DNA of 64,000 nucleotides from Alphaproteobacteria bacterium. GTDB lineage: Bacteria > Pseudomonadota > Alphaproteobacteria > UBA2966. Positions 1 to 64,000 of this stretch are shown here, one piece after another. The DNA lies in the NCBI GenBank assembly GCA_018650465.1, contig JABIFY010000075.1, positions 1 through 64,000 of the forward strand. Reading direction: 5' to 3'. Under the pieces are notes generated by a model. It saw only the letters and a program-made list of their open reading frames with translations, searched no databases and was not told the origin of the DNA. Position 1 is the first letter of the stretch, and each line of letters opens with the position of its first letter. Both the position numbers and the translations under genes were made by a program.

Positions 1-332
1 AGGATCGGGCTGAACAGTTAACCGGGTTTACCTATAACAGCGCGCTCTGCAATCTCTACCGTCATGAGCGAGACAGCGTCGCCTGGCATGCGGACGATGA
101 GGCAGAGTTGGGAACAAACCCGGCCATCGCCTCTCTCAGCTTCGGCGGTGATCGGATATTTCAATTCAAGCCAAAGTCAGGCGTAACCCTGCCATTCGAC
201 ATCAACCTACAGGCGGGCAATCTGTTATTGATGAAGGGCGAAACCCAGCACTACTGGCTACACCAGATTCCCAAGACCAACAAACCAACGGGCGAGCGCA
301 TCTGCCTGACCTTCCGGATGACTTATTCCTGA
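1..332 (+). CDS. AlkB-like 2OG-Fe(II) dioxygenase, C-terminal part (5' end outside window)
   Basis: The reading frame is open from position 3 and ends with TGA at 330-332, leaving 109 codons. It resembles the catalytic half of AlkB-type nucleic-acid dealkylases (ALKBH2/3-like), which oxidatively remove alkyl groups from bases using iron and 2-oxoglutarate. Visible landmarks are NLYR, the iron-binding WHADDE (His and Asp at visible residues 29 and 31), ASLSFGG, a distal iron ligand in YWLHQIPK (residue 87), and the 2-oxoglutarate-binding arginines in RICLTFR (residues 99 and 105). All catalytic residues in this part are intact. The start lies upstream of the window, so the length and N-terminus are unknown. 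An internal TTG at 108 is not a plausible start because it would drop the HxD motif. The role in alkylation repair is inferred from family membership. Confidence 0.88.
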   Translation, partial: DRAEQLTGFTYNSALCNLYRHERDSVAWHADDEAELGTNPAIASLSFGGDRIFQFKPKSGVTLPFDINLQAGNLLLMKGETQHYWLHQIPKTNKPTGERICLTFRMTYS

Positions 333-483
333 ACGTAAGGAAGAAGCGGAACCTTGTCTCAGGTAAACTACTCAGACTTTAAGGTAATGTCTCTTAACTG
401 GCTATTTGCAGACATTCAGGCAAACACATCTTTGACGCGCCAAAAACAAATGATTGCCCGGCATCACGAATTGTTTTTCTACG

Positions 484-1248
484 TCAGTTCAATAACAACC
501 CTGCGCCAGAGACCGCCAATAGAATCAAAAGTCCCCTTTTGAACTGGGCTTCATCGACACGGCGATAAAGAAAAAAACCGAGATAACTTCCGGCCAGCAT
601 GACCGGAATGGCAAGAACAGTCGGGCTGATGAGACCCTTGTGCATTTTGCCCTGCACTGCATAGACACACAGCGTCATCACATGCATGGAAATATTGAAA
701 ATCTGGAAAGTGGCTCTTTGGCGATCCTTTGACCATTTCATCATGCTGCACCAAATTGTTGGCAGAATACCCGACAGTCCAGCAAAGCCACCCATGACGC
801 CACCGCCAAAACCAACCAGATACATGGACCAACGCGGTGCCCGTTGAAGACGCGGCAGTCGGCCAACAATAAAGACCGAAGCGACATAGCCAATGAGCAT
901 GACACCCGCGATCTTGCGGAACCACCAGGGATCAAGGATGTGCAGGATACTGGCCCCGATGGGCGAGCCCACAAGACCAAATCCGATGAACGGCAAGGCG
1001 GCCTTGAAATCGATGCTGCGCCAGATGCCAGGCAACGTCAGCAGTTGCACCACCAAAGAACCCAGCACAACCAACTGAGCCAATATCAGGGGGGACAGGG
1101 TGTGGGCCCAGATACTCAACGATGTTGCCCCGAAAGCAAAACCAGAAAATCCCGACGCAAGCGCCCCGGCAAAGGCACCGGCAAGGATCGCCCAGACCGG
1201 GTTACTGTCTCCTGAAATCAGATCAACCAGGTTCGCCAGATTTTCCAT
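484..1248 (-). CDS. TauE/SafE family sulfite/organosulfonate exporter-like membrane protein
   Basis: This is a 254-residue hydrophobic protein with about eight predicted membrane segments and the glycine-rich repeats of the TauE/SafE (DUF81) family, for example the GxxxGALASGFSGFAFG stretch near residues 23-42 and the related FGGGVMGGFAGLSG stretch near residues 148-161. The two similar halves are usual for this family. Family members export sulfite, sulfoacetate or other small anions, or have unknown substrates, so the substrate here cannot be named. The ATG at 1246-1248 is preceded by AAGGTG about ten bases upstream. That ribosome-binding region lies inside the left palindrome of the repeat at 1253-1350. 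The gene is monocistronic and converges with the AlkB-like gene. Confidence 0.85.
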   Translation of the reverse strand: MENLANLVDLISGDSNPVWAILAGAFAGALASGFSGFAFGATSLSIWAHTLSPLILAQLVVLGSLVVQLLTLPGIWRSIDFKAALPFIGFGLVGSPIGASILHILDPWWFRKIAGVMLIGYVASVFIVGRLPRLQRAPRWSMYLVGFGGGVMGGFAGLSGILPTIWCSMMKWSKDRQRATFQIFNISMHVMTLCVYAVQGKMHKGLISPTVLAIPVMLAGSYLGFFLYRRVDEAQFKRGLLILLAVSGAGLLLN

Positions 1249-1252
1249 TAGA

Positions 1253-1350
1253 GTGTTTCACCTTTTTCTGAAACACAGGTTTGCGTCATGGTATTGAAAA
1301 GCAATGCAGAAATATAACAAAGCGATTCGCATTAAACCGAAATCGCCTTA
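1253..1350. repeat. Paired-palindrome intergenic element, copy 1
   Basis: Two inverted repeats lie about 70 bp apart. Palindrome A has GTGTTTCA (1253-1260) pairing with TGAAACAC (1269-1276). Palindrome B has GCGATT (1322-1327) pairing with AATCGC (1341-1346), within AAAGCGATTC...AAACCG...AATCGCCTTA. The same A-then-B arrangement with the same spacing occurs at 46086-46186. The element sits directly upstream of the TauE-like gene and next to the terminator of the FAH gene. Confidence 0.6.
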
Positions 1351-1376
1351 GCCAACTTCACCAGATATTATGGCTC

Positions 1377-1405
1377 AAAAAAAAGGGGCGTCTGACGCCC
1401 CTTTT
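1377..1405 (-). terminator. Rho-independent terminator of the FAH/SDR transcript
   Basis: Read on the minus strand, this is a perfect GGGGCGTC / GACGCCCC stem closed by a very short loop and followed by eight T. It lies about 30 bp beyond the stop of the FAH gene at 1433. The stem also has four T on the plus-strand side, so weak bidirectional use is possible. Confidence 0.85.
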
Positions 1406-1432
1406 CCGATCAATTGAGATCATTAAACCATA

Positions 1433-2275
1433 TCAGGCGTCGCGACAAACCTGGCGTTGCTCGCCAAGACCACTAATGCCCAAGGTGACAACGTCGCCGT
1501 TGTGCAAAAAGACCGGTGGTTTAAAACCGGCACCAACACCAGGCGGTGTGCCTGTTGAAATAACGTCGCCTGGCTGCAGGGACATACGCTCACTCAAATA
1601 GCTGACGATATGAGCGATGGTGAAAATCATGGTCCGGGTATTACCCGTTTGGCGGCGCTCGCCATTAACATCCAGCCACAGGTCAAGCTCCTGAGGATCA
1701 CCGGCATCGTCTTTAGTGACCATCCACGGACCAAAAGGGCCGAAGGTATCGTGACTTTTGCCCTTGGTCCACTGACCGGTGCTTTCCGTTTGCAAGGCCC
1801 GCTCGCTGACATCGTTGGCGAGGCAATAACCAGCTACATAATCAAGTGCGTCGGCTTCAGAGACATATTTGGCCTCCTTGCCGATAACCACTGCCAATTC
1901 AACTTCCCAGTCTGTTTTTTGCGCACCACGTGGCACTTCGATGCCGTCATTGGGCCCGCAAATGGCGCTGGTTGCCTTCATGAAGACAACGGGCTCTTCC
2001 GGGATCGGGTTATTGGTTTCGATGGCGTGATCCGTGTAATTCAGACCAATGCAGACGAACTTGCCAACACTGCCAACGCAGGGGCCCATACGCACATCGC
2101 CCGATACTTCCGGCAAGGTTGAAGTATCAACAGCGGCAATTTTGGCCAGACCTTCGTCCGACAGAACCGCGCCATCAATATCAGCCACAACACCGGACAA
2201 ATCGCGGATTGTCCCGTTCGCATCCAGAATTCCGGGTTTTTCTGATCCGGCCTCACCATAACGTAACAGTTTCAT
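1433..2275 (-). CDS. Fumarylacetoacetate hydrolase (FAH) family protein, likely 2,4-diketo-3-deoxy-sugar acid hydrolase
   Basis: This 280-residue protein has the length and domain layout of the short bacterial FAH enzymes: a small N-terminal part (about 1-65), then the FAH fold. Metal-binding acidic residues are visible in TDWEVELAVV (Glu124, Glu126) and CLANDVSER (Asp155), followed by the conserved WTKGKSHDTFGP and GDVISTGTPPGVG segments. Close relatives include 2,4-diketo-3-deoxy-L-fuconate and -rhamnonate hydrolases, which cleave to pyruvate plus lactate or a related acid. The next gene upstream is an SDR resembling 2-keto-3-deoxy-L-fuconate dehydrogenase, 43 bp away on the same strand. 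Together they would oxidise and then cleave a 2-keto-3-deoxy sugar acid. The fucose assignment is inference; the FAH family assignment is firm. Confidence 0.85.
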   Translation of the reverse strand: MKLLRYGEAGSEKPGILDANGTIRDLSGVVADIDGAVLSDEGLAKIAAVDTSTLPEVSGDVRMGPCVGSVGKFVCIGLNYTDHAIETNNPIPEEPVVFMKATSAICGPNDGIEVPRGAQKTDWEVELAVVIGKEAKYVSEADALDYVAGYCLANDVSERALQTESTGQWTKGKSHDTFGPFGPWMVTKDDAGDPQELDLWLDVNGERRQTGNTRTMIFTIAHIVSYLSERMSLQPGDVISTGTPPGVGAGFKPPVFLHNGDVVTLGISGLGEQRQVCRDA

Positions 2276-2318
2276 TTTTCAGTCTCTCCGTATTTGATTA
2301 GATTGCTTGCTTCAAACA

Positions 2319-3062
2319 TCAAGTGGTCATGCCACCATCAATAATCATTTCAGTACCGGTAATGAATTTTGATTCGTCACTGGCCAGAAAAAGTGCCAAA
2401 TCGGCAATCTCGGTTGTTTCACCAAGGCGCCCCATGGGCTGACGCGCGATAAAGTCTTTTCGCGCCTGAACAGGATCATCCAGAGCATTGATACGGTCAT
2501 TCAGCGATGGCGACTGCACGGTGCCGGGGCAAATCGAATTACAGCGAACACCCTGGGCCACAAAATCCTTGGCCACAGACCGGGTCAAACCAATTACGGC
2601 GGCTTTGCTGGCACCATAAGCAAAGCGATTGGGCACACCTGCGACCGATCCTGCGACCGATGCAATGTTCACAATTGAGCCACCACCGTTCTCCAACATG
2701 GCGGGAAGGAAGGCCTTGCACATGACAAACATGCTGCGTGCATTCAGGCCAAAGGAAAAATCCCAGTCTTTTTCATCGCAATCCAGGATCGTGCCGTGAT
2801 GCACATAGCCAGCACAATTGACCAGAATATCAACCGGGCCAACTTTTGCCGCCATGGCCCGAACGGCGTCACCGTCCGTGACATCCAGTGCTGAAGTCGA
2901 TGCAATGCCTTGTTGGCCGTTTAGTTCAGCCACCAGGTCGCCATTCAGGTCAGTGGCAGTCACGACTGCACCTTCACTGGCCAGCTTTTCTGCTATTGCC
3001 CGACCTATACCTTGTGCGGCCGCAGTTACAAATGCGGTTTTGCCTGTTACGCGTCCATTCAT
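2319..3062 (-). CDS. SDR family oxidoreductase, 2-keto-3-deoxy-L-fuconate dehydrogenase-like
   Basis: This is a classical 247-residue short-chain dehydrogenase. The cofactor loop TAAAQGIG is at residues 13-20. Asp38 at the end of the second strand predicts NAD(H) use. The NCAG motif is at 82-85, the catalytic triad is Ser125, Tyr139 and Lys143, and CPGTVQSPSL follows. Overall it reads like the 2-keto-3-deoxy-L-fuconate/BDH2-type branch, which oxidises the 4-hydroxyl of a 2-keto-3-deoxy acid. I chose the ATG at 3060-3062, preceded by AAGG, over an upstream in-frame TTG at 3098 that would add twelve atypical residues. It forms an operon with the FAH gene downstream and is divergent from the UxaA-type dehydratase, with an operator-like site between them. 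Confidence 0.87.
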   Translation of the reverse strand: MNGRVTGKTAFVTAAAQGIGRAIAEKLASEGAVVTATDLNGDLVAELNGQQGIASTSALDVTDGDAVRAMAAKVGPVDILVNCAGYVHHGTILDCDEKDWDFSFGLNARSMFVMCKAFLPAMLENGGGSIVNIASVAGSVAGVPNRFAYGASKAAVIGLTRSVAKDFVAQGVRCNSICPGTVQSPSLNDRINALDDPVQARKDFIARQPMGRLGETTEIADLALFLASDESKFITGTEMIIDGGMTT

Positions 3063-3155
3063 TCTGGTTTGACCTTGTTTCAAATGAGCCAAAGGCAAAC
3101 AAACGGATGGATCATCATCCGCACAATGCCTTGCGTCGTTACGAAGTTATAATGT

Positions 3156-3170
3156 AATTATCATACAATT
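3156..3170. promoter_or_regulatory. Operator-like site AATTATCATACAATT
   Basis: An imperfect palindrome of the TTNT-NNN-ACAA form used by FCD-type GntR regulators lies midway in the 147-bp divergent gap between the SDR (start 3062) and the UxaA-type dehydratase (start 3210). Its TTATCATAC core recurs at 22084-22096, a G-variant occurs at 30513-30525, and TCATACAATT is repeated exactly at 20961-20970. Binding by a GntR protein is inferred. Confidence 0.45.
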
Positions 3171-3209
3171 GGAAAGCACCAATCCCGTATTGCGACAGGA
3201 GAGACCACT

Positions 3210-4736
3210 GTGACCGAACAAGGCAGCCAGACCGTCCGTTTGAACAGCGCCGACAATGTAATCGTTGCGCGCACAGATTTTCCTGCAGGACTAACCATTT
3301 CCGGGGAAGATGTCACGACCCTTGGTGCCGTGCCGGCAGGTCACAAGGTGGCTACCCAGGCCGTTGCCAGTGGCGAGGCCATCCGCAAATATGACCAGAT
3401 CATTGGCTTTGCCAGCGCCGATATTGCGGTTGGCGACCATGTTCACACGCACAATTGTAATTTTGCTGACTTTGAACGCGACTATGCCTTTGGTCAGGAT
3501 GTGCGTGAAAGCGGCCTGCTGCCGGATGCCGAACGGGCCACTTTTCAGGGCTACGTACGCCCAAACGGCCAGGTCGGCACCCGCAATTATGTGGCCATTG
3601 TCAGCACCGTGAACTGTTCGGCCACGGTCTGCAAACAAATCGCGGCTGCTTTTGAAGGTGATGTGCTGGCCGATTACCCCAATGTGGACGGCGTCTTTTC
3701 GGTCACCCATGCCATGGGTTGCGGCGCTGGTGGCGCTGATAACCACGCCCAGATGCAACGCGTCATGTGGGGTTATATCAGCCACGCCAACTGCGCCGGT
3801 GTATTGTTGATTGGCCTGGGCTGTGAAGGCAACCAGATTTCTTTCCTGCTGGATGCCTATGGCTTGAAGGCGGGTGATAATTTCCAGCACATGACCATTC
3901 AGGACACCGGCGGCACCCGTAAAACCGTTGAAGAAGGCATTGCCCGCATCAAGGCCATGCTGCCGTTGGCCAATGGCTTCAGCCGCCAAACCGTTTCCGC
4001 CGAACATATCAGCATGGCGTTGCAGTGTGGTGGCTCTGACGCCTATTCCGGCATTACCGCAAACCCGGCCATGGGCGCGGCTGTCGACCTGATTGTACGC
4101 AACGGCGGCACCGGGATTTTAAGCGAAACGCCTGAGATTTACGGTGCTGAGCATCTACTGACCCGTCGGGCAGTCTCTAAAGAAGTCGGTGAAAAACTGA
4201 TTGAGCGCATCCATTGGTGGGAAGATTATACGTCAAAGAATGGCGCAGAGATGAACAACAACCCCTCCCCTGGAAACAAAGCGGGTGGCCTGACAACAAT
4301 CCTGGAAAAATCCCTGGGAGCTGCCGCCAAGGGCGGCACCACCAACCTGGTCGATGTTTATAAATATGCCGAGAAGGTCGACAAAAAAGGCTTTGTCTTC
4401 ATGGACAGTCCCGGTTATGACCCAGCCTCAATTACCGGCCAGGTAGCGTCGGGCGCGAATGTTGTTTGTTTCTCCACTGGTCGTGGCTCGGTTTTTGGCT
4501 ACAAACCAGCCCCATCCATCAAACTTGCAACGAACTCCACCATGTTCAATCGCATGTCTGAAGATATGGATGTCAATTGTGGTGCCATCATTGATGATGG
4601 TGTTTCTGTCCAGGAAATGGGCCAGCAGATTTACGACCTGGTCCTGCGCGTCGCTTCCGGCGAACAATCAAAAAGTGAAGAACTTGGCTTTGGCGATAAC
4701 GAATTTATCCCCTGGCAAATCGGTCCCTATTTGTAA
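3210..4736 (+). CDS. UxaA/GarD family sugar-acid dehydratase (altronate dehydratase-like)
   Basis: This 508-residue protein has the two-part architecture of UxaA: an N-terminal SAF-type domain (about residues 8-95, ending near VHTHNCNF) and the large catalytic region. Characteristic stretches are THAMGCGAGG, LIGLGCEGNQ, LQCGGSDAYSG and NPAMGAA, whose conserved Cys and His residues fit the iron-dependent lyase mechanism. Known members dehydrate D-altronate or D-galactarate to 2-keto-3-deoxy acids. Here the neighbours (SDR, two FAH proteins) point to a non-phosphorylating route, so the true substrate may be another aldonate such as a deoxy-sugar acid. The start is GTG at 3210, with AGGAGA about seven bases upstream. 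It is followed after 69 bp by a FAH-family gene on the same strand. Confidence 0.88.
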   Translation: MTEQGSQTVRLNSADNVIVARTDFPAGLTISGEDVTTLGAVPAGHKVATQAVASGEAIRKYDQIIGFASADIAVGDHVHTHNCNFADFERDYAFGQDVRESGLLPDAERATFQGYVRPNGQVGTRNYVAIVSTVNCSATVCKQIAAAFEGDVLADYPNVDGVFSVTHAMGCGAGGADNHAQMQRVMWGYISHANCAGVLLIGLGCEGNQISFLLDAYGLKAGDNFQHMTIQDTGGTRKTVEEGIARIKAMLPLANGFSRQTVSAEHISMALQCGGSDAYSGITANPAMGAAVDLIVRNGGTGILSETPEIYGAEHLLTRRAVSKEVGEKLIERIHWWEDYTSKNGAEMNNNPSPGNKAGGLTTILEKSLGAAAKGGTTNLVDVYKYAEKVDKKGFVFMDSPGYDPASITGQVASGANVVCFSTGRGSVFGYKPAPSIKLATNSTMFNRMSEDMDVNCGAIIDDGVSVQEMGQQIYDLVLRVASGEQSKSEELGFGDNEFIPWQIGPYL

Positions 4737-4805
4737 GTCAAATACCCTACCGCCGGATTTCAAAAGTGACCCCCGCTTGAAGACTCCAGATAAACGGAAC
4801 ACACA

Positions 4806-5990
4806 ATGAAAATTGATCTCTCGGCTTTGCTGCCGATCGACGGCACCAGCGGCACCTTAATCGGTCGGGTTTGGTTGCCGGCAACCGAAGGTCTGCCGGC
4901 CGGCCCCACGCCTGTGGTCATCCGCGAAGATGGCGTGTTTGATCTGAGCCAGATTGCCGCCACTGTTTCCTTTTTGCTGGAGGCACAAAACCCGGCCGGT
5001 GCAATTGCTGCGGCAGCCAACCTGCCACGCATTGCTGACCTCGCCGAAATCGCTGCCAACTCTGTTGCCGCCACATGTGATACCGGTAAGCCCTGGCTTC
5101 TGGCACCAGTTGATTTACAAGCCATCAAGGCTGCGGGTGTGACCTTTGTAAAATCCATGCTGGAGCGCGTGATCGAAGAACAAGCAAAGGGCGACCCAAC
5201 CAAGGCCGCCGGTTTGCGCGAAACTATTAATACAGAGGTCGGCAGCGACCTCGCCGCCATTAAGCCGGGCTCGGAAGATGCGGAGCGCGTCAAACAAATC
5301 CTGATCCAGCGCGGTATGTGGTCGCAATATCTGGAAGTAGGTATTGGACCTTATGCCGAAGTCTTCACCAAGTCCCAACCTCTGTCCGCCGTCGGCCCTG
5401 GTGCTGATGTTGGCCTGCATCCGGAATCCACCTGGAATAATCCAGAGCCGGAAGTGGTCATGGTCGTCAACAGCCGCGGTGAAACCCTGGGGGCCACCCT
5501 GGGCAACGACGTCAACCTGCGCGATTTTGAAGGCCGCAGCGCCTTGTTGCTGGGCAAAGCCAAAGACAACAATGCTTCCTGTGCCCTGGGCCCGTTCATC
5601 CGCTTGTTTGATGACACCTTCAGCATCGATGACGTGCGCCAGACCGTGGTCAAATTAAAGGTTGAAGCGCCAGACGGTTATCTGTTGGACGACAGCTCAA
5701 GCCTTAGTGAAATCAGCCGTGACCCGCTCGACCTGGTCTCGCAAACCATCGGCAAGAACCATCAATATCCCGACGGCGTCGTTCTGTTCACCGGCACCAT
5801 GTTCGCCCCCGTCCAGGACCGCGACGCACCTGGCACCGGCTTCACCCACAAGATCGGTGACGTGGTCACCATTTCATCGGACAAAATGGGCAGCCTCAGC
5901 AATACGGTCACAACCTGCGACCAGGCCGCGCGCTGGACCTTTGGTATCGGTGCCCTGATGCAAAACCTGGCGGCACGAGGTTTGCTTTAG
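4806..5990 (+). CDS. Long FAH family protein, possible 2-keto-3-deoxy-pentonate dehydratase or hydrolase
   Basis: At 394 residues this is longer than the FAH protein at 1433-2275. An N-terminal domain of about 170 residues (sugar-acid-enzyme style, with IGRVWLPA near residues 19-26) precedes the FAH fold. Recognisable FAH features are STWNNPEPEVVMVV with paired Glu residues, LGNDVNLRDFEGRSALLLGKAKDNNASCALGP split over the active-site loops, and VLFTGTMFAP near the end. Long FAH proteins of this type include enzymes that dehydrate 2-keto-3-deoxy-D-arabinonate or related acids to alpha-ketoglutarate semialdehyde. A hydrolase role is also possible. It is probably cotranscribed with the UxaA-type dehydratase, whose product it would act on. 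Its stop overlaps the stop of the convergent amidohydrolase by four bases. Confidence 0.78.
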   Translation: MKIDLSALLPIDGTSGTLIGRVWLPATEGLPAGPTPVVIREDGVFDLSQIAATVSFLLEAQNPAGAIAAAANLPRIADLAEIAANSVAATCDTGKPWLLAPVDLQAIKAAGVTFVKSMLERVIEEQAKGDPTKAAGLRETINTEVGSDLAAIKPGSEDAERVKQILIQRGMWSQYLEVGIGPYAEVFTKSQPLSAVGPGADVGLHPESTWNNPEPEVVMVVNSRGETLGATLGNDVNLRDFEGRSALLLGKAKDNNASCALGPFIRLFDDTFSIDDVRQTVVKLKVEAPDGYLLDDSSSLSEISRDPLDLVSQTIGKNHQYPDGVVLFTGTMFAPVQDRDAPGTGFTHKIGDVVTISSDKMGSLSNTVTTCDQAARWTFGIGALMQNLAARGLL

Positions 5991-7378
5991 GATTTGATCT
6001 GATGCTGCTGCGACAGTTTTTTCAACCAGGCAGGTTGCTGGTCTCCGTGAAATTTGCGCAAGCGCTGCATGGTTTCTGAATTCCTGTCCAGACCAAGATA
6101 GCTGAGCCCGTTGCCGCCCAGGATAGCTTCTCGCTCCGCAAGAAAATACTCCCCAAGCAAGGTATTCATATCTGAAAAATATTCGTCGTTGTCTTTGCGG
6201 CCAGTGCCCATGAACCAGTCTGAGCCATAGAGCAAACGGGACTTCAGGATACCGCCATCCTGCTCCAGCAAGGCCTGCAAACCGGCGACAATCTGGTCCT
6301 TAAATCCTGATTTACTAACCTGGTGAAAATTGCTGAAATCCGCAAACAAATTTTTGTTGGTCGACATCATATTGACGATCTGTGTAGTCCAGTTTGGCTC
6401 CGCACATGTATTGCCACAATAATCATCTGCCGTCGGACCATTGCGCGCCACATCATCACAGCCCCCAAAGTGGCCCATGTTGAAATTGATGTTGGGATAC
6501 ATCTTCAGAAGTTCTTCCCAGTGATCTGGATGAGGTCTGTTTTTTGGCCGCCCCTTTGGCGAACTGCTGTCATTTGTGTGTGCCATGATGGGCACGTGGT
6601 TATCATTGCACCAGCGATAAAGTTTGTGAAGTTCCTTGTCGAGACGCGCGCCCATTTCGTGGGGTTTGGGCAGTTCAGCGAGAACATCACCCTGGCGTCC
6701 CTCCTGCTTTATGTATCTGGGGAATTTTAGTTTATGTGGCTCACGCAGGTGATCGGGCCAGTTCGCCACGTCCTTGTCCAGGGCCTCATTACCGGACATC
6801 TGAAACCCCATGGGCGGATACATTTTCACGCCAACAAAGCCGTGTTTCAGAATAGCGTCTTGTACCCACGTCAGTGCGTCACCTTTTTCAAGGATGTTAC
6901 GCAAGGGATCAAAGGCCACAAAAGGTAGAATGCGGCCGTCATGCAGACGAGAGACTTTGCCAATCACGGGTGACAAACTCCCAATATTGGATATGGCAAA
7001 ATCGTTTAACCAGTAACCCATGTCGACAAAGGCAGCGACAAACAGATCCACACCCTGACCATCCTTGCCCTTTGGCTTACTATGCTGAAAAGTCTTGATC
7101 AATTGATTGGCATTTTTATAGCGATAGGTCCGGTAACGTTTCACGAGACGTAAAATCCGCCACAGCGCAGTTTTCCGATAAAGCTTTCGCAAGTTGCCAG
7201 ACAAACCTTTGTTTGATTTTTCCCCTGCGACTCCCTGGTCGCGCATCATGTCATCCACCATCTCTCCCTGTGGATCAACCTTCTTGATCTCGTCGGACAA
7301 TTCTTTCAGATCGTTGATCTCGATGTCGTTATCTTCTGCTGTGGACAGCCGGGCGAGGCTTTTCTTCAGCCCAGGCAA
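5987..7378 (-). CDS. Amidohydrolase-family lipoprotein, C-terminal part (frame broken)
   Basis: This fragment carries most of a TIM-barrel amidohydrolase. MAHTNDSS (metal-binding His), NFNMGHFGG (second His) and LLYGSDWF (catalytic Asp) are all present, as in the COG2159-type branch. It lacks the N-terminal HxH metal motif, which is found in frame on the neighbouring piece at 7366-7746. The two pieces overlap by 13 bp and lie in different frames. The full span 5987-7746 is 1760 bp, exactly one base short of 587 codons, so a single added base would restore one continuous protein. The switch must lie within 7366-7402, the overlap between the two open frames. An independent TTG start at 7378 is unlikely. 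The gene converges with the FAH gene. It may be a pseudogene, a sequencing error or a recoded gene. Confidence 0.72.
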   Translation of the reverse strand: MPGLKKSLARLSTAEDNDIEINDLKELSDEIKKVDPQGEMVDDMMRDQGVAGEKSNKGLSGNLRKLYRKTALWRILRLVKRYRTYRYKNANQLIKTFQHSKPKGKDGQGVDLFVAAFVDMGYWLNDFAISNIGSLSPVIGKVSRLHDGRILPFVAFDPLRNILEKGDALTWVQDAILKHGFVGVKMYPPMGFQMSGNEALDKDVANWPDHLREPHKLKFPRYIKQEGRQGDVLAELPKPHEMGARLDKELHKLYRWCNDNHVPIMAHTNDSSSPKGRPKNRPHPDHWEELLKMYPNINFNMGHFGGCDDVARNGPTADDYCGNTCAEPNWTTQIVNMMSTNKNLFADFSNFHQVSKSGFKDQIVAGLQALLEQDGGILKSRLLYGSDWFMGTGRKDNDEYFSDMNTLLGEYFLAEREAILGGNGLSYLGLDRNSETMQRLRKFHGDQQPAWLKKLSQQHQIKS

Positions 7379-7746
7379 ATCACAAATCTTTGTGCCAAAA
7401 GTTTATCAAGTTCCTTTTCCTCACGATGGGTTTTTGGCGCCGCAGCCTGCGCGTATTTGTCCAAAAGGTTAATCAGCGGCTTAATCAATTTGCCTGCCCA
7501 GTTCGGCAAACTTTTGGCCAGAACGTCCTTGGCATAACCGTAGACCGCAATGTCCTCGGCATTAAAAATATGCGCGTGGGCATCAATGAACAAAGTGTCA
7601 GGTTTTTTAAACAGTTGAAGCAATTTGGGTCTGGCGCAGCTAGCCAAAAAAGCCAGGCTACCGCCCAATAACCCCAGCTTCAGTATACGCCGGCGACCAG
7701 CTTTATGGCCAGTCAGCGAGGTTTCGCCTTCTGCTACTTGTGTCAT
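7366..7746 (-). CDS. Amidohydrolase-family lipoprotein, N-terminal part with Tat/lipoprotein signal (frame broken)
   Basis: Starting at the ATG at 7744-7746 (GGGGGG eight bases upstream), the product opens with a twin-arginine-like signal, GRRRILKLGLLGGSLAF, ending in a lipobox LASC with the acylated Cys at residue 37. It continues to FIDAHAHIF, the HxH metal-binding motif (His57, His59) of amidohydrolases. It then runs out of frame at TGA 7366-7368, just as the next frame continues the barrel. This suggests an exported, lipid-anchored hydrolase, which is unusual for this mostly cytoplasmic family. An alternative TTG start at 7782 would add twelve residues before the signal and is disfavoured. 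Confidence 0.7.
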   Translation of the reverse strand: MTQVAEGETSLTGHKAGRRRILKLGLLGGSLAFLASCARPKLLQLFKKPDTLFIDAHAHIFNAEDIAVYGYAKDVLAKSLPNWAGKLIKPLINLLDKYAQAAAPKTHREEKELDKLLAQRFVICLG

Positions 7747-7853
7747 TTCCCATACCCCCCAAGGCTGCAATTGTGTCTTCAAAGATTATAGAATTGTAGC
7801 CAGGTAGCGATACGTAATAATGCTGATATGCAGTTGTATACACCCGGAAGATA

Positions 7854-8849
7854 TCACAGGTTTTTTCGAGCTGATTCCAATAGGGACCGTATTATTACCT
7901 TGTCTGATTCATCTGTTGCCGCCAGTAAAGATTCTGTCAGGGATTGGACAGAAACTTTATGTACGCTTGGCTTGTCTGACTGTGCACGTTTGGCTGATGC
8001 CACACCAACCTTCGGCAAAATTGCTGCCACCATGCGTTCAATCGCCTGGAAGATGAAGTCCGTGTTATAGCCGGCAATAATCGCTAATACGGGGGCGCTG
8101 AGCTGAATTATCTCGTCGCCATTTGGCGCTTCATTTGCATCACCAACGCCAATCTGACTAACAAAATACATAACGATGCCGCCTGAAGCGAACCCCAGCA
8201 GCATGCGGCTTTTGTATTCTGCAATTCGCAAAGGATCGAAGCTGCGATTGCTGACGAAGTCATGGCATTTTGGCAACAAATAGAGACAAGCACCGAGAAG
8301 TCCGTAGATAAAGGGCAGCAAGATGTTTAGACCAACCAGGTAAAGATGCATGCCGTAGACCCAGTCCATTTCGAATTCCGAATTCAACGGGAACCAGCGT
8401 GTCGTCAGCTCTTGCAGAAACTCGGTCGTGCCAATGCCCAGAAGTGCAAAGCCAGTAAACATCCACATCTTGAACGACCAGATTTCAGCTTCGGAGCGCA
8501 ATGTACCCAGACCGAGTGACATATATGTACGTCCGCATTTCGGATTTGTTGCTCTTAAGGTATCCGCCCGAACTGGTTTCATCATGGCTGACAAATCCCG
8601 AAAGGCTTCATCAAACTTCAGTATTATCTGTTCGTATTCCGGGTGCCCGTTTTCTTCTATGTCGGTGTCGAAATCATCGATAGGTTGCTTGCGTTGCTGA
8701 ATAGCGCGAATTGCCCGATTTGTCGCAGGATCAACATCGATGCCTTTGGTCAGGGCGTAATCCAGAAGCAGCGCCGCATCACAAACACGTTTGCTCAGGT
8801 TTGAACATTTCGGTGTTTTTGAATCGTCGAAATCAGCTTCCGGCATCAT
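7854..8849 (-). CDS. Unknown four-helix membrane protein
   Basis: I do not recognise this 331-residue protein. It has a soluble N-terminal half (1-120) with many charged residues, then four likely membrane segments at about 124-146, 161-182, 205-223 and 240-258, and a charged C-terminal tail with a Ser/Thr-rich stretch. No enzyme motif is visible. The start at 8847-8849 is chosen because GAGG lies seven bases upstream and the first residues, MMPEADFDD, overlap the end of the ComEC-like gene by 17 bp, implying translational coupling. A longer in-frame opening to 8924 lies wholly inside the upstream gene and is rejected. The coupling suggests a shared membrane or envelope function with the secreted metallo-beta-lactamase-fold protein. 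Confidence 0.65.
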   Translation of the reverse strand: MMPEADFDDSKTPKCSNLSKRVCDAALLLDYALTKGIDVDPATNRAIRAIQQRKQPIDDFDTDIEENGHPEYEQIILKFDEAFRDLSAMMKPVRADTLRATNPKCGRTYMSLGLGTLRSEAEIWSFKMWMFTGFALLGIGTTEFLQELTTRWFPLNSEFEMDWVYGMHLYLVGLNILLPFIYGLLGACLYLLPKCHDFVSNRSFDPLRIAEYKSRMLLGFASGGIVMYFVSQIGVGDANEAPNGDEIIQLSAPVLAIIAGYNTDFIFQAIERMVAAILPKVGVASAKRAQSDKPSVHKVSVQSLTESLLAATDESDKVIIRSLLESARKNL

Positions 8850-9302
8850 CTGGTTTCCTCTTGTGACTGGTACATGTTTCAGAAGTGGGTGTGGATGCGG
8901 AAACAGCCGGCGACACGGCGCCATCGCTCAAATATTGTTCGCCATTCACGGAAAAATATTTGCCGTCAGACCGCAGAACGATGTTTCGTTCAACGACCGA
9001 AACCAGTGCCAGATCCTTTTCCCTCAAACCCTTTGGCGTTTCGCCCTTGTTGGTCGCATAAACAGCTTTCAAGCCCAGTGGTTTGATGTTGTGCAAACGG
9101 TTCAGAACCGCACGGGTGGGATGACCGTATCGGCTATTGGGGTAGCCATCCCCGGCAGAGATAAAGGCCACAGTCGGACGCAGGGTTTCGAGGAAATATT
9201 TATTTGAGCTGGTTGAACTGCCGTGGTGGCTGAGCCGTGCGCTATCGACGTGGCCCACCTTGTCGGCAACAGGCGTCTCCATATTTTCTGTTGTTTTTTT
9301 TA
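8833..9302 (-). CDS. ComEC-like metallo-beta-lactamase-fold protein, C-terminal part (frame broken)
   Basis: This piece contains the C-terminal signature of ComEC/Rec2-type hydrolase domains: VDSARLSHHGSS, LRPTVAFISAGDGYPN and RYGHPT. It continues the protein encoded at 9242-9955, but in the next frame. The frame changes at a run of eight A (minus strand; positions 9294-9301). Removing one A gives a smooth reading GGDLTGGGRSGKK then TTENMETPVADKV, which matches how this family normally continues after the GDLTG motif. The full span 8833-9955 is 1123 bp, one base over 374 codons, consistent with a single extra A. No convincing independent start exists for this piece. It is therefore either a pseudogene, a homopolymer error, or a product of slippage at A8. 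Confidence 0.7.
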
Positions 9303-9955
9303 CCAGATCGGCCGCCACCCGTGAGGTCACCGCCGATGAAATAGTCAAAAGTACCGTAATTGATGATCAAAGCGATACTGGCCCCATTTTCATCAAGTCT
9401 GGGCCGATATTGATTTTCACCGGCACCGGATACACAGCCATTTGCCGCCACAATACTGACAACTATTTCCGGGCCCAGATCAATTACACCATGGCCTGTC
9501 TGTGCTGCGTTTCGTTTTTCTGGCAAACCAGCGGCATGGATATAGTCTGCATAACGCGTGTCGTTCCCCTTCTCCGTTTTTAGGGGCCTGACAGGCAAGG
9601 GGCCAACACTGCCGGGGTCAAGTATCTTACCGGGAGGCATCGTCAGGGACTTCAGGACTTCGTCCAGACCGCCGATATGATCAGAATCGTAATGACTGGC
9701 GATTACATAATCGAGGTGCCGAATGCCCAATTTCTCAAGAAGCGGCACAACAATTTTTTTACCCTGACCATTTTGCCCACCATCAATCAGCATGGTTTTG
9801 CCGGAAGGGCTGATCACAAGCGTCGCGTCGCCCTGCCCAACATCAATATGGATGATTTCAAGGAAGCGACTATTAGCTGCTTTGGCATTGGAACCGGAAA
9901 AACCGGCCACAAACGCCAGCAAGAAGACATGTATCCAAATACGTGCTAATATCAT
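9242..9955 (-). CDS. Secreted ComEC-like metallo-beta-lactamase-fold hydrolase, N-terminal part
   Basis: The product starts with a cleavable signal peptide (hydrophobic core about residues 8-20, probable cleavage after AKA near residue 26). It then enters the metallo-beta-lactamase fold: HIDVGQGDATLV, MLIDGGQN, the metal motif SHYDSDHIGG (HxxxDHxxG) and the GGDLT strand. Stand-alone secreted relatives of the ComEC hydrolase domain are thought to be phosphodiesterases or nucleases; the substrate is unknown. After residue about 218 the frame diverges from the family, reading through the A8 run into a short non-homologous tail and a stop at 9242. The continuation is at 8833-9302. The adjacent membrane-protein gene is translationally coupled downstream. 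Confidence 0.78.
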   Translation of the reverse strand: MILARIWIHVFLLAFVAGFSGSNAKAANSRFLEIIHIDVGQGDATLVISPSGKTMLIDGGQNGQGKKIVVPLLEKLGIRHLDYVIASHYDSDHIGGLDEVLKSLTMPPGKILDPGSVGPLPVRPLKTEKGNDTRYADYIHAAGLPEKRNAAQTGHGVIDLGPEIVVSIVAANGCVSGAGENQYRPRLDENGASIALIINYGTFDYFIGGDLTGGGRSGKKNNRKYGDACCRQGGPRR

Positions 9956-10040
9956 TGAACCACCTATTATTGGATGTGGCTCATCAACATATATAAATTT
10001 AGTTGTATGTCAAAATATTTACAACCTTTTGGAGTTTACC

Positions 10041-10080
10041 AAAAAAAGGGCGCGTGATGATAATTCGCCACACGCCCCTT
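10041..10080 (-). terminator. Rho-independent terminator of the IlvD/EDD gene
   Basis: On the minus strand a GGGCGTGTG / CACGCGCCC stem (one G-T pair, about 13-nt loop) is followed by seven T. It lies 20 bp beyond the stop of the dehydratase gene ending at 10102. Confidence 0.8.
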
Positions 10081-10101
10081 AAGCTATTGATTTATAATCG
10101 A

Positions 10102-11832
10102 TTAATGTGAATCACGCGGCACTTCAGCGCCCCGGCAGCCAACCAGAAAATCAAAGTCCACACCTTCATCGGCCTGCAACACGTGATCAAAATAGAGTTT
10201 TTGATAGCCACCGGGCATGGCCGATTCAGGCGCAGTCCAGTTTTCACGTCGTCTGGCCAGTTCTTCGTCCGGGACATCCAGGTGCATGCGTCGACCCTCT
10301 ACATCCAGTTCGATCATGTCTCCATTTTGCACGAGGGCGAGCACGCCACCCGCTGCAGCTTCAGGGGCCGTATGCAGGACGACGGTGCCATAGGCCGTAC
10401 CGCTCATGCGGGCATCAGAAATACGGACCATATCGGTAACGCCTTTTTGCAGGACTTTGGGTGGTAATCCCATGTTGCCAACTTCGGCCATACCGGGGTA
10501 CCCCATCGGCCCACAGTTTTGCAGCACCATAACGCAGGTTTCATCGATATCCAGATCCGGGTCTTCAATGCGGGCCTTGTAGTCCTCGATATCCTTGAAG
10601 ACAACGGCACGCCCGCGATGCTGCATCAGTTCAGGCGTCGCCGCAGATGGCTTGATGATGGCACCCTTGGGCGACAGGTTGCCGCGCAGGACGGCGATAC
10701 CGCCACTGGCCAGCAAGGCATTGTCAAAGGGCCGAATAACTTCTTCATCCCAGATATCAGCATCCTTGCAGTTCTCCCAGATGGTCTTGCCGTTCACCGT
10801 CATTTCATCTTGATGCAGTTTGCCCGCTTCGCCGAGGCGACGCAGCACCGCCCGAACACCACCGGCATAATAGAAATCTTCCATCAAGAATCGACCGGAT
10901 GGCATGAGATCAACTATCGTCGGCACATCCTTGCCCTGTTCGTCCCAGTCATCCAATGAGAGGTCGATCCCCATACGACCGGCCAGAGCCAACAAGTGAA
11001 CAACAGCATTTGTCGATCCCCCAATTGCGGCGTTGGTGCGGATCGCGTTTTCCATAGAGGCTTTAGTGACGACTTTTGACATACGCAGGTCTTCGTGGAC
11101 CATAGTCACGATGCGACGCCCGACTAACTGAGCCAAACGATAACGTCGGGCGTCTGCTGCCGGAATGGCGGCATTTTCTGGCAAACCCATACCTAAAGAT
11201 TCAACCATGGACGCCATAGTGGAGGCCGTGCCCATGGTCATGCAATGACCAATGGACCGGCTCATGCCTGATTCCGCATCCATGAAATCATCAAGGCCCA
11301 TTTCACCGGCCTTCACCGCCTGATCAAATTTCCAGACGTCCGTGCCACTGCCAATATCGCGACCCCTGAATTTGCCGTTCAACATGGGGCCACCCGAGAG
11401 ACACATGGTCGGCAAATCACAGCTGGCTGCCCCCATCATCAGGGCGGGGGTGGTTTTGTCGCAACCGACCAGCAAGACAACGCCATCGATGGGATGGGCC
11501 CTGATGGCCTCTTCCACATCCATGGAAGCCAGATTGCGAAACAACATGGCCGTCGGTCGCATGGTTGGCTCCCCCAGAGACGAGACCGGAAATTCGACAG
11601 GAAAACCACCGGCTTCGTAAACGCCACGTTTTACCCGTTCCGCCAGATCGCGGAAATGGGCGTTACAGGGCGTCAAGTCAGACCATGTGTTGCAGATGCC
11701 AATGACGGGGCGGCCGTCAAAGTTATCATCTGGCACACCCTGGTTCTTCATCCAGCTGCGATGTAAAAATCCATCTTTGTTGGCCGGGCCGAACCAGGCC
11801 GTGGATCTGAGCTTCTTCTTTTGATCTGACAT
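10102..11832 (-). CDS. IlvD/EDD family sugar-acid dehydratase (arabinonate/galactonate type), paralogue 1
   Basis: This is a full-length 576-residue member of the IlvD/EDD family, which uses a 2Fe-2S cluster and Mg2+ to convert aldonates to 2-keto-3-deoxy acids. Cluster-ligand cysteines are visible at residues 56 (LTPCNAH), 124 (VGCDKTTPA) and 197 (GHCMTMGT). Lys126, the Mg-binding region and the C-terminal DARMSGTAYG segment with the catalytic Ser are present. It reads closest to L-arabinonate dehydratases, which are known to accept D-galactonate and D-fuconate as well. The neighbouring KDGal kinase and KDPGal aldolase favour D-galactonate as the physiological substrate. It lies directly downstream of the GntR gene on the same strand, 59 bp away, and ends at a clear terminator. 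Confidence 0.9.
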   Translation of the reverse strand: MSDQKKKLRSTAWFGPANKDGFLHRSWMKNQGVPDDNFDGRPVIGICNTWSDLTPCNAHFRDLAERVKRGVYEAGGFPVEFPVSSLGEPTMRPTAMLFRNLASMDVEEAIRAHPIDGVVLLVGCDKTTPALMMGAASCDLPTMCLSGGPMLNGKFRGRDIGSGTDVWKFDQAVKAGEMGLDDFMDAESGMSRSIGHCMTMGTASTMASMVESLGMGLPENAAIPAADARRYRLAQLVGRRIVTMVHEDLRMSKVVTKASMENAIRTNAAIGGSTNAVVHLLALAGRMGIDLSLDDWDEQGKDVPTIVDLMPSGRFLMEDFYYAGGVRAVLRRLGEAGKLHQDEMTVNGKTIWENCKDADIWDEEVIRPFDNALLASGGIAVLRGNLSPKGAIIKPSAATPELMQHRGRAVVFKDIEDYKARIEDPDLDIDETCVMVLQNCGPMGYPGMAEVGNMGLPPKVLQKGVTDMVRISDARMSGTAYGTVVLHTAPEAAAGGVLALVQNGDMIELDVEGRRMHLDVPDEELARRRENWTAPESAMPGGYQKLYFDHVLQADEGVDFDFLVGCRGAEVPRDSH

Positions 11833-11891
11833 TATTGTCTCCGTTGGGGGTCTATGTACCGATACGGATATATCGGCGCGTGGTGAACATT

Positions 11892-12629
11892 TTAGTCGTC
11901 GGGGTTGTCGGCGATGAAGTCAGCAACGGCCCTGCGGGCATCATCCAGCAAGTCGACGACAGCCGACTGGGCACCTGCTGTGTCGCCAGCAGCAATAGCT
12001 TCAAGAACGGCCTTGTGTTTGGGCAAGGCTATCATCACTCGTTTTGCGCCCAGGCTTGAAGCCTTGAAGTTGGCGGCCAAGGCCGTTTCGATCATGTATC
12101 CAAGGGAAATCAGTAGCTCATTGCCGGTACTGGCCAGAAGAAGTTGGTGAAAGCGCAAATCGGCGGGAACACTGGCTTCGATATCATCCCCGGCGGCTTC
12201 CATAGCATCATAGGCGCTGCGCAAATCGGCGACCTGCTCTTTGCTGGCCCGCGACGCTGCCAGAGCTGCCGCGGAGGGTTCAAAAATCTCGCGTATTTCA
12301 AATAACATCTCCGAGGCCGCTGCATTGGGACCCGCAGCAAACAACCAGGACAGGATGTCCGGGTCCAGCATGTTCCAGTTGTTCCGGGTGCGCACGCGGG
12401 TGCCGGTCTTGGGGCGGGATTCCAGCAATCCCTTGGCAGTAAGAACCTTGATGGCTTCCCGCAGGGCGGTCCGACTGACATTCATCTCTTCACTCAGATG
12501 GGCTTCATTGGGCAGAGACTGTCCCGGCAACAAATCTCCGCGCAGAATACGTTCGCCGATCTCGTGCGCCACCTGTCCGTGCAGGCTGCGTGTCGAATAA
12601 GTTCGTACAGCGATTTCCGTATCCGTCAT
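11892..12629 (-). CDS. GntR/FadR-family (FCD) transcriptional regulator
   Basis: At 245 residues it has an N-terminal winged helix-turn-helix (about 12-80, with SRTALREAIKVLTAKGLL) and an all-helical FCD ligand-binding domain whose DLRFHQLL segment provides the metal-binding Asp and His. The linker DPDILSWLF is typical of FCD regulators of sugar-acid genes such as DgoR-like proteins. It is encoded between, and divergent from, the KDGal kinase/aldolase pair, and is cotranscribed with the IlvD/EDD dehydratase. It is therefore the likely local repressor, responding to a galactonate or 2-keto-3-deoxy acid. Its promoter gap (12630-12824) contains the AT-rich imperfect repeat TTAGTCATATTATATG near 12720, a possible operator. 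Confidence 0.88.
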   Translation of the reverse strand: MTDTEIAVRTYSTRSLHGQVAHEIGERILRGDLLPGQSLPNEAHLSEEMNVSRTALREAIKVLTAKGLLESRPKTGTRVRTRNNWNMLDPDILSWLFAAGPNAAASEMLFEIREIFEPSAAALAASRASKEQVADLRSAYDAMEAAGDDIEASVPADLRFHQLLLASTGNELLISLGYMIETALAANFKASSLGAKRVMIALPKHKAVLEAIAAGDTAGAQSAVVDLLDDARRAVADFIADNPDD

Positions 12630-12824
12630 CCGAACAGCCTGATATTCTGCATTCGATCTCCCCCCAAGAGAATCACGCCATCCCTGCCAGACTTGTCATT
12701 CGATTGTCCGCAGGACTTATTAGTCATATTATATGCTGAATATACTTCGGAGAAGAAAAATCGCATACCAAATGCCAAAAAGAACCATAATCGCCGACGA
12801 TATCGGCCATTTGTGGCTGGCAAT

Positions 12825-13745
12825 ATGACTGCAGGCAATCCACAGGGCCTGTTGGTGGATTGGGGCACAAGCAACGCCCGGGCCTGGACCGTGGCGGAGG
12901 ACGGCTCTGTTATTGCTTCAGCGCAGTCCAGCGGCGGAATCGGCCGTATTGCTGATGGTAATTTTTCCGCTGCCTTCAAAGACCTGACAGAGCAGTTAAC
13001 GCCGACACCTTTGCCGACCTTGATGTCGGGCATGATCGGCAGTCGTCAGGGCTGGATCGAAGCGCCTTATCTGACCTGTCCGGTTTCATTAAGTGATCTT
13101 GCGCAACAGCTGATACCGGTCCCAGACGCACCCTATATCCGGATCGTGCCCGGTGTTCATCTGCAAACGAGCAAAGGTAGAAACGATGTTATGCGCGGCG
13201 AGGAGGTTCAGATTGCCGGCGTTATTGAGTTGGTCAGCTCGACCGAAGAGCAATTAATTTGCCTGCCGGGCACACACAGCAAATGGGCCTGGGTCAAGAA
13301 AGGCGTGCTGACAGACTTCGCTACATCGATGACCGGCGAGGTTTTTGCAGCCATGTCCAACCACACAATTCTGGGGGCGCTGTTGCCGAATGATGGCGGC
13401 GCCGCATCTGACATCACATCAGCGGGCTTTGAAACAGGTTTGGTCCGGTCCGGCGAAAGCGGTGGCCTGCTGCATCACTTGTTTGGTGTTCGCGCTGAAG
13501 GCTTGTTTGATGCGGTCGCTGCCGACGACCTGCGTGGTTATTTGTCCGGTATTCTGATTGGTCACGAAGTCCGCGACATGCTGGGCCAACAAACAGGTAC
13601 TGCGCCGGTCATCGTTGTGGGTGAAGCACAATTGGCCGCACACTATGTTCATGCGATAACAGCTATGAACCGCCCCGCCTCCATCCTGGATTCTGAACTG
13701 GCAACAATCGCCGGTTTGACAATGATCCTGAACAAATCACAATAA
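12825..13745 (+). CDS. dgoK: 2-dehydro-3-deoxygalactonokinase
   Basis: This is a 306-residue kinase of the DgoK family, which phosphorylates 2-keto-3-deoxy-D-galactonate with ATP. The N-terminal ATP-binding DWGTSNARAW (residues 12-21), the SGMIGSRQGW segment, the CLPGTHSKW motif and the C-terminal VVVGEAQLA are as expected. I chose the ATG at 12825-12827. A longer opening back to 12498 reads through the promoter and into the GntR gene on the other strand and gives non-homologous residues. The aldolase follows after 20 bp, giving a kinase-aldolase operon divergent from the regulator. The product of the IlvD/EDD dehydratase would feed straight into this enzyme. Confidence 0.92.
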   Translation: MTAGNPQGLLVDWGTSNARAWTVAEDGSVIASAQSSGGIGRIADGNFSAAFKDLTEQLTPTPLPTLMSGMIGSRQGWIEAPYLTCPVSLSDLAQQLIPVPDAPYIRIVPGVHLQTSKGRNDVMRGEEVQIAGVIELVSSTEEQLICLPGTHSKWAWVKKGVLTDFATSMTGEVFAAMSNHTILGALLPNDGGAASDITSAGFETGLVRSGESGGLLHHLFGVRAEGLFDAVAADDLRGYLSGILIGHEVRDMLGQQTGTAPVIVVGEAQLAAHYVHAITAMNRPASILDSELATIAGLTMILNKSQ

Positions 13746-13765
13746 TTATCCTGAGCCAGAAATCG

Positions 13766-14407
13766 ATGAACCTGACACCTGAAGCCGAGTTTGCAAAAAG
13801 ACTATCCGAAAAGCCCGTCGTGGCAATTTTGCGCGGCATCAAACCATCAGAAATCGAAGCAGTGGCTGGCGCCCTCATCGATCAGAATTTCAGACTGATC
13901 GAAGTGCCGCTGAATTCACCGGACGCCCTGGAAAGCATCCGTTTGCTGGCGGACGGCTTTGGCGATCAGGCCCTGGTCGGTGCCGGAACGGTGCTCAAGC
14001 GGGACCAGGTGATAGCAGTCAAGCAAGCAGGCGGACGGATGATTGTCTCCCCCAATACCAATGTGGATGTTATCAAGGCATCTGTTGAACAAGGTATGCT
14101 GTCCCTGCCTGGCTTTGCCACGCCAAGTGAAGCCTTTACCGCAGTCGATGCAGGAGCTCATGGTCTTAAACTGTTTCCGGCAGATGGCTGCCCGCCAAAT
14201 GTGCTGAAGGCCATGATGGCGGTCTTGCCGCCTGCCGTTCCGGTACTGGCCGTCGGGGGCGTCAGCGACAAAAACATGGCGGATTATTGGCAAGCCGGGG
14301 CCAAAGGCTTTGGCATTGGTTCCGCGCTTTACAAACCTGGACACAGTCCTGCCGACGTTATCGAGGCCGCCAAGAGATTTGCCGCCGCGATCACTGAAAA
14401 TATTTAG
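13766..14407 (+). CDS. dgoA: 2-dehydro-3-deoxy-6-phosphogalactonate aldolase
   Basis: This is a 213-residue class I aldolase of the KDPG/KHG family. The base Glu46 sits in IEVPLNSP, and the Schiff-base lysine Lys135 in HGLKLFPAD. The IVSPNTN and VLAVGGVSD loops bind the substrate carboxylate and phosphate. The ...SP after the Glu strand and its pairing with DgoK favour the KDPGal enzyme over the KDPG (Eda) one. It would cleave KDPGal to pyruvate and glyceraldehyde-3-phosphate. It ends three bases before the stop of the convergent DMT transporter, leaving no space for a separate terminator. Confidence 0.92.
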   Translation: MNLTPEAEFAKRLSEKPVVAILRGIKPSEIEAVAGALIDQNFRLIEVPLNSPDALESIRLLADGFGDQALVGAGTVLKRDQVIAVKQAGGRMIVSPNTNVDVIKASVEQGMLSLPGFATPSEAFTAVDAGAHGLKLFPADGCPPNVLKAMMAVLPPAVPVLAVGGVSDKNMADYWQAGAKGFGIGSALYKPGHSPADVIEAAKRFAAAITENI

Positions 14408-14410
14408 AGA

Positions 14411-15340
14411 CTATTTTGCGGGTTTACGTGTCAAAAGAATTTCACCAAACACAGAAGCACAGACTACGGCAATGGCCAGCATCTGAACCCAGGTGATGTC
14501 CTGGTTCAAAATCCACACGGCCAGCAAAGCCGCAATGACCGGCTTGAGGAAAAACAGATAACTACCCCGGGTGATATCAGGCACCGCAGCCAGGCCACCG
14601 ATCCAAAGAAACTGTGTGATGGTCGTGTTCCAAAAGGCAATGACCAGCAAATACCCCAACCCTGCCGCCGGCAAGTCGATCAGACGTTGCGGCAGGGCCC
14701 AGACGTTAAATGTCACGCCGACCAACAGCCACAAGCCCAAGCCGCCAAGCATCATGGTGATGGCCGTTATGCGCAAGGCACCATATTCAGCCACAATGGG
14801 TCGAACCAGCAGGGAATAAAGCGCGACCGCTGCGGCACAACCCATGGCAAGAAAAATGCCGAACAGATTGCTGCCACTGCCTGCCAGGCGTGCGAGATAG
14901 CCATCCGTGATCAACAGGGCAATGCCGCCAACAGCACAAAGGCCACCAATGATTTTGGCCCGACCAATGGGCTGGCGGTTAATCACAAGATTGCCCAGGG
15001 CCACAAAAATCGGAATAGTCGTAACGGTCGTTGCAACCTGGGGCACACTGGCGAAATCCAGCGACCAATGAAAGACCAGATAACCAACGGTCACACCCAG
15101 CAAAGACAGAATAATCAGAGACCAGAAGTGGGTTTTGAACGGTGCCAGAAGATCGCGGCTGGCAGGCATCAATAATGCCATCAGCACTAACCCCAGCCCG
15201 CCAAGCACAAAGCGCCAGACAGAGAGTTCAGGCCCTGCCACGCCAGACAGTACCGCAAAAAATTCCGTAGAAGCATGCCCAAAAACGCCAATCAAGACGG
15301 CGAGATAGGCCAACCAGCTGTGACGGTGCCAGATTGCCAT
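14411..15340 (-). CDS. EamA-type DMT superfamily transporter
   Basis: This 309-residue protein has ten predicted membrane helices arranged as two EamA repeats (about 10-140 and 155-300), as in RhaT/YdcZ-type metabolite exporters or importers. The conserved end-of-first-repeat segment PIFVALGNLVINRQPIG and its equivalent LKPVIAALLAVWIL near 270-283 are visible. The substrate cannot be read from the sequence. It is the last gene on the minus-strand run beginning at 20819, 16 bp after the alpha/beta hydrolase, so it may carry the compound handled by the DUF993 operon. Confidence 0.85.
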   Translation of the reverse strand: MAIWHRHSWLAYLAVLIGVFGHASTEFFAVLSGVAGPELSVWRFVLGGLGLVLMALLMPASRDLLAPFKTHFWSLIILSLLGVTVGYLVFHWSLDFASVPQVATTVTTIPIFVALGNLVINRQPIGRAKIIGGLCAVGGIALLITDGYLARLAGSGSNLFGIFLAMGCAAAVALYSLLVRPIVAEYGALRITAITMMLGGLGLWLLVGVTFNVWALPQRLIDLPAAGLGYLLVIAFWNTTITQFLWIGGLAAVPDITRGSYLFFLKPVIAALLAVWILNQDITWVQMLAIAVVCASVFGEILLTRKPAK

Positions 15341-15356
15341 TCAGTTCGCTTTCAAA

Positions 15357-16175
15357 TTAGAGATCGGCTGCGAAATCAATCAGGGTTTTGCTGAATTCGG
15401 CAGGGCGTTCCGCAGGCAACATATGCGAGGCATTGGCCATATCGACGCGTTTGGCGACGGGCATGCGGGCCGTGCGGTCGGTCACATCCTGTTCCACATA
15501 AAACAAGCGATCCTGTTGGCCGGTGAGCACCAAAACCGGCATGTCGATTTTCTCGTAGGGCAAATCCCAGTTCGCTGTGCCACCTGCGGCCAACAAATTG
15601 TAATCATTATCGGCAGGCGTAAGCGCCGTGTAGCCCTTATCGGTCAGGAAATTCTCACGCACGCTGGCCTGATATTCTTCGTTCGTGATCAGCGGCAGGA
15701 ACAAATCCCGCATCAGATCAAGACCACCGACTTCGACGCAGCGCATCATGGCATCATTGATCCACTGCAGGCGCTGACCGTCCCGGCGCAGGGTGTTTAC
15801 AAAAACATTGCCAACGACATCAACATCATCCAGGCCGTTCAGCCAGGCCTGAATGGCAAACAGGCCCCCGATGGATAGACCGACCAATACAACACGCGGT
15901 GGCCGGACATGCTCCAGTATGCGGGCGCTGTCAGCGGTCATCTGATCCGCATCAATTTTGACGTCAGCGCCAATGGGGCTTTGTGCCTGGCCGCGAAAGT
16001 TAAAGCTGAGGGTGCCATGACCGGCAGCCCGCAAGGATTCCCCGATCTCGCCTTCCCACATGCCACAATCACCCGTCAGGGCATTAAAAAAAACGTAAGT
16101 GACGCCGGCGTCACTGGTGGGCGCGTTATAGGTATAAAAAATACTGTTGGTACTATCAAATTCCAGCATGGACAT
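15357..16175 (-). CDS. Alpha/beta-fold hydrolase
   Basis: This is a 272-residue alpha/beta hydrolase. The nucleophile elbow GLSIGG places Ser101 as the nucleophile. LVLTGQQDRLF supplies the acid, and the His in NASHMLP near the C-terminus completes the triad. There is no signal peptide, so it acts in the cytoplasm. The substrate could be a lactone or ester; a lactonase step would fit next to sugar dehydrogenases, but this is inference. It starts 31 bp after the TIM-barrel isomerase gene and is probably in the same operon. Confidence 0.83.
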   Translation of the reverse strand: MSMLEFDSTNSIFYTYNAPTSDAGVTYVFFNALTGDCGMWEGEIGESLRAAGHGTLSFNFRGQAQSPIGADVKIDADQMTADSARILEHVRPPRVVLVGLSIGGLFAIQAWLNGLDDVDVVGNVFVNTLRRDGQRLQWINDAMMRCVEVGGLDLMRDLFLPLITNEEYQASVRENFLTDKGYTALTPADNDYNLLAAGGTANWDLPYEKIDMPVLVLTGQQDRLFYVEQDVTDRTARMPVAKRVDMANASHMLPAERPAEFSKTLIDFAADL

Positions 16176-16206
16176 GTGCTTTTCTCCTTAAATTTATTAT
16201 CAGGTT

Positions 16207-17028
16207 TCAGACAAATTTCTGATGGCGGTCTTTGACGGTTTCCAGAACCTCGTCCGCATCTTTTTGCCACCAGTTATTTTGTGAGAAAATCTCGACCTCA
16301 CAAGCGCCGTTAAATCCGGTTTGTTCCACCCAACCCCTGATTTTCGGAATATCAATAACACCGTCCCCCATCATGCCGCGATCCAGCAATAAATCTGTCG
16401 TTGGCACCAGCCAGTCACAAGTGTGAAAGGCCAACACATTTTGGCCAGCGCGGGCGATTTGGGCCTCCAGGTCCGGGTCCCACCAGACATGATAGACATC
16501 AACCGCCACACCCAGGCCTTCACCCAATTCTTCACACAAATCATTTGCATGGGCCATGCTGTTCACACAAGCCCGGTCAGCAGCATACATGGGATGCAAG
16601 GGCTCAATCGCCAGCGGCATGCCAACGTTGCGGGCATATTCGAGCGTTGCGGCGATGCCATCGCGGACCTGTTGGCGGGCACCGGCAATATCCTTTGACC
16701 CGTCTGGCAATCCACCGACCACGAGGACCAGGCAGGCCGCATCCAGGGCTTTGGCTTCATCGACAGCCAGACGGTTATCGGCCAGGGCGGCTTCACGCCC
16801 GGATTTGTCCGCCGCCGGGAACATACCACCCCGGCACAAGCCACTTAATGTCAGACCTGCATCGCGCAAATGTTTGGCAGCAGGCTCAAGGCCATATTCA
16901 TGCAACTTGTCTCGCCACGGCGCGATGCCCGGAATGCCATGCCGGGCACAGCCTTCGATACATTCTGCCAAGGACCACTGGCTTTTAACCGTAGCCGTAT
17001 TCAAGGACAGTCGTGAAAGGTCAGCCAT
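16207..17028 (-). CDS. Sugar phosphate isomerase/epimerase family TIM-barrel protein
   Basis: This 273-residue protein has the AP-endonuclease-2/xylose-isomerase-like TIM barrel. Metal ligands expected for this fold are visible in LAIEPLH (Glu), VAVDVYHVWWD (Asp, His), AFHTCDW (His) and CEVEIFS (Glu). Family members isomerise or epimerise sugars and keto-sugars (IolE, hydroxypyruvate isomerase), and some act on 3-keto-glycosides made by Gfo/Idh/MocA dehydrogenases. Here it lies three bases after the DUF993 gene and downstream of exactly such a dehydrogenase. The three proteins probably process one substrate in sequence. The exact reaction is not known. Confidence 0.85.
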   Translation of the reverse strand: MADLSRLSLNTATVKSQWSLAECIEGCARHGIPGIAPWRDKLHEYGLEPAAKHLRDAGLTLSGLCRGGMFPAADKSGREAALADNRLAVDEAKALDAACLVLVVGGLPDGSKDIAGARQQVRDGIAATLEYARNVGMPLAIEPLHPMYAADRACVNSMAHANDLCEELGEGLGVAVDVYHVWWDPDLEAQIARAGQNVLAFHTCDWLVPTTDLLLDRGMMGDGVIDIPKIRGWVEQTGFNGACEVEIFSQNNWWQKDADEVLETVKDRHQKFV

Positions 17029-17031
17029 GGA

Positions 17032-18213
17032 TTATACCCCGATACCGTGAGCAGCCATAATGATATCCGCCCGGGCACAGGCTTCTTCCGGGTCGGCCAG
17101 CAATCCGGCCTTGTCAGCCAGGCGAAAAAGCTCACCCAGGTGCTGGGCCGAACGCGTACTTTCCTGTCCACCAACCATGGTGAAGTGATCCTGATGGCCG
17201 TTGAGATAAGCCATGAACACAACGCCGGTTTTATAAAAGCGTGTCGGTGCCTTGAAGATGTGGCGGGATAGCGGCACGGTCGGTGCCAGTATTTCATGAT
17301 AGCGATCCATGTTACCCTGACCCATGGCGGTCAGGGCCGCGCTGGCTGCAGGTGCGATGGCATCGAAAATACCCAGCAAGGCGTCAGAATATCCTTGCTC
17401 ATCTCCAGCAATCAAATCGGGATAATTAAAATCATCGCCGGTATACATACGCACGCCATCGGGTAAGCGTCGGCGCATGGTGATTTCTTTTTGATCGTCC
17501 AGCAAGGAAATCTTGATGCCGTCGATCTTGTCCGCATTATCCGCCAGCATATCCAGGCAAACATCCATGGCCTTTAAATGATCGTCGTTACCCCAATAAC
17601 CTGCCAGGGCCGGATCAAACATTTCACCCAGCCAGTGAATAATGACAGGCTCTTTCACCTGGGCGAGGACACGGCCATAGACTTTGGCATAGTCATCAGG
17701 TGATTTGGCTGCGGCTGCCAGGGCACGGCTGGCCATAAGTATGATACGTCCACCTGCCGCCTCAACTGCTGCGCACTGTTCTTCATAAGCCGCAATGATG
17801 TCGTCTACTGTCAGGGAAGGATCAGGGGTGATGTGATCGGTGCCAGCGCCTGAGGCCACCAGTGCACTGCCATTTGAATCATTGGCGAAGTCCTTCGCGG
17901 CAGCGACAGATTGTTTGATCAGTTCCAGCGATGTCGGCCAATCCAGCCCCATGCCGCGTTGTGCTGTGTCCATAGCTTCGGCTACACCCATGCCCAGTGA
18001 CCAGAGATGGCGGCGATAGTCGATGGTCGCATCCCAATCAATGGCCGTCTCCAGCCATGGGTCTACGTCGGCATATGGGTCCGACACCACATGGGCCGCG
18101 GAATAAGCAATGCGCGGGAACGCAACATCAGATGCTGCTTCAAAACTTAGCGGCTCGCCTGCTTCATACTCTTCGACACCGCCATCAGCGGTGGGCAAGG
18201 ATACAACGGCCAT
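17032..18213 (-). CDS. DUF993 family protein (DHDPS-like TIM barrel)
   Basis: This 393-residue protein matches the DUF993 family, distantly related to dihydrodipicolinate synthase-type aldolases and of unknown activity. Recognisable stretches are HIWLG-like IIHWLGEMFDP, DGIKISLLDD (a lysine at the barrel position used for Schiff bases in DHDPS relatives), RMYTGDDFNYP, and HIFKAPTRFYKTGVVF near the end. The Lys in KISLLDD may be catalytic; this is inference. It sits between the Gfo/Idh/MocA dehydrogenase (three bases upstream) and the TIM-barrel isomerase (three bases downstream), an order that recurs in alphaproteobacteria. A retro-aldol cleavage of an oxidised sugar is the simplest hypothesis. 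Confidence 0.83.
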   Translation of the reverse strand: MAVVSLPTADGGVEEYEAGEPLSFEAASDVAFPRIAYSAAHVVSDPYADVDPWLETAIDWDATIDYRRHLWSLGMGVAEAMDTAQRGMGLDWPTSLELIKQSVAAAKDFANDSNGSALVASGAGTDHITPDPSLTVDDIIAAYEEQCAAVEAAGGRIILMASRALAAAAKSPDDYAKVYGRVLAQVKEPVIIHWLGEMFDPALAGYWGNDDHLKAMDVCLDMLADNADKIDGIKISLLDDQKEITMRRRLPDGVRMYTGDDFNYPDLIAGDEQGYSDALLGIFDAIAPAASAALTAMGQGNMDRYHEILAPTVPLSRHIFKAPTRFYKTGVVFMAYLNGHQDHFTMVGGQESTRSAQHLGELFRLADKAGLLADPEEACARADIIMAAHGIGV

Positions 18214-18216
18214 GTC

Positions 18217-19368
18217 CTAAACCTTCAACTCATCAACATCCAGCCAGCGCCGCTCGGCCCAGCTCTTCATGCCCAGTTCGGCCAACTGCACGCCTTTGGC
18301 ACCGGCCAGCAGATCATAGCTCCAGGGCGCATCTTCATAGACATGACGAATGAACATTTCCCACTGCGACTTGAAGCCATTGTCGAATTCCTGATTATCC
18401 GGCACTTCTTCCCAGTCGCCATAAAAATCATGGTTGCGGGCTTCATCCGGATTCCACACAGGCTTTGGCGTATTCCAGCGCGACTGACTTTTGCAGGAAT
18501 GCAAACCGGCCACAGCCGAACCATGGGTGCCATCCACATGGAACGTCACCAGATCATCCCGGCGCACACGGGTACACCAGGAAGAATTCATCTGGGCAAT
18601 AATGCCGCCTTCCAGCTCGAACGTGGCGTAGGCCGCATCGTCGGTATCTGCCGTATAGCGATCACCATTTTCGTCAACGCGTTCCGGGATGTGAGTGGCA
18701 CCGAGGCAACTGACCGCCTTGACCGGGGCGATGGTATTGTCCAGCACATAGCGCCAATGGCACAACATATCCAGAATGATGCCGCCACCTTCAGCCTTTT
18801 TGTAGTTCCACGAAGGACGCTGCGCGGTTTGCCAGTCGCCTTCAAAAACCCAATAGCCGAATTCACCGCGCACACTGAGGATACGACCGAAAAATCCTGT
18901 ATCGACCAGGCGCTTCAGTTTCAGAATGCCAGGCAGGGAAATCTTGTCATGCACCACACCATTTTTCACCCCTGTTTTGGCCGCATGGCGGGCGATGCCC
19001 ATGGCATCTTCCAGGGTTTCGGCAATGGGCTTTTCGCAATAGACATCTTTCCCCGCATCCATGGCCTGCTTCAGCAGATCGCCACGCATTTGTGTCGTGC
19101 CTGCATCAAAGAACATGGTGTCGTCCTTGTTGGCGAGACAGGCGGCCAGATCATCAGACCAGCGCTCGATGCCATGGGCCTCGGCCAGGCGGCGCACCTT
19201 GTCGCCATTGCGACCCACGAGGATCGGGTCCGGCATGACCCGGTCACCATTTTTCAGCACCACACCACCCTCGGCGCGGATCACCTGGATCGAACGAATG
19301 AGATGTTGGTTCATGCCCATGCGCCCGGTCACGCCATGCATGATCAGGCCCAAACGAATATCTGCCAT
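18217..19368 (-). CDS. Gfo/Idh/MocA family NAD(P)-dependent sugar dehydrogenase
   Basis: At 383 residues it has an N-terminal Rossmann domain (IMHGVTGRMG near residue 10) and the family signature YCEKPIAET, whose Lys is catalytic. MLCHWRYVLDN in the C-terminal domain supplies the substrate-binding His and Asp. Members oxidise a ring hydroxyl of sugars, inositols or glycosides. The gene overlaps the stop of the upstream enolase-superfamily gene by one base and precedes DUF993 by three bases, so the four genes are almost certainly cotranscribed. The substrate is unknown. Confidence 0.87.
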   Translation of the reverse strand: MADIRLGLIMHGVTGRMGMNQHLIRSIQVIRAEGGVVLKNGDRVMPDPILVGRNGDKVRRLAEAHGIERWSDDLAACLANKDDTMFFDAGTTQMRGDLLKQAMDAGKDVYCEKPIAETLEDAMGIARHAAKTGVKNGVVHDKISLPGILKLKRLVDTGFFGRILSVRGEFGYWVFEGDWQTAQRPSWNYKKAEGGGIILDMLCHWRYVLDNTIAPVKAVSCLGATHIPERVDENGDRYTADTDDAAYATFELEGGIIAQMNSSWCTRVRRDDLVTFHVDGTHGSAVAGLHSCKSQSRWNTPKPVWNPDEARNHDFYGDWEEVPDNQEFDNGFKSQWEMFIRHVYEDAPWSYDLLAGAKGVQLAELGMKSWAERRWLDVDELKV

Positions 19369-20819
19369 TATGAGAAGTCCTTGATGTCCAGTTTCATTTC
19401 ACGCATCGATGACCAGTCTGGTTCAGCGCCTGAGGCAAATCCTGGACAATCCAGGGATTGCAGATCAAGCAAACCGTCTTCGATACGGACAAAAGTTTCA
19501 TCGCCTTCACGGCGATACAGTGATGGATGAGCGGCAGCAAAGGCTTCTTGCTCCGCCTTGGGGGCACCGGCCCCGGTCATGCCGTGGACATAATGATGTC
19601 CATTGCGCTCAACATGGGTCAGCCCCAGCAAGTTTATCAGGGCCAGGTCCTGTTGCAATCCCGGTCCGGCCTGGATGGTCAAATCTTCAGCCGACATAAA
19701 ATAGTCCGGTTTGTCCGGCCCTTCTTCTTCGCTCCAGCAACGCGTGCGGGCTGTATTCAGGATGGATTTATAAAAACCCTTGCAGGTCTTGGACGACACC
19801 CCGCGATAGCCGCGCAAGCGGGCTTCCGGGAAAGCATCAAAAGAGCCATCACTTTCGTCAATAATGACCGGATACCGCGCGGCAATTGCACCCACATCTT
19901 CTTTCAGAGCCATAGCTCGTTTAATAGGCTGTTCAATGAACAGGATGTTGGCATTGAAATTTTTCAGGGCGGCGTTCTTGTCCATCGCGTCCAATAACTC
20001 AACAACACCTGCAGCATCTTCATATTGTTCGTTGCCATCCAATGACAGGTGATAGTCCCCGCCTTGTTTGTCCAACACCCCGGCGATAGCCGTCAGACGT
20101 GTAATATCGGCGTCGATATCGCCCCCGACCTTGATTTTGAAATAGGTGTGCCCGTAATAGTGCACGATTTCTTCCAGGGTTTCCGGCAAGCCATCATTTA
20201 CCCGGTCGGCACTGTTCTGATCCGCCGCCACCAAGGGGTCAATCATGCCAACTGTATGGCGGGCATGAATGGATTTGGCGGGCGTCAAGCTGGCCAAAAA
20301 GGCATCCAGATCGAAGCCTTTCAGATCGGGCGTCATCTCATCCACCAGAATTCCCGCCATATTTGATTTGATGGCCTGGTAAAAAGAAACATTATGCAGC
20401 TTGCACAGAGCATCCATGACGGCCTTGTTCAACAAGGCCGGCCCATAACTGGCCACGAGGGACTTCAGGCCTTTTAGACGGGCGGCCAGGACATGATCAT
20501 GGTGGGTCGAAACCGGCAAACCAAAGGCCGTGACACGGCCGGCATTGAGAAAGGCCTTGCGGGCGAGGGCGATCGAGGTGCGCAGCTGGTCAAAATTGTC
20601 TTCGTTGGTCAGACTTTCGTCCTTGTCGAACCATTTAGGGGCCAGAACCTCGGCGGCAACACCCCACTCGCTGCGACCGTCTTCCAGACTGACCCGTATC
20701 CGGGCAAACGCCTGTGGTGCCTCACGCAGAGTGACGACGCCAAAGCGGAAAGGCAGGCGCAGAACCACGTCCCGCTCATACAACTCAACTTCTTCGACCT
20801 TTATCAGCGGCGCAGTCAT
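19368..20819 (-). CDS. Enolase-superfamily (mandelate racemase/MLE-like) protein
   Basis: This 483-residue protein is longer than most mandelate racemase-group enzymes (about 360-450). The barrel motifs are in order: YFKIKVGGD with Lys228 and Lys230, metal ligand Asp261 in LDGNEQ, Glu295 in FIEQPI, Asp321/Glu322 in IIDESDG, and Lys344/Lys347 in VSSKTCKGFY on the opposite face. Lysines on both sides fit an MLE-like proton abstraction by lysine. The extra length is mainly in the insert at about 130-220 and the C-terminal tail. A dehydratase, epimerase or cycloisomerase is possible; I cannot name the substrate. It is the first gene of the operon, with an operator-like motif about 135 bp upstream. 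Confidence 0.8.
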   Translation of the reverse strand: MTAPLIKVEEVELYERDVVLRLPFRFGVVTLREAPQAFARIRVSLEDGRSEWGVAAEVLAPKWFDKDESLTNEDNFDQLRTSIALARKAFLNAGRVTAFGLPVSTHHDHVLAARLKGLKSLVASYGPALLNKAVMDALCKLHNVSFYQAIKSNMAGILVDEMTPDLKGFDLDAFLASLTPAKSIHARHTVGMIDPLVAADQNSADRVNDGLPETLEEIVHYYGHTYFKIKVGGDIDADITRLTAIAGVLDKQGGDYHLSLDGNEQYEDAAGVVELLDAMDKNAALKNFNANILFIEQPIKRAMALKEDVGAIAARYPVIIDESDGSFDAFPEARLRGYRGVSSKTCKGFYKSILNTARTRCWSEEEGPDKPDYFMSAEDLTIQAGPGLQQDLALINLLGLTHVERNGHHYVHGMTGAGAPKAEQEAFAAAHPSLYRREGDETFVRIEDGLLDLQSLDCPGFASGAEPDWSSMREMKLDIKDFS

Positions 20820-20953
20820 CTGATGATCCCGTCTTTTATTATTGGCAGCTCTATATTCACAAGCCTGCGATTGTGCCCTTTTGTGGCTTCTTATCGAAAG
20901 TCGAAAATGTAGGGCAGGTGTCGAATCTGCACTATTTAATCAACAGGTCTTCG

Positions 20954-20970
20954 ATAATCATCATACAATT
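20954..20970. promoter_or_regulatory. Operator-like site ATAATCATCATACAATT
   Basis: It shares ATCATACAATT (20960-20970) exactly with the site at 3160-3170. It lies in the 297-bp divergent gap between the enolase-superfamily operon (start 20819) and the DMT transporter (start 21117). The rest of this gap shows no gene; its only other clear feature is the hairpin at 21074-21101. Confidence 0.4.
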
Positions 20971-21073
20971 CCACAACTCATACAGAGTTGCCTGGGGACT
21001 ATCTGCTGTCAACGGTTGTTCCCCAATGCTCTACGCAGTCCTCTGAATTCGTGGTACAGGGTTAAGGAAAGTT

Positions 21074-21101
21074 GAAAATTCGAACATCTTGCCGAATTTT
21101 C
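21074..21101 (+). promoter_or_regulatory. Hairpin in the 5' leader of the DMT transporter
   Basis: A perfect 9-bp inverted repeat, GAAAATTCG and CGAATTTTC, with a ten-base spacer ends three bases before the GAGGGA-like ribosome-binding region of the gene starting at 21117. It could act as an operator or as an RNA hairpin that controls translation. It is too AT-rich and lacks a T-run for a terminator. A very similar stem occurs at 52244-52263. Confidence 0.45.
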
Positions 21102-21116
21102 GAGGGATACCAATAA

Positions 21117-22058
21117 ATGACTGAACACACTGATACAGCACCACAAACGTCCGTCAAAAGCGGTCGGGGTGATCGCGTTATGCTTGGCATTGGACTGATG
21201 ATTGGCGCCATGCTTTCCATGTCGATCCTGGATGCTGTCGCCAAGCACCTGGTCGAGACCTACCCGGTTGTCCAGATGCTGGCTCTGCGGGGGATCGTTA
21301 TCCTCGCCATTTTGTTTGCCCTGATGCCCCGGGCTGGCGGGCTGTCAACTTTTCGCAGCGCCAACTTGCCCGGTCAGGTGCGCCGCATCGGGTATTCCCT
21401 CGCGGCGCCGGTTTTGTTCTTTACCGCCCTCAAGGAATTACCTTTAGCGGATGTCACTGTTCTGGTCTTTGGCGGCAGTTTCTTTATGACGGCCCTGTCT
21501 GTGCCCATTCTTGGTGAACGCGTCGGTGTTTTTCGTTGGTCCGCCATCGCCATTGGCTTTACGGGTGTGATCATAGCCGCTGAACCAACGGGCGATAACT
21601 TCGGCATGACAACCTTGTTCGCCGTATCAGCCAGTATTGCCTACGCATTGCTGATGATCGAAACAAGGCGCACGGGCTTCAGCGATCCTCTCTTTACCCA
21701 AACCTTGTATCCGGCTGTCGGCGTGACTTTCATGGCCTGGTTGACCACGCCCTTTATCTGGGTGCCGTTTGATTTTGCCGATACGGGCTGGATTGCTTTG
21801 CTGGGTATTTTTGCACTGACCGGACATTTTCTGGTTTACAAGGCGTTTGGTGTTGCCCCGGTGTCGGTACTGGCGCCATTTGAATATACAGCCCTGGTCT
21901 GGGCCACCATATTAGGATATTTCGTCTTCAATGAGTTGCCTGGCAACCAGGTCTGGCTGGGTGCTGTGATCATTGTCCTGTCAGGCATGATAATTGTCTG
22001 GCGCGAAGCCCGGCTCAGTCGGTCTCAACATCCGACTTTGCCAACAGTTGGCGATTGA
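21117..22058 (+). CDS. EamA-type DMT superfamily transporter
   Basis: This 313-residue inner-membrane protein has ten predicted helices and two EamA repeats (about 25-155 and 170-300), preceded by a hydrophilic N-terminus of about 22 residues. SILDAVAKHL, MLALRGI and FALTGHFLVYKAFG are typical of the drug/metabolite exporter branch often annotated as RhaT- or PecM-like. It is not closely similar to the DMT protein at 14411-15340. The ATG at 21117 follows GAGGGATACCAATAA. The substrate is unknown. Confidence 0.87.
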   Translation: MTEHTDTAPQTSVKSGRGDRVMLGIGLMIGAMLSMSILDAVAKHLVETYPVVQMLALRGIVILAILFALMPRAGGLSTFRSANLPGQVRRIGYSLAAPVLFFTALKELPLADVTVLVFGGSFFMTALSVPILGERVGVFRWSAIAIGFTGVIIAAEPTGDNFGMTTLFAVSASIAYALLMIETRRTGFSDPLFTQTLYPAVGVTFMAWLTTPFIWVPFDFADTGWIALLGIFALTGHFLVYKAFGVAPVSVLAPFEYTALVWATILGYFVFNELPGNQVWLGAVIIVLSGMIIVWREARLSRSQHPTLPTVGD

Positions 22059-22083
22059 CCACATTTGCTGTCATCATGTCTGC

Positions 22084-22096
22084 CGTATGATAATTT
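22084..22096. promoter_or_regulatory. Operator-like site CGTATGATAATTT
   Basis: Its reverse complement AAATTATCATACG carries the TTATCATAC core seen at 3156-3170. It lies 36 bp upstream of the SLC13 permease-psuK-psuG operon, in the 73-bp gap after the DMT gene. Confidence 0.4.
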
Positions 22097-22131
22097 GCAG
22101 ACCCGGACAATAACGGCAATATGCATAAATA

Positions 22132-23997
22132 ATGAGTGAAATCAGTACGTTAATTCCTGCCAACCCGGCCATGTGGGTGACTTTCGGGGCCATACTTCTG
22201 GCCTTGGTACTCTATGCAATTGAACGTATTCCGGAAGAAGTCACCTCAATTGTGGTGATTTGCCTGCTGCTGGTTTTTTTCTCGATCCTGCCGGTTGAAG
22301 GCGCGGGCGGGAAAAATCTGCTGAACCCGGAACGGCTGTTGGCCGGTTTTGCCAACCCGGCACTGCTAACGGTTCTGGCCTTGTTGGTCGTTGGTCAGGG
22401 CATGGTGCGTACCGGCGTGCTGGAGCGTGGCGCGGGTTTGATCGTGCATCTGGGTAAAGGCAATCCCTGGACATCTGTTGCCATCACCATGACTGTTGTG
22501 CTGATCATCAGCGCCTTTCTCAACAACATACCGGTTGTTGTTATCTTCATCCCCATCATGCAAACCCTGGCCACCCAATTGGGCCAGCGCGAGAGCAAAG
22601 TCATGATGGGCCTCAGTTTTTCGGCGGTCCTCGGCGGCATGACGACCCTGATTGGTTCGGGGACAAATCTGTTGGTATCAGGTGCCATGGAGGAATTGGG
22701 CGAACAGGGCTTCAGCTTTTTTGACTTTACAATCCCCGGTATTGTGTTGGCCGCTGTTGGCTTGCTCTATGTGTTGTTCGTTAATCCGCATCTGTTGCCG
22801 GACCGAACCTCGCTAGCCAGCAGGATCATGGACCGGTCACGCAAAAGCTTTCTGACACAGATCGAAATTGGCCGGGGACACCGGCTGATCGGGGCACCGA
22901 TCCATGGCAGTTTTATCGATGGCCTGCCTGGCTTGCGGGTGCGACGGATATTCCGGGCCGAGCGAAACTTTGTGCCGCCCTTCCACGATACCACCGTCAA
23001 GGTCGGCGACCATTTACTGGTGGTTGGCCAGCGCGCGGCCTTGACGGCGGCAGCGGCAGAAGACCCAGCCCTGCTGCATTCGGCCACGGGCCTGGCCCCG
23101 GAACTGGCCCCCGATGGTGATGACATCACCGGCCAGCTGGGCGAGCGTGCAGTGGCCGAGGTGATGATCACACCCTATTCCAGCATGATCGGATCCTATA
23201 TCGGCAAAGCCGGTTTCCAGCGCCGGTCGCGCTGTAATGTGCTGGGTATTGAGCGCCGCAATCATGTTTATCGCAGCGCCCTTTCAGAGGTGGCCCTGGA
23301 AGCCGGCGACGTCTTGTTGCTCATGGGTCGGGACAGTGACATCAAGGCCCTGCGGGCAAATTCTGACGTGGTCCTGATGGAGTGGTCCGCCGAGGCACTG
23401 CCACATTTAAGGAGCGCAAAGCGAGCAGCATTGACCTTTTTTGTGGTCATTGCCATGGCAGCGACAGGACTTATTCCCATCGTTGCCGCCGCCCTGATCG
23501 GCGCCATAGCCATGATACCGCTGGGCATCCTGAATGTTCGCGAAGCAGCCCGCGCCATCGATTCGAAAATCATTACGATGATCCCGGCAGCCCTCGCCTT
23601 AGGCGCCGCCATGCAGGCAACGGGCGGGGCAGACTTTCTGGCCAACCTGGTCATTGCCGGATTTGGCGATGCCGGACCGGCCGTCGTGTTATCCGTGTTC
23701 TTTTTATTGACGGCTGTGCTGGCCAATATCATCAGTTCCAAGGCTTGTGCGGTGTTGTTCACCCCCATCGCCATTGGTATCGCCCATCAGATGCAGGTTG
23801 ACCCGGTTATTTTTGCGGTCGCAGTCGTCTTCGCGGCCAACTGCGCCTTTGCAACCCCGGTGGGCTATCAAACCAGTTTGTTGGTCATGGGGCCCGGACA
23901 CTATCGTTTCGGTGATTTTGTGCGCGCCGGTGCGCCATTGGTTATCTTGCTTTGGCTGACATTTTCCCTGTTTGCGCCATGGTACTATGATCTCTGA
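22132..23997 (+). CDS. SLC13-family permease with two RCK_C (TrkA-C) domains
   Basis: At 621 residues this is a divalent anion:sodium symporter-type permease: an N-terminal membrane block (about 10-215), two cytoplasmic TrkA-C-like domains (about 220-300 and 310-395), then a second membrane block (about 425-620). The conserved FLNNIPVVVIFIP and GSGTNLLVSG segments in the first half, and FATPVGYQTSLLVMGPG near the end, mark the two substrate and sodium sites. Family members carry di- and tricarboxylates, sulfate or related anions. It ends eight bases before the pseudouridine kinase gene. A role in uptake of a nucleoside-derived or unrelated carboxylate is possible but not shown. Confidence 0.88.
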   Translation: MSEISTLIPANPAMWVTFGAILLALVLYAIERIPEEVTSIVVICLLLVFFSILPVEGAGGKNLLNPERLLAGFANPALLTVLALLVVGQGMVRTGVLERGAGLIVHLGKGNPWTSVAITMTVVLIISAFLNNIPVVVIFIPIMQTLATQLGQRESKVMMGLSFSAVLGGMTTLIGSGTNLLVSGAMEELGEQGFSFFDFTIPGIVLAAVGLLYVLFVNPHLLPDRTSLASRIMDRSRKSFLTQIEIGRGHRLIGAPIHGSFIDGLPGLRVRRIFRAERNFVPPFHDTTVKVGDHLLVVGQRAALTAAAAEDPALLHSATGLAPELAPDGDDITGQLGERAVAEVMITPYSSMIGSYIGKAGFQRRSRCNVLGIERRNHVYRSALSEVALEAGDVLLLMGRDSDIKALRANSDVVLMEWSAEALPHLRSAKRAALTFFVVIAMAATGLIPIVAAALIGAIAMIPLGILNVREAARAIDSKIITMIPAALALGAAMQATGGADFLANLVIAGFGDAGPAVVLSVFFLLTAVLANIISSKACAVLFTPIAIGIAHQMQVDPVIFAVAVVFAANCAFATPVGYQTSLLVMGPGHYRFGDFVRAGAPLVILLWLTFSLFAPWYYDL

Positions 23998-24005
23998 GAT
24001 GAACT

Positions 24006-24887
24006 ATGACCTTTGATATGACGAAAGACCCACCCTTCGACGTTACTTGTTTTGGTGCTGCCCATGTCGATCTGATCGCACAGGCGGAAGAAACTTTGGT
24101 ACCCTTCAGTTCCACGCCAGGGCGGATCATGCGTGCGGTTGGTGGTGTCGCCTCGAACGTGGCCCGACAACTGGCCCGACAAGAAGTTTCTGTGGTTATC
24201 GTTAGTCAGGTGGGGCAAGACCGGGAAGGTGATTTTGTCTGCGAAACCTTGAACCAGACCGGCGTCAATACGGATCAGATTTTGCGCCAGGAAAATGTCG
24301 CGACGGGCTGTTATCTCGCCATTGAAGATACAGCGGGCGACCTGGCCATGGCCGTGTCTGACACCCACGCCCTCTTGAGCATAGATGCCCGGGATCTTTT
24401 AGCAGCTGGCTTGCAAAACACGCAGGCCAGATACTGGTTTTTAGATACCAATCTGACCGCAGACATGATCACAGAACTGACGGCGATTGATCACCACCCG
24501 CCCGTTGCAATAGATGCTGTCTCAGTCAGTAAGGCGGTGCGGCTTAGGGCAAACCTGACAGATCACGCCTTGATATTTTGCAACAAGGACGAAGCAGAGG
24601 CGTTGTTGGAACAAAAATTTTCCTCGACCTGGGAAACCGGGCAATCCATGGCTGAGCACGGTATCAAAGCCTCGGTTATTACGGATGGCCCCCGCCCCTT
24701 GTGTGTTCAGTCCGGGAAGGAAATCAAGCCCATTCAGGTCCCACCAGTCGACGTCTCTTCTGTCACCGGGGCTGGTGATGCCTTGATCGCAGGAACCCTG
24801 GCCGGACTGATTGAAGGCTTGCCCTTGCCGACGGCCTGCTTACGCGGTATCTCCGCAGCCGCACAACAACTGACCCGGCCCGGATGA
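24006..24887 (+). CDS. psuK: PfkB-family kinase, probable pseudouridine kinase
   Basis: At 293 residues it has the ribokinase/PfkB fold: substrate loop GGVASNVARQLAR near residues 40-52 and the C-terminal signature SSVTGAGDALIAG, whose GAGD contains the catalytic Asp and anion hole. The assignment as pseudouridine kinase rests mainly on the next gene, 46 bp downstream, which is a clear pseudouridine-5'-phosphate glycosidase. The enzyme would phosphorylate pseudouridine at the 5' position. It is probably cotranscribed with the SLC13 permease. Confidence 0.85.
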   Translation: MTFDMTKDPPFDVTCFGAAHVDLIAQAEETLVPFSSTPGRIMRAVGGVASNVARQLARQEVSVVIVSQVGQDREGDFVCETLNQTGVNTDQILRQENVATGCYLAIEDTAGDLAMAVSDTHALLSIDARDLLAAGLQNTQARYWFLDTNLTADMITELTAIDHHPPVAIDAVSVSKAVRLRANLTDHALIFCNKDEAEALLEQKFSSTWETGQSMAEHGIKASVITDGPRPLCVQSGKEIKPIQVPPVDVSSVTGAGDALIAGTLAGLIEGLPLPTACLRGISAAAQQLTRPG

Positions 24888-24933
24888 AGTCGACGAAGAA
24901 GATAAAGAAGATGATGATCTCAGGATTAAAACC

Positions 24934-25848
24934 ATGCACACACATTTGACGGTTTCTCCCGACGTGGCCGAGGCCTTGCGCGAAAACCGCCCGGTTGTAG
25001 CACTGGAATCCACCATTGTGACCCACGGCATGCCCTGGCCACGCAATGTGGAAACAGCGCGCCTGGTTGAAAGCGACATTCGCGATGCAGGGGCCACACC
25101 TGCCACCATCGCCATTCTCGACGGTAAAATATGCGTCGGCCTGGATGACGCAACCCTGGAAGGCCTGGGCCAGGCCACCGGCGTCATGAAATTGTCACGG
25201 GCTGACCTTGCCTTTGCCCTTGCCATGAAGCGCACGGGGTCCACCACAGTGGCCGCGACCATGATCGCCGCCCATTTGGCGGGCATAAAGGTCTTTGCCA
25301 CTGGCGGCATTGGCGGCGTGCACCGGGGCGCCGAAACCACATTTGATGTCTCGGCTGATCTGGATGAACTGGCTGTCACACCGGTTGCCGTTGTTGCTGC
25401 CGGGGCCAAGGCAATTCTGGACGTGCCCAAAACACTGGAATATCTGGAAACGCGCGGGGTGCCGGTTGTTGCCTACCAGACCGATGATTTTCCGGCTTTC
25501 TGGTCACGTTCATCCGGGTTACCTGCGCCCTTGCGCCTGGATGAGACCAGTGACATTGCGAACACATTTGCGACGCGTCAGGGACTTGGCCTGGCAGGCG
25601 GCATGCTGATCGCCAACCCGGTACCGGTTGAAGCAGAAATTCCAGCCAGCGATATGTCGCCGATGATTGACCAGGCACTGGCCGAAGCCAACAAAGCCAG
25701 CATCAAAGCCAAGGATGTCACGCCTTTTGTGCTGGGTCGCATATTCGAGATATCCGAAGGCCGTAGTCTTGAGACCAACATTGCTCTGGTGCGCAATAAC
25801 GCTCGCCTGGCCGCAGAAATTGCCATAGCCCTGATATCAAACAAGTAA
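24934..25848 (+). CDS. psuG: Pseudouridine-5'-phosphate glycosidase
   Basis: This 304-residue protein matches the PsuG family closely: ALESTIVTHGMPWP with the catalytic Glu, MKRTGSTTVAATM, FATGGIGGVHRGAETTFD with the metal-ligand Asp, and the lysine in GAKAILDVPKT that forms the sugar adduct. It breaks the C-C bond of pseudouridine 5'-phosphate to uracil and ribose 5-phosphate. The ATG at 24934 is preceded by AGGA at a suitable distance. The pair psuK-psuG lets the cell recycle modified nucleoside from RNA turnover. Confidence 0.94.
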   Translation: MHTHLTVSPDVAEALRENRPVVALESTIVTHGMPWPRNVETARLVESDIRDAGATPATIAILDGKICVGLDDATLEGLGQATGVMKLSRADLAFALAMKRTGSTTVAATMIAAHLAGIKVFATGGIGGVHRGAETTFDVSADLDELAVTPVAVVAAGAKAILDVPKTLEYLETRGVPVVAYQTDDFPAFWSRSSGLPAPLRLDETSDIANTFATRQGLGLAGGMLIANPVPVEAEIPASDMSPMIDQALAEANKASIKAKDVTPFVLGRIFEISEGRSLETNIALVRNNARLAAEIAIALISNK

Positions 25849-25929
25849 CTTTCCGTCCATGCTTGCAGTCATCTGACAGTTATCTAAAATCACTTGGTCT
25901 ACTTCTCACGCCTTGATCGGAGTTTCCCT

Positions 25930-26952
25930 ATGTCAGCCCCTCGCATTCTCACAACAGTCGTTGGCTCGTACCCCATCCCGGAATGGCTGGCGGCCAATCC
26001 AACGGAACAAGGCCTGACGGACGCCACGCGCGTGGTGCTGAATACCCAGGAAAAAGCCGGTATCGATGTGGTCTGTGATGGCGAATTGTATCGCTTTGAC
26101 ATCAACCACCCTGAAACCAATGGCATGATCGAATATTTCATTCGGCCCATGGGTGGCATCCGTACAGAAGTAACTTTTGACGAATTGATCGCCTATCGCA
26201 GTCAGCCCGGCATGGGCTTTCGCCGTCGCCCGCCGGGTATTGTTGATGGCCCCATCACCAGTGGTACACTGGATTTGCCGGAAGCCTGTCGCAATGCGGC
26301 AGCCCTGGCCAGTCAGACTTTCAAGTTCACTTTGACCGGCCCACATATGCTGGCCAAAACCCTGGTGGATAATCATTACAAGGATACCGCAGCCTTGGCC
26401 GATGCCATCGCCGATGTCCTGGCTGAACAAGTCGGTTATCTGGAAGCCGATGTGATCCAGGTGGACGAAGCCAACCTGCCCGGCAGTCCGGAAGAATGGG
26501 AATGGGCCGCAGCCTCCATCAACAAGGTGCTGGACGCGGTCAAAGGCACCCCTGCCGTGCATCTGTGTTTTGGCAACTATGGCGGCCAGAGCATCCAGTC
26601 CGGCTCGTGGAAGCAGTTGATGAATTACCTCAACACCCTGCACACCGATCACATCGTTATGGAGATGGCCCACCGCTCACCGGAAGAACTGGTCGCTTTC
26701 AAAGACCTGCGCCCGGAAATCGGCTTTGGACTGGGTGTTGTCGACGTCAAGGAAACCGAAGTTGAAAGCCCGGAACAAGTCGCCCGCAGCATCGAATATG
26801 CCACCGGCATCCTGGGCGAAGGCCGGGTGAAATATATCCATCCCGATTGCGGCTTCTGGATGCTCAAACGCTCCATTGCCGACGCCAAAATAGAAGCCCT
26901 GGTCAAGGGCCGGGATTTGTATGAAGGACGTCCCAGCATCGCGGTGGCGTAG
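25930..26952 (+). CDS. MetE C-terminal-like (cobalamin-independent methionine synthase II family) methyltransferase
   Basis: At 340 residues it corresponds to only the C-terminal, zinc-binding barrel of MetE, without the N-terminal domain. Zinc ligands are visible as His and Cys in VHLCFGNYGG, Glu in VMEMAH and Cys in IHPDCGFWML. VVGSYPIPEWL opens the barrel. Short stand-alone proteins of this family occur in many alphaproteobacteria and may use a corrinoid protein, a methylated sulfur compound or another methyl donor, so a methionine-synthase role is not assured. I chose the ATG at 25930 over an in-frame upstream start at 25894. It may share the psu transcript (81-bp gap). A strong palindromic repeat follows its stop. 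Confidence 0.85.
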   Translation: MSAPRILTTVVGSYPIPEWLAANPTEQGLTDATRVVLNTQEKAGIDVVCDGELYRFDINHPETNGMIEYFIRPMGGIRTEVTFDELIAYRSQPGMGFRRRPPGIVDGPITSGTLDLPEACRNAAALASQTFKFTLTGPHMLAKTLVDNHYKDTAALADAIADVLAEQVGYLEADVIQVDEANLPGSPEEWEWAAASINKVLDAVKGTPAVHLCFGNYGGQSIQSGSWKQLMNYLNTLHTDHIVMEMAHRSPEELVAFKDLRPEIGFGLGVVDVKETEVESPEQVARSIEYATGILGEGRVKYIHPDCGFWMLKRSIADAKIEALVKGRDLYEGRPSIAVA

Positions 26953-26965
26953 AACAGTCTATCAC

Positions 26966-27066
26966 CGTCACTCAGGGCTTGACCCGGAGTCTCTCGTGAT
27001 TCCAGATTACGGAAATAATTGCCTGATCAAGCGTTGCTGAGACTCCGGGTCAAGCCCGGAGTGACG
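26966..27066. repeat. Long inverted repeat with 28-nt arms (REP-like)
   Basis: Arms 26966-26993 and 27039-27066 are reverse complements with one mismatch (CGTCACTC...GAGTCTC against GAGACTC...GAGTGACG). Each arm contains its own smaller hairpin around GGGCTTGACCC. It lies between the convergent MetE-like gene and the ABC ATPase, so it may serve as a bidirectional terminator. It ends in the same CGTCA/TGACG boundary as the repeats at 50181, 53490 and 54348 but differs from them internally. Confidence 0.8.
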
Positions 27067-27087
27067 GATGTAAGAGAATCAACCCAC

Positions 27088-27852
27088 CTACTCCATCCCC
27101 AACAGTTTGTAGATGCGTCGGGTGTAGACGCCAAACTTCTCGTGGGTTTTCATGTCCAGGGTGCGCGGGTAATCCAGTTCGATTTCGAATTGGTCGGCCA
27201 TGCGGGCTGGACCGGCGGTAAGGACGGCACAGCGCGAACCCAGCAGCACGGCTTCCTGGATGGAATGCGTCACAAAGATGATGGTCTTTTTGCTTTCGGT
27301 CCAGATCCGCAATAATTCCAGGTTCATCTTTTCCCGTGTCAGGGCATCCAGCGCGCCAAAGGGTTCATCCATCAAAATCAGCTTGGGATCATGCACCAGA
27401 GACCGGGCAATGGCGGCACGCTGTTGCATACCACCACTTAACTCATAGGGGTAGTTCTGCTCAAAACCATCAAGGCCGACCATGTGCAGCAGATCACGGG
27501 CCCGCTCCCGGCTTTCCCCCATGGGTAGCCCCAGAATTTCTGCGGGAAGGAGGACATTGTCGATGATCTTGCGCCACTTCAGCAGCAGGGATTGTTGAAA
27601 GACCATGCCCACGTCTCGCCCCGGCTCGAAAGGATTATCGCCACCGCCAATATCGACAATACCTTCGTCGTGGTCGTGCAAACCGGCGAGGATTTTCAGC
27701 AGGGTTGTTTTGCCACAACCAGACGGGCCGACCAGGGACACCAGCTCTCCTTCATGAATATCCATGGTCGCGTCAGAAACAGCCAGAAATTCCTGGCGAC
27801 GGCTGCGGTAGGTTTTGGAAACGCCTTCCAGATGTATAAAGGGTTTGGTCAC
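27088..27852 (-). CDS. ABC transporter ATP-binding protein (nitrate/sulfonate/taurine type)
   Basis: This is a 254-residue ATPase with Walker A GPSGCGKTT, Q-loop VFQQSLLLKW, signature LSGGMQQRAAIARSL, Walker B LILMDEPFGALD and switch His in FVTHSIQEA. It belongs to the SsuB/TauB/ThiZ-like group that pairs with NMT1/THI5-type binding proteins. Its start overlaps the end of the permease gene by four bases (ATGA-type coupling). The binding protein is encoded divergently at 30641. Confidence 0.93.
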   Translation of the reverse strand: MTKPFIHLEGVSKTYRSRRQEFLAVSDATMDIHEGELVSLVGPSGCGKTTLLKILAGLHDHDEGIVDIGGGDNPFEPGRDVGMVFQQSLLLKWRKIIDNVLLPAEILGLPMGESRERARDLLHMVGLDGFEQNYPYELSGGMQQRAAIARSLVHDPKLILMDEPFGALDALTREKMNLELLRIWTESKKTIIFVTHSIQEAVLLGSRCAVLTAGPARMADQFEIELDYPRTLDMKTHEKFGVYTRRIYKLLGME

Positions 27853-28622
27853 GCGGCGTTCTCCATCCTTGAATCGGATTTCACGAAAATCCGTTCCAGC
27901 AATATCACGATCCCATAAAGAGATACGCCGATCAGGGTGATCAACAGCACAGCCATGAACATGGCCGGTGTATCGAGATCAACCTGGACCTGTTGCATCA
28001 AATAACCAAGCCCTTCTTCAGAGCCGATAAATTCACCCACAATGGCCCCGGCCACCGCCAAGACAACGGCGACTTTCATGCCGGAAAAAATGTACGGCAA
28101 GGAGCCTGGCAGCTGGATTTTGGTAAAGATTTGCCAACGCGATCCCTTGAGGGATTTAACCAGATCAAGCAATTCCGGCTCAACTTCCATCAACCCACGC
28201 GTCGTCGTGATCAGGATGGGCAAGAAGCTGATCATGAAGGCGATTATAATGTTTGGCCCTAGCCCGTAATCAAACCAGACAATAAAAATGGGGCCCATAG
28301 CCACCTTGGGAATCATGTTCAGGCTGACGACCAATGGCATGAGAAATTCAGAGACTGTGGCGTTCCAGGAAAACAGCACGGCCAGGGTTACACCTACAAC
28401 AACCGCCAGAGCATAGCCGCCAAAGACTTCCCCGGTCGTAATCATGGTATTATGCAGCCAGTTATATTCACCAAAAATCGACATGATCGTTTGGCCAGGC
28501 GTAGGCATGACATAAAGCGGAACCTCGCCCAGAACGACGAAATAGTGCCAGGCCACAACAACGATGACATGGACCAGAATGATCAACGCCCATTTGCGCG
28601 CTGAATCACTAATATTGTTCAT
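27849..28622 (-). CDS. ABC transporter permease (SsuC/TauC type)
   Basis: This 257-residue permease has about six membrane helices. The cytoplasmic coupling loop is near residues 165-190 (FLPILITTTRGL, then ELLDLVKSLKGSRWQIF, the EAA-like motif), and GSEEGLGYLM follows. I place the start at the ATG at 28620-28622 with AAGGA nine bases upstream; the longer opening to 28814 reads into the upstream dioxygenase gene. It would carry the substrate delivered by the NMT1-type binding protein. Confidence 0.9.
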   Translation of the reverse strand: MNNISDSARKWALIILVHVIVVVAWHYFVVLGEVPLYVMPTPGQTIMSIFGEYNWLHNTMITTGEVFGGYALAVVVGVTLAVLFSWNATVSEFLMPLVVSLNMIPKVAMGPIFIVWFDYGLGPNIIIAFMISFLPILITTTRGLMEVEPELLDLVKSLKGSRWQIFTKIQLPGSLPYIFSGMKVAVVLAVAGAIVGEFIGSEEGLGYLMQQVQVDLDTPAMFMAVLLITLIGVSLYGIVILLERIFVKSDSRMENAA

Positions 28623-28650
28623 AAGGTTACGTCCTTGTTCGCATGTGAAA

Positions 28651-29403
28651 TTAAGATATGCGTTCCGCCATTTCTGGATCGAATGTCCAGGCCGGGGAGA
28701 CAAAGGTAACGTCATTTCGCACGTAATGGAATGCCACAGCCCGCCGCCATTTGCTTGAATTGTTGTCGCCAGAGCCATGCAGCGTGATGCCATGGTGAAA
28801 GGAAATACCGCCACGCGCCACGGGAGTAGCTGTCATGTTGGCGCTTGCAGCAGCCTCTGCTGGCAATTGCAGATTAAAGGGTTCATCCTGCGGTGCAATA
28901 TGATCGATCAGTCCCGACTTGTGACTGCCATCACCGTAATACAAACAGCCGTTTTCAATCGTGGCGTCATCCAGCGCAATCCACGCCGTGACCATGCCAT
29001 CAGGGTCGCTGGGTCCAAAATAGAAGTTGTCCTGATGAATAGGTTTTGGACCGCCTCCTTCGGGTGGTTTAAAAAATATTTGACTGAAATAGACCGTGAC
29101 GCCGTGCCCGCCAATCAGTTGCTCGACGGCCTGAACCAGAAGCGGCGTCCGGGCAAGTGCTTTGAAGATTGCCCGGTAGTGAACGGGATCATCCAGTTTC
29201 CGTAAATGCCGCCCTGTCGCGCCTGCGTCCAGGTACCAGTGTTCGTCCATGGGTGTGATATTGCCCAAAGTCTCATTCGCCCAGGCCATGGCATCCGATG
29301 TTGCCTTGTCGACATCTGCCTCAGACAACAGACCAGTGACCGTCAGATGCCCTTGTTCGGCAAATGTTTCAAGCTGTTCTTTGGCCAGGCTCACGCCAAC
29401 CAC
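28651..29403 (-). CDS. Phytanoyl-CoA dioxygenase (PhyH) family 2OG-Fe(II) oxygenase
   Basis: At 250 residues this is a typical PhyH-family non-heme iron oxygenase. The iron triad is visible as His and Asp in HQDNFYF (about residues 129-131) and the distal His in TLHGSGDN, with the 2-oxoglutarate-binding Arg just after. Family members hydroxylate small molecules, including acyl-CoAs, ectoine and natural products; some act on phosphonates. It lies within the ABC transporter operon, overlapping the DHDPS-family gene by 13 bp and 28 bp before the permease. It probably oxidises the imported compound. Confidence 0.87.
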   Translation of the reverse strand: MVGVSLAKEQLETFAEQGHLTVTGLLSEADVDKATSDAMAWANETLGNITPMDEHWYLDAGATGRHLRKLDDPVHYRAIFKALARTPLLVQAVEQLIGGHGVTVYFSQIFFKPPEGGGPKPIHQDNFYFGPSDPDGMVTAWIALDDATIENGCLYYGDGSHKSGLIDHIAPQDEPFNLQLPAEAAASANMTATPVARGGISFHHGITLHGSGDNNSSKWRRAVAFHYVRNDVTFVSPAWTFDPEMAERIS

Positions 29404-30464
29404 CTGTTCAAATTATCTTTGACAAAATCATCATCAGACAGGTCCGCATGATCTGCATATATCCGGTCAATTTCTTCCTCTTGCCCCGGACTGAGGGCTT
29501 CTGTCGGATCGAGGCACCAGATGCCGTCCAGCAACCCTTGACGATGCAGGACTTCGTGGCAACCGGCGATGACCCCGGCAAAGTCATTGGCCACATCAAA
29601 AAAGGCAGCATTACAATCCGTTACCCGCGAATCCAGTGCCAAAAGGTCGAAATCAACTTTGTCTGTTTCTACCGCTTCATGCACCCGCGCCAGAAGCTCG
29701 ACCGCCGATTTCACCCAGACGCTCCAGTGCCCCAACAAGCCGCCCTTGATGCGCACCCGCACATCTTCGCCGTCCCGCTTGACCAAAAAGGGGCTAAGCA
29801 AATCCAGAACGATATGATCGTCATTGCCGGTGTACAAGGTGACCCGGTCTTCCGCGTGTGCAGCCACAACACCGCGTATGACATCAAGTGTGCGATAGCG
29901 GTTAAAGGGCGCCATCTTGATGGCCACGACATTGTCGATCTCGGCAAATCGACGCCAGAAATCCGGCGATAACAGGATACCACCCACGGCGGGTTGCAGG
30001 TAAAATCCGATCAGTGGAATTTCCGCCGCCACGCTTTGGCAGTGTTTAATCAACTCGTCTTCCGAGGCGCCCTTGAAGGCAGCCAGGCTAAGCAACCCGG
30101 CATGATATCCGAGACCTCGCGCCAATTGTGCTTCGGCCACCGCCTGGCCGGTTTTGCCGACCAGACCAGAAATTTTCACAAGGGCTTTTTGCCCAGCCAG
30201 GGACTGCGGCGTCCAATGGTCGACAGCCTCGGCCGCCAGTTTCAACACCGGCTCAAACAAACCCACATCACGGATTTCAAATTGCGTTGTGTGGACACCG
30301 ACAGCAACACCTGTGACCCCGGCATCAATATAATATCGCGTCAGTCCAACCTGGCGACGCTCATCAAGCTTGCGTTGTTCTGTCAGGGCCAGTGGATGAG
30401 CCGGAATGGCACCGCCGCGTCGCAGGGAATCCAGGATATCGGTAGGTAACTCGCTGTAATGCAC
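29391..30464 (-). CDS. Dihydrodipicolinate synthase (DapA)-family protein
   Basis: This TIM-barrel protein of about 357 residues resembles the DHDPS/NAL lyase family but is longer than usual (about 300) and divergent. Recognisable parts are ITGVAVGVHT-like VTGVAVGVHTTQFEI, the FYLQPAVGG strand, and VVAIKMAPFNRYRT, whose Lys aligns with the Schiff-base lysine. KGGLLGHWSVW follows. The likely reaction is aldol cleavage or dehydration of a 2-keto acid. The start is uncertain: a GTG at 30464 with AGGGGA upstream is favoured over a TTG at 30503. It is the first gene of the dioxygenase-permease-ATPase operon. Confidence 0.78.
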   Translation of the reverse strand: MHYSELPTDILDSLRRGGAIPAHPLALTEQRKLDERRQVGLTRYYIDAGVTGVAVGVHTTQFEIRDVGLFEPVLKLAAEAVDHWTPQSLAGQKALVKISGLVGKTGQAVAEAQLARGLGYHAGLLSLAAFKGASEDELIKHCQSVAAEIPLIGFYLQPAVGGILLSPDFWRRFAEIDNVVAIKMAPFNRYRTLDVIRGVVAAHAEDRVTLYTGNDDHIVLDLLSPFLVKRDGEDVRVRIKGGLLGHWSVWVKSAVELLARVHEAVETDKVDFDLLALDSRVTDCNAAFFDVANDFAGVIAGCHEVLHRQGLLDGIWCLDPTEALSPGQEEEIDRIYADHADLSDDDFVKDNLNRWLA

Positions 30465-30512
30465 GTTAAATCTGTCCCCTGAAAATCGCTTGGATGAACC
30501 CAAAAAATAAAT

Positions 30513-30525
30513 AGTATGACAATTT
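30513..30525. promoter_or_regulatory. Operator-like site AGTATGACAATTT
   Basis: Its reverse complement AAATTGTCATACT is the G-variant of the TTRTCATAC core found at 3156, 20954 (partly) and 22084. It lies in the divergent gap between the DHDPS-family operon (start 30464) and the binding-protein gene (start 30641). Confidence 0.4.
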
Positions 30526-30640
30526 CATCTTGCGCCCGGTCGAATGTCAATGAATACTCAGGGACCAATGAGATAATCTTGTCATTCCAATACCGCTTGT
30601 CAAAAGCGAAACCATAAAATCTTCGGGGAGGAAGACCATC

Positions 30641-31633
30641 ATGAAACGTCCAGTTCAACTGGCCGCCGCAGCCATAACAGCGTTTGGATTACTGGGAGCC
30701 AGCCAGTCCATCGCTGCCACAAAAATTGATTTTATCCTGAACTGGATCGCCGGTGGCGACCACGCGCCTTATTATTATGCCGAGAAAATGGGCTGGTATA
30801 AAGAAGCCGGGCTTGATCTGACCATCCAGCAAGGCAAGGGCTCGTCCATGTCGGCCCAGCGCACAGGTGCCGGTAAAAACCAAATCGGTCTGGCTGATAT
30901 GCCGCCTGTTTTTGCCGCCATCTCAAAAGGTGCGGATCTGGTTGCCGTCATGAATGTCTATGCCAATTCACCGTATGGTTTTTACTGGCTGAAAAGCAGC
31001 GGCATCAAAAGCGCCAAGGACTTCGCTGGCAAAAAAATCGGCAACCCGCCATGGGATGCCGCCCGCAAAATGTGGCCAGCCTTCGCCGCCAATGTGGGTA
31101 TCGGTGAAAAATCTGTAAAATGGGTGAATATCCAGCCAAACGCCAAATTGTCTGCCCTTAAGGCCGGGTCGATCGACGTTACAACGTCTTTCTACAATAT
31201 CCACCACATCTTCCAGCGCTTGCTGGGTGACGATATGGGTTATGTCTCGGGTAAAGCGCACGGCGTGAACCCTTATGGAAACTCCATCATCGTTAATGGT
31301 GATTTCCTGCGCGGCAACAAGGCTGCTGTCGGTGCCTTCGTCAAGGTCAACCAGCGTGCCTTTAAAGCCTGTGCAGAAAATGCCAAGCCTTGCATTGATG
31401 CCCTGGTTGGGGCCAACAAAGGCCTGAAGGCTGCCAATGAAGCTACCAACTGGTCGCTGGTCAAGGAACTGATGACCGACGCCACTTCAACCGGTGTTGG
31501 CCTGGGTTACATGGATGTGGCCCGCATGAACAAGTCTTACGAAATCTTTGCGCCGTTCCTTACCAAGAAGTTCGACATGGGCAAACATTTCAGCAACGAG
31601 TTTATTGATACAAGCATCAAGATGCCAAAATAA
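30641..31633 (+). CDS. NMT1/THI5-like ABC transporter substrate-binding protein
   Basis: At 330 residues it opens with a signal peptide (MKRPVQL..., hydrophobic core to about residue 20, cleavage probably after SIAA). It continues KIDFILNWIAGGDHAPYYYAEKMGW, split in the usual way for this fold, where the tryptophan and histidine line the ligand cleft. The GKKIGNPPWDAARKMWP segment forms the hinge. Homologues bind hydroxymethylpyrimidine, taurine, alkanesulfonates, nitrate or riboflavin-like compounds. The ligand here is unknown, but the neighbouring oxygenase and lyase imply an organic carbon source. It has GGGAGGA ten bases upstream of the ATG and ends at a strong terminator. Confidence 0.9.
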   Translation: MKRPVQLAAAAITAFGLLGASQSIAATKIDFILNWIAGGDHAPYYYAEKMGWYKEAGLDLTIQQGKGSSMSAQRTGAGKNQIGLADMPPVFAAISKGADLVAVMNVYANSPYGFYWLKSSGIKSAKDFAGKKIGNPPWDAARKMWPAFAANVGIGEKSVKWVNIQPNAKLSALKAGSIDVTTSFYNIHHIFQRLLGDDMGYVSGKAHGVNPYGNSIIVNGDFLRGNKAAVGAFVKVNQRAFKACAENAKPCIDALVGANKGLKAANEATNWSLVKELMTDATSTGVGLGYMDVARMNKSYEIFAPFLTKKFDMGKHFSNEFIDTSIKMPK

Positions 31634-31653
31634 ATCAACAAAACATCAATGAA

Positions 31654-31683
31654 GAAAGGCCCGGATTTTCCGGGCCTTTTTTT
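31654..31683 (+). terminator. Rho-independent terminator after the substrate-binding protein gene
   Basis: A perfect AAAGGCCCGG / CCGGGCCTTT stem with a four- to six-base loop is followed by a run of T, 20 bp beyond the stop of the binding-protein gene. Confidence 0.9.
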
Positions 31684-31704
31684 GATAGTTTCTGCCATAC
31701 AGGA

Positions 31705-32082
31705 CTACGAGATCCAGGCCTCGGCTTCTGCTTTCGACCGAAAAATTTCTATGCTCGTCTGCCCCTTTGGTATTCGTCCAACTGCGGCAAATAATTTCCC
31801 CAGTAACAAGTCACCTTCTTTGCCGACAACAATGGCAACCTTGGCTGCCCCTCTTCTCTCATCAGTATCCGTCATTATTTTTGCAATGGTTTCGAACGAT
31901 TCCATTGTCACATCCATATGTGTAACCTGGGTCAAGTCTGAAAGAGTTGGGCAGCCCATCGGTAAATCCGGGTCATTTCTCAATTCGATGACACAAGCCA
32001 CAAGTTCATCATCAGTCAAACGCGCTGTCGCTGTGATTACAGCGCGATTTGCTTCAGTATCAATGACATAGGACGCTGGCAT
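31705..32082 (-). CDS. Small protein of SpoIIAA/STAS-like appearance, unknown function
   Basis: This 125-residue protein opens with strands and helices of the kind YVIDTEANRAVITATARLTDDELV and continues with a DLTQVTHMDVT segment. That layout resembles the STAS/SpoIIAA-like domains found as single small proteins in Rhodospirillales. No catalytic motif is visible. AGGAGT precedes the ATG at 32080-32082 at a good distance. It stands alone between the terminator of the binding-protein gene and the GNAT gene. The fold assignment is tentative. Confidence 0.65.
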   Translation of the reverse strand: MPASYVIDTEANRAVITATARLTDDELVACVIELRNDPDLPMGCPTLSDLTQVTHMDVTMESFETIAKIMTDTDERRGAAKVAIVVGKEGDLLLGKLFAAVGRIPKGQTSIEIFRSKAEAEAWIS

Positions 32083-32123
32083 TAGTTACTCCTTGTCGAG
32101 GAAACAGGGATTAGTTCCGACTA

Positions 32124-32999
32124 TTATCCTAATTCAGGCCCGGCAATGGCGAAGATATGCTGCGGCTGGTCGAAGGGTTCAGTTCGACCGACCAACATGC
32201 GGGTGAAGGGGCGTTGGACCGTGAAGCCGCGGGATTTCAGCCAGGCGGAAAGTAGTTCCTGGCTATCTGGTACATCGATATAGATCCCGCCGTCCAGAGT
32301 GCTGAACACACGGTCCAGCAGATCAATGGCAATTTGTTCATTATCGGCAACAACCGGGCCGACCTGTAAATTTTCACGCCCGTCGCGGGCCAAAGCAAAT
32401 CCGGCCAGGCTGTTGTCTGCATCATGGCGGGCCAACAAAGCCTGGTCCGGACAGCGTTGCAGAAGATGCGCGATCACGTCACGACGGTCACCACCAAAGC
32501 AGGAAGCATCATAGGCCAGAATGTCGCCCAGATCATTCGTTGTTGCAGCCTCGACCGAGACCCCACCAGGAACCGCAGCAGGCGCTGCCCAACCAGGTTC
32601 GGTCGCTTGCCAGCGACTGAGTTCATAGACCGGCAGGAAGCCCAGCGGCTGATAAACTGGTTTTCCCGCAGGTGTGGCATCGAGACCTGGTATTTGACCT
32701 TCTGCCTGAACCTTTGCAATCAGGTGGGCCATCAGGCGGGAGGCAATATTCTGGCGTTGATAATCGGCGGTCACCAATATCATGCTGAGCCAGGCAAAGT
32801 CAGGCCCCTGCGGTAGAGACAGTGCACTGGCGATAAGTCGGCCATCTTCATCACGCAAACCCACCGCATCACCGGTGGTGATCATCAAACGCCAGTCTTC
32901 CTCTGTCTGGTTCCAGTTGGCCTCACGCGAAAGCGCATGAGCCGCCGGGGCATCCACCACCAGTAAAGGCGTTATTGGAAGTTGAGCGAGATCAGTCAT
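32124..32999 (-). CDS. GNAT family N-acetyltransferase with tandem domains
   Basis: The 291-residue protein has a canonical GNAT domain in its first half: the acetyl-CoA-binding QRQNIASRLMAHL motif near residues 78-90 and PVYQPLGFLPVYEL near 110-125. A second, degenerate GNAT-like half (about 150-285) has AYDASCFGGDR and CPDQALLARHD. This arrangement is seen in Acetyltransf_1 plus Acetyltransf_18 proteins. The acceptor is unknown. It begins three bases after the stop of the epimerase-like gene and is the last gene of the long minus-strand run. Confidence 0.82.
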   Translation of the reverse strand: MTDLAQLPITPLLVVDAPAAHALSREANWNQTEEDWRLMITTGDAVGLRDEDGRLIASALSLPQGPDFAWLSMILVTADYQRQNIASRLMAHLIAKVQAEGQIPGLDATPAGKPVYQPLGFLPVYELSRWQATEPGWAAPAAVPGGVSVEAATTNDLGDILAYDASCFGGDRRDVIAHLLQRCPDQALLARHDADNSLAGFALARDGRENLQVGPVVADNEQIAIDLLDRVFSTLDGGIYIDVPDSQELLSAWLKSRGFTVQRPFTRMLVGRTEPFDQPQHIFAIAGPELG

Positions 33000-33002
33000 C
33001 GT

Positions 33003-34046
33003 CTAATAACTTCCATCACGCGCTTCGTAATGGGTTGGCTTGCCAAGGCTGGCCTGACCACGCGTCACCCAGTCAGCAACCCAGGCAATCATCGTGTCCG
33101 TATCCACGACGGGTTTGCCAAATAAACCGACAGCTTTTTCCGTGTTGGATAACCATGCCATCTCGGCGGGCGCGCCTGTGAACTTTGCAGTTGTTCCCAT
33201 GATTTGGGCACAAGCCTCAGCAACTTTTTGTACCTCCAGGGTTTCCGCCCCGGAGACATTAAGGATGGCCGTCGGGCTCTCGCACAGGTGTAAACAACGC
33301 AAGGCCTGCGAGATAGCATCGCCCTGCCAGATCACGTTGACATGGCCCATACCCAGATCAATAACCTCGCCCGCAAAAACCTTGGCAGCAATATCATATA
33401 AAACGCCATAACGCATATCGATGGCGTAATTCAAACGATACATCAAAACCGGATTGCTGTTCTGTCGGCTGAAATAATCAAACATGCGTTCCCGACCCAG
33501 GCATGAATAGGCATATTCGCCGGCGGGTGGCAGTGGTGCTGTTTCTTCCGTCGCACCGCCACTGTGCGTTGCCACAAAGGGATAGACACAGCCGGTTGAG
33601 AACACCACAACGCGAGATGTGGTGAAGGTTTTGGCGACAATAGCCGGAACTTCGACATTCATGGCCCAGGTCAGTTCTTCTGATCCAGTCGTGCCAAACT
33701 TGCGCCCGGCCATGAAGATAACATTGGGGACCTGTGGCAAGGCGGCGACGGCGGCTTCGTCCAGCAAATCACAGGTGAGGGTTTCCACGCCGCAGGCCTG
33801 TAGTTTGTCGACCACAGACGGATCGCTGAAGCGGGCCACGCCGATCACCCTTTTGTCTGGCGCTGCTCGTTTGGCCAAACGGGCCAGGGTCGGCCCCATT
33901 TTACCGCCAACACCCAGGATCATGATGTCGCCTTCAAGCCGGGCCAGATCATCCACCAGGGCCTGGCTGGGCAACGTCATGAAGTCTTCGAGGGCCGCTT
34001 CATCATTGAAGGATTGCGGGAAGTTATCTTTTGACAGAACGTTCAT
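33003..34046 (-). CDS. NAD(P)-dependent epimerase/dehydratase-family protein (extended SDR)
   Basis: A Rossmann domain starts at about residue 38: IMILGVGGKMGPTLARL contains the GxxGxMG nucleotide loop, unusually about 40 residues from the N-terminus. STGCVYPF and the YSCLGRERMFDYF segment provide the Tyr-x-x-x-Arg variant of the SDR Tyr-x-x-x-Lys, so the catalytic lysine appears replaced by Arg or lies elsewhere. YRLNYAIDMRYGVL and the C-terminal domain follow the extended-SDR plan. The protein is 347 residues. The substrate is unknown. It is followed after three bases by the GNAT gene and preceded, 117 bp away, by the nitroreductase gene. Confidence 0.78.
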   Translation of the reverse strand: MNVLSKDNFPQSFNDEAALEDFMTLPSQALVDDLARLEGDIMILGVGGKMGPTLARLAKRAAPDKRVIGVARFSDPSVVDKLQACGVETLTCDLLDEAAVAALPQVPNVIFMAGRKFGTTGSEELTWAMNVEVPAIVAKTFTTSRVVVFSTGCVYPFVATHSGGATEETAPLPPAGEYAYSCLGRERMFDYFSRQNSNPVLMYRLNYAIDMRYGVLYDIAAKVFAGEVIDLGMGHVNVIWQGDAISQALRCLHLCESPTAILNVSGAETLEVQKVAEACAQIMGTTAKFTGAPAEMAWLSNTEKAVGLFGKPVVDTDTMIAWVADWVTRGQASLGKPTHYEARDGSY

Positions 34047-34163
34047 CAGGCTACGATTTCCTCTTTTGCGATCCCGGATTAATCCGAATCGCCTCGTTTC
34101 ATATTTGCATTGGCATTCGAAGCCTTGCGGTCATCCGGTGCTTCAGAACGAAACTGAAACACT

Positions 34164-34943
34164 TTAATCAATTTGGGATTTATCCTTGTACATCACACGA
34201 TGGCGTTGGGTGCGGACCCATTCCTCGATGTCATCCAGAGATTGATAGTTATCCATATTATATTTGCCGAAACTGGCGATCTCACCGAGGTCTTTTTTCC
34301 AGCGATCATAGGGCGGTTTGGCGGGCGGGCCGAAGCACATGATGTCGATCACGGCTATATCATCCGGCACACCCAGCAAGGGCTTCAGATCATTTTGGGC
34401 ATCTTCCTGGCCGATAGCAGTGACCCACCAGACCGCATAACCAAGCGCTGCCGCTGCCAGATGGGCTGACATGGTCGAGGCAGCCACGGATTGCAGCAAG
34501 ATACGCTGGGCATTTTGATGATACAGGTCATCAAGTTCCGAGCCATCATTCAGCACCGGAAAGGCATTCACATAACGAAAATCCGTGCAAACGGCGATCA
34601 GGCCGGGGGATGTTTTCATGCCCGCATAGTTGGGCGTCGGAAACTTCATTTTCAGTTTGGCGCGTTTGGTCGCTTCGGCAACAAAATAATCCCCAAGCTT
34701 TTCTTTCGTGTCGTCATCTTCCACCACGATATAATGCCAGGGCTGGGCATTGGCACCAGAGGGGCCTTGGCGGGCAGCTTCCAGAATCATCTCGTAATGC
34801 TCGCGCGGCACCACAAAGTCCGGATCAAAACTGCGCGTGGTGCGACGCGACAGCACCACATCCATGAATTGTTTGTAACGTTCCAGATTTTCAGGCGAAC
34901 CCGGCACCAAGGTTTCAACGTCTTTTTGCTCACGATCACTCAT
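34164..34943 (-). CDS. Nitroreductase family FMN-dependent oxidoreductase
   Basis: This 259-residue protein has the flavin-binding landmarks of the nitroreductase family: LSRRTTRSF near the N-terminus (FMN phosphate), ARQGPSGANAQPWHYIVV, and a helical LQSVAASTMSAHLAAAALG dimer segment. Members reduce nitroaromatics, enones or flavins, or dehalogenate. Its ATG at 34941-34943 overlaps the stop of the xanthine-dehydrogenase-type gene (ATGA), and AAGGGA precedes it. Translation is therefore coupled, which suggests that the two gene products work on the same compound. An upstream in-frame start at 34970 is inside the previous gene and disfavoured. Confidence 0.85.
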   Translation of the reverse strand: MSDREQKDVETLVPGSPENLERYKQFMDVVLSRRTTRSFDPDFVVPREHYEMILEAARQGPSGANAQPWHYIVVEDDDTKEKLGDYFVAEATKRAKLKMKFPTPNYAGMKTSPGLIAVCTDFRYVNAFPVLNDGSELDDLYHQNAQRILLQSVAASTMSAHLAAAALGYAVWWVTAIGQEDAQNDLKPLLGVPDDIAVIDIMCFGPPAKPPYDRWKKDLGEIASFGKYNMDNYQSLDDIEEWVRTQRHRVMYKDKSQID

Positions 34944-37249
34944 TGAATTTTTCCCTTGCAGGCTTTCCATATCTTTTCAGCGGTCCATGGCATGGATACT
35001 GAAGAATTTGGTCCGATAGCATCGACAACAGCATTCAGCGCCGCCGCCGGTGCGCCAATTGTCCCAAGCTCCCCCACGCCCTTGAAACCCATATGATTAT
35101 TGGGCGACGGCGTGTTCACACTGACATGATCAATAAAGGGGAAGTCATCTGCCTTCGGCACACTGTAATCCATCCACGAGCCGGTGATCAGCTGGCCACT
35201 TTCCTGGTCATACCGACAATCTTCCTGAAAGGCCTGCCCCAGGCCTTGGGCGATACCGCCATGCATCTGGGCCGCGACCAGGGCCGGGTTCACTTCGGTC
35301 CCCACATCAACGGCTGACGTCACCCGATCAATACGCACAAAGCCCGTGGCCGGGTCGATCTCGATCTCGCAGACAATCGCACCTTGGGGCATAGTTGCTT
35401 TCTGGTCTTCAAATTCTGACTGGGCTTCGATGCGTGATGACAGATGTGGTGGCAGGTTTTCCGCGTCGGCCAGTTTTGCCGCCAGATCATAAAGGCCGAT
35501 GGCCCGATCCGTGCCCTGAATTGTGAAACGTCCGTCGACGATCTCAATATCTTCTGTGGCCGCTTCCAGGACATGAGCGGCAGCTTCTCGCCCCTGATCA
35601 GCCGCGCGTTTGGCGGCCCGGGCCAAGGTCGCACCCGAAATCACCGTAGATGACGATCCACCCGTGCCGCCGCCCTTGGCAATCAGGGCCGTATCGCCTT
35701 CCACAACTTTTACTTCCCCATAAGGAATATCAAAGGCCTCAGCGACGATCTGGGCGAATGCCGTTTCATGGCCCTGCCCCGACGATTGTCCGCCCGCCAG
35801 CGCTGACACATGACCTTCCGCCTTGACGGTGACGGTACTTTGTTCGTCTGTAATCCCGCCCGTGCAATGCACATAGGCCGACAAGCCAATGCCACGCAAT
35901 AATCCTTTGCCTTCGCTGATCATGCGACGGGCTGCAAATCCGGACCAGTCGGCCCGATCTACGGCTGCATCCATCACGGCTTCAAAATCACCGCTTTCAT
36001 AAACCAGATGCACCGGCGTGGTGTAAGGCATGGCGCTGGCCGGGACCATATTGCGCCGGCGAATTTCCAATCGGTCGATACCTGTTTTGTCTGCCGCCAG
36101 ATCAACCACGGCCTCCAGCATTGTCATGGGGTCGGGGCCACCTGCCCCCCGGAAGGCATCCACAGGCAGCGTATTGGTAAAGACACCGCGCACCCGCAAA
36201 TCCATGGCAGGGATCGTGTAACAACCACTGGCGGCACGGCTGACACCACTGGTGGGAATGCCGGGTCCAAAGGTAGAAAGGTAGGTGCCGAGGTTGGCAA
36301 TATTATCAAACCGCACGGCAAGGAACTTGCCTTGTACGTCCAGGGCGAGGTCCACCCGGCCCGTCAGGGCGCGGGACTGAACATCCGACATCAGGCTTTC
36401 AGCCCGGTCTTGTTCCCAGCGCACAGGGCCGTTTAATTGCCGGGCTGCAAAGATGATCGCGGCCTGTTCCACATAGGCAAAATATTTCGGACCAAAGCCA
36501 CCGCCTACGTCGCCGGTCACTACACGCAGCCACGATTTTTCCTCGCCAAAAACCCTCTCGGCATACAACGTTTGCAAAAGGTGCGCCCCCTGAGAGGGAC
36601 AATAAAGGGTCATGCCATCATCTGTGGGCATCGCAATAGCCACACGTGTTTCAACCGCCGCGTAATGCAGACGGTTGCCATCATAATTGAAAGAAACAAC
36701 ATGATCTGCCGCATCAAAAGCTGCCGTCGTCGCGGCCGCATCACCGGCTCGCCAGTCATAACAAAGATTGCCAGGGGCCTGGTCCCAGACGATTGGCGCG
36801 CCGTCTTCCAGGGCAGTTGCTTCGTCCACCACACTATCGCGCTCGGCGTAATCTACAAACACAGCCTCGGCCGCGTTACGAGCTTCCAGAAGGCTATCGG
36901 CCACAACAAGAGCAACGCTTTCCCCCACATGACGCACCCTGTCAGTGGCCATGATCCGGCGCGGCGGTTCAATATTCAGATCGCCCGCATGATCCGTTAC
37001 CGGACTGATAGTTGGAATGGGGTTCAGATGGGCTGTATCTGCACCGGTAATGACGGCTCGCACGCCTGGATAACCGCTTGCGTCTTCTGTATCGATGCCA
37101 AGGATATCGGCATGGGCATAGGGGCTGCGCACAAAGATGGCAAAACACTCGCCGTCAAAATGCAGATTGCCCGTGAACGTACCCTTGCCGCGCAACAATC
37201 GGTCATCTTCCAGCCGCAGCACCGATTGCCCGATTTTACCCTTGCTCAT
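34940..37249 (-). CDS. Xanthine dehydrogenase-family molybdopterin-binding large subunit (second of two)
   Basis: At 769 residues it is a complete large subunit of the CoxL/XdhB-type molybdenum hydroxylases. The N-terminal a/b-hammerhead domain (about 18-125, RLEDDRLLRGKGTF) is followed by cofactor domains with VDAFRGAGGPDP (the CoxL active-site loop equivalent), AGGQSSGQGHETAFAQ, and GVGELGTIGAP with the catalytic Glu near residue 730. The CoxL-specific Cys loop (VAYRCSFR) is absent, so it is not a form I CO dehydrogenase. It is 48 bp after a related 771-residue subunit. No 2Fe-2S or FAD subunit is encoded anywhere in the window. Confidence 0.9.
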   Translation of the reverse strand: MSKGKIGQSVLRLEDDRLLRGKGTFTGNLHFDGECFAIFVRSPYAHADILGIDTEDASGYPGVRAVITGADTAHLNPIPTISPVTDHAGDLNIEPPRRIMATDRVRHVGESVALVVADSLLEARNAAEAVFVDYAERDSVVDEATALEDGAPIVWDQAPGNLCYDWRAGDAAATTAAFDAADHVVSFNYDGNRLHYAAVETRVAIAMPTDDGMTLYCPSQGAHLLQTLYAERVFGEEKSWLRVVTGDVGGGFGPKYFAYVEQAAIIFAARQLNGPVRWEQDRAESLMSDVQSRALTGRVDLALDVQGKFLAVRFDNIANLGTYLSTFGPGIPTSGVSRAASGCYTIPAMDLRVRGVFTNTLPVDAFRGAGGPDPMTMLEAVVDLAADKTGIDRLEIRRRNMVPASAMPYTTPVHLVYESGDFEAVMDAAVDRADWSGFAARRMISEGKGLLRGIGLSAYVHCTGGITDEQSTVTVKAEGHVSALAGGQSSGQGHETAFAQIVAEAFDIPYGEVKVVEGDTALIAKGGGTGGSSSTVISGATLARAAKRAADQGREAAAHVLEAATEDIEIVDGRFTIQGTDRAIGLYDLAAKLADAENLPPHLSSRIEAQSEFEDQKATMPQGAIVCEIEIDPATGFVRIDRVTSAVDVGTEVNPALVAAQMHGGIAQGLGQAFQEDCRYDQESGQLITGSWMDYSVPKADDFPFIDHVSVNTPSPNNHMGFKGVGELGTIGAPAAALNAVVDAIGPNSSVSMPWTAEKIWKACKGKIQ

Positions 37250-37297
37250 ACATCCACCTTTTCATTTCGATCAGAGTGCCTGTCACAGATCGGGGAA

Positions 37298-39613
37298 TCA
37301 ATTGTTTGATTCTGATTTTGCCAAAATGTGCCAGATTTTTTCCGCTGTTACAGGCATATCCAATTCGTGAATACCGTAAGGTTCAAGGGCATCCAGAATG
37401 GCATCCATGACACAAGGCAAGGCCCCGGTTGTGCCTGCTTCGCCACAGCCTTTGACGCCAAGCTGGTTGGTTGTCGCGGGACTGGGGCAATCGGCGACGA
37501 CAAATGACGGCATGTTGTCGGCCCTAGGCATGGCGTAATCCATAAAAGAGCCCGTCAGCAGTTGTCCGGTTTGGTCGTAGTGGATGTTTTCCAACAAAAT
37601 CTGGCTGGCCCCCTGAACGATGCCGCCATGGACCTGGCCTTCGACAATCACAGGGTTGAGCCTGTTGCCAAAATCATCCACGGCTGTGTAACGGTCGAGG
37701 CGGATGGCACCCGTGTCCGGATCAATTTCAACTTCACAAATATGGCAACCATTGGGGTAGGTGGCCGACGGTGTATCGATCAGTAGATTTGCGTCCAAAC
37801 TGTCCGGCAATCCCGTGGGCCAGTTGGTCTGGTTGCGACCCATTGAGACAAGCGCCAGCAATTCAATGTCCCGGTCGGTTCCGCTAACCATAAATCTGCC
37901 TTGTGCGAATTCAATATCCTCCACGGCGGCTTCCAGGACATGGCCTGCCCATTGCTTGCCTTTTTCGATGACTTCGTCGGCAGCCTGACTGAAGGCTGTG
38001 CCGGAATTGATGGTTGATTTCGATCCGGTTGTGCCGAAGCTACCGGAGATATCATCGCTGTCACCCTGGACCAGATCAAACAAATCATCTGGCACGGCAA
38101 AAACATCAGAAACAATTTTACCGTATGTCGTCGCATGCCCCTGCCCTTGATCCAGCGTGCCCGTGACCAATGTGATGCGCCCGTCGTCGGTGAAGCGGAT
38201 TTTCCCTGTTTCCATGCTCGGTGAGCCCGTTGCTTTGAGATAGCAGATCAGGCCCCGACCCCTGATTTTACCCCGTGCCGTGCTGGCTGTTTTTCTAGCC
38301 GCAAACCCTTCGTGATCGGCTTGCGCCAACGCCTTGTCCAACACGGCTTCAAAATTACCGCTGTCATAGGTGGCGCCAGATGCCGATTTCCAGGGTATCT
38401 GATCTGGTTTGACCATGTTCTGACGACGCAGATCGACAGGATCCCGGCCCAGCATCCGGGCCGCGGCTCGAACCAGGCGTTCCATCACCAGAATACCTTC
38501 TGGCTGACCGGCCCCGCGATAGGGCGTGATCGGCAGTTTGTTGGTCAAGACGCAACGGGTGCGAACAGAAATCGCAGGCGTTTTATAAAGGCTGGTGGCG
38601 CTGGTCATCAAACTGTAGGTGTGCAGAGACGGTGCCCAGGTGCCAACATGCGCCCCCATGTCACTGAAGCCATCAATGCGGACAGCAAGAAAATTCCCGG
38701 CGTCGTCCAGCGCCAGTTCAGCTGTGCCCTGCCAATCGCGGGCCTGAAAATCTGAGAGAAAACTTTCACTGCGATCATCCCGCCAGCGCACGGGACGGCC
38801 AAGGTCGCGGGCAGCATGAAGCAACAAGACAGGCTCCCCATGATATTGGGCTTTGAGGCCGAAGCCGCCACCGACATTTCCCGAAATCACGCGCAGTTTT
38901 TCTGCTGGCAGTTTCATCACGCCGGCCAGCATGCGATGCATGTCCCAGACGCCTTGCGTCGCCATGTGCAGGGTCAGGCGTCCGGATGCTACATCAATGA
39001 AGGCCGCACCACAGCGAGGCTCCATGGTGGCAACCGCCAGACGACTGACGTCAATTTCAACTTTGGCAATATGGGCCGCAGCGGCGAAGGCAGCCTCGAC
39101 CTGATCGACCTCGCCCCCTTGCCAGTCGAGGCAAAGGTTGCTCTTGCGTCCGTGTAACAATGGGGCACCTTCGACGAGGGCCTGCTCCGCCTTTATCACT
39201 ACCGGCAGCGCTTCGACATCGAATTCAATCAGATCAGCCGCATCGCGCGCCTGGTTCCGGGCTTCTGCCACCACAAAGGCTACAGCCTCCCCCACATGGC
39301 GCACACGGTCCTTCGCCAGGGCAAACCGGTCTGGCACAAAGGGGGCGGAGCCATCCTGGTTTTTGATCGGGATATCGAAGGGAAAAGATGCGTACCCAGC
39401 CGCCGCCAAATCAGGATAAGTATAAATCGCCAGAACGCCTGGTTGCCTGCAGGCCGTCTCCACATCTAGCTTCCGAATAATGCCGTGGGCGTAAGGGCTT
39501 CGAAAGACAACGCCGTGCGCTTCGCCTTCAAACGGTACATCGTCCGTATAGCACCCCTGCCCCCGCAACAAGCGATCGTCTTCTCCCCTGATATCAGAAG
39601 CAGGGTTCGTCAT
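37298..39613 (-). CDS. Xanthine dehydrogenase-family molybdopterin-binding large subunit (first of two)
   Basis: At 771 residues it has the same architecture as the downstream gene: GEDDRLLRGQGCYTDD at the N-terminus, ITPYRGAGQPEG at the active-site loop, TLDQGQGHATTYGK, and GVKGCGEAGTTGALP with the catalytic Glu near residue 732. The two subunits are homologous but clearly diverged and are not a recent duplication. In typical operons one such subunit is accompanied by a 2Fe-2S and an FAD subunit. Here it is preceded, after five bases, by an IlvD/EDD dehydratase instead. The two may form a heteromer, or each may borrow small subunits from elsewhere. Substrates could be aldehydes or N-heterocycles. 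Confidence 0.9.
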   Translation of the reverse strand: MTNPASDIRGEDDRLLRGQGCYTDDVPFEGEAHGVVFRSPYAHGIIRKLDVETACRQPGVLAIYTYPDLAAAGYASFPFDIPIKNQDGSAPFVPDRFALAKDRVRHVGEAVAFVVAEARNQARDAADLIEFDVEALPVVIKAEQALVEGAPLLHGRKSNLCLDWQGGEVDQVEAAFAAAAHIAKVEIDVSRLAVATMEPRCGAAFIDVASGRLTLHMATQGVWDMHRMLAGVMKLPAEKLRVISGNVGGGFGLKAQYHGEPVLLLHAARDLGRPVRWRDDRSESFLSDFQARDWQGTAELALDDAGNFLAVRIDGFSDMGAHVGTWAPSLHTYSLMTSATSLYKTPAISVRTRCVLTNKLPITPYRGAGQPEGILVMERLVRAAARMLGRDPVDLRRQNMVKPDQIPWKSASGATYDSGNFEAVLDKALAQADHEGFAARKTASTARGKIRGRGLICYLKATGSPSMETGKIRFTDDGRITLVTGTLDQGQGHATTYGKIVSDVFAVPDDLFDLVQGDSDDISGSFGTTGSKSTINSGTAFSQAADEVIEKGKQWAGHVLEAAVEDIEFAQGRFMVSGTDRDIELLALVSMGRNQTNWPTGLPDSLDANLLIDTPSATYPNGCHICEVEIDPDTGAIRLDRYTAVDDFGNRLNPVIVEGQVHGGIVQGASQILLENIHYDQTGQLLTGSFMDYAMPRADNMPSFVVADCPSPATTNQLGVKGCGEAGTTGALPCVMDAILDALEPYGIHELDMPVTAEKIWHILAKSESNN

Positions 39614-39618
39614 GTGGA

Positions 39619-41349
39619 TTAATGAATTTCCGGTTCCGGTACTTCTTCTTCACCGGTTTCCAGATAATCAAAGTCACAGCCCAGATGAGCCTGGGTGACA
39701 TGGGCCGCGTACATGGCCCCAAAGCCGCGTGGATAAATCGGTTTAGGCTGGACCCAGGCGGCCTTTCGCCTTGCCAGTTCTTCATCACTGACTTTCAGTT
39801 CCAGAATACGTTTTTCCACATCCAACTGGATCATGTCGCCATTTTCTACCAAAGCCAGCGGCCCACCGACAAAGCTTTCCGGGGAGACGTGCAGCACACA
39901 GGTGCCGTAGGACGTGCCGCTCATGCGTGCGTCGGAAATACGCACCATGTCACGCACGCCTTGCTCAAGTAACTTCTTTGGCAAGGGCAGCTGGCCCCAT
40001 TCCGGCATGCCTGGTCCGCCCAGAGGCCCGGCATGTTTCAGGACCAGAACACTGTCTGCAGTAACCTCCAGATCGGGATCGTCGATGCGGGCGGCCATAT
40101 CGTTGTAATCGGCAAAAACCACGGCGGGACCTTCGTGTGACCATAGGTCAGGTTCGGCAGCCGAAGCTTTAATGACTGCACCATCGGGGGCCAGATTGCC
40201 GCGTAGAACCGCAGTTGATCCCGCTTGGGAGACGGCATTTTCGGGCGTGCGAATAACGTCTTCGTGGTAGACAGCGGAATCGCCCTGGTTGTCGCCCAGG
40301 GTTTTTCCGTTGACCGTGATGCAACTGAAATCAAGGTGGTCTTTCATCACCGACATCAGGCCACGCAGGCCACCGGCATAATAAAAATCTTCCATCAGAT
40401 ATTTACCCGAGGGCCGGATGTTGGCCAGCACCGGCACGGTCTCCGAAATTTCATCAAAGCGGTCGATGGAAAGATCAATGCCTGCCCGTCGGGCCATGGC
40501 CACCAGATGCACGATGGCATTGGTTGAGCCACCCAGGGCCATATCCACCGCAATGGCATTGTCAAATGCCGCTGCCGTCAAAATGTCTGAGGGTTTCAGG
40601 TCTTCCCAAACCATATCCACCACACGCCGACCACTGGCTGCTGCCATGCGGCTGTGGTTGCTGTCGGGGGCCGGAATGGATGAGGCACCGGGCAAGGTCA
40701 TGCCGAGGGCTTCCGCCAGAGACATCATCGTCGCCGCTGTGCCCATGGTCATGCAGGTGCCAGGAGAGCGGGCAATACCGCCTTCGATTTCGCCCCAGTC
40801 ATCTTCCGTGATATTGCCTGCCCTTAATTCAGCCCAGTATTTCCACGTGTCCGACCCCGATCCCAGGGTTTCGCCGCGCCAGTTGCCGCGCAGCATGGGG
40901 CCGGCAGGCACATAGATCGAGGGCAAGTTCATGCTGACCGCGCCCATGATCATGGCCGGTGTTGTTTTGTCACAGCCCCCCAACAGAATCACACCATCGA
41001 TGGGATGAGAGCGAATAAGTTCTTCTGTCTCCATGGCCAGAAAGTTCCGGTACATCATGGTCGTGGGTTTGACGTAAGGTTCGGACAGGGACATGGCGGG
41101 CAGTTCCACAGGGAAGCCGCCCGCCTGATAAACACCGCGTTTGATTTCTTCTACCCTCTGCGGGAAGTGACTGTGGCAGGGGTTGATGTCGCTCCAGGTG
41201 TTGATGATTGCAATGACCGGCTTGCCGCCAAAATCATTTTCGTCATAGCCCATCTGTTTGGCCCGTGACCGGTGCCCGAAGGAGCGCATGTCCTGCACGC
41301 CATACCAACGAAAGCTTCTTAATTCTTCAGGTGTCTTCTTCTTTACCAC
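39619..41349 (-). CDS. IlvD/EDD family dehydratase, paralogue 2
   Basis: This is a full-length 576-residue dehydratase. The 2Fe-2S ligands are at Cys58 (INPCHSH), Cys126 (GGCDKTTPA, with Lys128) and Cys199 (GTCMTMGT), and DARMSGTSYG is in the C-terminal part. The N-terminal region with GYDENDFGGKPVIAIINTW differs from paralogues 1 and 3 and marks a separate subgroup of sugar-acid dehydratases whose substrates are mostly untested. Unlike the other two copies, it is embedded in an acyl-CoA/molybdenum-hydroxylase operon: 64 bp after the CoA ligase and five bases before a xanthine-dehydrogenase-type subunit. Its substrate may therefore be a hydroxylated carboxylate rather than a sugar acid. Confidence 0.88.
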   Translation of the reverse strand: MVKKKTPEELRSFRWYGVQDMRSFGHRSRAKQMGYDENDFGGKPVIAIINTWSDINPCHSHFPQRVEEIKRGVYQAGGFPVELPAMSLSEPYVKPTTMMYRNFLAMETEELIRSHPIDGVILLGGCDKTTPAMIMGAVSMNLPSIYVPAGPMLRGNWRGETLGSGSDTWKYWAELRAGNITEDDWGEIEGGIARSPGTCMTMGTAATMMSLAEALGMTLPGASSIPAPDSNHSRMAAASGRRVVDMVWEDLKPSDILTAAAFDNAIAVDMALGGSTNAIVHLVAMARRAGIDLSIDRFDEISETVPVLANIRPSGKYLMEDFYYAGGLRGLMSVMKDHLDFSCITVNGKTLGDNQGDSAVYHEDVIRTPENAVSQAGSTAVLRGNLAPDGAVIKASAAEPDLWSHEGPAVVFADYNDMAARIDDPDLEVTADSVLVLKHAGPLGGPGMPEWGQLPLPKKLLEQGVRDMVRISDARMSGTSYGTCVLHVSPESFVGGPLALVENGDMIQLDVEKRILELKVSDEELARRKAAWVQPKPIYPRGFGAMYAAHVTQAHLGCDFDYLETGEEEVPEPEIH

Positions 41350-41413
41350 TTGATGTTTCTCCGGCCTTTAAAGTTTGTATTGAACATTCAGGTGCGGGTC
41401 ATGAGAGCGCAGG

Positions 41414-42961
41414 TCATGATAATGCAGGGCCTGGGAATTGCTCGCGCAAAACCCGTTTCAGCGGTTTACCCGTAGGATTACGGGGAATGACATCAATAAA
41501 TGCCACACCCTTGGGGGCCTTAAAGGACGCCATTTTGCCGTCGCAATATTTCATGATTTCTGCTTCGGTGGTGCTGTCATCTTTACGCACAACAACAGCA
41601 AACGTGCTTTCACCCCAGATCTCGCTGGGCTGGCCGATTACAGCAACATCGGCAACGCCATCATGCTGCAACAGTACATTTTCAATTTCCGCCGGATAGA
41701 CATTTTCACCACCCGATATGACCATGTCCTTGATTCGATCATGCATGGTGACGAAACCGTCCTTGTCCATGATGGCCACATCGCCCGTATGCAACCAGCC
41801 ATCGCGCAGGGTTTCAGCCGTGGCATCCGGTCTGTTCCAGTAACCAATCATATTATGATCGCCACGCAACAAGATCTGGCCCGGCTCACCTGGGGGCACA
41901 TCATTCAGGTCATCATCAACAACCCGCACATCCGTCATCATATAACCTCGCCCGGTGGAACCGGCCCGTTCAATGGCATCTTTACCACCGATATAACAAC
42001 CAGGCCCGCCCGTTTCGGTCATGCCATAGACTTGCTCAATTTCAATTCCATAAGCCTTGTATTTTTCGATCAGGGTGGCCGGGACAGGAGACGCCCCACT
42101 GAGGATATTGCGTAAAGCAGATAAATCGCGCTTGTCAAAGTCAGGTACAGTCAGCATGAAATTCAGCATGGCTGGAACTGCCAAGGTTGTGGCAATTCTT
42201 TCTTTTTCAATGACATCCCACATGGCCACAGGATCAAACTGGCGCATCAATACCACACTGGTGCCGCAATGCATGGCACTGATGATCGGCGTCAGTGCCC
42301 CCACATGGAACAGCGGCAGGACGATCAAATAACGATCCCGCGGCCCCAGATCCATTGTTGTCAGGACATTATTTTGCGCGCCGAAAATCGTGTTGTGTGT
42401 GTGCATAACCCCCTTCGGCAATCCGGTCGTGCCTGAGGTATACATAATGAACATCAAATCATCATTGTCGGAAGGGCAGTCCGGCTCGGCTGTATCACCC
42501 TCGCTGATCAGACTGTCATAAGGATCAGCCCAGACCTGGCGCTTATCTGCTGGTCCGACTTCAATCCAGTTGGTGATGTCTGTCGCCGCGCCTCCCCTGT
42601 CATGAAGATCTGCGACGGCGTCAATGAATTCCACCCCATAGATCAGGCTGGTCGCACCACAATCCTTGAGAATAAAGGCAAGCTCGTCCGCCACCAGTCG
42701 CCAGTTCAAGGGCACGGCCACCGCACCAAGCTTCGCCGCAGCATAAAATGTATCGATGAATTCGATGCCGTTAAACAAGAGCATTGCCACCCTGTCGCCC
42801 CGCTTCACACCCCGAGCCGCCAGGGAATGCCCAAGCGCATTAATACGTTCATTCACCTGGGCGTAGGAAAACCGTTGGTCTTTGGCAAGGTCAACAATGG
42901 CTTCGACATCCGGCGTGATATAGGCCCGGCGACGAAATAGTTCGCCTAGATTTTTGTTCAA
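41414..42961 (-). CDS. AMP-dependent acyl-CoA synthetase/ligase
   Basis: At 515 residues it has the ANL-superfamily plan: P-loop YTSGTTGLPKG near residues 171-181, the YGMTETGG motif, TGDVAIMDKDGF, and the hinge DRIKDMVISGGENVYP leading to the mobile C-terminal domain with the adenylation lysine in NPTGKPLKR. It converts a carboxylic acid to its CoA thioester through an acyl-AMP. The substrate is uncertain; medium-chain or aromatic acids are usual in this branch. It follows the enoyl-CoA hydratase gene after 20 bp, so activation and hydration of the same acid is a reasonable inference. Confidence 0.9.
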   Translation of the reverse strand: MNKNLGELFRRRAYITPDVEAIVDLAKDQRFSYAQVNERINALGHSLAARGVKRGDRVAMLLFNGIEFIDTFYAAAKLGAVAVPLNWRLVADELAFILKDCGATSLIYGVEFIDAVADLHDRGGAATDITNWIEVGPADKRQVWADPYDSLISEGDTAEPDCPSDNDDLMFIMYTSGTTGLPKGVMHTHNTIFGAQNNVLTTMDLGPRDRYLIVLPLFHVGALTPIISAMHCGTSVVLMRQFDPVAMWDVIEKERIATTLAVPAMLNFMLTVPDFDKRDLSALRNILSGASPVPATLIEKYKAYGIEIEQVYGMTETGGPGCYIGGKDAIERAGSTGRGYMMTDVRVVDDDLNDVPPGEPGQILLRGDHNMIGYWNRPDATAETLRDGWLHTGDVAIMDKDGFVTMHDRIKDMVISGGENVYPAEIENVLLQHDGVADVAVIGQPSEIWGESTFAVVVRKDDSTTEAEIMKYCDGKMASFKAPKGVAFIDVIPRNPTGKPLKRVLREQFPGPALS

Positions 42962-42981
42962 GATAGCATCCCCGTTTTTTC

Positions 42982-43770
42982 TTATTCACCGGTGTATTTT
43001 GGTTCCCGCTTTTCCAGGAACGCCTTCACACCCTCATTGTAGTCATCTCCACTCTGGGCCAGCGCGTACTGATCATAATCACTATGGCTGGCGACATGCG
43101 ACAGCGCATTGGCATAGGCATTGATATCCTGCTTGCACATCCGTAAAGCCACCGGTGGCAGGGACGCTGCGCGTTCAGCCATTGCCATCGCAGCATCCAG
43201 TGTCGTGCCATCAGCAACCGCTTCGTCGGCAAAACCCCAGTCGACAGCGCGGTCGGCCATAATCTTTTCAGCCAGAATAACAATTCGTTTGGCTCGGGCC
43301 GGGCCAACCAGATTGGTGATCCGTGGCACGGATCCCCAGCTCATATTCATCCCGCGTTCAATTTCCGGCACATACATCCCCGAAGACTTGCCAATAATCC
43401 GCAGATCCGTCGCCACAGAAAGCGCCACACCACCACCGACGCACCAGCCTTCCATGGCCGATATCGTCAGCGCCTGAATTTCTTCCCAGGCCCGGCACAT
43501 GCGAGCCCCTGTCATCAGTCCCAATCGGCGCTCAGCCAGACCGGCCTCCCGGATGGCGGCCATTTCCGTATCTTTCAGATCGGCCCCCATAGTGAAGTGA
43601 TCAGGCCGACCGGTCAGGATAACGGCGGACGTTTCAAAATCATTATCAAAGGACCGGGCGACCTCAGTGAGTTCTCGCAACAGCTCAATTGACAATGCAT
43701 TGGCCGCAAAGCCCCGGTCAAAGCGCACAATGGCAATGCGTCCCTGTTTTTCGATTGTGACGTATTTCAT
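42982..43770 (-). CDS. Enoyl-CoA hydratase/isomerase family protein
   Basis: This 262-residue crotonase-fold protein has oxyanion-hole segments HFTMGADLK and EGWCVGGGVALS. The acidic residue expected in the second helix region is present as Glu in PEIERGMNMSWG. It may be a hydratase, isomerase or hydrolase; single acidic residues do not settle this. The ATG at 43768-43770 has GGGAGG five bases upstream; a start four codons further upstream lacks such a site. It is the first gene of the long minus-strand run that reaches 32124 and is divergent from the aldo/keto reductase. Confidence 0.87.
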   Translation of the reverse strand: MKYVTIEKQGRIAIVRFDRGFAANALSIELLRELTEVARSFDNDFETSAVILTGRPDHFTMGADLKDTEMAAIREAGLAERRLGLMTGARMCRAWEEIQALTISAMEGWCVGGGVALSVATDLRIIGKSSGMYVPEIERGMNMSWGSVPRITNLVGPARAKRIVILAEKIMADRAVDWGFADEAVADGTTLDAAMAMAERAASLPPVALRMCKQDINAYANALSHVASHSDYDQYALAQSGDDYNEGVKAFLEKREPKYTGE

Positions 43771-43886
43771 AAGACCTCCCAAGTCGGAACCTTATCAAAC
43801 ACCATATGACCCAGACGAACCAGCCTGTAAGCCAATCATTGGCAACCTAATGGTTAATATGCCAGGCTGGCCCGACAGGGGGAGAT

Positions 43887-44861
43887 ATGGATTTCACAGC
43901 ACATATGGATTTCACAACACTGGGCCGAACCGGCCTGAAAGTCAGCGTCGCCGGGCTGGGTTGCGGCGGACACAGCCGCCTTGGGAAAACCAAAGGGGCC
44001 AGCGCCGAACAATCGGGCGACGTGGTGCGGGCAGCCCTTGATCTGGGCATCAATTTCATCGACACCGCCCCGGCCTATGGTACCGAAGAGATTGTAGGTG
44101 CAGCCCTGAAGGGTCGACGTGACGGGGCTGTCCTGTCGACCAAGACCCAGATCGTTACCTCCGGTAGTGATGTGCTGGGCACGGATTTCAAAGATCCATC
44201 GCAATTAGTGGCTGACCTGGAAAAATCACTAACCGCCCTGCAGACCGATTATATTGACGTCTATCACCTGCACGGCGTCATGCCCGAGCAACACGCCTGG
44301 TGTGCCGAACATTTGTTGCCGGTTTTGAAGGGCATGCAATCGCAAGGCAAGATCAGGTATTTGGGTATCACCGAGCGCTTCATTTATGATCCAACCCACG
44401 AGATGCTGGGTGTCGCCCTTGAGGACGATCACTGGGATGTCATTATGACGGGCTTCAACCTGATCAATCCATCGGCGCGAAACGTCGTATTTCCAGTCAC
44501 CCAGTCCAAAAATGTCGGTACTCTATTAATGTTTGCCGTGCGCCGTGCATTGAGTCAGCCGGAAGCCCTGCGCAGCTTGATCTCCGATCTGATCTCGGAT
44601 GGTCTGGTTGGTGCAGATGACATTGATCCTGAAAATCCTTTGGATTTTCTGATGGATGAAAATGATGCTGATTCTGTCGTTGAGGCTGCCTATCGCTTTT
44701 GCCGCCATGAACCGGGCGTTGATATTGTGCTGACAGGTACCGGTTCTGTTGCTCACCTGAAAGAAAATGTCAGATCAATCCTGAAGCCAGCCATTGCGGA
44801 AAAGTCGCAAAAAATACTGGCAAGGCTGTTCGGACATATCAACAATGTTTCAGGCAATTAG
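43887..44861 (+). CDS. Aldo/keto reductase
   Basis: At 324 residues it is an AKR-family NAD(P)H-dependent oxidoreductase. The tetrad is visible as Asp and Tyr in INFIDTAPAYG, Lys in VLSTKTQ and His in YHLHGV. The C-terminal cofactor loop reads LTGTGSVAHLKEN. Relatives include D-threo-aldose/L-fucose and L-galactose dehydrogenases, which would suit the sugar-oxidising character of the region. The N-terminus contains an imperfect direct duplication, MDFTAHMDFTT, giving two possible ATG starts at 43887 and 43905. The second matches the usual family start better, while the first has the GGGGGAG site only two or so bases away. Confidence 0.87.
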   Translation: MDFTAHMDFTTLGRTGLKVSVAGLGCGGHSRLGKTKGASAEQSGDVVRAALDLGINFIDTAPAYGTEEIVGAALKGRRDGAVLSTKTQIVTSGSDVLGTDFKDPSQLVADLEKSLTALQTDYIDVYHLHGVMPEQHAWCAEHLLPVLKGMQSQGKIRYLGITERFIYDPTHEMLGVALEDDHWDVIMTGFNLINPSARNVVFPVTQSKNVGTLLMFAVRRALSQPEALRSLISDLISDGLVGADDIDPENPLDFLMDENDADSVVEAAYRFCRHEPGVDIVLTGTGSVAHLKENVRSILKPAIAEKSQKILARLFGHINNVSGN

Positions 44862-45016
44862 GCTGTAGGATTCAAAAATTATTGTGCTAAGCTAATTTTG
44901 AGTGTGAAAACCAACTTATCCTGACAAACAATAAACAAGGGCATATTGGTTACTCACAAAGGGGTTCAAAAAAGACATATCAAACTAAGACATAAATGTT
45001 TCAGGGAGGAATAAAC

Positions 45017-45997
45017 ATGTCATCAATTTCCAAATTACTGGCGACCGCTGCGGTTGTTGGTCTGGTTGCTACGGGTGCGTCATCCGGGGCTTTTGCGGCT
45101 GATACCTTCGTCCGGATCGCATCCGGCCCGGCTGGTGGCAGCTGGTACCCATTGGGTGCCAAGATGGCTGAAATATTCGGCAAAAATGTTGCTGGCATTA
45201 CTACGTCCAACGGCCCCGGCGGCGGCATCGGTAATGTGTTGGACGTCAACAAAGGTGAAGCTGAACTAGGCTGGACCTATGGCCACACAGCCTATGACGG
45301 CTATACCGGCGTGGCACCATCCTTCAAAAAAGCCAATCCGAATGTGCGCCACCTGGCCACTTTTTATCCGGCCGCTTTCCAGACTGCTGTTCTGGCCAAA
45401 TCCGGAATCATGACCTACGCCGACCTCAAAGACAAAAACATCAGCCCTGGCAAGGCCAAGTGGTCCGGTTATGCAGCTTTCAAAATGATTGCTGGCAAAT
45501 ATGGCTTCTCGGTTGACGATGTTAAAAAAGCTGGCGGAGCCGTGCACCACGTGGGCTATTCAGATTCAGTCGCCCTGATGAAAGATGGTCACATTGATGC
45601 CTTCTCTGGTCTGACCAGTCTGCCTCAGGCGTCGTTCCTGGATCTCGAATTCAACCCAGGCATTCGTTTGCTGCCTGTCAGCGAAGCGGTTCTGGGCGGC
45701 ATTCTGAAGTCCAATCCAGGTTATGTCCGCGTCGACATGAATTCATCACACTATAAAAGCATGAAATCACCCGTCCCGACACTGGGCGCTGTGACTATCA
45801 TGGTGGTGAACAAAGACGTGTCGGATGATATTGTCTACGGCATCACCAAGGCCCTGTGGGAAAACCATGCAGGCCTGGTCGGTGTGAAAAAAGTCTGGAA
45901 CAAGGTGCTACTTAAAAATGCCTTGATGGGTGCCGCCACACCGGTCCACCCTGGTGCCATGCGCTATTACAAAGAACATGGCGTTAAAAAGATGTAG
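45017..45997 (+). CDS. TAXI-family TRAP transporter solute-binding protein
   Basis: At 326 residues it starts with a signal peptide (hydrophobic core residues 8-20, cleavage after AFA near residue 28) and continues TFVRIASGPAGGSWYPLGAKMAE, split over two motifs typical of the TAXI group. TSNGPGGGIGNVLDVNKGEAELGW follows as the second ligand-contact segment. It binds an unknown carboxylate in the periplasm and delivers it to the TRAP membrane protein encoded 214 bp downstream. The ATG at 45017 with GGGAGGA upstream is preferred to an in-frame start at 44996. A hairpin terminator lies between the two genes. Confidence 0.92.
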   Translation: MSSISKLLATAAVVGLVATGASSGAFAADTFVRIASGPAGGSWYPLGAKMAEIFGKNVAGITTSNGPGGGIGNVLDVNKGEAELGWTYGHTAYDGYTGVAPSFKKANPNVRHLATFYPAAFQTAVLAKSGIMTYADLKDKNISPGKAKWSGYAAFKMIAGKYGFSVDDVKKAGGAVHHVGYSDSVALMKDGHIDAFSGLTSLPQASFLDLEFNPGIRLLPVSEAVLGGILKSNPGYVRVDMNSSHYKSMKSPVPTLGAVTIMVVNKDVSDDIVYGITKALWENHAGLVGVKKVWNKVLLKNALMGAATPVHPGAMRYYKEHGVKKM

Positions 45998-46024
45998 GCG
46001 ATTGCCTGCTTGAGACGTTTGATT

Positions 46025-46068
46025 TGCAGGGTGCGGTCAGGGATTTCCCGGCGCACCCTGCATCTTTT
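46025..46068 (+). terminator. Hairpin terminator/attenuator after the TAXI binding-protein gene
   Basis: A perfect 11-bp stem, TGCAGGGTGCG (46025-46035) and CGCACCCTGCA (46052-46062), is followed by TCTTTTCT. The short, interrupted T-run suggests partial termination. That would give more periplasmic binding protein than membrane protein if transcription continues into the TRAP gene. Confidence 0.65.
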
Positions 46069-46085
46069 CTACTGACAATTGGCTA

Positions 46086-46186
46086 AAGCGTTTCTGAACT
46101 TTACGGAAACGCAGCGTTGTATCAAACTAATGGTGTGCGCCAAAAAATAAAGCCGAAGCGATTCCGTTCAAACCGGAATCGCCTTA
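46086..46186. repeat. Paired-palindrome intergenic element, copy 2
   Basis: Palindrome A has GCGTTTC (46088-46094) and GAAACGC (46106-46112). Palindrome B has GCGATTCCG (46158-46166) and CGGAATCGC (46174-46182), followed by CTTAAG. Distance from A to B is 70 bp, against 69 bp in the copy at 1253-1350, and the order is the same. It lies just upstream of the TRAP transporter gene and may carry its promoter. Confidence 0.6.
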
Positions 46187-46210
46187 AGTCACAAGGTGCC
46201 TGTATCTGAC

Positions 46211-48226
46211 ATGTCTGACCTGACCAGTTCTGCTTCCAGCCCGCAACGTATCGAATATCACGAGGCCCGTGAGTACACCTTGCTCGAGCAAGTGTTGCGC
46301 CACCGGACCATCAACCTGATTTGGCTGGTGACCATCACCGCCGCCATTCTCAGCATTGGACTGGCGGTTTTCCATCTCTATACGGCCGTCTTTGGCACCC
46401 CGGAAACACGTTCTTTTCGCTCCACGCACCTGACAGTTATGCTGGTTCTGGCCATCTTGCTGAACCCCATGGGGCGAAATAACCTGCGTGACAAAATCGT
46501 CGGCAGCAAGGCCTGGGCCGGATTTATCATCGACTTAGGGTTAGTTGGTCTCGGCATCGCCATTCAGGTTTATACCCTGTGGGACATTACCGCTTTTGCC
46601 GAACGCGAAGGGGACTTAATCGAAAGTGACTTGTGGATGGGCTCCGCCCTGATCCTGCTGGTTATGGAGGCCACCCGACGCGCCGTAGGCATTCCCATGG
46701 TCATGGTGACGTCCTTCTTTATCGTACATGCCCTCTATGCCAACCATTTTTTCAGCTTCTTTTACGGCCCGCCCACATCCTTCACAAAATATATCGATAT
46801 TGTCTTTGTGCGCACGGAAGGCATCTTCGGCATTCCTATGCTGGTGGCCTCGACCTATATCGTTTTGTTCATCATGTTTGGGGCGATCCTGATCCGGTCC
46901 GGTGCCGGGCGCTTGTTCATTGATCTAGCCATCGCCCTGACCGGTCACCGCACGGGCGGTCCCGCCAAGGCCGCGGTTGTGGCCAGCGCCTTCCTCGGCA
47001 CGGTTTCCGGTTCTGCCGTGGCCAATGTGGTCACCACCGGGTCCTTCACCATCCCGCTGATGAAAAAACTGGGTTACAAAGCGAAATTTGCTGGCGCGGT
47101 TGAAGCCTGCGCCTCGTCGGGTGGGCAGATCACACCGCCAATCATGGGCGCTGCCGCTTTTGTCATCGCCGAGTTCATGCATGTCAGTTATTTTTACATC
47201 ATCATCGCGGCTATCATCCCGACCGTTCTCTATTTCGCCACGATCTATTTCATGGTCGATATCGAAGCACAAAAAGAAGGCATTGAACGCCTGGACAAGT
47301 CGGTTCTGCCGCGTGTGGGTGAAGTTCTCGCGCAAGGCTGGCACCAGTTATTCACCCTGGTCGTTCTGGTCGGACTGCTGGCCATTGGCTACACACCTAT
47401 GATGTCTGCCTTCTGGGCCATCCTGACGTTGGTAGGCCTTAGCTTTATACGCCAGGGCACGCGCATGAGTTCCGTTGACCTGTTTGCAGCCCTGGAATCC
47501 GGTGTGCGCAGCGCCATGCCGGTTACGGTTGCTTGTGGCTGTGCCGGGATCATCATTGGCTCGATCTTTGTCTCTGGCCTGGGCCTGAAATTCACCAACT
47601 CGGTTATTGAGCTCTCCGGCGGCAACCTCTTCCCGCTGCTGGTGCTGACCGGAATCGCCGCCATCATTCTTGGCATGGGCATGACCACAACGGCAGTCTA
47701 TATCACCGTTGCCGCCTTAATCGTGCCATCCCTGATCCAGATGGATGTGGTGCCCATGGCGGCACATTTGTTTGCCTTCTATTTTGGCGTTGTCTCCACC
47801 ATCACACCGCCGGTGGCGCTGGCGTCCTTTGCGGCGGCAGCCATAGCAGGGTCGAAACCCATGGCCACGGCGGTGGAATCCGCCCGCATTGGCATCGCAA
47901 AATATCTGGTGCCCTTCGCCTTTGTCTATAACCCCAGTTTGTTGTTTGAAGGTCCGGGCTGGCTGACGGTTATCAGCACCGCCTTCGCTCTGGTCGGCAT
48001 GTGGGGTTTGTCCGTCATGCTGGAAGGTTGGCACAAAGGCCGTATCTCCATGCCGGTACGCACCATTGTCGGCCTCTCCTCCCTCGCCCTGTTATTCCCG
48101 CCGCAACTTGATTTCTTTGACACTGTGCCGGGCTATGCTGTGGTGACCATCGGTCTTGCCTGCCTGGTCGTCGTTCTCACCATGCAAAACAGAAGCAGGC
48201 AAACCGTGAACGGGAGGACCGGCTGA
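46211..48226 (+). CDS. TRAP transporter permease, fused small (4TM) and large (12TM) subunits, TAXI type
   Basis: This polytopic protein of about 671 residues joins the DctQ-like and DctM-like parts in one chain, as is usual for TAXI-linked TRAP systems. Conserved DctM-type stretches are SGSAVANVVTTGSFTIPLMKK, broken here as the central cytoplasmic loop, and EACASSGGQITPPIMGAAAF. GMGMTTTAVYITVAALIVP and FYFGVVSTITPPVALASFAAAA are in the second half. It uses an ion gradient to import the ligand of the binding protein upstream. The start is uncertain between ATG 46211 and an in-frame GTG at 46196. It overlaps the small membrane-protein gene by one base. Confidence 0.9.
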   Translation: MSDLTSSASSPQRIEYHEAREYTLLEQVLRHRTINLIWLVTITAAILSIGLAVFHLYTAVFGTPETRSFRSTHLTVMLVLAILLNPMGRNNLRDKIVGSKAWAGFIIDLGLVGLGIAIQVYTLWDITAFAEREGDLIESDLWMGSALILLVMEATRRAVGIPMVMVTSFFIVHALYANHFFSFFYGPPTSFTKYIDIVFVRTEGIFGIPMLVASTYIVLFIMFGAILIRSGAGRLFIDLAIALTGHRTGGPAKAAVVASAFLGTVSGSAVANVVTTGSFTIPLMKKLGYKAKFAGAVEACASSGGQITPPIMGAAAFVIAEFMHVSYFYIIIAAIIPTVLYFATIYFMVDIEAQKEGIERLDKSVLPRVGEVLAQGWHQLFTLVVLVGLLAIGYTPMMSAFWAILTLVGLSFIRQGTRMSSVDLFAALESGVRSAMPVTVACGCAGIIIGSIFVSGLGLKFTNSVIELSGGNLFPLLVLTGIAAIILGMGMTTTAVYITVAALIVPSLIQMDVVPMAAHLFAFYFGVVSTITPPVALASFAAAAIAGSKPMATAVESARIGIAKYLVPFAFVYNPSLLFEGPGWLTVISTAFALVGMWGLSVMLEGWHKGRISMPVRTIVGLSSLALLFPPQLDFFDTVPGYAVVTIGLACLVVVLTMQNRSRQTVNGRTG

Positions 48227-48471
48227 TGAAAATTTCAGACATTTTTATTGGTCGTCTGCTGTATTGGATGCTGTGGCTGGTAATCGCCGGGGTGCTGTAC
48301 TGGATGGGCAAGGGCGCGCAGCATGTGCGAGATTTTGTGCCCTTCGTGCTTGAACTATTTGCACTTGTGGCCCTGTGTGTCATCGTCATTGTCGCCACCT
48401 ACAAACCGGGTGAGCGCATCACCCGCGAATCTCTGAATGAAGACGACGAACAACCCCTTATTGATAGTTAA
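48226..48471 (+). CDS. Small two-helix membrane protein of the TRAP operon
   Basis: This 81-residue protein has two membrane helices (about 8-27 and 39-60) and an acidic C-terminal tail, ESLNEDDEQPLIDS. I do not recognise a family. Its ATG overlaps the TGA of the TRAP permease (TGATG), and it ends ten bases before the TPP enzyme start, so it is translated as part of this operon. A role as an accessory subunit of the TRAP transporter is inferred from coupling only. It is unlikely to be a DctQ subunit because that part is already fused to the permease. Confidence 0.72.
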   Translation: MKISDIFIGRLLYWMLWLVIAGVLYWMGKGAQHVRDFVPFVLELFALVALCVIVIVATYKPGERITRESLNEDDEQPLIDS

Positions 48472-48481
48472 AGAAAAAAGC

Positions 48482-50152
48482 ATGACTGACCCCATTCTTC
48501 CCCGCCACGGCGGACGTGTTCTGGCTGACCAACTGCGCATTCAGGGTGTGGATACCCTGTTCGGTGTGCCCGGTGAAAGTTTTCTGGCCCTGCTGGATGG
48601 TCTCTATGAACATCGCAATGCCATCAAGGTTGTCACCACCCGCCAGGAAGGCGGTGCCGCCAACATGGCAGACGCCTATGGCAAACTGACGGGCAAGGTC
48701 GGTGTCTGTGCGGTAACGCGGGGCCCAGGGGCAACCAATGCATCCATCGGCGTGCACACGGCCTTTCAGGATTCAACGCCTATGTTATTGCTGATTGGCC
48801 AGGTGGCCCGGGACCAGGTCGACCGTGAAGCTTTTCAGGAAATTGATTACCGACGCATGTTTGGCGAAATGGCCAAATGGGTGGCGCAAATCGACGACGC
48901 CAACCGCATTCCGGAATATATCAGCCACGCCTTCCATGTGGCCCAGTCGGGCAGACCAGGCCCTGTTGTCCTGGCTTTGCCGGAAGATATGCTGCGCGAC
49001 GTCGTCGAAGTTGCCGATGCACCATGCGCCAAAATCGTCCAGGCCTCCCCCTCAGCCGCCGCCATGGACGAGATGCGAGATCGCCTGAGCAAGGCCGAAC
49101 GTCCCTTGTTACTGGTTGGTGGCCCCACCTGGACCGTCGACGCAGTTGCCGATATTACCCGTTTTGCACAAGCCAACGACTTGGCCGTGGCTGCTTCCCT
49201 GCGCGCCCAGGATTGTTTTGACAACCGCCATGATCACTACATTGGCGATGTGGCCATTGGTATTAATCCCAAACTGGCAGACCGCGTGCGCAATTCAGAT
49301 TTGCTGATTGTCGCCGGACCACGCCTGGGTGAAATGACCACATCCGGATACGAATTGATCGACATCCCCACACCACAAATGGACCTGATCCATATCCACC
49401 CGGGGGCGGAAGAACTGGGCCGGGTCTACAGCCCGACGCTGGCGATCAATGCAGGTATGGTTGAATTTGCCAGCATGGCCGCTGCCCTGACACCAGTTGA
49501 CGGCAGCAAATGGTCGGAGTGGCGCACATCAGCCCGCCAGGACTATGAAGCCCACATCAAACCGACCCAGGTGCCGGGTGATGTGAATGTGGGTGAAATT
49601 ATCGCCTGGGTGAATGAAAATACGCCGGTAGATACCATCCTGACGGCGGGTGCCGGAAACTACACTGTCTGGACCCACCGCTTTTTCCAGCACAAGGTTT
49701 TCCGCAGCCAGCTGGCCCCCACATCAGGCGCGATGGGCTATGGTTTCCCCGCTGCCATCGCCGCCAAACTGGCTGCCCCCAACCGCACAGTGATCAATTT
49801 CTCAGGCGACGGTTGTTTCCTGATGCACGGCCAGGAAATGGCCACCGCCGTGCAATATGGTGCCAACTTTGTCACCGTTGTCGTCAATAACGGCATGCTG
49901 GCCACCATCCGCATGCACCAGGAACGCCGCTATCCCGGGCGCACGATCGCCACCGATTTGCAAAACCCGGACTTCGCGGCCTTTGCGCGATCCTTTGGGG
50001 CACATGGTGAGACAGTCACGAAAACCGAGGATTTCCCGGCGGCATATGAGCGCGCATCGAAGGCCGGCAAGCCTGCACTGATTGAGTTGGTCGTGGATGC
50101 CGACGCCCTGACACCTGGGGCAACGCTGAGCAGTTTGATGAAGGCCGATTAG
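48482..50152 (+). CDS. Thiamine pyrophosphate-dependent enzyme of the acetolactate synthase type
   Basis: The 556-residue protein has the three domains of the POX/ALS superfamily. The N-terminal PYR domain has the catalytic Glu in TTRQEGGAANMADAY and CAVTRGPGATNAS. The central domain is FAD- or ADP-binding-like. The C-terminal PP domain has the TPP/Mg motif from GDGCFLMHG to VVVNN. It is probably not the housekeeping acetolactate synthase, since no regulatory subunit follows and the gene sits behind a TRAP transporter. A decarboxylase or carboligase acting on the imported keto acid is likely. I chose the ATG at 48482; an earlier in-frame start at 48437 lies inside the previous gene. Confidence 0.88.
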   Translation: MTDPILPRHGGRVLADQLRIQGVDTLFGVPGESFLALLDGLYEHRNAIKVVTTRQEGGAANMADAYGKLTGKVGVCAVTRGPGATNASIGVHTAFQDSTPMLLLIGQVARDQVDREAFQEIDYRRMFGEMAKWVAQIDDANRIPEYISHAFHVAQSGRPGPVVLALPEDMLRDVVEVADAPCAKIVQASPSAAAMDEMRDRLSKAERPLLLVGGPTWTVDAVADITRFAQANDLAVAASLRAQDCFDNRHDHYIGDVAIGINPKLADRVRNSDLLIVAGPRLGEMTTSGYELIDIPTPQMDLIHIHPGAEELGRVYSPTLAINAGMVEFASMAAALTPVDGSKWSEWRTSARQDYEAHIKPTQVPGDVNVGEIIAWVNENTPVDTILTAGAGNYTVWTHRFFQHKVFRSQLAPTSGAMGYGFPAAIAAKLAAPNRTVINFSGDGCFLMHGQEMATAVQYGANFVTVVVNNGMLATIRMHQERRYPGRTIATDLQNPDFAAFARSFGAHGETVTKTEDFPAAYERASKAGKPALIELVVDADALTPGATLSSLMKAD

Positions 50153-50180
50153 TTTTGGAGGGTTTAACCCACAAACCCCA

Positions 50181-50271
50181 CGTCATGCCGGACTTGATCC
50201 GGCATCCATGCTTATCCGCAAGGTATTCCATAATTCAAACGCGTAGACCCCGCATCAAGTGCGGGGTGACG
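50181..50271. repeat. REP-like bipartite palindromic repeat, copy 1
   Basis: It starts CGTCATGCCGGACTTGATCC and ends CATCAAGTGCGGGGTGACG. The left part folds as ATGCCGGA/TCCGGCAT and the right as ACCCCGC/GCGGGGT, with about 45 bp between. It is closely similar to 53490-53580 and 54348-54439. It lies between the convergent TPP-enzyme and ABC-ATPase genes. Confidence 0.88.
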
Positions 50272-50313
50272 GAGAGATTAGTGGAGCAGCTGTGCCGAAA
50301 AGACGATGCTGCT

Positions 50314-51108
50314 CTAACCCAGGTTCGAGGCCAAAAACTGCCGGCAGCGCTCGCTCTTCGGGTTCTCGAAAACCTCGGCCGGGGTGCCTTGTTCTTCGAT
50401 GCGGCCTTCGTGCAGATAAATTACTTCAGAGGCCACCTCGCGGGCGAAGCCCATTTCGTGGGTGACCAATAACATCGTGCGGCCTTCGTCGGCCAGATCG
50501 CGGATGACCTTCAGGACTTCGCCGACCAGTTCAGGGTCCAGGGCTGAGGTGGCTTCGTCGAACAGCATCACTTCCGGTTCCATGGCCAATGCCCGGGCAA
50601 TAGCAGCGCGTTGCTGTTGGCCACCCGATAAATGGCCTGAGTAGTGACCGCGTTTGTCGGCAATGCCGACCTTGTCCAGTAAGGCTTCGGCGCGTTCCAC
50701 AGCTTCGGCTTTTGACAGGCCCAGCACATGGATCGGGGCTTCGATGATATTTTCCAGCACGGTCATGTGCGACCAGAGGTTAAAGCTTTGGAAAACCATG
50801 CCCAGTTTGGTGCGGATGCGGTCGACCTGTTTACGGTCGGCCGGTTCCTGGACGTGGCGGCCTTTTTTCATGTTAATAAGTTCGCCCTGCACGTAAACAT
50901 CGCCGGATTCCGGGATTTCGAGCAAGTTCAGACAGCGCAGCAAGGTGCTTTTACCAGAGCCACTGGCTCCGATCAGAGCAATAACATCGCCTTCGCGGGC
51001 CGAGACGGACACGCCCTTCAGGACCTCAAGCGGGCCAAAGCTTTTGTAAAGGTCCCGGACTTCAAGAGCGGTGGACGACGCCGACGCGGCAGTTGCTGGT
51101 TTTGACAT
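50314..51108 (-). CDS. Amino-acid-type ABC transporter ATP-binding protein (HisP/GlnQ/OccP-like), orphan
   Basis: At 264 residues it has Walker A GASGSGKST, the family-specific LGMVFQSFNLW, signature LSGGQQQRAAIARALA, Walker B VMLFDEATSALDPE and switch His in LVTHEMGFA. The insertion NMKKGRHVQEPADRKQ is typical of HisP/OccP-type ATPases that serve basic-amino-acid or opine uptake. No permease or binding protein is adjacent, so it must work with partners encoded outside the window. A hydrophilic 15-residue N-terminal extension precedes the first strand. Repeats flank its 3' side. Confidence 0.92.
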   Translation of the reverse strand: MSKPATAASASSTALEVRDLYKSFGPLEVLKGVSVSAREGDVIALIGASGSGKSTLLRCLNLLEIPESGDVYVQGELINMKKGRHVQEPADRKQVDRIRTKLGMVFQSFNLWSHMTVLENIIEAPIHVLGLSKAEAVERAEALLDKVGIADKRGHYSGHLSGGQQQRAAIARALAMEPEVMLFDEATSALDPELVGEVLKVIRDLADEGRTMLLVTHEMGFAREVASEVIYLHEGRIEEQGTPAEVFENPKSERCRQFLASNLG

Positions 51109-51273
51109 GTAAAAACGTTAATGTGCTTTGCCCCAGCTGACAAGGTAAAGAGCCACAAATCGGCCCCCTCTTGATCCGACGCTCATGGCAGCCTATTTTA
51201 ACGGCAACTAATGGTTCACAGACGAACTAATCTCCACACATTGTTGAAATGAAATACAAGGTTTAGTCCTGAC

Positions 51274-52116
51274 ATGAAGTTCGAAGGTACAAAAGATTAC
51301 GTCGCCACCGAAGACCTGATGGTTGCCGTCAACGCCTCGGTAGCGCTGGAGCGTCCCCTTTTGATCAAGGGCGAGCCCGGCACCGGTAAAACCATGCTGG
51401 CCATTGAAGTCGCCAAGGCGCTGGATGCGCCGCTGATCGAGTGGCACATCAAATCCACCACCAAGGCGCAACAGGGCCTTTATGAATATGATGCCGTGTC
51501 GCGTTTGCGCGATAGTCAGCTGGGCGATGACCGGGTGCATGATATCGGCAACTACATCGTGCGCGGTAAATTGTGGGAAGCGTTTGAAAGTGACAAGCGC
51601 CCTGTTCTGCTGATCGACGAGATTGACAAGGCCGATATCGAATTTCCCAACGATCTGTTGCTGGAACTGGATCGCATGGAATTCTTTGTCTATGAGACCA
51701 AAAAAACCATCAAAGCGGAGCACCGCCCAATCATCATCATTACATCCAACAACGAAAAGGAACTGCCGGACGCCTTCTTGCGCCGATGTTTCTTCCACTA
51801 CATCCGCTTCCCGGAACGCGATGTCATGGAGAACATTGTTGAGGTGCATTATCCCGGTCTGAAGCGCAAGCTGGTGGCCGAAGCCCTGAATGTGTTTTTT
51901 GAAATCCGCGACGTGCCGGGCCTGAAGAAAAAACCCTCCACGTCTGAATTGATCGACTGGCTGAAGTTGTTGATGGCCGAAGATGTCGATCCGGAAACAC
52001 TGCGCACGCGCGATATGAAAAAACTGATCCCGCCGCTGCATGGTGCCCTGTTGAAAAACGAACAGGACGTGCATTTGTTTGAACGTCTGGCCTTTATGGC
52101 GAAACGGGATAAGTAG
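51274..52116 (+). CDS. MoxR-family AAA+ ATPase (CoxD-like)
   Basis: This 280-residue ATPase has Walker A GEPGTGKT at residues 33-40, Walker B VLLIDEIDKA at 111-120, sensor 1 in IIITSNNEKELP and an Arg finger region DAFLRRCFF. MoxR/CoxD proteins work with VWA proteins as metal-centre or complex-assembly chaperones. The partner VWA gene follows after 171 bp. A 327-residue reading frame on the other strand (51208-52191) is the antisense shadow of this gene and is rejected. Its start ATG has a weak site; transcription probably begins in the gap after the divergent ABC ATPase. Confidence 0.92.
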   Translation: MKFEGTKDYVATEDLMVAVNASVALERPLLIKGEPGTGKTMLAIEVAKALDAPLIEWHIKSTTKAQQGLYEYDAVSRLRDSQLGDDRVHDIGNYIVRGKLWEAFESDKRPVLLIDEIDKADIEFPNDLLLELDRMEFFVYETKKTIKAEHRPIIIITSNNEKELPDAFLRRCFFHYIRFPERDVMENIVEVHYPGLKRKLVAEALNVFFEIRDVPGLKKKPSTSELIDWLKLLMAEDVDPETLRTRDMKKLIPPLHGALLKNEQDVHLFERLAFMAKRDK

Positions 52117-52136
52117 ACTTTTTAAGGTTTGACTCT

Positions 52137-52263
52137 GTGCCGCCCACGCCCATTGTGTATCGCGCATGCATACATGACCCCGACCACCCATGCAATTATA
52201 CTAGTGGGTGGTCGGGAGGAGGCGTGGGCGGCACGGCGCATATAAAATTCGCTTGCGAATTTT
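52137..52263. repeat. Nested hairpins between the moxR-like and VWA genes
   Basis: The outer arms GTGCCGCCCACGCC (52137-52150) and GGCGTGGGCGGCAC (52221-52234) pair perfectly over 14 bp. The inner arms CCCGACCACCCA (52179-52190) and TGGGTGGTCGGG (52205-52216) pair over 12 bp with a 14-base loop. A third stem, AAAATTCGC/GCGAATTTT (52244-52263, TT loop), follows 24 bp before the VWA start codon. No T-run is present. It may be a cruciform repeat or a structured leader RNA. Confidence 0.75.
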
Positions 52264-52287
52264 CGCAATAAGCCACAGGCTAGACCA

Positions 52288-53466
52288 ATGTTCACGCAAT
52301 TCTTTTATGATCTTCGCACAGGCAAAGTCCCGGTTTCCTTAAAGGAATACCTGATGCTGCTGGAAGCCATGGAGGCCGGAATTCCCGCCTACAAGGTTGA
52401 GGACTTCTATTACCTGTCGCGCTCGGCCCTGGTGAAGGACGAACGTAATATCGATAAGTTTGACCGGGTATTTGCCGAAACCTTCAAGGGTTTGGAGCAT
52501 ATCGACGACGGTGTCGAAGCGGAAATCCCTGAGGAATGGCTGCAAAAGCTGGCTGAGCTGACCATGACCGAGCACGAAAAGGCTCAGATCGAGGCCATGG
52601 GTGGCTGGGAAAAGCTCATGGAGGAACTAAAAAAGCGCCTGGAAGAGCAGGAAAAGCGCCACCAGGGCGGCTCAAAATGGATCGGCACAGCGGGCACTTC
52701 GCCCTATGGTGCCCATGGTTACAACCCGGAAGGCGTGCGCATTGGCCAGGACAAATCCCGCCATCGCCGGGCCGTGAAAGTCTGGGACAAACGCGAATAT
52801 AAAAACCTGGATGATTCTGTTGTGCTGGGCACACGTAACATCAAGGTGGCTTTGCGGCGTTTGCGCCGATTTGCCCGCGACGGCGCGGACCTTGAACTGG
52901 ACATGCCCGATACCATTAAATCGACGGCCAATAATGCCGGTTTCCTGGAAATCAAAATGGTTCCGGAGCGCCGCAACAAGATCAAGGTTTTGATCTTCTT
53001 TGATATCGGCGGCTCCATGGATGACCACATCCGCACTTGCGAAGAATTATTCTCTGCTGCCACTGCCGAATTCAAACATATGGAATATTTTTACTTCCAT
53101 AACTTTTTGTACGAGGGTGTCTGGAAAGACAACTATCGCCGCCATTCGGACAAGCTGTCCACATCAGAAGTCATCAACACCTACGGCCCCGATTACAAGG
53201 TCGTTATTGTCGGTGACGCCACCATGAGCCCCTACGAAATCGTCTATCCCGGCGGCAGCGTCGAACACTGGAACGAAGAATCAGGCCAGGTCTGGCTGGA
53301 ACGCCTCATTGCACAGTACAAACATGCGGTCTGGCTGAACCCTGTGCCCGAACGCCACTGGGACTACACCCCGTCGGTCCAGATGACCCACCAGTTGATG
53401 GAAGGCCGCATGTACGGCCTGACTCTGGACGGCCTGGACAAGGCCATGCGGGAATTGAATCGGTAG
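52288..53466 (+). CDS. VWA domain-containing CoxE-like protein
   Basis: At 392 residues it has a helical N-terminal region (about 1-130) and a C-terminal von Willebrand A domain (about 225-390). The MIDAS motif reads FFDIGGSMDDH, with Gly in place of the first Ser of the usual DxSxS, a variant seen in CoxE-like proteins. GDATMSPYEI supplies the later Asp/Thr region. Paired with the MoxR-like ATPase, it forms a chaperone module for assembling or activating a large enzyme, for example a molybdenum enzyme. The two xanthine-dehydrogenase-type subunits at 35-40 kb are possible clients; this is inference. Confidence 0.9.
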   Translation: MFTQFFYDLRTGKVPVSLKEYLMLLEAMEAGIPAYKVEDFYYLSRSALVKDERNIDKFDRVFAETFKGLEHIDDGVEAEIPEEWLQKLAELTMTEHEKAQIEAMGGWEKLMEELKKRLEEQEKRHQGGSKWIGTAGTSPYGAHGYNPEGVRIGQDKSRHRRAVKVWDKREYKNLDDSVVLGTRNIKVALRRLRRFARDGADLELDMPDTIKSTANNAGFLEIKMVPERRNKIKVLIFFDIGGSMDDHIRTCEELFSAATAEFKHMEYFYFHNFLYEGVWKDNYRRHSDKLSTSEVINTYGPDYKVVIVGDATMSPYEIVYPGGSVEHWNEESGQVWLERLIAQYKHAVWLNPVPERHWDYTPSVQMTHQLMEGRMYGLTLDGLDKAMRELNR

Positions 53467-53489
53467 GGTTGGCTCAAGTTTAAACTCTT

Positions 53490-53580
53490 CGTCATGCCGG
53501 ACTTGATCCGACATCCATGCCTATGTCTCGGGGAAACCACAATCCAAAAGCGTGGACCCCGCATCAAGTGCGGGGTGACG
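53490..53580. repeat. REP-like bipartite palindromic repeat, copy 2
   Basis: It has the same CGTCATGCCGGACTTGATCC start and GCATCAAGTGCGGGGTGACG end as the copy at 50181, with a substitution that weakens the left stem (CCGAC for CCGGC). Its right half (53521-53580) is inside the reading frame of the P-loop kinase on the minus strand and supplies its stop codon. Confidence 0.88.
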
Positions 53581-54069
53581 AAGTGCGTGACGAATGATGT
53601 TAAATCCTTCTAATGCCGTCGGCGGGACAAAGTAACTGGTGACCAATTCGAAATTCTCGTCACTGGTTTGAAAAGCATGTTCTCCTGCCATATTCCGCTT
53701 TTGCAGGCGCTGTTTGCAGACGTCGTCAGGCACATCCAGGAAATGCAGCTGGTGAGACACTTGGGCAGCATCACACAAACCATGTAACCATTGTCTTTGG
53801 CGCAGTGTATTGGCGGGAAAATCCAGAACGATTGAAAGCCCCTCCTTGAGCATGGAAACGATATGGGGTTCCATGGCACCTCGCAGGTTCTTTGAACACC
53901 GGACATAGTCATCCAGTGTCGCGATCTCTCCAGGATAAAGCTGTCCCAGCCAATGATCTTCACTGACAAGAACTGTCATAGGTTGCGCTGCGAGCGTATG
54001 AGCCAGCGTTGATTTACCCGCGGCGATCTTGCCGCAAAGAAAATGCACGGTTTGTTCATTCGAAGACAT
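53521..54069 (-). CDS. AAA-type P-loop kinase (zeta-toxin/Chlor-phosphotransferase-like), C-terminus made of repeat
   Basis: This 182-residue protein has Walker A CGKIAAGKST at residues 12-21, an acidic SEDHWLG loop, an Asp in IVLDFPAN and a lid-like QKRNMAGEH segment. It resembles small ATP-dependent kinases of unknown substrate. No antitoxin-like gene is adjacent, so a toxin role is unlikely. Its last 19 residues, beginning RHPALDAGS, are a translation of the REP-like repeat at 53490-53580. The protein probably acquired this tail by insertion of the repeat into its 3' end. The ATG at 54067-54069 has GGAAAC upstream. Confidence 0.78.
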   Translation of the reverse strand: MSSNEQTVHFLCGKIAAGKSTLAHTLAAQPMTVLVSEDHWLGQLYPGEIATLDDYVRCSKNLRGAMEPHIVSMLKEGLSIVLDFPANTLRQRQWLHGLCDAAQVSHQLHFLDVPDDVCKQRLQKRNMAGEHAFQTSDENFELVTSYFVPPTALEGFNIIRHALRHPALDAGSTLLDCGFPET

Positions 54070-54109
54070 ATTGTTTCCTGATCCTGTAGCCTAATGAAAA
54101 GGCAGGAAC

Positions 54110-54136
54110 AAAAAAACCCGCCTCTACCGGCGGGGT
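54110..54136 (-). terminator. Rho-independent terminator downstream of the GMC/xylose operon
   Basis: Read on the minus strand, a CCCGCC/GGCGGG stem with a six-base loop (tctacc on the plus strand) is followed by seven T. It is oriented to stop transcripts from the minus-strand operon ending at 54456. Confidence 0.78.
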
Positions 54137-54347
54137 GAAATTGGAAAATCAGCTGTTCCCTGGCCCACCATTCAATGAATGGTGATAATTACGACGGCTC
54201 TAGAGGTGGCAGAATTTTTCATGCGGACCTGATATCTGATTGTGAGAAGACTGTCAACGAAACGGTTTGGCCCCAAATCTTCGAGATGGTCAAGACACGG
54301 TCTCTCGGGAATTGAACCAGCAGCGATAGCCTCCAATCTAAACTCTC

Positions 54348-54439
54348 CGTCATGCCGGACTTGATCCGGCATCCATGCCTTCCCCGACGGGATGCTTGTA
54401 TTCCGGATGCGTAGACCCCGCATCAAGTGCGGGGTGACG
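54348..54439. repeat. REP-like bipartite palindromic repeat, copy 3
   Basis: It matches the copies at 50181 and 53490 in both terminal palindromes and in the CATCCATGC segment after the left stem. The central spacer is not conserved. It ends 17 bp before the stop of the GMC oxidoreductase gene. Confidence 0.88.
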
Positions 54440-54455
54440 GCGTGTGTGGCAAATG

Positions 54456-56081
54456 CTACCCCGCCTTGCGATCTTCTCTGATCATGGCGCTGGCCTTCTC
54501 AGCTATCGCAATCACCGGCGAGTTCGTATTGCCCGACGTGATCGTCGGCATGATCGAGGCATCGACCACACGCAAACCGTCCATACCATGAACCTTCAGG
54601 CGGGCATCAACCACGGCCATGTCATCATTGCCCATTTTGCAGGTACCGATGGGATGGAAAATTGTGGTGGCGATATTACCGGCTTCACGGGCGAGGTCTT
54701 CTTCCGTGGAATGTTGCGGACCTGGCAACATTTCTTCCGGCTGATATTTTTCCACGGCCTTGGCGGCCATGATCCGGCGCGTGAGCTTGATACTTTCAGC
54801 CGCGATCTTACGATCCGTGGCAGCCGAGAGATAGTTGGGCCGGATGGCGGGTTGGTCGTGATAATCAGGTGTCTTGATGTGAATATCGCCACGACTGTCC
54901 GGGCGCAGATTACAGACCGAGGCCGTAATGGCCGGATAGGGATGCAATGGATCGCCCAGTTTGTCGGTACTTAAGGGCTGGATATGATATTCCAGGTCCG
55001 GTGTTTCTTTTGATTTATCGCTGCGCGTGAACAGGCCTAACTGGCTGGGGGCCATGGACATGGGGCCGCTGCGGTTGAGGATATATTCAAGGCCAATACC
55101 CATTTTACCGAACAAGCTGTTGGCGCGTTGGTTCAGGGTCTTGGCGTTCTGCACCTTAAAGACAGTGCGGATTTGCAAATGGTCCTGCAGGTTTTCGCCC
55201 ACGCCAGCCAGGTCATGCGCTACATCAATGTCGTGGCCCTTCAGCACATCAGGCCGACCAATACCGCTAAGTTCCATGATCTGTGGTGAGCCAATAGAGC
55301 CTGCCGTCAGGATCACTTCCAGCCGTGCCCGGGCACGGGACAGTTTGCCCTTGATATCAAATTCAACGCCGGTGACGCGTTTGCCGTCCAGCATCAATTT
55401 TGAGGTATGGGCGTGAGTGATGACACGCAGGTTTGGCCGCTTCATGGCCGGGCGCAGGAATGCCTTGGCGGTGTTGACCCGCACGCCTTTGCGCTGATTC
55501 ACTTCGAAATAGCCGGAACCTTCGTTGGTGCCAAGATTAAAATCATCGGTTTTGGGAATGCCTACTTCGTCGGCGGCGTCGCGGAAGGCGTCCAGGACTT
55601 CCCATGACAGACGCTGTTGTTCCACCCGCCATTCACCACCGGCACCGTGCATGTCTGACTTGCCACGGTAATTGTCTTCTGATTTCAGGAACCAGGGCAT
55701 GATGTCTTCCCAGCCCCAGCCTTCGTTGCCTAATTGCCGCCACTGGTCATAGTCGCGAGCCTGGCCACGCATATAGATCATGCCATTGATTGATGAACAG
55801 CCGCCCAGCACCTTGCCGCGCGGATAGCTGAGGGCGCGACCATTCAGACCGGCGTCGCTCTCGGTTTTCATCATCCAATCCGTGCGCGGATTGCCCATGC
55901 AAAAGAGATACCCCACCGGAATGTGAACCCAGTGATAGTTGTCACTGCCGCCTGCTTCCAACAAAAGGACCTTGACGTCCGGGTCTTCGCTCAGGCGGTT
56001 GGCAACAACACAACCGGCCGACCCGGCCCCGACGACGATGTAGTCATATTCGCCGATTTCAGTTCTGTGCGTATCAGGCAT
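54456..56081 (-). CDS. GMC-family FAD-dependent oxidoreductase (choline/alcohol dehydrogenase-like)
   Basis: At 541 residues it opens with the FAD-binding [18 protein letters not shown] and LLLEAGG, has the GMC signature around [14 protein letters not shown] and [15 protein letters not shown], and ends with the catalytic His in [10 protein letters not shown] and the HVVDAS-like [20 protein letters not shown] enzymes oxidise alcohols, sugars or choline. No signal peptide is present. It is the last gene of the dehydratase-SDR-GMC operon, 29 bp after the SDR, suggesting that it oxidises a sugar or sugar alcohol related to that pathway. A bet-type choline operon is not supported by the neighbours. 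Confidence 0.88.
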
Positions 56082-56110
56082 TTAGTTCTCTCCCGCGCGG
56101 CTTGGCTGGC

Positions 56111-56893
56111 TTATGTCCAGCCGCCGTCCACAACAAAGTTTTGCGCGGTACACATCTTGCTATCGTCTGAGCCCAGGAACAAGGCCATGCGGGCGACTTC
56201 CCAGGGGTCAATATGGCCCCTCAGAAACTGGTTGGCTTGCAAGGCTGCTTCACCTGCTTCGTCATACCAGAGGTCTTTCTGGCGTTCGGTGAAAATCCAG
56301 CCCGGCACAATGGTGTTACAACGAACGCCGTGCTTGCCATAATAATTGGCTGTACCACGCGTCAGGCCGTGGATCGACGCCTTGGAGGACGCATAAACCG
56401 GCAGGTCGGCCTGGCCGTTCATCCACGAGATCGAACCGAAATTGATGATCGATCCAGCACCGGCTTCCACCATCATGGGGGCAACTGCCTGGATGGCAAA
56501 GAACACGTGCTTCATGTTCACGGCGACGCGGTCATCCCAATATTCCGGGGTGACGTCCGGCATGTCGTGGCGTTCGTCATGGGCGGCGTTATTGATCAGG
56601 ACGGAAATGCTGCCCATTTCCTCAGCCACAGTTTTGATGATGCCCTGATACTTTTCGATGTCGCGCAGATCGCATTGAAAAAAGCGTGGGGCCGGATGAC
56701 CCAGCGTGGAGATGGAGTCCACCAGGGCTTCCGATGCTTCGGCATTGATGTCGACGAAAGCAACCTTGGCTTTCTGGGCACAATAATGCGCCACAATGCT
56801 GGAACCAATGCCGGCGCCGCCGCCAGACACCAAGACGGTTTTGCCTTCCAGGCTGGGGTACACGGTATCTGTGATATCTAGTATTTCGGCCAT
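56111..56893 (-). CDS. SDR family sugar dehydrogenase, D-xylose 1-dehydrogenase (XylB)-like
   Basis: This 260-residue SDR has the cofactor loop GGGAGIG at 24-30, Asp48 (NAD preference), NNAA at 101-104 and the triad Ser144, Tyr157 and Lys161. YPSLEGKTVLVSGGG, DERHD..DVTPEYWD, NFGSISW and the DDSKMCTAQ-type end closely parallel Caulobacter XylB, which oxidises D-xylose to xylonolactone and also takes L-arabinose. It is 31 bp after the IlvD/EDD gene whose product would act on the resulting aldonate. No lactonase gene is seen here, so hydrolysis may be spontaneous or done elsewhere. Confidence 0.87.
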   Translation of the reverse strand: MAEILDITDTVYPSLEGKTVLVSGGGAGIGSSIVAHYCAQKAKVAFVDINAEASEALVDSISTLGHPAPRFFQCDLRDIEKYQGIIKTVAEEMGSISVLINNAAHDERHDMPDVTPEYWDDRVAVNMKHVFFAIQAVAPMMVEAGAGSIINFGSISWMNGQADLPVYASSKASIHGLTRGTANYYGKHGVRCNTIVPGWIFTERQKDLWYDEAGEAALQANQFLRGHIDPWEVARMALFLGSDDSKMCTAQNFVVDGGWT

Positions 56894-56924
56894 CTTCGTC
56901 GTCCTGTCTTATATGGAAATTCGG

Positions 56925-58649
56925 TCAGTGAGAATCTCTGGGCACGTCCGAGCCACGAACGCCGGACAATATACCCCAGTCTGCGCCTTTGTCAGCCTGT
57001 TCCACGTGATCATGATACAAGCGCTGATAGCCCGTTTCGGATCGTGGTGGCGGTGGTGTCCAAGCGGCGCGGCGGCGATCCATTTCTTCGTCAGACACCA
57101 GCAGGTCAAGCTTGCGGGCATTCACGTCCAGATCAATTTCATCGCCATTTTGGATAAAAGCCAGAGGGCCACCTGCAGCGGATTCCGGTGCCACATGCAA
57201 GATAACTGTGCCATAGGCTGTGCCGGACATACGGGCATCAGAAATGCGCACCATGTCCTCAACGCCTTCTTTCAGCAACTTTGCGGGCAGGCTCATGTTA
57301 CCAACCTCGGGCATGCCAGGGTAACCCTTGGGACCGCAGCCTTTCAGCACAAGGATCGAATCTTTATCGACATCGAGGTCGGGGGCATCAATGCGTTCGT
57401 GATAGTCTTCGATGCTTTCAAACACAACGGCCTTACCCTTGTGCGTCATCAAATCTTTTGACGCCGCTGAAGGCTTTAGCACACAACCATCCGGGGCCAG
57501 GTTACCGCGTAAAACGGCAATGCCGCCATCTTCGGTTAACGCCTTGTCCATGGGCCGAATGACATCTTCGTTATAGTTTTGTGCCTCGGCGCAGTTCTGG
57601 ATCACCGTCTTGCCGTTTACCGTCACTTGGTCACCATGCAACAAGTCTTTCTCCAACAAGGCTTTGTTTACGGCTTGCAAGCCACCGGCATAATGGAAGT
57701 CCTCCATGAGGTATTCACCGGCGGGCATCAGATTAATAATGGTCGGGATATCACGCCCGAACTTGTCCCAATCAGCCAGATCCAGCGGCACACCCAGACG
57801 GCGGGCAATGGCCAGCAAATGGATCACAGCATTGGTGGAACCGCCAATGGCCGCCGTGGTGCGGATCGCATTTTCAAAGGCTTCGCGGGTCAGAATTTGT
57901 GAAATTTTTACATCTTCCTTGACCAAATCAACAATGCGACGTCCGGCGAACTGGGCAATCATATTTCGCTCGGCATCGGGCGCCGGGGCAGAACCATTGC
58001 CAGGCAATGCCATGCCCAACGCTTCCATCAAACAGGCCATAGAAGATGCAGTGCCCATGGTCATGCAAGAACCAGCGGAGCGATGCATACCGCTTTCAGC
58101 CGCGAACAAATCATCCGTACTCATGCGGCCCGCCTTGACGTCTTCACCAAAGCGCCAAACGTCGGTACCGGACCCCAAAGTACGGCCGCGGAAGCGCCCG
58201 TTCAGCATGGGACCGCCAGAAACCACAATGGACGGCAGATCAACACTGGCAGCGCCCATGACAAGCGCCGGGGTGGTCTTGTCACAACCCACCATCAGCA
58301 CAACACCATCAATAGGGTTAGCCCGAATGCTTTCTTCCACATCCATGCTGACCAGGTTGCGGAATAACATAGGCGAGGGCTTCATGACGCTCTCGCCCAG
58401 GCTCATAACCGGGAATTCCAGAGGATAGCCACCGGCTTCATAAACCCCGCGCTTGACCCGTTCGGCCAGATCGCGGAAATGGGCATTACACGGCGTCAGT
58501 TCGGAATAGGTATTACAGATACCAATGACCGGGCGGCCATCAAAGTATTCGTCCGGCACCCCGCGGTTGCGCAACCATGACCGTTTAAGGAAACCATCTT
58601 TGTCTTTGGCGGCAAACCACTTCGAAGACCTGAATTTATTTTCGCTCAT
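56925..58649 (-). CDS. IlvD/EDD family sugar-acid dehydratase (xylonate/arabinonate type), paralogue 3
   Basis: At 574 residues it has the full IlvD/EDD set: 2Fe-2S cysteines at 54 (LTPCNAH), 122 (VGCDKTTPA, Lys124) and 195 (GSCMTMGT), and DARMSGTAYG in the second half. It is the closest relative, among the three, of paralogue 1. With the XylB-like dehydrogenase downstream, D-xylonate or L-arabinonate is the likely substrate, giving 2-keto-3-deoxy-pentonate. The FAH-family protein at 4806-5990 could take the next step. The ATG at 58647-58649 has AGGGA at a good distance; an upstream in-frame start at 58703 is disfavoured. Its promoter lies in an unusually AT-rich region. Confidence 0.9.
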   Translation of the reverse strand: MSENKFRSSKWFAAKDKDGFLKRSWLRNRGVPDEYFDGRPVIGICNTYSELTPCNAHFRDLAERVKRGVYEAGGYPLEFPVMSLGESVMKPSPMLFRNLVSMDVEESIRANPIDGVVLMVGCDKTTPALVMGAASVDLPSIVVSGGPMLNGRFRGRTLGSGTDVWRFGEDVKAGRMSTDDLFAAESGMHRSAGSCMTMGTASSMACLMEALGMALPGNGSAPAPDAERNMIAQFAGRRIVDLVKEDVKISQILTREAFENAIRTTAAIGGSTNAVIHLLAIARRLGVPLDLADWDKFGRDIPTIINLMPAGEYLMEDFHYAGGLQAVNKALLEKDLLHGDQVTVNGKTVIQNCAEAQNYNEDVIRPMDKALTEDGGIAVLRGNLAPDGCVLKPSAASKDLMTHKGKAVVFESIEDYHERIDAPDLDVDKDSILVLKGCGPKGYPGMPEVGNMSLPAKLLKEGVEDMVRISDARMSGTAYGTVILHVAPESAAGGPLAFIQNGDEIDLDVNARKLDLLVSDEEMDRRRAAWTPPPPRSETGYQRLYHDHVEQADKGADWGILSGVRGSDVPRDSH

Positions 58650-58740
58650 TGTAATTCCCTGATACCGGACATGGCGGCTACCCTGTTGCGTTGTTGACGG
58701 CACCAGACCGGGGTCGCCAACACCACACCGGGTAACCGTT

Positions 58741-58822
58741 TGCTAAATAACTGGATATATTAGTAATATAATATTATATATTTAGCAATTAAATATTATT
58801 TATTAATTCCAGATATTTCTGG
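58741..58822. promoter_or_regulatory. AT-rich palindromic promoter/operator region
   Basis: TGCTAAATA (58741-58749) and TATTTAGCA (58779-58787) form a 9-bp inverted repeat around a nearly pure A/T stretch rich in ATATTA repeats. CCAGA/TCTGG (58809-58822) forms a second small palindrome. It lies in the divergent gap between the IlvD/EDD operon (start 58649) and the GNAT gene (start 58927) and contains several possible -10 sequences on both strands. Confidence 0.5.
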
Positions 58823-58926
58823 TCTATCAAACACACCACCGTGACGAAACCGGACAGAGCATGTTGAATTCTACCGCGTTCAGCACTAAAGCAGTGGCAG
58901 TCAAAAAAATTCCAGGAGGAAGTAAC

Positions 58927-59358
58927 GTGAATCTGAAATGGCAGTCTTCACTGGACGGCGTCAGCTGGATTGACCTGTGTGAATTGTATAAAATTGCGCC
59001 GTTGGGGGAAAAGGATCCGGTTGCACTGGAGACTGTATTTTCCAACAGTATGTATAAGTTTTTTGCCTACCATGACGGTAAAATTGTTGGCGTCGGCAGG
59101 GCCTTGGCGGATGGGGCAGATTGTTCATACATTTGCGATGTCGCCGTTCATCCCGATTTTCAGGGGACAGGACTTGGTAAAGAGATCTTATCGAGACTGA
59201 CAAAAGCGTCACACGGTCACAAGAAGATCATTCTTTATTCTGTGCCGGGTAAAGAGGATTTTTACAAAAAATTTGGCTTCCGGCGTATGACCACTGCCAT
59301 GGCAATTTTTGCAGATCCAGAAAAAGCCACAAGCGCCGGCTATCTGAAACAGGATTGA
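58927..59358 (+). CDS. GNAT family N-acetyltransferase
   Basis: A 143-residue single-domain GNAT: VAVHPDFQGTGLGKEIL (acetyl-CoA pyrophosphate loop QGTGLG near residue 77) and YSVPGKEDFYKKFGF near residues 102-116 are canonical motifs A and B. I chose the GTG at 58927 because AGGAGG lies seven bases upstream. The ATG at 58861 would add 22 residues without a comparable site. The acceptor is unknown. Its stop is two bases from the stop of the convergent UbiD gene, leaving no room for a dedicated terminator. Confidence 0.86.
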   Translation: MNLKWQSSLDGVSWIDLCELYKIAPLGEKDPVALETVFSNSMYKFFAYHDGKIVGVGRALADGADCSYICDVAVHPDFQGTGLGKEILSRLTKASHGHKKIILYSVPGKEDFYKKFGFRRMTTAMAIFADPEKATSAGYLKQD

Positions 59359-59360
59359 TT

Positions 59361-60749
59361 TCAGCTTCCAGCGCCTTCAATCTTCACCCCTTCCAGCGTC
59401 ATATCCTTGACCCGGGCCCGGTCATAGTCGGCGGTAAAGGGGAACGGTCTGGTGGCGTCAAAGCCGACTTTCGAGCCAAGGTAATCCGGGAAAGACGGGT
59501 TCAGGCCGTGCCCGAAGACGTTTTCGATCTGCAAAATTCCAGCCTTGGCATCAAGCCGGGTGGCCATGGCCCATTCGATATCTTCGGCGTTGCGAATATC
59601 AACGTCATCATCGACAACCGTGACCATTTTCAATGGCGCAAAGGCCGCGAAAGCCGCCATGATGGCCTGCTTGCCCCAGCCTGCCCGGACCTGGGCGATC
59701 TGCACAATGCAATGGTAAAAGCCGCAACCACCGTGACTGAAATAGACGTCTTTTACCCCGGGTATCTGTTTCCTGAGCGTATTCAGCACATTGGCTTCTC
59801 CCAGCAGACCCACTGAATTGAAGACTTCCTTACCCGAAAGGATGGAATGGAAGATCGGTTTTTTGCGGCGATGGATTTTCAGCACCCTGACCTTTGGCCG
59901 TGCCTCGCATTTGGCATAATATCCTGTGACTTCAGCGAAGGGGCCTTCGGGCAGATTTTCACCGGGGGTCATCTCGCACTCCAGCGCCCACATGGCGTTG
60001 GCGACCATCTCCACATCTGACCTGGTCCCCGCCACCAGCTCCAGCGGTGCACCGTGGATTTCACTGGCTATGCCCAGCTCGTCCAGATCAGCCGGGGCCG
60101 CTTCCGACGGTGTGGCAGCCGCGAAATGCAAGCCTGGCCCCACCCCGATATTAATGGTGATGTTCAGCTTCTGGCCCAACGCTGCGGCCTTGCCGAGATA
60201 TAATTCAAGATGCCGCCCGGCATCAATATTGACCGCCAGGGTATTTTTGTTGACCACCAGAAAGCGCTGGATCGACGCATTGCGCACCCCGGTTTCCGGG
60301 TCTTTCGCCAGTACCACGGCAGCATCCAAATAAGGCCCTGCATCCCCCAGGGCATGGGTCGGGATCGGTAACTTGCCCAGATTGACACTACGCTCAGTGA
60401 CCTCCATCACCGGGCCATCGGCGACCACAACCGGGCCCACAGGTCGCGCCTGCCAGTTACTGATGCAGTCGGAAATATATTGCGGTAGCTCAAACTCATC
60501 GCGCATAAAAATGTCGCCGAGCAACTCCCGCGACCAATACAGACCCATGAACACCGGAGTGTCGTGACCGGCAACATCTTCAAACAACACAGCCTTGCCC
60601 TGTCCGTGAAAGTTGTTGGCAATGCCAACCAGGTCATGCTTTGGGTCAACGCGAGATTTAACCCGAACCAGGCGTCCGTTTGCATCCAGTTCATCAATGA
60701 TTGCCGCCAGATCAGCAATCAACGCTGGGCCCCGATTTGATTTTGGCAT
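59361..60749 (-). CDS. UbiD family (prenylated-FMN) decarboxylase
   Basis: This 462-residue protein has the UbiD fold: an N-terminal region with HGQGKAVLFEDVAG and FMGLYWSRE, a prenylated-FMN-binding middle with LGDAGPYLDAAVVLAKDP and the NASIQRFLV segment, and C-terminal SHGGCGFYHCIV and VVDDDVDIRN. UbiD enzymes reversibly decarboxylate unsaturated or aromatic acids using prFMN made by UbiX, which is not encoded here. Its position opposite a TetR-acyl-CoA carboxylase operon suggests a catabolic role instead of ubiquinone synthesis. The substrate is unknown. Confidence 0.9.
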   Translation of the reverse strand: MPKSNRGPALIADLAAIIDELDANGRLVRVKSRVDPKHDLVGIANNFHGQGKAVLFEDVAGHDTPVFMGLYWSRELLGDIFMRDEFELPQYISDCISNWQARPVGPVVVADGPVMEVTERSVNLGKLPIPTHALGDAGPYLDAAVVLAKDPETGVRNASIQRFLVVNKNTLAVNIDAGRHLELYLGKAAALGQKLNITINIGVGPGLHFAAATPSEAAPADLDELGIASEIHGAPLELVAGTRSDVEMVANAMWALECEMTPGENLPEGPFAEVTGYYAKCEARPKVRVLKIHRRKKPIFHSILSGKEVFNSVGLLGEANVLNTLRKQIPGVKDVYFSHGGCGFYHCIVQIAQVRAGWGKQAIMAAFAAFAPLKMVTVVDDDVDIRNAEDIEWAMATRLDAKAGILQIENVFGHGLNPSFPDYLGSKVGFDATRPFPFTADYDRARVKDMTLEGVKIEGAGS

Positions 60750-60861
60750 CTGTAGCTCCCCGTTCTCGCGCGCAACATTACCGGATTATAGTCATAAAAT
60801 TGTAGGTTGCCCTGCCTGCCGTCGCAAGCGGCACAAAGGGCTTGCAATCATCCCGATTTTT

Positions 60862-60879
60862 TTCTAACGTCTGTTAGAA
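60862..60879. promoter_or_regulatory. TetR-type operator TTCTAAC-N4-GTTAGAA
   Basis: A perfect palindrome with 7-bp arms and a 4-base spacer lies 31 bp upstream of the TetR start codon, in the 161-bp divergent gap with the UbiD gene. Size and symmetry match TetR-family operators, so autoregulation and control of both transcripts is likely. Confidence 0.68.
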
Positions 60880-60910
60880 TTATTCATTCCCGATCCAACC
60901 ATTGCCCAAC

Positions 60911-61531
60911 ATGACAAAAGCTGCAAGCACCAAAGCCCGCCTTCTGGATACCGCTGCCCGTCTCTTTCGCGAGAACGGTTACGCGGCGGTGTCCTTGCGC
61001 GGCATTGCGGCAGCAGAAAAAATGCAGGGCGGCAGTCTTTATTATCACTTCAAATCGAAAGAAGAGATCATTGCTGATGTGCTGAACATCGGTATCGAAA
61101 TCGTGCACAAAGCTGTGGTTGAAGCCCTGGCCGCCCTGCCCGCCAGCGCATCGCACGAAACACGCATTCGCACCGCCATGAAAGCCCATCTGCGCGCCTT
61201 GCTGGAACACAGTGATTATACCTCGGCCAATGTGCGCATCTTTGGTCAGGCGCCAAAGTCCGTTCAAAAAGCCAACCTGAAAGTTCGCCGGGCCTATGAA
61301 GATTGTTGGAGCGATATTCTACAAGCAGCGCAAAAAGACGGGGCCATTGCACAAAATACCGACCTTGCCACACTCCGCCTGATGTTAATCGGTGCCATGA
61401 ATGCCACCCTGGAATGGTTCGACCCCAAGCGTGGCTCGGCTGACCAACTGGCCGATCACTTCGCCAACAATCTTCTGAACGGTGTCCTGAATAAATCCGG
61501 CCAGAATAAACCTGGAAAGACCAGAACATGA
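60911..61531 (+). CDS. TetR/AcrR family transcriptional regulator
   Basis: This 206-residue regulator has an N-terminal helix-turn-helix (about 8-55): LLDTAARLFRENGYAAVSLRGIA, followed by the recognition helix region GSLYYHFKSKEEI. The C-terminal ligand domain is unremarkable, with LMLIGAMNATLEWFDP typical of acyl-CoA- or lipid-responsive TetR proteins. The stop codon overlaps the start of the carboxyltransferase gene (ATGA), so the regulator is made together with the enzyme it probably controls. The ATG at 60911 is chosen over a TTG at 60902. Confidence 0.9.
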   Translation: MTKAASTKARLLDTAARLFRENGYAAVSLRGIAAAEKMQGGSLYYHFKSKEEIIADVLNIGIEIVHKAVVEALAALPASASHETRIRTAMKAHLRALLEHSDYTSANVRIFGQAPKSVQKANLKVRRAYEDCWSDILQAAQKDGAIAQNTDLATLRLMLIGAMNATLEWFDPKRGSADQLADHFANNLLNGVLNKSGQNKPGKTRT

Positions 61532-63129
61532 GTATCCTCAACAGCGCCATTGATCCGGCCAGCGAAACTTTTGCAGACAATCGAGATTATGTCGACGGCC
61601 TGAATACCACCTTGCGGGAACGCCTGGCTGTTGTCGCCGGTGGTGGCCGCGAAGCCTTGATCGACCGTCACCACAAGCGCGGAAAGCTGTTGGCCCGCGA
61701 ACGTATTGACCGTCTGGTTGATCCGGGCACGGCCTTTCTGGAATTCTCCACCCTCGCCGCCTGGGGCCAGTATGGCAACGATGTGCCAGGGGCCGGGATT
61801 GTCACCGGCATCGGCACCATCTGCGGCACCTTGTGTGTGATGATCGCCAATGATGCCACGGTCAAGGGCGGCTCTTTCTTTCACGAGACCGTCAAAAAAC
61901 ATGTGCGGGCCCAGGAAATCGCCGAGCAAAACCGCCTGCCGGTGATCTACCTGGTCGACTGCGGCGGGGCCTATTTGCCGGAACAGGACCGGGTCTTTCC
62001 TGACAAGGACCACTTTGGCAACACCTTCCATCGCCAGTGCAATATGTCAGCCCAGGGCATCCCGCAAATCTCCGCCGTCTTTGGTGGCTGCACGGCAGGC
62101 GGGGCCTATATCCCGGCCTTGTCGGATGAAACCGTCATGGTACGCGGCAATGCCCGCATTCACCTGGGCGGACCCAGCATCGTCAAGGCCGCCATCAATG
62201 AAGACATCGACGGCGAAAGCCTGGGCGGGGCCGAAATGCACACGCGCGTTTCCGGCGTGTCGGACTATCTGGCAGAGGACGAGCCGCACGCCCTGGCCAT
62301 CCTGCGCGATATTATCGCCAACCTGAATTACAAACGCCGTAAGGTCGAAGACCTGAAAGGCTTTGAGTCGCCTAAATATGATCCAGCCGAGATCGCCGGG
62401 GTGATCAGCAAGGATCGTAAAATTCCCTATGATGTTCGCGAGATCATCGCCCGACTGGTAGATGCCAGTGCCTTCCGTGAATTCAAGCCAGACTATGGTG
62501 AAAGCATGGTTTGCGGCACGGCCCACATTCACGGCCATGCGGTTGGCATTCTCGGCAACAACGGGGCGCTGTTTTCTGAAAGCTCATTGAAGGCCGCACA
62601 TTTTATTGAGCTTTGTAACCAGCGCCAAATTCCTTTGCTGTTCCTGCATAATATCACCGGTTTCATGGTCGGGCGGGATGCCGAACGCGGTGGCATTGCC
62701 AAGAACAGCGCCAAGATGGTTTATGCCATGTCGACAGCACGGGTGCCGCGCTTCTCGGTGATTGTCGGCGGGTCTTACGGGGCCGGAAATTATGGCATGT
62801 GCGGTCGCGGTTTCTGGCCGCACTTTCTGTTTGCCTGGCCCACAGCAGAATGCGCCACCATGAGCGCCGACATCGCCTCAAACGTCATGCTGACCCTGCG
62901 CGAGGGCAGCCTGAAAGCAGGCCCCGCCACGCAAGAGGAACTGGACGGCATAGAAAAGGGTGTGCGCGATCAATATGGCGAACAAAGCGATCCTTATTAT
63001 GCCACCTCGCGATTATGGGACGACGGTATCATCGAGCCGGCTCAAACACGCGACGTTCTGGGCCTGTGTCTGGCGGTTACCATGACGACGCCGGAGCCCA
63101 CCGGTTTCTCACCTGTGTTCAGGATGTAA
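61528..63129 (+). CDS. Acyl-CoA carboxylase beta subunit (carboxyltransferase; methylcrotonyl/geranyl-CoA type)
   Basis: At 533 residues it has the tandem crotonase-like domains of carboxyltransferases. The acyl-CoA half has VDCGGAYLPEQDRVFPD, broken as a substrate loop, and AVFGGCTAGGAYIPA. The carboxybiotin half has LHNITGFMVGRDAE, GGSYGAGNYGMCGR and WPTAECATM. This pattern matches methylcrotonyl-CoA and geranyl-CoA carboxylase beta subunits better than propionyl-CoA ones. It would act in leucine or acyclic isoprenoid breakdown. It is followed four bases later by the biotin carboxylase gene. No dehydrogenase or hydratase of the liu/atu type is visible before the window ends. Confidence 0.9.
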   Translation: MSILNSAIDPASETFADNRDYVDGLNTTLRERLAVVAGGGREALIDRHHKRGKLLARERIDRLVDPGTAFLEFSTLAAWGQYGNDVPGAGIVTGIGTICGTLCVMIANDATVKGGSFFHETVKKHVRAQEIAEQNRLPVIYLVDCGGAYLPEQDRVFPDKDHFGNTFHRQCNMSAQGIPQISAVFGGCTAGGAYIPALSDETVMVRGNARIHLGGPSIVKAAINEDIDGESLGGAEMHTRVSGVSDYLAEDEPHALAILRDIIANLNYKRRKVEDLKGFESPKYDPAEIAGVISKDRKIPYDVREIIARLVDASAFREFKPDYGESMVCGTAHIHGHAVGILGNNGALFSESSLKAAHFIELCNQRQIPLLFLHNITGFMVGRDAERGGIAKNSAKMVYAMSTARVPRFSVIVGGSYGAGNYGMCGRGFWPHFLFAWPTAECATMSADIASNVMLTLREGSLKAGPATQEELDGIEKGVRDQYGEQSDPYYATSRLWDDGIIEPAQTRDVLGLCLAVTMTTPEPTGFSPVFRM

Positions 63130-63133
63130 GCTG

Positions 63134-64000
63134 ATGTTCAAATCAATACTTGTGGCCAATCGCGGCGAAATTGCCTGCCGCATCATGCGCACTTGCAAAC
63201 ATATGGGCATTCGCACAATTGCCGTTTATTCAGAGGCAGACCGAGATGCCTTGTTTGTACAAATGGCTGACGACGCGGTCCTGATCGGCCCGGCGGAAGC
63301 ACGCCTGAGTTATCTGAAAGCGGATGCCATCCTGAAGGCGGCCCGACAAACGGGCGCCGAGGCTGTGCATCCGGGTTACGGTTTCCTTTCTGAAAATGCT
63401 GATTTCGCGGACGCCTGCGCAAAAGCCAAAATCACATTCATCGGCCCCGACGCCAATGCGATTCGACGCATGGGTTCAAAAATCGAAGCCAAGAAAATTG
63501 CCCGTGATGCAGGGGTGCCGGTGGTGCCAGGCTATGACGGGGCAGAGCAGACGTTGGCTGTGCTGACAGCGGAAGCTGAAAAAATACCTCTGCCCCTGAT
63601 CATCAAGGCCAGTGCCGGTGGCGGTGGCCGCGGCATGCGCCGGGTCAATCTCATGAGCGACTTCGCCGAGGCCCTGAAATCTGCGCAAAAAGAAGCCCTG
63701 AGCGCCTTTGGCAGCGATGCCGTGTTGCTGGAAAAATACATCGAGCGCCCGCGGCATGTGGAAGTGCAGGTCTTGTGCGACAGCCATGGCGCGGCCCTGC
63801 ACTTGTATGAGCGTGACTGTTCAGTACAGCGCAATCATCAAAAGCTTATCGAAGAAGCCCCTGCCCCGGACCTTGATCCCGCCACCCGACAGCGCCTGAC
63901 CGACAGCGCCCTGAAGCTGGCCAAAATTATTAATTACACCTCAGCCGGGACCGTGGAATTTATTCTCGACCGCGACAGTAACGAGGTTTATTTTCTGGAG
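63134..64000 (+). CDS. Acyl-CoA carboxylase alpha subunit (biotin carboxylase), N-terminal part, cut by window end
   Basis: The ATG at 63134 starts FKSILVANRGEIACRIMRT, the usual opening of biotin carboxylases. The biotin-carboxylase and ATP-grasp regions visible so far are HPGYGFLSENADFA, FIGPDANAIRRMGSK, KASAGGGGRGMRR (ATP-binding glycine loop), YIERPRHVEVQVL, RDCSVQRNHQK and GTVEFIL. All are intact over the 289 codons present. The biotin carrier domain lies beyond the window. It partners with the carboxyltransferase upstream, from which it is separated by four bases. Confidence 0.93.
   Translation, partial: MFKSILVANRGEIACRIMRTCKHMGIRTIAVYSEADRDALFVQMADDAVLIGPAEARLSYLKADAILKAARQTGAEAVHPGYGFLSENADFADACAKAKITFIGPDANAIRRMGSKIEAKKIARDAGVPVVPGYDGAEQTLAVLTAEAEKIPLPLIIKASAGGGGRGMRRVNLMSDFAEALKSAQKEALSAFGSDAVLLEKYIERPRHVEVQVLCDSHGAALHLYERDCSVQRNHQKLIEEAPAPDLDPATRQRLTDSALKLAKIINYTSAGTVEFILDRDSNEVYFLE

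Follow-up and report, generated by a model that had tools for sequence, protein, structure and literature searches.

The nearest match in design to the repeat described here is provided by the CIR repeats of Caulobacter and Brucella, as judged from their published description. The Caulobacter CcrM-associated intergenic repeats (CIR1-4; Chen and Shapiro, 2003) are ~110 bp long, with two arms joined by a linker, GANTC sites and TA ends, and the mechanism of their mobility is listed as unknown in a review (PMC2229807). The present repeat shares this design: it is alphaproteobacterial, intergenic and of similar length, and it consists of two inverted repeats that form two stem-loop arms joined by a linker, with TA termini and GANTC sites. 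The two differ in their conservation, CIR being highly conserved between species (PMC2229807) whereas the present sequence is confined to one genus. They also differ in the location of GANTC, which lies in the terminal loop of CIR but in the right stem here, and in only 58/94 copies. Set against CIR in this way, the element is a new family of an already known kind of bacterial repeat, and it adds to the two-arm (CIR-like) repeats of Alphaproteobacteria, a poorly understood group, a clear and recently mobile family that is restricted to one genus.

The RUP element of Streptococcus pneumoniae (107 bp, ~108 intergenic copies, TA-containing target) is also comparable, and its ends are likewise similar to the ends of an IS630 element in the same genome (PMC2229807); the terminal repeats of RUP are short and simple and a target duplication is reported for it, whereas each end of the present element is itself a palindrome. 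The GTAG- or CGTC-tagged REP dimers share with it two hairpins, outward tags and a spacer (20-100 bp in REP dimers); their heterodimers are common and the CGTC families are without a known transposase (PMC3733652). The present element differs from them by a CTAG-like tag and one fixed ~105-bp unit, and no associated RAYT was found.

Copies of the element in the window

Copies were scored with R1, the covariance model used to search for the element, and three were located in the window (the whole 64,000-nucleotide stretch of DNA that was analysed). In the first-pass annotation, two pairs of palindromes had been reported to recur in the same order and at nearly the same spacing. Both pairs were found at those positions, in the same order and on the same strand, with starts 69 and 70 bp apart.

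Copy 1 (1248..1351, plus strand; R1 match of 83 bits) belongs to subfamily B (GTGTTTC type). Its left palindrome, GTGTTTC-N10-GAAACAC (1253..1276, plus strand), folds as a hairpin; its right palindrome, GCGATT-N13-AATCGC (1322..1346, plus strand), carries a GANTC site and is slightly imperfect (GCGATTCG../..CGAAATCGC). The left terminal TA (1249..1250) abuts the ATG (1246-1248) of a TauE/SafE-like gene (484-1248, minus strand) and the right terminal TA is located at 1349..1350. On the minus strand, the left palindrome carries a AAAGGTGA motif ~11 bp before this ATG (window 1246-1276), and insertion of copy 1 may, judging from this motif, have supplied a ribosome-binding site to the TauE/SafE-like gene.

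Copy 2 (46083..46187, plus strand; 109.5 bits) belongs to subfamily A (GCGTTTC type) and separates an NMT1-like gene (44996-45997) from a gene for a DctM-like transporter (46196-48226). Its left palindrome, GCGTTTC-N11-GAAACGC (46088..46112, plus strand), is supported by the fold, and its right palindrome, GCGATT-N13-AATCGC (46158..46182, plus strand; i.e. GCGATTCCG-N7-CGGAATCGC), carries two GANTC sites. Copies 1 and 2 each form two hairpins when folded either as DNA or as RNA, and the hairpins of copy 2 are stable (z -4.1). The spacer had been described as poorly conserved, which holds between copies 1 and 2 but not inside a subfamily, where spacers can be aligned; the weak match between these two copies arises because they belong to different subfamilies.

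Copy 3 (34063..34167, minus strand; 71.3 bits), missed in the first pass, is older and decayed, and its left palindrome is absent from the predicted fold. It is flanked by a nitroreductase-like gene (34164-34970, minus strand) and an epimerase-like gene (33003-34046, minus strand).

Structure and distribution of the family

The element is an intergenic repeat of ~101-105 bp with the following layout: (C)TAG-A, the left palindrome GYGTTTC..GAAACRC, ~45 nt of spacer, the right palindrome GCGATTCCG..CGGAATCGC, and YYTA(G). In the consensus of 20 aligned copies (CTAGAGCGTTTCCGGGTTTnACGGAAACGCAGCGTTGC..AAGCnGAAGCGATTCCGTTTAAACCGGAATCGCCnTAG), the reversed right end (CTAGGGCGATTCCGG) resembles the left end (CTAGAGCGTTTCCGG), the ends being inverted copies of each other. 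The palindromes are therefore terminal inverted repeats that are themselves palindromic; this relationship and the (C)TAG/YTA(G) ends of the unit had not been noticed earlier.

A genome-wide search with the covariance model (full-length copies at E<3e-6) and with palindrome patterns, which had been proposed as a check, yielded 104 full-length copies in the genome to which the window belongs, that of an uncultured marine bacterium (hereafter the host genome). A length of exactly 105 nt was shared by 72 of these copies. Across the whole genome, GCGATTN{8,20}AATCGC occurred at 38 places (3 for the reversed control) and GYGTTTCN{7,13}GAAACRC at 59 (1 for the control), in agreement with the earlier view that chance does not account for the pairs. 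Neither of the outcomes named as counter-evidence, namely few further copies, or lone palindromes with variable spacing, was observed; a minority of the palindromes are solo. The family thus has the size (<200 bp), copy number, terminal inverted repeats and lack of coding capacity of a MITE.

Subfamilies were distinguished by GCGTTTCC (copy at 46.1 kb), GTGTTTCA (copy at 1.25 kb) and GCGTTTCCGACGAAGG, the last with GCTATT/AATAGC right arms. At C109:13092, C112:97781, C52:110221, C28:58243 and C144:79051 of the host genome, mosaic copies were seen in which an additional palindrome (GGAGCATTTTCTCTGAAATTGCTCC) separates the spacer from the right arm.

Arm pairing was assessed in the 105-nt copies by swapping arms among copies. 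Perfect 7-bp left arms were present in 49/94 copies (mean of 27 and maximum of 38 after swapping) and perfect 6-bp right arms in 34/94 (18 and 28, respectively), counts that are inflated by kinship among copies, relatedness being only partly controlled. Distinct compensated right arms included GCTATT, GCGTTT, GCAATT, GTGATT, ACGATT and GCGGTT. The compensating changes proposed from the two window copies thus extend genome-wide, above chance, yet many copies have decayed, uncompensated arms, and so the pattern is consistent with a history in which source elements were selected, or palindromes corrected, before the copies decayed.

The GANTC sites were also considered as the reason for which copies are kept, i.e. 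as cell-cycle-methylated, CcrM-linked sites regulating neighbouring genes. GANTC is 6-fold denser in the copies than in their flanks (9.97 vs 1.6 per kb) and is conserved in the Caulobacter CIR repeats (PMC2229807), but the right-palindrome GANTC is missing from the remainder of the 94 copies mentioned above, being often lost while the palindrome stays. In addition, compensated palindromes without GCGATT persist, such as GCTATT/AATAGC (12 perfect variants), most sites differ between the host genome and its congener, and the sequence of the palindrome may by itself give rise to GANTC. Retention for GANTC regulation is accordingly very unlikely.

The element sequence is confined to one genus. 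The congener G001 (MAG SI054_bin61, Saanich Inlet) carries at least 64 copies (R1). When 84,980 species genomes were scanned with a pattern, SI054_bin61 was matched 13 times, and the only other matches were 7 unrelated sequences without (C)TAG ends, chance predicting a few. With R1, no strong match was obtained in 385 alphaproteobacterial genomes beyond the host genome and the congener; two weak matches in the distant alphaproteobacterium G273 were the sole further hits. G273 carries an analogous but different 97-nt two-palindrome repeat (L336, L337), composed of a GGTTCCGG hairpin, a spacer and a GCGTTTCCGTCGAAGACGGAAACGC hairpin. A looser TRGAGCG palindrome pattern was found in 12/289 genomes, with at most 9 copies each. 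It is a speculative and rather improbable extension that TAGAGCG-tagged two-hairpin elements form a widespread alphaproteobacterial class, moving by hairpin structure rather than by sequence, without target duplication, by means of an enzyme so far unconnected with repeats of this kind; its members would then be the present family, the 97-nt element of G273 and the TRGAGCG palindromes of the 12 genomes.

Occupied and empty sites in two species

Contig C68 of the congener is collinear with the window (~74-83% identity), and copies 1 and 2 are both missing there, their sites being empty. Approximately 2 Mb of the congener genome was used, and 34 host copies could be placed at orthologous sites. 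At 23 of the 34 comparable sites the host genome had an excess of 91-128 bp; at three host sites (C40:17542, C6:24532 and C149:2135) the excess was exactly 101 bp and the junctions were clean. In the reverse direction, two congener copies were missing in the host genome, each by exactly 101 bp. Few sites look common to both genomes.

Occupied and empty orthologous sites, a further MITE trait, therefore occur in both directions, and the element is almost certainly mobile. The first-pass annotation had called the module a functional unit and had offered a promoter/operator pair, a mobile miniature element or an RNA; the empty congener sites, together with the ~100 copies of constant length, bear out the unit and favour the second option, so that the repeat is read as a non-autonomous MITE-like element and not as an RNA or operator. 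More fully, it is probably a non-autonomous mobile element of ~101-105 bp, MITE-like or CIR-like, in which a spacer of ~45 nt separates two hairpin-forming palindromes that are inverted relatives, and whose ends are (C)TAG / YTA(G). The sequence-based part of this explanation comprises the copy number, the fixed length, the intergenic bias and the presence or absence of copies between the two species. Mechanistically, a trans-acting transposase would recognise the palindromic ends, would excise or copy the unit, and would insert it between genes, at sites resembling YAR/(C)TAG.

By an ORF-based call, 85/104 copies are intergenic, compared with ~9% of random windows. The surrounding genes are co-directional (50 copies), divergent (20) or convergent (10). 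A structured RNA or a promoter/operator pair acting in cis would be consistent with the two stable hairpins and with the 34 of the 50 copies between co-directional genes that lie on the strand of those genes. However, the proposed check of position relative to gene starts gave these mixed arrangements, no Rfam family was matched, promoter and terminator predictions at copies 1 and 2 gave none that was consistent, and positions are lineage-specific, most comparable congener sites being without the element. The empty orthologous sites already go most of the way to refuting action in cis, which is extremely unlikely; the apparent operator pair is explained away by mobility. Single copies may nevertheless act on transcripts.

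Locus L170 (C3:26800-29900 of the host genome) and locus L307 (C75 of the congener) share a stretch of at least 905 bp, within which one copy lies, at 100% identity, the genomes being otherwise ~78% identical; this block is probably due to recent transfer or cross-binning. The copy in it (C3:28293), which seems perfectly conserved, was not counted as a sign of selection, since identity extends over the entire block in both genomes.

Ends of the element and candidate enzymes

At the left and the right end alike, TA is the most frequent dinucleotide (50/104 and 45/104). The two end dinucleotides are identical in 46/153 copies, slightly more than the 39 expected (P=0.06); of the 30 copies whose left end is CA, only 2 have CA at the right end too. 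At four clean sites where the empty ortholog is CA, the left end is CA and the right end is TA or TG, a pattern at odds with the simple duplication of a 2-bp TA target. Flank statistics gave no convincing offset for a target duplication. The junctions are compatible with the absence of a target duplication, or with a duplication that mutation has obscured.

A transposase gene was seen neither within nor next to the element copies examined. The host genome contains one IS630-type element (L032:573-1635), and an enzyme of this type is the most likely candidate for the mobiliser, at about even chances of being the right one, because the ends of the resident element (CTAGAGCATTTCCG.. / CTAGAGCACTTCCG..) match the CTAGAGCGTTTCCG of the repeat almost identically. 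The repeat differs from this insertion sequence in having no transposase gene and in having a palindromic second arm, which the left end of the insertion sequence lacks. In the congener (MAG, 94% complete), no DDE_3 or Y1 transposase and no IS630-type element could be detected. Repeated genes are often missed in MAGs. The occupied and empty site pairs in two species, combined with a resident IS630 with matching ends, make the mobilising enzyme testable. The L032 transposase is encoded in two separate frames, the break lying close to a T/A run (GGTTTTTTTTAAAG), which suggests programmed frameshifting.

Movement could instead be single-stranded, the element being a REP/BIME-like head-to-head dimer of CTAG-tagged hairpins that a Y1 (RAYT or IS200-IS605-like) transposase would mobilise without target duplication, the left tag coming from the target. 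Both ends are indeed hairpins with outward tags, as in tagged REP dimers (PMC3733652), arm pairing is kept though arm sequence changes, and some palindromes are solo. The tests on ends and flanks gave no convincing target duplication, the empty site at the clean CA sites equals the left end and not the right, and one Y1 (RAYT-like) transposase gene was detected in the host genome (L033). This gene is, however, flanked by an unrelated repeat, the congener has many good copies yet no detectable Y1 gene, the ends match an IS630 instead, and the tag is CTAG/YYAG-like, not GTAG. A Y1-driven dimer is thus an unlikely, if conceivable, account, and RAYT/REP as the sole explanation was rejected, the host Y1 gene being located in a different repeat.

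As a larger autonomous relative, a pair of identical inverted copies in the congener (L313) was considered and rejected: the ORFs enclosed are without a recognisable transposase. These two copies (L313:8000-9590, contig C121) are 1.5 kb apart, each within a longer shared repeat.

The repeats that flank the L033 Y1 gene on both sides (GGCACTAATTAAC) are palindromic (GGCACTAATTAACAAANATTAAT..GTGCNTGGCACCAATTAAT) and are probably the own REP of that gene. The window itself contains three copies of another two-palindrome repeat, CGTCATGCCGGACTTGATCCGGCAT..GACCCCGCATCAAGTGCGGGGTGACG (50181-50272, 53489-53580 and 54346-54439), with CGTC tags pointing outward, which resembles the CGTC-tagged REP dimers (PMC3733652).
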